From an uncultured archaeon (lineage in GTDB: Archaea > Thermoproteota > Nitrososphaeria > Conexivisphaerales > CALBHZ01): DNA of 18,710 nucleotides. Below the pieces are notes generated by a model. That model had not been told where the DNA came from, ran no database searches, and saw only the letters and a program-made list of their open reading frames with translations. Shown here one piece after another: positions 1 to 18,710 of this stretch. Made by a program: the position numbers and the translations under genes. Position 1 is the first letter of the stretch, and each line of letters begins with the position of its first letter. The stretch lies in assembly GCA_937892815.1 (NCBI GenBank), contig CALBHZ010000237.1, forward strand, positions 1-18,710, in the 5' to 3' direction.

Positions 1-136
1 CGATTCTCCTTATCACAGCATCTTGGAGTTGTCCTGAGCTTAAAAATTCCTCTTTCGTTACTCCCCTCGTATATTCTTCTATTCTTTCTATGCACTCTAG
101 AATATGCTCGATGAAGATTCTTGGATCCTTCTTCAT
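1..136 (-). CDS. HEPN-domain (HepT/DUF86-type) protein, N-terminal part only
   Basis: Reading in from the right, an ATG at 136-134 opens a frame that is still open at the window edge (45 codons). It begins MKKDPRIFIEHILECIERIE and continues with EEFLSSGQLQDAVIRRI, the typical first two helices of DUF86/HepT HEPN proteins. The catalytic R-x4-6-H motif of HEPN ribonucleases would lie in the missing part. The ATG overlaps the stop of the upstream nucleotidyltransferase as ATGA, so the two are translationally coupled. In known MntA-HepT pairs HepT is an RNase toxin that the nucleotidyltransferase modifies with AMP on a tyrosine; that role is inferred here from family and pairing. Confidence 0.8.
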   Translation of the reverse strand, partial: MKKDPRIFIEHILECIERIEEYTRGVTKEEFLSSGQLQDAVIRRI

Positions 137-420
137 AGTATCACTTTTTGCTCTTGTAAAATTCTGTCTCTAAGCAAAGGATGTAGTGAATTGTAAGTTA
201 GAACGTCTACCCTTCTTCCTAAAGCTTCTTCCAATTCTATTTTCAGTCCTGCAAGATCGAGTAAGCTTTTCTCGCTTTTAAACTCGACAAGAATGTCTAT
301 ATCGCTATCTTCTTTCTGTTCCCCCCTAACAAAAGAACCGAAAAATGCAGCCCTGTTAACATCGTAACGTTTCAGTATCGGAATAATCTTGTACTTTATT
401 TCTTCTAACTCCATATTCAT
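133..420 (-). CDS. MNT-type minimal nucleotidyltransferase (MntA-like antitoxin)
   Basis: This 95-residue protein has the minimal nucleotidyltransferase fold signature: GSF at about residues 28-30, then an acidic segment DSDIDILVEF at about 39-48, giving the G-S-x9-11-D-x-D metal-binding motif. A third acidic residue lies in RRVDVLTY near residue 72. Length is normal for the family. Partners of this type transfer AMP groups to the adjacent HEPN protein and so silence its RNase. The HEPN gene follows with an ATGA overlap. An A/T-rich TATA-like element at 443-454 lies 23-34 bases upstream of the ATG, consistent with a leaderless two-gene transcript. Two starts are possible (M1 and M3); M1 is used because it fits the TATA spacing. 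Confidence 0.85.
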   Translation of the reverse strand: MNMELEEIKYKIIPILKRYDVNRAAFFGSFVRGEQKEDSDIDILVEFKSEKSLLDLAGLKIELEEALGRRVDVLTYNSLHPLLRDRILQEQKVIL

Positions 421-442
421 CAGTACTAATTTTCGCTCAACG

Positions 443-454
443 TTTTTATCTTTA
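443..454 (-). promoter_or_regulatory. TATA-like element of the MNT/HEPN pair
   Basis: Read on the minus strand this is an AAAGATAAAAA-type tract 23-34 bases before the ATG of the nucleotidyltransferase, the spacing expected for a leaderless archaeal transcript. It is supported by position only. Confidence 0.35.
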
Positions 455-829
455 ACCCTTTCAAATAAGAGGATTTTTACGAGGATGCGTTAGCTTACAG
501 CTCAAAATCATAAACCATCTATTGGAAGTTACATCACGAGGACGGACACGTTGGTTTCTAAAGAGATAATGCAGAAGATCGAGAGGTTAAGCCTTTGCCC
601 TAGCTGCAATCTTGAGATGCGCTCTCTAGGAAAATCGGTTTAATTTCGCTTCTAGCCGCTTTTTGGATAAGCGCGCTTAATCCTTAGAGAATAATCGATA
701 AAAACGAGCTAGGAAACTCGCATTAACATTTGGTTAAGATGGGAGCGAGCGTAATCATGGAGAAAGGGCTCACTTAATTTTCTAATTGGGAACTCGGCTT
801 ACCAATTCATTTAAGGCTTCTCAAGAAAG

Positions 830-839
830 TTTAAATAAA
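830..839 (+). promoter_or_regulatory. TATA-like element of the UPF0145 gene
   Basis: TTTAAATAAA lies 28-37 bases before the ATG at 867, the expected archaeal TATA-box spacing for a transcript with a very short leader. Confidence 0.45.
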
Positions 840-866
840 AGGCGTAGTCAAGCTTATTGAGAAGCT

Positions 867-1187
867 ATGATAGTGGTGAATACCGATTTCGTTCCAGGTT
901 ATGAAATAGAGAAGGTTTTAGGCTTAGTATGGGGCTCGTCTATAAAGGCGAAGCACTTGGGTAAGGATATCAAAATGACCTTTAAGCACTTAGTTGGAGG
1001 AGAGCTGGCCGATTATACGCAAATGCTTGAAGAATCGAGGAAGGTCGCATTAAATAGGATGATTGAAAAAGCGAAAAGCTTGGGAGCCGATGCTATAATC
1101 AATGCGAGGTTCACTACCTCGGCCGTTATGTCTGGAGCCGCCGAGATCATGGTGTATGGAACGGCCGTTAAGCTGAAGTCTAGGTAA
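867..1187 (+). CDS. UPF0145/YbjQ family protein
   Basis: This 106-residue soluble protein belongs to the UPF0145 (YbjQ, DUF74) family. Family features visible are the start IVVNTDFVPGYEI, the GLVWGSSIKAKHLGKDI segment with the conserved G-x-S, and the C-terminal block KSLGADAIINARFTT followed by GAAEIMVYGTAV. Members form pentameric or larger rings; the biochemical function is unknown. Length is normal. It has no operon partner and its stop codon overlaps, by 8 bases, the 3' end of the converging membrane protein gene. The start follows a TATA-like element with almost no leader. Confidence 0.9.
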   Translation: MIVVNTDFVPGYEIEKVLGLVWGSSIKAKHLGKDIKMTFKHLVGGELADYTQMLEESRKVALNRMIEKAKSLGADAIINARFTTSAVMSGAAEIMVYGTAVKLKSR

Positions 1188-1845
1188 GGTTTTTAGCGCA
1201 AAGCCTTCCTTTAGCGGTTAAGAAGTACCTATTTTCGTAATCTATATCGACGTATTCCTCCTCCATAAGCTTATTCAAAGTACTGCTTAACTCTTCCTTC
1301 TCGAGCTTTAATTGATTTTCTATATCGAGAAATTTGAGCTTTTTACCGTATAAAAGCCTAATTACGTCTTTTTCCAGAGGATTAAGGGCTGAAATCCAAG
1401 AGGGGTCGAATTTCAGGCTATACCTTCTGTACAAAGAAAATAGAGGGATAAAGTACGCAGGAGAGGCGGCTGTTGCCGCTATCAGAAAAACCGTCTTAGA
1501 AACGGGTAAGTTTATAGTAAGCCCTAGGATAACAGCTACGATAACCCCTATCATGATAGCGAGGAGAGATCTCCATTCCTCGCCAATCCTCTTCGCTAAC
1601 CAATCATATATAGCTCCGAAAATCGTGTTAACTATTAAAGAGTAGATAAATACCGCAATAGGCGATATGTACAAAACCATAAGGTACACAGTTCTTATTA
1701 ACTCAGGTTGAAGAGGAGCATAGAGCGAAATTAGAGCTGCGAATTCTTCAAATGACATCTGTAGAATGGAGAATAGCGAGATGGCAGTTAAAACTGAGCT
1801 ATATACTATGCCTGCGAGGAAACCCGCCTTAACTCCCGGATTCAC
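1180..1845 (-). CDS. membrane protein with C-terminal winged-helix domain
   Basis: This 221-residue protein has about four predicted transmembrane segments (roughly residues 7-27, 52-77, 92-111 and 117-139). A soluble tail follows (about 150-215) that reads as a winged helix: LEKDVIRLLYGKKLKFLDIE, a recognition-helix stretch EELSSTLNKLMEEEYVDID, then a wing ending NRYFLTAKGRL. The tail ends in the way MarR/ArsR-like domains do, so this is plausibly a membrane-anchored transcription regulator. I do not recognise a named family. The start codon is GTG at 1845, without a clear ribosome binding site but with an A/T-rich element at about 1866-1878. Ligand and target are unknown. Confidence 0.7.
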   Translation of the reverse strand: MNPGVKAGFLAGIVYSSVLTAISLFSILQMSFEEFAALISLYAPLQPELIRTVYLMVLYISPIAVFIYSLIVNTIFGAIYDWLAKRIGEEWRSLLAIMIGVIVAVILGLTINLPVSKTVFLIAATAASPAYFIPLFSLYRRYSLKFDPSWISALNPLEKDVIRLLYGKKLKFLDIENQLKLEKEELSSTLNKLMEEEYVDIDYENRYFLTAKGRLCAKNLT

Positions 1846-1933
1846 GAGGAAGGGTGCTGTTTCATTTTCTTAAATTCTTATCGGTGCTGCGTAAAAAGAA
1901 ATGCAACAAGTTCTTCTACACTTATTGACAAAC

Positions 1934-1942
1934 GATAAAATT
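1934..1942 (+). promoter_or_regulatory. possible TATA element of the AEP primase gene
   Basis: GATAAAATT is centred about 27-30 bases before the TTG/ATG start pair at 1965-1970. It would give a leaderless transcript. A weak AAGGA lies at 1951-1955. Confidence 0.3.
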
Positions 1943-1967
1943 AAACACGTAAGGAAAAAAGCGATTG

Positions 1968-2717
1968 ATGCAGGTGTTAGAGTTCGATAGAGAACAGGCG
2001 ATTAGACATCTCTCCACAATCTGGAGTGGATATGAAGGAGAAAATTGGTTTGAAATAAGGATCATCCCTCTAGATAGGAGGCAAGGATGGCCCATAGTGA
2101 AGTTCTTTAAGGATGTGGAAGGAGCGGTGGAATGGATTGATGAAAACTGGAACAAGTTAAGGCTTTATGAAAAACACGTGTTCTACGGTGTTCTTCCAAG
2201 GTGTAGGTTGCCTAAGAAAGGGGGGAGAAGCGAAGATGTAAAGTGGGCGAGGACGTTCTTTTGTGATCTGGATTATCATAAGGAAATGAGGTTAATCGAA
2301 GCTTTAATCGACGGAAAAGTAACTGAGGAAGATTTAAAGAGAGAAAGGGAAGACTTCATAGTTCAAGAAAACAAGGTAGTTTTTATAGATAAGCCCGCTC
2401 TTGAGAAGGTCCTTAGACATGTGGAGACGAAAATGGGTATGAAACCGCAGCTCGTTATAGATAGCGGACACGGATACCACTTGTATTTCATATTGAAGGA
2501 GACAATAGATGTAGAAGAATGGTACTTAACGCAAAGCTCGTTGATAAATAAGTTAGGAGGAGATGAGAAAACTAAAGATCCCGCTAGATTGTTAAGGGTT
2601 GCGGGAACTTGGAACCTAAAGTATAGATCTAAACCCGTAAGTTGTAGAATTGCGTATATTGAAGAGGGGGAAGTTAGCATCGATATCGTTAAAGAGGGGT
2701 TATCTAAGCTTAGCTAA
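1968..2717 (+). CDS. stand-alone archaeo-eukaryotic primase (RepB-primase/PrimPol type)
   Basis: This protein of 249 residues (250 if the adjacent TTG at 1965 is used) shows the three AEP-superfamily motifs in order. Numbered from the TTG start, they are an acidic pair D101-x-D103 after the strand ARTFFC, a S-G-H-G-Y-H segment at 167-172, and a third acidic residue D205 in KDPARLLRVAGTWN. The segment YGVLPRCRLPKKGGRSEDV before motif I is typical of replicon and virus primases. Known relatives make RNA or DNA primers for plasmids, viruses or repair. Most such primases are fused or linked to a helicase; here the protein stops after the catalytic core and no helicase or replicon gene adjoins it. 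It could be a domesticated repair PrimPol or a remnant of an integrated element. Confidence 0.8.
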   Translation: MQVLEFDREQAIRHLSTIWSGYEGENWFEIRIIPLDRRQGWPIVKFFKDVEGAVEWIDENWNKLRLYEKHVFYGVLPRCRLPKKGGRSEDVKWARTFFCDLDYHKEMRLIEALIDGKVTEEDLKREREDFIVQENKVVFIDKPALEKVLRHVETKMGMKPQLVIDSGHGYHLYFILKETIDVEEWYLTQSSLINKLGGDEKTKDPARLLRVAGTWNLKYRSKPVSCRIAYIEEGEVSIDIVKEGLSKLS

Positions 2718-2797
2718 CGAGCGGAGGTCACGTTCAAGTTTACACCGTATTTAAAAAGTACGAGAGGTGTCGAGGAAAGGTTACTAGTTAGGAGGGG

Positions 2798-2836
2798 GCT
2801 CGCTATATGCGTTCAGATCGTGAGCTGATAGCGAGC
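2798..2836. repeat. 9-base inverted repeat, possible RNA stem
   Basis: GCTCGCTAT at 2798-2806 is the exact reverse complement of ATAGCGAGC at 2828-2836, with a 21-base loop. After a one-base mismatch two or three more pairs can form outside. It could be a structured RNA or a protein-binding site; the pairing is direct sequence observation, the role is unknown. Confidence 0.5.
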
Positions 2837-2877
2837 GCCTATAGATGGAAAGGAGGGATCGAAAGCAGAGGAATAAA

Positions 2878-2899
2878 TTTACTCGTAAAAACGAGTAAA
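2878..2899. repeat. 9-base inverted repeat with AAAA loop
   Basis: TTTACTCGT at 2878-2886 and ACGAGTAAA at 2891-2899 pair perfectly around AAAA. It lies 41 bases after the previous inverted repeat. It is not followed by a T-run on either strand, so it does not look like a simple terminator. Confidence 0.5.
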
Positions 2900-3065
2900 A
2901 CCTGTATGAGAAAGTTGAGGGTTTGATGAAGAGAAATACTTATGTGGAACGTGGAGATAATTGCTACCTCCCTGATAAGAATTTCAGATGATCACGGGAA
3001 ATGGTTAAGAGATTGTTAACTAGAGGCTTAATGAAGAGATGCAAAGATTAGAACGTAGGAAGTTA

Positions 3066-4517
3066 CTAGAGGTTGAAGTACATTTCGAATTCGAAGGGAT
3101 GTGGGATCTGTTGGAGTTTTAGGTATTCCCTTTCCCCCTTATCCACAATGAAATCGATGATGTCGCTACTGTATATGGGTTTAAGGTATTCGTGATCCGA
3201 TTTTAACTCTTCTACCGCTTCCTTTAGACTTCTAGGTAACTCCTTGATCCCCAGCTCCCTTCTCCTATTCGGAGGTATCTTATACACATCTTCATCTATA
3301 GGATCTCCTGGATCTATCTTCTTATCTATACCATCTAAGCCTGCTAACAGTATTGCCGAGAAAGCTAAGTAGGGGTTGCAGGAAGGATCCGGCGTCCTGT
3401 ACTCTATCCTCTTATGTCCCGGTTTCCTCTTGTAGTATGCGGGTATCCTTACGATGACGCTCCTATTCGCTCTACTCCACGTTATGTATACGGGAGCCTC
3501 GAAGCCTGGAACTAACCTTTTGTAGCTATTCGTAGTTGGAGCAACTATAGCGGCTAGGCTTCTACTATGTTCTAAAAGCCCGCCTACGAAGTATCTACCG
3601 AGTTGGCTGAGCTCAGCGTACTCATCTAAAGGATCGTAAAAAGCGTTCTCCTCACCTCTCCATAAGCTAATGTGCGTATGCATTCCGCTAGCGTTATCGC
3701 CGTAAATGGGCTTAGGCATAAAGGTAGCCACCTTTCCCATCTCGGCTGCTACGGTTTTAGCTACGAGCTTTAGAGTTAATATCGAATCTGCCGTGTTCGT
3801 TAAGGTATCTTGGTATATGTTAATTTCGATCTGACCCGCAGCAGCGACTTCATGATGATGAGCTTCAACGATTATGCCGAAGCTGCTTAGATAGTTAGAT
3901 ACCGTATTCCTATAACTTTCAAGCGAATCGATGGGAGGTACGGCGTAGTAAGCGTCCTTAAAGCCAGCTCTATAGGAGCTATTAGACCAAGGCGCTTCAT
4001 TAGAACTTATTTCATAGGATTGTCTAAAGTAGGGGTTCATCGTATCCCATTTGACTCCATCGAAAACGAAGAACTCTAACTCGGGGCCCCATAAGGACTT
4101 CATTCCGTACTTATCGTTTAGGTAACGTTCTGCGCTTTGAGCGATGTATCTAGGATCCCTTTTCAGCCTTCCCCTTCCCATTCCGGTATAGACATCAGCT
4201 ATTAACCTCGCTGTCTTATTTTTCTCCCTCGTCCAAGGTAGAATTGCGAAGGTGTTTGGATCTGGTAGCAGTACCATATCCGAATCTTCTATCGTTGAGA
4301 ATCCTCGAATACCCGAGCCATCGAGTTTATTAAATCCCTCTTTAAAGCTCTCTTCATTGAACTTATAAGATGGGATCGTGACCTGTTTAAGCCTTCCTAA
4401 CAAATCCGAAAACTGTAAGTTTACGAAATCTATTTCAGCGCTTTCCAATATCCTAAGGACATCTGAAGGAGAGTATTTTCGTTCAATAAGCTTCCCTTCT
4501 GACCATTTGTACGGCAT
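3066..4517 (-). CDS. glnA: glutamine synthetase, type I
   Basis: This 483-residue enzyme makes glutamine from glutamate, ammonia and ATP and is the main cytosolic ammonia-assimilation step. The N-terminal beta-grasp contains FSDLLGRLKQVTIPS at 36-50. Metal and substrate signatures follow: GPELEFF at 144-150 (metal-binding E-x-E), the HHHEVAAAGQIEI block at 220-232, and NASGMHTHIS at 275-284 with its metal/ATP histidine. Further on are the R-containing loops SYKRLVPGFEAPVY and RIEYRTPDPSCNPYLAF. Length and the C-terminal HPFEFEMYFNL fit archaeal GSI. The gene stands alone, divergent from the Lhr helicase. A TATA-like element sits 24-29 bases upstream of the ATG, suggesting a leaderless mRNA. 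No PII gene is nearby. Confidence 0.97.
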   Translation of the reverse strand: MPYKWSEGKLIERKYSPSDVLRILESAEIDFVNLQFSDLLGRLKQVTIPSYKFNEESFKEGFNKLDGSGIRGFSTIEDSDMVLLPDPNTFAILPWTREKNKTARLIADVYTGMGRGRLKRDPRYIAQSAERYLNDKYGMKSLWGPELEFFVFDGVKWDTMNPYFRQSYEISSNEAPWSNSSYRAGFKDAYYAVPPIDSLESYRNTVSNYLSSFGIIVEAHHHEVAAAGQIEINIYQDTLTNTADSILTLKLVAKTVAAEMGKVATFMPKPIYGDNASGMHTHISLWRGEENAFYDPLDEYAELSQLGRYFVGGLLEHSRSLAAIVAPTTNSYKRLVPGFEAPVYITWSRANRSVIVRIPAYYKRKPGHKRIEYRTPDPSCNPYLAFSAILLAGLDGIDKKIDPGDPIDEDVYKIPPNRRRELGIKELPRSLKEAVEELKSDHEYLKPIYSSDIIDFIVDKGEREYLKLQQIPHPFEFEMYFNL

Positions 4518-4540
4518 AAGTAGGGTATAAAATATCTAAA

Positions 4541-4546
4541 TTTAAA
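4541..4546 (-). promoter_or_regulatory. TATA box of glnA
   Basis: On the minus strand the sequence reads ATCTTTAAATTT, centred about 26 bases before the glnA ATG. A purine-poor BRE-like stretch is not obvious. The spacing implies that transcription starts at or next to the start codon. Confidence 0.5.
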
Positions 4547-4647
4547 GATTTACGCTTATATTATGAATATTTGTATAATAAATACTTGCATAAATAAACG
4601 AATGATCGTCTTGATTACCTTTAAAGCTTAAGCGTTTAAACACCATC

Positions 4648-4654
4648 TTTATAG
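4648..4654 (+). promoter_or_regulatory. probable TATA element of the Lhr helicase gene
   Basis: CTTTATA lies 27-33 bases before the ATG at 4681, compatible with a leaderless or nearly leaderless message. Further TTTAAA elements at about 4621 and 4635 are alternatives. No ribosome binding site precedes the ATG. Confidence 0.4.
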
Positions 4655-4680
4655 GTATGGAGTTCTAAGTATGTGTAGCT

Positions 4681-7500
4681 ATGGCTAGAGATGTCTTCTC
4701 CCTCTTAAGCCCTTTGCTACAGGACATGTTGCTGGAGAGGGGATTCAGAGAGCCTACCGAGACCCAAAAAGCATCGATGGAGTACGTCGCCAAGGGTGAA
4801 AATGTACTAATTGTTGCCCCTACCGGATCAGGGAAGACGGAAGCCGCTTTTCTTCCAATTTTAGATAAAATGTTAAAAGAAGGAAGGGCTTCGGGTATTA
4901 GGCTTCTCTACATCACTCCCCTTAGGGCTTTAAATAGGGATTTAATTGAAAGGTTTGAATGGTGGTGTAAGCGTTTAGATCTCAGACTTGCGGTAAGACA
5001 TGGCGATACTCCGGCTATTGAGAGGAGACGGCAATCCTTAATTCCTCCCGATATATTGATAACTACTCCTGAGACCTTACAAGTCCTCTTAGTAGCTAGG
5101 AGGTTAAGGGAAAGCCTAAGGAACGTTAAGTGGGTTATTGTAGATGAAATCCATGAACTCGCCTCAGATAAAAGAGGAGCTCAGTTAGCTATAGCCCTAG
5201 AAAGACTAAGGAGGATTACCAAGGAGGAATTTCAAAGGATAGGGCTATCGGCTACTGTAGGAAACGCCGAAGAAGTTGCGAGATTCCTCGTCGGAATAGG
5301 TAGAAAATGTAAAATCGTTAAAGTAAGGGTACCTAAGCCCTTCGAGTATAGAATAGTATACCCTCAACCTAAGGAAAGAACAGATACACCTATACATCCA
5401 GTAGCCTTAGCAAGAATGGACGTCATCCTACAGTTGCTTCCAAAGGGACCTATTCTAGTTTTCACAAATACTAGAAGTGAAGCAGAGGCCTTAGCGAGTA
5501 GGCTCAGACTTTTGCATCCGAGAGCGCCTGTAAGCGTTCACCACGGTAGCCTTTCAGCTGAAAGAAGGGGCATGGCTGAATCGGGGCTTAGGCTAGGCAA
5601 CTTAAAAGGGGTGATATGTACGAGTAGCTTAGAGCTGGGAATAGATATCGGTACGATAAACTTGGTTGTTCAATACAACTCCCCAAGACAGGCCTGTAAG
5701 CTATTGCAAAGGGTAGGCAGAAGCGGGCATTCTTTGACTAAGGTGAGCCGAGGAGTTATCATAGCTCAAGATGGAGATGATGTCTTAGAAGCAATGGTCT
5801 TAGCTAGAAGAGCTCTTGAGGAGGAAGTAGAGCCTATTACCATACCGAACAAACCCCTAGATGCGCTAGCTCAACAGCTAGCTGGGTTAGCAATGGAAGA
5901 TATGGTGATGAAGGTTGAGGACGCTCTCCACTTGATAAGGAGAGCGTATAATTACAGGGATGTCAGTAGAGAGGAAGTAGAGCGTGTACTAGAATTCCTT
6001 TCGGATAAAAGGCCTCAAGTGATTAGGTTTTCAGAAGGCGCTTTCTTCCGACCTTCTAGGCAGGAGAAGCTGTACAAATATTACTTCCAAAACTTAAGCA
6101 TGATCCCAGAAGAGAAACAGTACCCGGTAATTACCGAAGATGGCAAGGTAGTAGGGGTTTTAGATGAGGCGTTTATCGCTGAGTACGGAGAAATAGGTAC
6201 TAAATTTGTTTTAGCCGGAAATGCTTGGATAATTACGCAGATATTCAGAGGAACCGTTTACGTTAAAGAGGCCGAGGATCCCTTAGGAGCCATACCGAGC
6301 TGGATAGGAGAGGAAATACCGGTCGTAGAGGAAGTCGCAAAAGAGGTAGGAGCTATAAGGAGAGAGGTAGAGGATGGGGTAAAGCGTGGAAAGTTAAGAG
6401 AGGTATTGGAAGGTTTAACGCGCAAATATCCGATAAGCTATAACGATTTACTTGAAGGCGTTAAGGAAATTATTGAGCAAGCTGAGAAGGGATATCCCGT
6501 TCCTAGCGATACTTTAGTGACGATCGAGAAAGTCGACGAATACGTAGTACTACATACTCATTTAGGTTTAAAGGCCAATCGTACCTTAGCTAGGATTTTA
6601 GCATATGAAATGAGCAGGGAAACTGGAAAGGCTATTTCAGTTAAAAATGATCCATATAGGATTGTTCTTGAATGTAGAGGATTGAGCTCAGACGACGTCT
6701 TAAGGACGCTGCTTAACTTAAAGAGCGTGGATATCGAGTCTAGAGTTAAGGAAGCATGCGAAGAAACCGGGTTGTTTAGGAGGAGATTAGTTCAAGCTGC
6801 TAGGAAGATGGGCGTTATAGAAAAGGAAGCGGATATATCCGGACAAGAAGTTAAGCTGCTAGCATCTACTCTCAAGGGAACGGTTGTGTATCAGGAGGCA
6901 ATGAGAACTCTTCTAGAAGAGGATCTCGATGTGAAGGCGATATACAGGTTTCTAAAGGACGTTTCGGCTAAAAGAGTAGTCGTAAAAAATCTAGGAAAGT
7001 TAAGCGCTCCCACCCCTATCGCTAGAATTGGGCTTGAGGAAATGGCGGTAAGAGGAGAGTTGATAGATCCGGGAAGAATGAAGAGATTGCTAATTGAAAG
7101 CGCGAAAGCTAGAATAGATGGATGTAGGAAGACGCTAGCTTGTCTATCTTGTTGGTCTGCAACGGAAGTAATAGTTGGAGAGCTAGAGGATCCGCCACGT
7201 TGTCCACGGTGTAAATCCTTAAACATATCGGTAGTTGACGAGGGAGTTGAGATCGTAGAGATAGTTCTCAGTAGGATGAGAAGGAAGGCTTTAATGCCGC
7301 TAGGAATGAAGAGGCTCGCTAATAAAATAGAAAAGGTTAGGAAATTGATCGCGGAGCACGGAAAGATAGCGGTTGAAGGGTTATGTTTTAAGGTCAACTT
7401 GAACAGATTGAAGAAGATGCTAGAAAAGAAGGTTGGAGATGATCTGCTTTTAGCTCTATTAGAAGAGGAGAGAAAGGCTATCTTGAGAAGGTTTAAGTGA
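4681..7500 (+). CDS. lhr: Lhr-family superfamily 2 helicase with C-terminal Cys4 motif
   Basis: This 939-residue ATP-dependent helicase has the SF2 motifs in order. They are Q-motif TETQ (26-29), Walker A APTGSGKT (46-53), Ia TPLRALNRDL (79-88), TTPETLQ (128-134), DEIH box VDEIHEL (154-160), LSATVGN (189-195), LVFTNTRSEAE (about 259-269), SSLELGIDIG (about 315-324) and QRVGRSGHS (about 341-350). A long Lhr-type C-terminal part follows. It contains a probable zinc site, C815, C821-x2-C824 and C841-x2-C844. Archaeal Lhr proteins unwind DNA:RNA and branched DNA and are tied to repair and recombination. It could be aLhr1 or aLhr2; the Cys motif may favour aLhr1. The gene converges on the SMC-like operon with one base between stops. 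Confidence 0.93.
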   Translation: MARDVFSLLSPLLQDMLLERGFREPTETQKASMEYVAKGENVLIVAPTGSGKTEAAFLPILDKMLKEGRASGIRLLYITPLRALNRDLIERFEWWCKRLDLRLAVRHGDTPAIERRRQSLIPPDILITTPETLQVLLVARRLRESLRNVKWVIVDEIHELASDKRGAQLAIALERLRRITKEEFQRIGLSATVGNAEEVARFLVGIGRKCKIVKVRVPKPFEYRIVYPQPKERTDTPIHPVALARMDVILQLLPKGPILVFTNTRSEAEALASRLRLLHPRAPVSVHHGSLSAERRGMAESGLRLGNLKGVICTSSLELGIDIGTINLVVQYNSPRQACKLLQRVGRSGHSLTKVSRGVIIAQDGDDVLEAMVLARRALEEEVEPITIPNKPLDALAQQLAGLAMEDMVMKVEDALHLIRRAYNYRDVSREEVERVLEFLSDKRPQVIRFSEGAFFRPSRQEKLYKYYFQNLSMIPEEKQYPVITEDGKVVGVLDEAFIAEYGEIGTKFVLAGNAWIITQIFRGTVYVKEAEDPLGAIPSWIGEEIPVVEEVAKEVGAIRREVEDGVKRGKLREVLEGLTRKYPISYNDLLEGVKEIIEQAEKGYPVPSDTLVTIEKVDEYVVLHTHLGLKANRTLARILAYEMSRETGKAISVKNDPYRIVLECRGLSSDDVLRTLLNLKSVDIESRVKEACEETGLFRRRLVQAARKMGVIEKEADISGQEVKLLASTLKGTVVYQEAMRTLLEEDLDVKAIYRFLKDVSAKRVVVKNLGKLSAPTPIARIGLEEMAVRGELIDPGRMKRLLIESAKARIDGCRKTLACLSCWSATEVIVGELEDPPRCPRCKSLNISVVDEGVEIVEIVLSRMRRKALMPLGMKRLANKIEKVRKLIAEHGKIAVEGLCFKVNLNRLKKMLEKKVGDDLLLALLEEERKAILRRFK

Positions 7501-7501
7501 A

Positions 7502-8035
7502 CTAAGTTTCCTTAGCCTTAGATATTATGTCCTTTAGAAGGCCCGGCTCGTCTATCTCTACGATCATCCTCCATCCCTTCCTCAAGATATCTCCGTCTTC
7601 TTCGATGTAATTAAGCCTCTTCAGCTTATCGATTATCTGCTTCACCCTCCAGCTAGGCAGTTTCTGAGTTAGTATCCTCTCTACCGTCTTCCTTTGAACC
7701 ATTCCCCCTCTTAAGTTAAGCTCTACGTCTATTATAGCGAGAGCTGCGGCCTCTTCGATTCTAAGCCACTTACTAAGTTCGGCTTCTCGCAAAGGCTCTT
7801 TAGGCTGTAACACATACCTAGCCTTTTCAGGCGATTTGTCCTCTTCATCTTCTACCTTCACTATCCTAAGGCCCAGCTTATCGGCCTCTACCTTAGCTAC
7901 CTCTAAAGCGGCTAAGTAGTCCTTACCAAGCCTCCTTTTGAGCTCCCAACCTTTTAGCCCGGGAGTTGATCCCTCGAAGAGGAGCATTTTTAAGGCTTTA
8001 ATACCCTTCTCCCTAAGCTCTTCTTCCTCTCCCAA
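7502..8035 (-). CDS. tandem winged-helix kite-like subunit (ScpB / Nse3-MAGE-like)
   Basis: This 177-residue protein is the last gene of the SMC-like operon. It reads as two winged helices. The first (about 8-80) has GIKALKMLLFEGSTPGLKG, a helix LAALEVAKVEADKLGLRIVKV and a closing strand ARYVLQPKE, like the first half of ScpB and other kite proteins. The second (about 92-162) has EEAAALAIIDVELNLRGGMV, then WRVKQIIDKLKRLNYIEED and a strand pair GWRMIVEI, the order seen in MAGE/Nse3 wHB domains. The start is TTG at 8035, chosen because GGTGAG lies 6 bases upstream; it overlaps the preceding gene by 23 bases. In known SMC complexes kites bind the kleisin linker as dimers and touch DNA. Assignment is by pattern and context; a plain DNA-binding regulator is the alternative. 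Confidence 0.6.
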   Translation of the reverse strand: MGEEEELREKGIKALKMLLFEGSTPGLKGWELKRRLGKDYLAALEVAKVEADKLGLRIVKVEDEEDKSPEKARYVLQPKEPLREAELSKWLRIEEAAALAIIDVELNLRGGMVQRKTVERILTQKLPSWRVKQIIDKLKRLNYIEEDGDILRKGWRMIVEIDEPGLLKDIISKAKET

Positions 8036-8741
8036 TCTCGCTCACCTCTATCGCTATGCTGAAGGGTTCTCCTTTTCCGGGCTTTAATATCAAGATGGTT
8101 TTAGTTAGAGGCTCCTTCTTCAAAGCTATCTTCCCTATGGTAGCTAGATACCCCAGCAAAAAGGCCTTCTCTAGCCTCTCTTTCTCGGGAAACCTCGATA
8201 GGTATGAACGATAATCGATTGGGCCTCTCTCTAGTAGCGACATCAATTCCTCGTATAGTTTATTCGCTTTCTCTTTCACGCTTTCAGGGGTTAAGCTCAG
8301 AGGCTCCGTAGTTAAATCCTTATAAGCTATAGGAGCGGGCTCCTCGTAACTACCCCATGGTCTTACTGCTTCCCAGTAAGTTAAGCCGTCTCTTAACCTT
8401 TCGATCGATATCCTCTTTAGCCCTATAATTGGGTAGAAGTTTTTAGAAAGTGCGCTAGAGATCTCCTTTAAGCTGAGCTTCTCGATCTTTTCCCTCACTA
8501 AATCCGGATCTACCCTTAGCCCTCTTAACGCATCAACTACCCACTTTTCCTGCATTTCAACGATTTTAGATACGGAATTCAAAGCTTTAGAATCGAGCTT
8601 TAAGAGCTCTACGTTCCTCCTCTTCCTCTTTAGCTTCTCTAAAAGATCCCTAACATCGACTAAAAATGGATCGGCTCCGCTCCTCTCCAGCTCTCTAGGG
8701 AGGTCGATTATCCTTTCCCGTATCAGCTTATCTTGCCTCAC
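8013..8741 (-). CDS. kleisin-like subunit (Nse4-like) of the SMC-type complex
   Basis: This 242-residue protein has a helical N-terminal region (about 1-75) with RDLLEKLKRKRRNVELLKLD, resembling the V-x-x-R-E-x-x-L-D block of Nse4 that contacts the Smc neck. A middle stretch has a conserved-looking TYWEAVRPWG (121-130). A small C-terminal domain reads as a winged helix: RLEKAFLLGYLATIGKIALKKE (189-210), then two strands ILILKPG and FSIAIEV. Kleisins use exactly these two ends to bridge a pair of SMC heads. The start is GTG at 8741, with GGTGG about 6 bases upstream. It overlaps the SMC gene by 14 bases, so expression is coupled. I do not recognise a named family by direct similarity; the kleisin call rests on layout, partial motifs and operon position. 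Confidence 0.55.
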   Translation of the reverse strand: MRQDKLIRERIIDLPRELERSGADPFLVDVRDLLEKLKRKRRNVELLKLDSKALNSVSKIVEMQEKWVVDALRGLRVDPDLVREKIEKLSLKEISSALSKNFYPIIGLKRISIERLRDGLTYWEAVRPWGSYEEPAPIAYKDLTTEPLSLTPESVKEKANKLYEELMSLLERGPIDYRSYLSRFPEKERLEKAFLLGYLATIGKIALKKEPLTKTILILKPGKGEPFSIAIEVSEIGRGRRA

Positions 8742-10566
8742 GACTTACCACCTTTAACTCGCTTCCCCTAACCGTTTTCTGCACCATAATGTAATGAACG
8801 TCGGGATCGAAAAATGGAGGGAATCCGGGAGATATTACGATATACTGTACGTCCTTTTCCTCTTTAAAGTAGGAATGTATCGCTTTAAAGAACAGTTCTC
8901 TATTTACGGGATCCATGTGAACATCGAATTCGTCTACGGCTCTAAACGGAGATAACACGTGTTTTTGCGTCGCTAAAAGGAAGGCCATGACCGTAGAGCT
9001 TTTCTCTCCACCGCTTTGGGTATAGGCATCTAGTGTAACTAGAGGGGTGCCCTTAGCTCCTACCTTCAGGACTAATCCCGCTTTATCCGGCTCCTCCTCG
9101 TTAATTAGCTCAACGTGACCATGAGTATTTAAGGTACTTAAAATAGCTTGGAATTCCCGATCGATGCTTTTTAAAAGGCCCTTTATTACGGCTCTCCATT
9201 CCTCGCTCCTTTCAGCTATCTCCTTTAAAGTCGCTCTCTTATTTTCCTTAACCCGCTCTAGCTTAGCTCTATATTCCTCTATCTTGCTCTTTAAATCCAA
9301 ATACGCTTTTTCAGCCTCCTCAGCTACCGCCCCTATAGCTCTAAGCTGTGCTAAGATGGCCTTCTCTTCATCTTCTACTTCAGTTAAGCTTCTTACTTCA
9401 CTAGGTCTTTTCCCTATCCGTTCAGCGCTTTCCCTTTCCCTCTCTAATTCCTCCTCTACCTCCCTTATCTCCCTTCCAAGCTTCCTCATATCCGATTTGA
9501 TTTGGTTTATTCTGTACTTCGTAACCTCCAGCTTTCCTTTCATAATAGCTAGGAGCTCAGCTACCTCGGGAATGGAGCTTAGTTTTCTAGAAAAATCGGA
9601 CAGCTTTCTAGATAGTTTCTTTTCTTCTTCCTCACTCGTAGAGGAGCTGGCGCTTAGATATCCTATTTTTCTAGCCATTTCTTGTATAGGACCGAGGTCT
9701 TCGATGAGCTGATTTACCGTTACGTTCAACTTATCCATTACGCTTTCATATTCCCTCTCTTCATCTAACGATCTAAGTTCTAGCCTACGTAGTTCGGTCT
9801 CCAGTTTCCCTCTCTTTTCTTTTAAGTTAAACAATGTCTTTTCGAGCTTATCGACTAAAGCCCAGGCCTTCTCTACCCTCACTTCTTCGAGCCTCTTTTT
9901 TAACCTCCTATACTCGATAAGCCTTTCATACTGCTCTCTCCATTTCTCCATGGATTCAGTAGCTTTTTCTAAAAGGCTCTGATACTCTTCCTCATCCTTT
10001 AGGATGTTTTCCAACCTCTCCTTTGCCTCCTTTAAATTCTCCCTTATCGATGCAATTCCAACGGCTTCCTCTACCATTCTCAGCTTTTCTTCTGGAGACA
10101 TAACGATGAATTTATCGATAAAGCCTTGAGGCATTATAATTAAGAGGTTCTCCGGATTTAACCCCAGCTTTCTTAAAGTCTCGACTACCTCAATTTTAGA
10201 TACCTCCTTGTAATCTATTTCAAACCAGTAGCTACCATCCTTCCTAATGTATCTGGATAATAAAACCGTATCCTTCTTGTACGGAAGAGGCCTCTTTCCG
10301 TTCACGGGGGAGTTATCTAACACTAACGTTACCCTCGCTATCTCCTTTCCTCTCCTAACTAGATCTGAAAGTTTCTTCGCTCTTTCAGTAAACGATTGTC
10401 CTAAAGCAACGGATATTCCTATTAGAATCGTCGACTTGCCGGCTCCATTTGGCCCAACAATTACGTTTAAGCCGGGCTTAAACGTAATTCTTCCATACTC
10501 ATAGCTCATGAAGTTCTCCAGTATTACCTCTCTTATGAAGGCTCTACCTTCGCTCACTTCCCTCAC
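8728..10566 (-). CDS. short SMC-type ATPase, Smc5/Smc6-like heads
   Basis: This 612-residue protein is an SMC-superfamily ATPase without any cysteine. The N-terminal head has Walker A GPNGAGKST (38-46), after ENFMSYEYGRITFKPGLN, and a Q-loop MPQGFIDKFIVMSPEE (145-160). Heptad-rich, charged helices follow, about 172-280 and 315-470. The C-terminal head has the signature QSGGEKSS (517-524), Walker B PFRAVDEFDVHMDP (540-553, catalytic E546) and QYIVISPGF (574-582). The Q-loop block and Walker B resemble Smc5 (LPQ..x..FAxMSPIELL and PFRVVDExxxxMDPxNER) and Smc6 (DEFDVxMD). Canonical SMCs are about twice as long; no hinge domain or zinc hook is visible between the coils. The start is GTG with a TATA element 26 bases upstream. 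Alternatives are a Rad50-like or coalescin-like SMC relative. Confidence 0.85.
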   Translation of the reverse strand: MREVSEGRAFIREVILENFMSYEYGRITFKPGLNVIVGPNGAGKSTILIGISVALGQSFTERAKKLSDLVRRGKEIARVTLVLDNSPVNGKRPLPYKKDTVLLSRYIRKDGSYWFEIDYKEVSKIEVVETLRKLGLNPENLLIIMPQGFIDKFIVMSPEEKLRMVEEAVGIASIRENLKEAKERLENILKDEEEYQSLLEKATESMEKWREQYERLIEYRRLKKRLEEVRVEKAWALVDKLEKTLFNLKEKRGKLETELRRLELRSLDEEREYESVMDKLNVTVNQLIEDLGPIQEMARKIGYLSASSSTSEEEEKKLSRKLSDFSRKLSSIPEVAELLAIMKGKLEVTKYRINQIKSDMRKLGREIREVEEELERERESAERIGKRPSEVRSLTEVEDEEKAILAQLRAIGAVAEEAEKAYLDLKSKIEEYRAKLERVKENKRATLKEIAERSEEWRAVIKGLLKSIDREFQAILSTLNTHGHVELINEEEPDKAGLVLKVGAKGTPLVTLDAYTQSGGEKSSTVMAFLLATQKHVLSPFRAVDEFDVHMDPVNRELFFKAIHSYFKEEKDVQYIVISPGFPPFFDPDVHYIMVQKTVRGSELKVVSREAR

Positions 10567-10587
10567 ACGACCAACTTAAACATCTCT

Positions 10588-10596
10588 TTAAAAAGT
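10588..10596 (-). promoter_or_regulatory. TATA box of the SMC-like operon
   Basis: On the minus strand CTTTTTAAAG is centred about 26 bases before the GTG start of the SMC-like gene, which lacks a ribosome binding site. This suggests a leaderless operon transcript independent of the DUF151 gene upstream. Confidence 0.5.
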
Positions 10597-10641
10597 TATA
10601 ATTAGGCGTGTTAATACTAGCAAATCGGAATGTAAATTGTG

Positions 10642-11049
10642 CTAAAGCTCCTCCCCCGTGAACAACGATTCCTCCGCAAAAATGGGAGCGTTGTAGTAAC
10701 AAGCTAGAGCTATAGCGTCCGAGGCCCTATAATTTGAGAGCTTTATCTTCTTATCCCTTCCAACGAAGTAGAGGTTCGCTCTCAAAACCCCTCCTCTCTT
10801 ATATATCTCCACCTTTTCTAAAGATAAGCCCTCGTAATCGGCTAGCTCGCTTAACATCTGGTAAATCGTAGGTATAGATGTCCTATCTCCCGATAAAAAC
10901 CTAGAAATATGAAGAGAGACTTCTCCTCCGAAAGAGCCCATAATGAAGGTTCCTCCCTTTATAGATCTTAAAATTAATACGCCTTCTACTCTTGTTTCAT
11001 CTGAGTATCCCACTTCAACTACTTCAGCTTGAACATACCTAGGCTCCAT
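10642..11049 (-). CDS. bifunctional nuclease (BFN, DUF151) domain protein
   Basis: This 135-residue protein is almost entirely a DUF151 domain. The family order is visible: VEGVLILRSIKGGTFIMGSFGGEVSLHI, the helix YQMLSELADYEGLSLEKVEIY, strands GVLRANLYFVG, and the signature YRASDAIALACYYNAPIFAEE with conserved S-D-A-I-A-L-A. Plant and bacterial relatives show RNase and DNase activity; that of the archaeal form is inferred. A GGTGGAG ribosome binding site at 11055-11061 lies 5 bases before the ATG. The gene follows the aminopeptidase by 33 bases, so it probably shares that transcript. Confidence 0.85.
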   Translation of the reverse strand: MEPRYVQAEVVEVGYSDETRVEGVLILRSIKGGTFIMGSFGGEVSLHISRFLSGDRTSIPTIYQMLSELADYEGLSLEKVEIYKRGGVLRANLYFVGRDKKIKLSNYRASDAIALACYYNAPIFAEESLFTGEEL

Positions 11050-11082
11050 TCGCGCTCCACCTCTCCTATATCTTAAACGATC

Positions 11083-12150
11083 CTATATTAACCATCTTCC
11101 CTTCTCCATCACGAGCTTTCCATCAAAGTATATCTTACCGTCTTTCCTCAGGTCTTTAATCATATCCCAGTGTATAGCGGATTCGTTTTTGCTTAGAGTT
11201 TCCTCATACCCCCTTCCCAGAGCTAAGTGTATCGTCCCTCCTATTTTTTCATCGAAGAGGATGTTCTTTACGGGCCTCGTTATATTGTAATTTAAGCCGA
11301 TGCCGAACTCTCCTATTCTCTTAGATCCCTTATCGGTTTCTAGCATCTTTAATAGGAACTCTTCGTTTTCCCTCGCTTTCGCTTCTACAACTAGGCCATC
11401 CTTGAACTTCAAGTAAATGCCTTCTACTACATTTCCCATGTAAACGGCTGGGATATCGAAATATATCTCTCCGTTTACGGAATCCTCGACTACGCTCGTA
11501 AAGACCTCTCCATCGGGCATATTCTTAGTGCCATCTCCTATTACGGATCTCCTTCCCTTTACGCTAAATTCTAGATAGGTATCTGGCGATTCTATTACTA
11601 CCTTATCGGTGTTATCGATAGCTTCCTTTATCCTCCTCATATCTTCTACCATTTTCTTCCAATCTACTAAACAGGCCGAAAATACGAAGTCTTCGAATTC
11701 TTGTAGGGACATCCCCGCTTCTTGGGCTAAGGCGTTGGTAGGGTAGTAAAATATGACCCATCGGGTTTTTTCAACCCTCCAATCTAAAATGGGCTTCAAC
11801 ACCTTATACCTATCCGCTATCTTCTTAGGATCGACGTTGGACAGCTCCTTGACGTTGTCTGGCGCCCTAATTGCTATGTATACGTCCGTATTTTTTATTT
11901 CAAAGTATTCAACTTCCGGAAAGTGTTTTATTTGATCTTCGGAGGCGTATTTATAGAATATGTAAGCCCTGCCTGGAAGATCCGTTTTTACGCGCACGTA
12001 TGCTCCCCTTTGTAAGGCGAGCTTATAGACTTCTAGAGCGAGGTCTTTAGCTTCGTAATCGGTTACAATCTGAACGCGGTCTCCCTTTTTAATTTGAGTA
12101 GAATAATCCACTAGGATTTCAGCTACTCTAGAAATTCTTTCATCCACCAT
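11083..12150 (-). CDS. M29-family (thermophilic) metallo-aminopeptidase
   Basis: This protein of about 355 residues belongs to peptidase family M29 (aminopeptidase T/AmpS type), cytosolic dimetal enzymes that remove N-terminal residues from peptides. The N-terminal domain has VDYSTQIKKGDRVQIVTDYE and ALQRGAYVRVKTD. The catalytic domain has EVFTSVVEDSVNGEIYFD, AVYMGNVVEGIYLKFKDG, then the metal-ligand block HLALGRGYEETLSKNESAIH followed by WD; the H-W-D and E ligands are present. An in-frame GTG at 12159 would add MKK, but it lies inside the GGTG ribosome binding site, so the ATG at 12150 is preferred. The DUF151 gene follows closely. Confidence 0.93.
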   Translation of the reverse strand: MVDERISRVAEILVDYSTQIKKGDRVQIVTDYEAKDLALEVYKLALQRGAYVRVKTDLPGRAYIFYKYASEDQIKHFPEVEYFEIKNTDVYIAIRAPDNVKELSNVDPKKIADRYKVLKPILDWRVEKTRWVIFYYPTNALAQEAGMSLQEFEDFVFSACLVDWKKMVEDMRRIKEAIDNTDKVVIESPDTYLEFSVKGRRSVIGDGTKNMPDGEVFTSVVEDSVNGEIYFDIPAVYMGNVVEGIYLKFKDGLVVEAKARENEEFLLKMLETDKGSKRIGEFGIGLNYNITRPVKNILFDEKIGGTIHLALGRGYEETLSKNESAIHWDMIKDLRKDGKIYFDGKLVMEKGRWLI

Positions 12151-12229
12151 TTTTTTCACCTTGTTCTAACTATCTATAGGTTAAGCTAAAAATGTATCCC
12201 CAAACTAATATCAATATAAGAGAAAAATC

Positions 12230-13078
12230 TTAGCCGAGTGAATTAGAGTTAAATAGCTCCTTAATGAATTTCCTATCCTCTCTACTTATCACTAAACTTC
12301 TTTTCGGATAGGGTATTTCTATTCCCTCCTCGTCAAATCTCTTCTTAATTTCCTTTAGTAGATCTCTATGCATGTACCAAGCCGTTAACTGATCTTTAGC
12401 ACACGTTATAAGCCTTAGGGATATGCCGGATTCTCCGTGTTCCATTACTAAAGCCTTAGGAAGGCCTTCTTTAGGAAGAAAGTCGGGATGAGACTTTGCG
12501 ACTTCTACCATTATCTGCATAGCCTTCTCTAAATCCGATTCATAGGATATTGACGTATCCACGTAAAGTATCATGGTAGGATCTCCATAGCTGTAGTTAG
12601 TAACTACTTCGGAATCGAAGACCGAGGTAGGTATTATAAGCCTCTTATTATCCCACGTTCTTATAATAACTCTAGTTAGAGTTATATCCTCAACGTATCC
12701 ATATTCCCCTCTGAAGTTTATTAGATCCCCGATTCTTAAAGACTGAGAAGATGCTATTACTAATCCTGATATTATGTTAGAGAGGCTAGATTGAGCGGCT
12801 AGACCGACTACTATGGATATAAAGCCCGCCGTCAACAGTAAGGACGATACCACGCTCCCAGCTTCTGGATACAGCTGGGATATTCCAGAGAATAGCATTA
12901 CTAAGACTATTACCAGAACTATTACCCTTCTCAGGAACTGTAGGAGAGTGGCTAAGCTGGGATTTCTCTTAGATATCGGAGATAGCACCTTTACCGCGAA
13001 CCTGTTAACTAGGTATGCTACGAGAAAGGTTGTCACTATAATCGCTATAAGCGGTAAGATCTTCTCTTGTACTAGCAT
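12230..13078 (-). CDS. small-conductance mechanosensitive channel (MscS family)
   Basis: This 282-residue membrane protein has three predicted transmembrane helices (about 8-29, 45-66 and 74-100). The last is the pore helix LLLTAGFISIVVGLAAQSSL followed by SNIISGLVIASSQSLRIGDL, typical of MscS TM3. A beta domain follows (YGYVEDITLTRVIIRTWDNKRLIIP), then an alpha/beta C-terminal domain. It opens under membrane tension and releases osmolytes on hypo-osmotic shock. It lies between DUF763 and the aminopeptidase on the same strand, with gaps of 35 and about 79 bases. Confidence 0.93.
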   Translation of the reverse strand: MLVQEKILPLIAIIVTTFLVAYLVNRFAVKVLSPISKRNPSLATLLQFLRRVIVLVIVLVMLFSGISQLYPEAGSVVSSLLLTAGFISIVVGLAAQSSLSNIISGLVIASSQSLRIGDLINFRGEYGYVEDITLTRVIIRTWDNKRLIIPTSVFDSEVVTNYSYGDPTMILYVDTSISYESDLEKAMQIMVEVAKSHPDFLPKEGLPKALVMEHGESGISLRLITCAKDQLTAWYMHRDLLKEIKKRFDEEGIEIPYPKRSLVISREDRKFIKELFNSNSLG

Positions 13079-13113
13079 ACACCAGGTTATAACTGCATAA
13101 GCTATTTTACCCG

Positions 13114-14220
13114 TTAACTTAAAGAAAATAGCTTAGAAAGTCTTTTTAGAATTAGCTTTTTATCTTCAGATCCGAGCTCTAAAGCCTCTATAACTTCTCT
13201 TAAATAGGAAATCGTCCTCTCATAGGTTCTCCTATCTACGGGATACGGAACGCCGTCCTTACCTCCGTGCGCGAATGAGTACTTGACAGGATCTCTCCAG
13301 CTGGGTTCCTCTCCGTAGATCAGCTCAGATGCGAGCGCTAAAGCCCTAATCGTTTTAGCTCCCACCCCTTTAAAGAGGAGCAGTTCTTCGTAGTTCTTAG
13401 GCTGATACTCGTATAAAGCCTTAAGCTTCGCCCAGTTTACATCCATTGGCATTCTAAAGCCCTCGATAACTACCCACTCCCTACTCACTTTACCCGTCCA
13501 GCTATCGATGGGCTTAACTCTTAGTTGAAGGCGTTTAAGAGCCGTTAAGGCGCTTATATCTCTAGCTATATCAACGCTCGCTCTCCTAGCTCCTTCCGAT
13601 TCCCTCGCTACCATGTTCAGTACCGGTTTATTCGATTTATATCCTACAATGCCCGAGTGCGGTTCGTTCACCATATCCCTTATCTTGAAGCTAACCCAAT
13701 GATACCTTCTCGCTAACCTATTTTCAGGGTTCATGCCTTGTTGGATTACGGCCCAATCCCCGTCTTCCGTAGCTATAAAGGCGTGATGGTAGAGGCCGTA
13801 TCCAGCCTGTATAGCTACGGAATCAACCTTGGCTGTAAGCCTACTAGCCCTTACCCACTCCTCTAGCTTAGAGCTGCTTATGTTGAATGAGTTAGCTATT
13901 TCCTCTATTTGTTCAGGAGTTTTCTTGGCCATTGCCTTCCCTCCAGCTACCATTACTCCGAGATCTCCCTTTGAGAGAGCGCTCCTCAAAACGCCGGTAG
14001 TTACCGTAGTTAGCCCGCTACTATGCCAATCGAAGCCCAATAAACAACCGAAGGCCTGAAACCAAAAGGGATCCGATAGCTTTTCCAGAAAGCCTCTCCT
14101 TCCCTGATCCTCTATTATTAAGTACGCTACTTGATAGGAAAGCTTTTTCATTTTATCGACTAACCATTTCGGAGCCTTTCCCCAGTGTAGCGGTAGCTCA
14201 GTAAATCCTGTTGGTCTCAT
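13114..14220 (-). CDS. DUF763 family protein with C-terminal helix-hairpin-helix
   Basis: This 368-residue protein matches the archaeal/bacterial DUF763 family from its first residues (TGFTELPLHWGKAPKWL). It has the GGKAMAKKTPEQIEEI segment, a HHAFIATEDGDWAVIQQGMN block, and EPHSGIVGYKSNKPVLNMVA. Near the C-terminus KNYEELLLFKGVGAKTIRAL, followed by ALASEL, is a helix-hairpin-helix DNA-binding motif. The histidines and acidic residues suggest a nucleic-acid enzyme, but no activity is established to my knowledge. A TATA-like TTTATTTAAC on the minus strand (14241-14250) lies 21-30 bases upstream, so it is probably leaderless. Confidence 0.9.
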   Translation of the reverse strand: MRPTGFTELPLHWGKAPKWLVDKMKKLSYQVAYLIIEDQGRRGFLEKLSDPFWFQAFGCLLGFDWHSSGLTTVTTGVLRSALSKGDLGVMVAGGKAMAKKTPEQIEEIANSFNISSSKLEEWVRASRLTAKVDSVAIQAGYGLYHHAFIATEDGDWAVIQQGMNPENRLARRYHWVSFKIRDMVNEPHSGIVGYKSNKPVLNMVARESEGARRASVDIARDISALTALKRLQLRVKPIDSWTGKVSREWVVIEGFRMPMDVNWAKLKALYEYQPKNYEELLLFKGVGAKTIRALALASELIYGEEPSWRDPVKYSFAHGGKDGVPYPVDRRTYERTISYLREVIEALELGSEDKKLILKRLSKLFSLS

Positions 14221-14240
14221 CTATTCTTACTAGTGATGAG

Positions 14241-14250
14241 GTTAAATAAA
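14241..14250 (-). promoter_or_regulatory. TATA-like element of the DUF763 gene
   Basis: It reads TTTATTTAAC on the minus strand and is centred about 26 bases before the ATG at 14220. The 74-base divergent region also has to serve the small zinc-finger gene on the plus strand, for which ATTAAAATTTTT at about 14264-14275 is a candidate. Confidence 0.4.
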
Positions 14251-14294
14251 AGGTTATAATGTACATTAAAATTTTTGAAAAATAGGGTGAGAGA

Positions 14295-14462
14295 GTGAGG
14301 GAGTACAAGGTATGCGGCATTTGCAAGCAAAAAGTTAGAGCGGATCGATTTGAAGATCACGTGTTAAAACACTGGACCATGAGCTATACGTTGAAGAGCT
14401 TTAAGGAATATTTAGCGGAAGCGACCTTTGTGGAGAAAGTTAGCGAAGAGGAGAAGTCTTAA
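14295..14462 (+). CDS. 55-residue C2H2 zinc-finger protein
   Basis: A GTG at 14295, preceded by a GGTGA ribosome binding site at 14286-14290, opens a 55-codon frame. Its N-terminal half is a single C2H2 zinc finger: C7-x2-C10, then H22-x3-H26 (VCGICKQKVRADRFEDHVLK). A charged helical tail follows, KSFKEYLAEATFVEKVSEE. Single-finger proteins of this size are common in archaea and are thought to bind nucleic acid or proteins; no function can be assigned. Short length, a non-ATG start and overlap with the FMN reductase make it easy to miss. Its last 23 bases overlap the 3' end of the converging reductase gene. Confidence 0.75.
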   Translation: MREYKVCGICKQKVRADRFEDHVLKHWTMSYTLKSFKEYLAEATFVEKVSEEEKS

Positions 14463-15141
14463 CCCTCTCCCTCTTATTCTCCCAAACCTCCTTCTTCACC
14501 TGCTCTAACTTATCTCTCATGTTATCTAGCAGGTTTGGATCGTACCAGGCTATATTGCCCCTCTTAAGCATCTTCGTCATAACGGCCACGGATCTACCTA
14601 CGTTAGCGGCATCTAGTACTGCATCCTTTATTTCTAGAACGTCTCCGCTAGTAGTAGCGTAAGCTAAGGCCCAAGGAGGAATTACCATTCCCATCGAGTT
14701 GAAGGTGGCCATTAAGTTAGATATTAGCTGTACCTGACCGCTATCCGCTCCCACGGCTATTAAACCTACTACCTTACCCTCTACCCAACATCTACCCTCT
14801 ACGTATATCATGTTTTCGAACACCGTCAATCTATCTATGAAGTTCTTGAGATGGCCAGATACGCCAAACCAGTACACGGGAGACGATATTATTAGGCCAT
14901 CGGATCTAAGGACCTTTTCGTATAAAATCTTCATTTCATCCTCTATTATACATGGATACTTGCATTTAACGAGATCATCACTCAAGCATCCTACACATGG
15001 GTTTATCTTATAATCGTACAGATTTACAAGCTCGGTTTTCGCTCCCTCCTTTTCAGCAGCCTTTAAAGCCACCGATAGCAACTTATATGAATTGCCATAG
15101 TTTCTCGGTGAGCCGTTTATGCCTAGAATCCTCACTTCCAT
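14440..15141 (-). CDS. NADPH-dependent FMN reductase / iron-sulfur flavoprotein-like
   Basis: This protein of 233 residues from the preferred ATG has a flavodoxin-like fold. It shows the FMN phosphate loop GINGSPRNYGNSYKL, then a Cys cluster INPCVGCLSDDLVKCKYPC (C-x2-C-x7-C-x3-C), the flavin-binding ISSPVYWFGVSGHLKNFIDR, and KVVGLIAVGADSG. The fold reduces FMN or uses it to move electrons. The Cys cluster sits where Isf-type proteins hold a 4Fe-4S cluster, but the spacing is not canonical, so cluster binding is a possibility only. The ATG at 15141 is chosen because GGTGAT ends 6 bases before it; an in-frame GTG at 15150 lies inside that ribosome binding site. Confidence 0.88.
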   Translation of the reverse strand: MEVRILGINGSPRNYGNSYKLLSVALKAAEKEGAKTELVNLYDYKINPCVGCLSDDLVKCKYPCIIEDEMKILYEKVLRSDGLIISSPVYWFGVSGHLKNFIDRLTVFENMIYVEGRCWVEGKVVGLIAVGADSGQVQLISNLMATFNSMGMVIPPWALAYATTSGDVLEIKDAVLDAANVGRSVAVMTKMLKRGNIAWYDPNLLDNMRDKLEQVKKEVWENKRERVKTSPLR

Positions 15142-15173
15142 AGAAATCACCTCTCAAGCATAGAAAGGGGAGT

Positions 15174-15184
15174 TTTATAAATTT
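15174..15184 (-). promoter_or_regulatory. TATA box of the FMN reductase gene
   Basis: AAATTTATAAA on the minus strand lies 33-43 bases before the ATG. A start about 25 bases downstream would give a short leader that just includes the GGTGAT ribosome binding site. Confidence 0.5.
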
Positions 15185-15550
15185 ACAAAATTTTAAAAAT
15201 CTTTTATGGAAGGTCCCATATCGAGCCCTCCAGCGCGTATTAAATTCGGTATAACTTGGCTCTATGTCGCCGTTATCCGCCTGGCCGGGTTGGAAGACGC
15301 TTTCACTAAAGTCTCTTAACGCTATATCTTCACGAAAATGAGAGTAGGGATGCTACGATCTAACTACGAGAAAATCCGAACAGAAAGGGATTAGTTATAA
15401 CTAATCACCTGAAGGCCGGTCGCTAATGGAAAAGTTCGTTCTGAACAGCCGGAGGAAGTGCGGAATTCGCTAGTCGGAAAAATTAAAACTTCTAAAGCGC
15501 ATAAAGAGGAATAGAGTACCTCGGAAAAGTTGAGAAGGAGGTAGATATAG
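15185..15550. other. 366-base stretch without a gene
   Basis: No supported open frame was found. It holds a perfect 18-base palindrome (15389-15406) and the ribosome binding site of the following small frame. No tRNA T-loop signature was found. Confidence 0.5.
15389..15406. promoter_or_regulatory. perfect 18-base palindrome, possible operator
   Basis: GATTAGTTATAACTAATC equals its own reverse complement. It lies about 160 bases upstream of the small frame that precedes the radical SAM genes. A dimeric regulator could bind it; this is inferred from symmetry only. Confidence 0.4.
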
Positions 15551-15781
15551 ATGAGAAGGAGGGATCTAAGTGAGGCGGTGATAGTAAACCGCCTCCGTAA
15601 AGTAACGGATAACGAATTTGCGGATAGGAATGCTGAAAAATTGCACCTATTATACCCATCCATTCAAGCATGCTTAGGAAGATGTAGAGCATGGGCATCC
15701 TACGGAGGCGCCCTAGCCTCCGATACAGGTGGTATGCGCCATGGAAAAGAGTGCTCTTTAAACGAGGTGGGTTTGAGATGA
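15551..15781 (+). CDS. 76-residue hypothetical protein coupled to a radical SAM gene
   Basis: I do not recognise this frame. Support for translation comes from GGAGGT at 15537-15542, 8 bases before the ATG, and an ATGA overlap between its stop and the ATG of the radical SAM gene at 15778. The product is basic at the start (MRRRDLSEAV), has no membrane segment, and carries C-x3-C (CLGRC, near residue 41) plus one later Cys in a Gly/Ser-rich tail. Two GC-rich hairpins (15572-15595 and 15703-15722) lie inside it, so the stretch may instead act as a structured leader. It could be a small partner or substrate peptide of the radical SAM enzyme, or a non-coding leader with a chance frame. Confidence 0.4.
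   Translation: MRRRDLSEAVIVNRLRKVTDNEFADRNAEKLHLLYPSIQACLGRCRAWASYGGALASDTGGMRHGKECSLNEVGLR
15572..15595 (+). repeat. GC-rich 8-base hairpin
   Basis: GAGGCGGT at 15572-15579 pairs exactly with ACCGCCTC at 15588-15595 across an 8-base loop. It starts about 20 bases after the ATG of the small frame. It could modulate translation or be the start of a structured RNA. Confidence 0.45.
15703..15722 (+). repeat. GC-rich 7-base hairpin upstream of the radical SAM gene
   Basis: CGGAGGC at 15703-15709 pairs with GCCTCCG at 15716-15722 around GCCCTA. It shares the GGAGGC/GCCTCC stem sequence with the hairpin 110 bases earlier, so alternative pairing between the two is possible. It ends 41 bases before the radical SAM ribosome binding site. 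Confidence 0.4.
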
Positions 15782-17160
15782 GGATACTGCTCCTCTCCCC
15801 TCCAACTATAAGCGCGATTAAAACCGTTATTGGAACGACAGGTCCTCCCTTGGGACTAGCATATCTGGCTTCCATGGTGAGGGATGAGCATGATGTCCGC
15901 ATCGTCGATTCTCTGGCTGAAGATTACGACTATGAAGACGTAGAAAGAGTGATAAGAAAGTTCAACCCCGATATTGTGGGTATATCTTCGACGACTTCGA
16001 TGATGCCCGACGCGTACGTAGTTGCGGAGATGGCAAAGAGATATAACGAGAATGTGAAGGTGGTGATGGGCGGTCCTCACGTAACCTTTGTGCCGGACAG
16101 AACTTTCAAAGAATGCCCCTATATCGACTTCATAGTGAGGGGAGAGGGAGAGGTAACGTTCAAAGAGCTTGTTAATGCTTTGGAGAGAAATGAGGACCCT
16201 TCAAACATCTTAGGGCTCAGCATAAATAGAGGTGGGAAAGTAAAGAACAACCCTCCACGCCCTCTTATAAAGGATATCGATGCGATTCCCATGCCATCCT
16301 ACGATTTGCTCCCTATGGAGAAGTATCAGGCCGGTGGGGTGAGGTTTGGAACCGTAATCACGAGCAGAGGATGCCCATTCAACTGCATATTCTGTTCCTC
16401 CTCTCTCCAGTTTGGAAAGAGATGGAGGGGGCACAGCGATTCGAGGGTGATCGAAGAATTGAAACTTCTTCACGAAAAGTATAGGATTAGAGAGATAGAG
16501 TTCTTAGATGACGAGTTTACCTTGAACAGGCCACGAGCGGTAAGAATTGCCAAGAGGATAAGGGAGGAAGGGCTCGATATTTCTTGGTCTGCATCTTCCA
16601 GAGTTGATACATTTACAGATGAGATCGCCCAGGCGATGGAAAAAGGCGGGTGTCATACCGTGTACTTTGGAATTGAATCTGGCTCTCAAAAAACCTTGAA
16701 TTTCATAGGCAAGAAAATAACTCTAGAGCAATCGATTGTCGCAGTTAAGAAAGCGAAAAGCCACAAACTTAATGCCTTAGGAGCGTTCATTATAGGGTTT
16801 CCAGATGAAACAAAAGAGGATGTGGAGAAGACGATAAAATTTTCAAAAAAGGTAGGCGTGGATTACGCTCAGTTCACCATAGCCACCCCTTACCCTGGGA
16901 CGAGGTTATGGGAATACGCATTGACAAAGAAGCTCATATTGACCTTCAACTGGAGAAAGTACACAACTCTAGATCCCGTAATGAAATTGAAAAATTTCAC
17001 CAGTCAGCAGATAGTGAAAATGCTTCAGAAAGCATATCTATCGTTTTACGTACGTCCATCGTATCTAATTAAAGATCTGATTTTGAGAAAGGGCTTTATA
17101 TTCAAAAGGGCTATTCTAGGAGCTGTAAAGATGCTCAGATTTATAGTGAAGGGCGGTTGA
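15778..17160 (+). CDS. B12-binding radical SAM enzyme (BchE-like class B)
   Basis: This 460-residue enzyme has an N-terminal cobalamin-binding Rossmann domain (about 1-135): MRILLLSPP, LGLAYLASMVRDEHDVRIVD, the strand DIVGISSTT, and VVMGGPHVTFVP. A radical SAM barrel follows with C199-x3-C203-x2-C206 in SRGCPFNCIFC, which binds the 4Fe-4S cluster, plus the later EFLDDEF, YFGIESGSQKTLNFIGKK and GAFIIGFPDE blocks. Such enzymes methylate unactivated carbons or rearrange rings; the substrate here is unknown. The start is ATG at 15778 with GAGGTGG 7 bases upstream; an in-frame ATG at 15691 gives only a basic extension without a ribosome binding site. A second enzyme of the class follows two bases after the stop. 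Confidence 0.9.
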   Translation: MRILLLSPPTISAIKTVIGTTGPPLGLAYLASMVRDEHDVRIVDSLAEDYDYEDVERVIRKFNPDIVGISSTTSMMPDAYVVAEMAKRYNENVKVVMGGPHVTFVPDRTFKECPYIDFIVRGEGEVTFKELVNALERNEDPSNILGLSINRGGKVKNNPPRPLIKDIDAIPMPSYDLLPMEKYQAGGVRFGTVITSRGCPFNCIFCSSSLQFGKRWRGHSDSRVIEELKLLHEKYRIREIEFLDDEFTLNRPRAVRIAKRIREEGLDISWSASSRVDTFTDEIAQAMEKGGCHTVYFGIESGSQKTLNFIGKKITLEQSIVAVKKAKSHKLNALGAFIIGFPDETKEDVEKTIKFSKKVGVDYAQFTIATPYPGTRLWEYALTKKLILTFNWRKYTTLDPVMKLKNFTSQQIVKMLQKAYLSFYVRPSYLIKDLILRKGFIFKRAILGAVKMLRFIVKGG

Positions 17161-17162
17161 AA

Positions 17163-18642
17163 ATGCCAAAGATAGTTTTAACGGCAGATAGGGCTCTATT
17201 CACAGATTACCACGGCTATGATTTCTTTGGATTTGGCTTGTGCTTACCATATAGACTCGTACCCAAGTTCGTGGAATACCGCGTACTCGCACCTAAGACG
17301 CCAGTAGACGGTTTAAGGGCAAAGTACGCTCCTTACGCTCTAAGTAAAGTAGAGGCGTCCTTACTCGCTTCTGGGCTTAGCAGAGAAGACGTGGTTGTTG
17401 TCCCTCCACATGTGATAAGGAAGGCCATTGATAGAGATACGGAGATAGTTGGAGTACACGTAGTTGACCCGAAAGGTTTAGCCCCGGTTTCGTGGACGTT
17501 AAAAGCGTTAAGTGGGGGCGGTAAGACCTGCACGGAACTCGAATTTGAGAAGCTTATATACGAGATAAAGTCTTTGAAGGAGAAATATAAATTCAAGGTT
17601 ATAGTAGGCGGTCCAGGTAACTGGCAGTTGAGAGGATACGAAGACGAGTACGGAATAGATGTATTATACGATGGCGAATCTGAGATAACATATCCTGCTA
17701 TTGTTAAGAAAATCCTTAATGGTGAGGAAGTGCCGAGTTACGTGCAAGGGGAATCCGCGCCTGTAGATAAGATTCCACCCATAACAACGCCGAGTAGAAA
17801 CGGGCTAGTTCAAGTTACGAGAGGATGTCCAAGGAGATGTCACTTCTGCAACCCAACGATGTGGAAGTTTAGATCGATCCCCCTAGATAATATTATGAAG
17901 GAAGTAGAATTAAACCTAAAGAACGGCATAAAGAACATAAGCTTCATTGCGGAGGACGTGCTTCTTTACGGTGCTAACGGTCTCCAACCAAACTCCGATG
18001 CGGTTAAAAAGCTGTTTAAATCAGCGGTAGATTTAGCAGAGAAGTACGGGGCTTCGAGGAGTATAGGGTTTTCGCACGTATCCTCTTCTTCGGCACTAGC
18101 CGCGAAGGACGTAGTTAAGTACATCTCGGAAATCGAAGAGTTAAGCGATGATAATCCGGCGTTCCCTCAAATAGGTCTAGAATCTGCCAGCCCGAGACTC
18201 GTGAGGAAGTACTTCAGAGGAAAGGTATATCCTTGGAAGCCTGAAGACTGGCCGAACATCTTAATCGAATCTTCAAAACTGTTTAACGATGTGTATTGGT
18301 ATCCATGCTACACGTACATCATAGGGTTTCCCGATGCGACACCGGATGACTATGTAGCAACTACGGAGTTAATAGATAATTTGAAGAGCGAGGGTTTTAT
18401 TGGATGGACTTTCCCCTTACTATTGATACCGATGGGAGGCTCGATAATAGAGAGGTCGAGGAAAACGGGCTTCACATACTTATCAAAACTACCAAAGGAA
18501 GCTATTGATTGCATGGTAGCTGGCTGGAAACTAAGCGCTCGTAATTCCAGAAGATTGGTCGGTAAACTAATGAAAGGCATGAATCCATTAACATCGAGGA
18601 TAATGCTTAGTCTAGCATTTAAGGCGATAGATGCTATAGAGG
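17163..18642 (+). CDS. second B12-binding radical SAM enzyme, 3' end lost to adapter
   Basis: The frame starts with ATG at 17163, two bases after the previous stop, and has 493 genuine codons before the adapter at 18643. The N-terminal part (MPKIVLTADRALFTDYHGYD) and VVVVPPHVIRKAIDRDTEIV, then GVHVVDPKGLAPVS, and VIVGGPGNW form a B12-binding domain of a type common in archaeal radical SAM proteins. The cluster motif is C222-x3-C226-x2-C229 in TRGCPRRCHFC. Later blocks are FIAEDVLLYG, FPQIGLESASPRLV and YTYIIGFPD. The substrate is unknown; pairing with the preceding enzyme suggests successive steps on one molecule. The true C-terminus is missing: beyond residue 493 the frame reads adapter. Confidence 0.88.
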
Positions 18643-18710
18643 CTGTCTCTTATACACATCTCCGAGCCCACGAGACCTCTCTACATCTCGTATGCCGTCT
18701 TCTGCTTGAA
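18643..18710 (+). other. Illumina Nextera adapter (sequencing artefact)
   Basis: CTGTCTCTTATACACATCT at 18643-18661 is the Tn5 mosaic-end transposase sequence used in Nextera libraries. It is followed by CCGAGCCCACGAGAC (18662-18676), an 8-base index CTCTCTAC (18677-18684; I recall it as N707), and the P7 flow-cell sequence beginning ATCTCGTATGCC (18685-18708), then AA. None of it is genomic. Confidence 0.99.

Follow-up and report, generated by a model that had tools for sequence, protein, structure and literature searches.

Three overlapping genes on the minus strand of the 18,710-nt window (the whole stretch of DNA analysed here) very probably encode an un-duplicated Smc5/6-type SMC-kleisin-kite machine, a reading to which we assign a probability of roughly 0.85. 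A third, minimal SMC-kleisin-kite machine had been proposed from the letters of the DNA, in what is called here the sequence-only reading, and it is supported by family profiles, by the predicted kite fold and by conservation of the trio. The three ORFs, their recognisable parts and one neighbour are placed in the window as follows:

4681..7500, plus strand: convergent Lhr-type DEAD/H helicase, a neighbour outside the operon (Pfam DEAD, Helicase_C, WH_Lhr, DEAD_assoc)
7502..8035, minus strand: Nse1/Nse3-type kite with predicted tandem winged helices, 177 aa, start TTG
7556..7759, minus strand: kite winged helix 2, residues 93-160 (secondary structure of model)
7802..8029, minus strand: kite winged helix 1, residues 3-78 (secondary structure of model)
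8013..8741, minus strand: Nse4/ScpA-type kleisin, 242 aa, start GTG (family profile, Pfam Nse4_C, model)
8082..8288, minus strand: kleisin C-terminal winged helix, residues ~152-220
8523..8741, minus strand: kleisin N-terminal helical domain, residues 1-73 (profile match, model helices)
8728..10566, minus strand: compact, Smc5/6-related SMC ATPase, 612 aa, start GTG (Pfam, NCBIfam, family profile)
8908..8949, minus strand: Walker B / D-loop PFRAVDEFDVHMDP, SMC residues 540-553 (translation, family alignment)
8995..9018, minus strand: ABC signature QSGGEKSS, SMC residues 517-524 (translation, family alignment)
9172..10014, minus strand: inter-lobe coiled-coil hairpin, SMC residues ~185-465, boundaries approximate (conservation, no hinge found)
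10432..10455, minus strand: Walker A GPNGAGKS, SMC residues 38-45 (translation, family alignment)

The SMC and kleisin genes overlap by 14 nt (8728-8741) and the kleisin and kite genes by 23 nt (8013-8035), just as first described, and the GGTG-type site proposed for each downstream start is likewise present, in the stretches ...aaaggtggtaagtcGTG and ...tagaggtgagcgagaTTG. This operon is not a chance arrangement, since at 73 of 80 related loci an adjoining SMC gene is followed by those for kleisin and kite. These loci, from which the kleisin and kite families were also built, are the best 80 of 331 from a scan of sampled archaea, with Asgard lineages lying outside it. In six of the other seven the kleisin-kite pair is found elsewhere in the same genome, and in one the contig is incomplete. 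In a 200-genome sample of the phylum, the kite is present in 90 of 91 kleisin-bearing genomes, within 100 nt in 88; the 91 are the 96 matching genomes less five whose hits are all weak (E 5e-5 to 8e-4). The weak-hit regions of ten other genomes each hold an ScpA-like ORF beside an ScpB-like one, and of four of these ScpA proteins checked in Pfam, three match SMC_ScpA and the fourth Rad21_Rec8 only, weakly. There is a single kite per genome in 89 of the 90 genomes, and two fragments of one in the 90th. The three genes are kept together as a conserved unit, and the check proposed on their neighbourhood thus came out in favour of the machine.

The first gene encodes what by its motifs is an intact SMC ATPase with short predicted coiled coils. 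The motifs cited in the sequence-only reading (GPNGAGKS, MPQGFIDKFIVMSPEE, QSGGEKSS, PFRAVDEFDVHMDP and ISP) can all be found in the translation, and in an alignment of 38 family members, including that of the window, the Walker A positions G38, P39, N40, G41, G43, K44 and S45 are invariant, as are Q147, G520-E521 and D545-E546. The signature resembles the QSGGER carried by human and yeast Smc5, and at the Walker B / D-loop human SMC6 has SPFRCLDEFDVYMDMVNR. Pfam SMC_N matches the window SMC at E 1.6e-32, and its top NCBIfam model is SMC_prok_A, with 241 bits, under the 729-bit cut-off of that model. The profile HMM check suggested for a Smc5/6-like ATPase gave its best scores on Smc6 (219 bits) and Smc5 (198 for yeast, 181 for human), followed by canonical SMC (172) and Rad50 (44), so that by family profile the SMC is nearest Smc5/Smc6, as the head of a Smc5/6 complex should be.

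By sequence, the window SMC is apparently without a detectable hinge, a point that had been missed. Pfam SMC_hinge has no match in it at a limit of E 1 or in two relatives at a limit of E 0.1; in the canonical SMC of its own genome it scores 56 bits. At most 4 of the 38 family members match SMC_hinge, since it does not appear in the list of 25 families that most members match. Conservation has a minimum around residues 260-380, with no conserved block there. The distance from Walker A to signature is 459-557 aa in the 38 aligned members (overall length 582-678 aa), compared to 1044-1060 in 11 canonical SMCs.

The second protein, described as kleisin-like, holds up as such by family profile and by its N-terminal helical domain and C-terminal winged helix. 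The top PDB match of the profile is Nse4 (E 1.4e-4), and with a limit of E 1 Pfam Nse4_C is matched by 36 of 60 family members, at best with E 5.7e-6; the kleisin of the window, searched as a single sequence, gives no match to it. Profile positions 6-76 match the archaeal ScpA N-domain 6ivh_A (E 0.0033), and the AlphaFold single-chain model (pTM 0.42) has helices at 2-21, 30-37 and 44-73. Foldseek matches this model to Nse4 at a TM-score of just 0.22, and by VIA the C-domains of ScpA and Scc1 rank first. Canonical ScpA controls match ScpA/RAD21 by profile and never reach Nse4. An Nse4-type kleisin, as in the Smc5/6 complex, is thus indicated by the family profile, the 36 members and, at low TM, Foldseek.

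The kite-like partner also stood up, as a predicted tandem winged-helix fold (AlphaFold single-chain model) that agrees with Nse3 and is nearest Nse3/Nse1; the sequence signal by itself is weak, with Nse3 the best solved match of the family profile at E 0.014 only. Of 64 kite family members, 7 match Pfam MAGE and 11 match Sec61_beta, the latter with weaker E values, and MAGE has no match to the window's own kite as a single sequence. SMC_ScpB, which gives 121-135 bits with three canonical ScpB proteins, has no match to the kite of the window within a limit of E 1, and canonical ScpB controls match ScpB by profile without ever reaching Nse3. Nse1 has a RING domain and the kite does not, because the 177-aa protein ends after its second winged helix.

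Relatives of the Lhr-type helicase are convergent with the trio at distances of up to 400 nt in 27 of 66 loci tested. The upstream neighbour, which has a BFN domain, is nuclease-named. Elsewhere the same genome encodes a canonical SMC of 1169 aa with a hinge, in addition to the window SMC, and a separate Rad50 with CPVC. No match to Pfam ScpA was found in it, so the canonical system or the assembly may be incomplete.

Head trees were built with SMC3 represented by its N-lobe only and with Smc1, Smc2, Smc4, ASRP and arcadin-4 left out. In the first, a single N-lobe Rad50 on a long branch joined Smc6, and a clade of the family with Smc5 and Smc6 was absent; this Rad50 was replaced in later trees by eight two-lobed ones, and the clade was recovered in four runs with such outgroups. 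Its support in three of them is 14.8/61, 11.6/44 and 98/87, weak in two; the fourth, under LG+C20, has the same clade in a tree without support values. Rad50 lies outside SMC in the best tree (98.9/98), so the ATPase did not fall firmly within Rad50/SbcC, the outcome named beforehand as counting against the proposal. The further suggestion, that the machine stands near the ancestor of Smc5/6, fits these results and falls short of proof. AU tests were made on the best tree plus five constraints (six trees) and with a Smc5/Smc6-sister constraint added (seven trees). By these, rival head placements appear borderline: family + canonical SMC + SMC3 and family + Rad50 have p 0.081 with six trees and 0.036-0.039 with seven, and neither is rejected by p-KH or p-SH.

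It seems unlikely that the operon is a shortened paralogue of canonical archaeal SMC-ScpA-ScpB whose resemblance to Smc5/6 is due to convergence or profile bias. Such a paralogue would account for the ranking of the window SMC as a single query, which puts canonical archaeal SMC (116.6 bits) above SMC5 (108.2), but with the family profile Smc6/Smc5 chains score 9 to 47 bits more than canonical SMC. The borderline grouping with canonical SMC and SMC3, when forced, is joined by a zero-length branch, and the AU test rejects placing the family with canonical SMC alone (p 0.018 with six trees, 0.009 with seven). The kleisin C-terminal winged helix does align with canonical ScpA by profile (probability 95.9); against this, hhalign finds no alignment of kite and ScpB (probability 1.0), and the ScpA/ScpB controls fail to reach Nse4 or Nse3. 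An anti-phage or anti-plasmid SMC system, Wadjet- or Lamassu-like, is less credible still: kleisin and kite are without a defence match better than E 0.02, no relatives of the window BFN protein are found in the ORFs of the best 80 of 331 related loci, and the kite, which among the sampled genomes turns up in 19 from family f6 and 15 from f11 (kite-bearing genomes only), looks like housekeeping. A relative of archaeal Rad50, Arcadin-4 or ASRP (coalescin/Sph) with unrelated neighbours, which the short SMC, weak NCBIfam matches (Rad50 84 bits, ASRP 48, arcadin-4 37, all far under the model cut-offs) and the borderline AU value for family + Rad50 might suggest, is very improbable given the lack of CxxC in all 38 family members aligned, the separate CPVC-bearing Rad50 of the same genome and an ML tree that splits SMC from Rad50 (ASRP and arcadin-4 being outside it) and lets them be forced together through a zero-length branch only.

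In an un-duplicated Smc5/6-type machine, two identical SMC heads would sandwich two ATPs, and a single kleisin would bridge the heads, with its N-domain on one neck and its C-winged-helix on the other's cap. The kleisin middle (~residues 79-150) may bind one or two kites, which would help clamp DNA atop the engaged heads. With arms of perhaps 140 residues (~20 nm, an estimate), clamping or bridging DNA at junctions, damaged or stalled sites would be likelier than a hinge-closed ring extruding long loops, because the arms are short and the hinge is missing. The machine would act alongside the canonical SMC of the same genome, with no replacement, and we infer a role in DNA repair or chromosome folding, to which the Lhr-type helicase neighbour adds indirect context only.

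More tentatively, and as a possibility rather than a probability, pre-eukaryotic archaea may have had a complete Smc5/6-type machine built from a single kind of SMC, kleisin and kite, later duplications giving Smc5/Smc6 and Nse1/Nse3 and the archaeal hinge being lost or never present. If so, the archaeal version must hold DNA through its heads, kleisin and kite alone; as an SMC-kleisin-kite complex without a hinge, it would be a natural choice of minimal model for the clamping of DNA. The single-copy archaeal trio would offer a tractable minimal system in which to study DNA clamping by Smc5/6 and any need for a hinge, and with it one could test in what order SMC and kite were duplicated in early eukaryotes.

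The relationship of the SMC itself to Smc5/6 was probably already published in 2021. An archaeal "SMC5/6-related" SMC is credited to Yoshinaga and Inagaki (2021) in passages of PMC9389158 and PMC10003631, and the window family, compared by description only, is probably this one. The archaeal SMC is grouped with SMC5 and SMC6 in PMC9389158 (MLBP 100, BPP 0.99 for the sub-clade), where kleisin has 0 mentions. The literature searched yielded no account of a source for Nse4 and Nse1/Nse3 among prokaryotes. A 2024 preprint is said to treat the origins of SMC complexes in prokaryotes, and archaeal partners of the Smc5/6 kind may already be described there.

Among known systems, Rad50/SbcC differs in its CxxC zinc hook, present in 8 of 8 Rad50 controls (identified by their likeness to the Rad50 of the genome that holds the window) and in 0 of 38 family members, and for ASRP (coalescin/Sph) the window SMC has 48.2 bits with NF045487, for which the cut-off is 300. 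The cognate partners and effector nuclease of Wadjet/Lamassu are not seen in the trio, the likeness to MukBEF and Wadjet JetABC is weaker than to Nse3/Nse1, and none of the genes next to the trio in the window is recognised as JetD-like. Canonical archaeal SMC-ScpA-ScpB has the SMC-kleisin(-kite) plan and the kleisin C-terminal winged helix in common with the trio, and differs in its full-length hinged SMC and ScpB-family kite; according to the available parts of PMC7055376, six tested archaeal ScpA proteins fail to bind putative ScpB and archaeal SMC is generally kite-less. The eukaryotic Smc5/6 complex, which safeguards chromosomes in human cells, has two different SMCs, with hinge, and two different kites, whereas the archaeal operon has a single gene for each of the two; its SMC family has no detected hinge, and the spacing of its ATPase motifs is apparently half the canonical one. 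By family profile it is nevertheless to the Smc5/6 core (Smc5, Smc6, Nse4, Nse1, Nse3) that the SMC head, the kleisin and, weakly, the kite each match best.

The three genes are minus-strand ORFs that overlap by 14 and 23 nt, bearing out the single overlapping operon described in the sequence-only reading, and a GGTG-containing stretch precedes each of the two downstream starts, as it had also noted:

10566–8728, minus strand: SMC ATPase, 612 aa
8741–8013, minus strand: kleisin (middle gene), 242 aa
8035–7502, minus strand: kite (third gene), 177 aa

The first is an SMC-type ATPase (Pfam SMC_N, E 1.6e-32). Its best NCBIfam match is SMC_prok_A (241 bits), with Rad50 at 84 and ASRP at 48, all under the model cut-offs. 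Searched as single sequences against Pfam and NCBIfam, the kleisin and kite ORFs gave no convincing match. A profile of the 38 aligned members of the SMC family (relatives of the window protein, itself included) was compared with PDB chains, giving 219 bits for Smc6 (human 212), 198 for Smc5 (human 181), 172 for canonical SMC, 160 for SMC2, 139 for SMC3, 134 for SMC1, 126 for SMC4, and 44 for Rad50. As a single query, the window SMC scores higher with canonical SMC (116.6 bits) than with SMC5 (108.2), and that of a Methanophagales locus (L064) higher with Smc5 (99.8) than with canonical SMC (86.6). Of the motifs singled out earlier, the Smc5-like signature and the DEFDV of Smc6 both hold up: QSGGE is also found in Smc5, and SPFR-DEFDV-MD is common to the window SMC and human SMC6. 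Catalytic residues are invariant across the 38-member alignment, CxxC is absent from 38/38, and no conserved block was found in the middle of the hairpin. SMC_hinge was not found in the three members scanned singly, and at most four of the 38 could match it.

PMC9389158 reports that “SMC5/6-related” archaeal SMC forms a sub-clade with SMC5 and SMC6 (bootstrap 100), and the idea recurs in PMC10003631. The window SMC probably belongs to this published group. No description of archaeal Nse4 or Nse1/Nse3 relatives was recognized in a literature search judged by titles and the beginnings of abstracts. A 2024 bioRxiv preprint (10.1101/2024.01.07.573240) may describe such relatives.

The main head tree (45 sequences, 376 columns, eight Rad50s as outgroup) separates SMC from Rad50 at 98.9/98 (branch support values) and has a canonical SMC plus SMC3 clade at 77.3/95. 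The family groups with Smc6 at 98/99, and with Smc5 and Smc6 together at 14.8/61. In thirty-sequence runs the latter clade has 11.6/44 (LG+F+I+G4) or 98/87 (LG4X), with changes in internal order; it was not recovered in the first run, which included just one Rad50, as its N-lobe. An alternative with Smc5 and Smc6 as sisters and the family sister to both differs from the best tree by 0.6 log units and is equally likely (AU p 0.53). Forcing the family together with canonical SMC plus SMC3, or with Rad50, costs 14.8 log units and gives zero-length branches, so that both reduce to a single unresolved tree (AU p 0.081 with six trees, 0.036–0.039 with seven). Placement with canonical SMC without SMC3 was rejected (AU p 0.018 and 0.009). 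Overall, the head tree is consistent with Smc5/6 kinship but does not prove it, because the eukaryotes are represented by just five sequences.

A genome-contig scan with the window SMC gave 331 related loci; the analysis covers the best 80. By label, Thaumarchaeota/Nitrososphaeria and Bathyarchaeota predominate among these, alongside Hecatellales, Methanomethylicota, and others; Methanophagales and “Methanosarcinales” are also present and fall outside that group. Two labels look wrong: L086 (“Nitrosotalea”), whose SMC and its genome's kite are close to Methanophagales ones, and L037 (“bacterium clean1925”), whose trio is thaumarchaeal-like. Kleisin relatives are found on 74 of the best 80 loci and kite relatives on 73. 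Taking first possible starts, SMC and kleisin overlap, or the kleisin starts within 5 nt, in 67/74; at L018 the kleisin-kite pair is 2.7 kb downstream. Seven loci are without a complete pair, among them L079, which ends inside the kleisin. No partner gene was found next to the SMC in L058, L064, L072, L076, L077, and L086, and in all six of these genomes the kleisin and kite genes are adjacent to each other at another place.

Among 200 sampled genomes of the window's phylum, the kleisin occurs in 91 (96 matches less five weak-only) and the kite in 90, always on the kleisin's contig (within 100 nt in 88, 1.9 kb apart in two). The 91st kleisin (genome G136) reaches to 6 bases from the contig end, on the side where a kite gene would be expected. 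The kite is absent from many sampled genomes, including 20 listed genomes of family f2 in the window's class; among 148 genomes from the phylum of the Methanophagales-labelled genome G201, it is found in 16, one of them partial.

Recurrent neighboring genes include:

4681–7500 of the window: Lhr-type helicase, convergent to the trio
L042:2662–3438, minus strand: ~230-aa protein, divergently encoded, example copy

Of the 66 loci that have all three genes and >1.5 kb of flank, 27 have a convergent Lhr-type helicase within 400 nt, and in the L072 genome the kleisin-kite pair, parted from its SMC, still adjoins one. This neighbor hints at DNA repair, and proves nothing. The ~230-aa protein gene in many loci lies upstream of the SMC gene in divergent orientation (its cluster spans 43 loci; 41 copies lie upstream and on the minus strand); one copy scanned had no Pfam match at 0.001. 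A metallophosphoesterase-like gene is also found upstream of the SMC (L019:6425–7324, minus strand; cluster of 24 loci; Pfam Metallophos E 9e-4, below cut-off); such enzymes accompany Lhr-type helicases. For the window's upstream BFN-domain gene, no relative was found among the best 80 of 331 loci. Near separated kleisin-kite pairs, there is a RuvC gene in the L077 genome, labelled Methanosarcinales (L160:8284–8811, plus strand), and region L155 has an aconitase-family gene ahead of the pair, with similar genes in L157 and L160. The window itself also holds a 250 aa ORF that by eye resembles a primase-like domain and has no Pfam match at 0.001 (1965–2717, plus strand), a DUF763 protein (13114–14220, minus strand; Pfam E 1e-124), and a small ORF (133–420, minus strand) with a nucleotidyltransferase-like GSF...DSDID motif of the kind found in minimal nucleotidyltransferase genes.

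In SMC complexes, ATP engages the heads, the kleisin bridges neck and cap, and kites bind kleisin and DNA. The trio may thus form an ATP-gated DNA clamp built from two identical SMCs. A classical closed ring would probably not form because the hinge is lacking, unless the coil tips dimerize. The action of the complex may be local, like that of Smc5/6 at junctions.

The window's own genome also encodes a canonical SMC with hinge, a ScpB-like gene, and a CPVC-bearing Rad50 adjoining an ORF that resembles Mre11 by eye; no Pfam ScpA match was found in this assembly, which is 86.7% complete. Weak kleisin matches in ten other genomes are ScpA-like ORFs directly adjoining ScpB-like ORFs (four ScpA-like and three ScpB-like ORFs in a Pfam check of the ten pairs), so both systems coexist in trio-bearing genomes. 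A profile of the ten ScpA matches ScpA/RAD21/Scc1 (24 rows, 0 Nse4), and one of the ten ScpB matches ScpB (13 rows, 0 MAGE or Nse). The ten regions, L145–L154, come from genomes that have canonical SMC partners, and in each the ScpA-like ORF sits next to, or almost next to, the ScpB-like one. Archaeal SMC is argued in PMC7055376 to be generally kite-less; this model, from other archaea, may fail in the L145–L154 genomes because of these adjoining ORFs. Compared with canonical SMC-ScpA-ScpB, the trio's SMC family has a far shorter Walker A-signature gap (459–557 residues vs. 1044–1060, n = 11), and its kite fails to align with ScpB (hhalign probability 1.0); its kleisin and ScpA have the C-domain in common, over 74 columns at an hhalign probability of 95.9.
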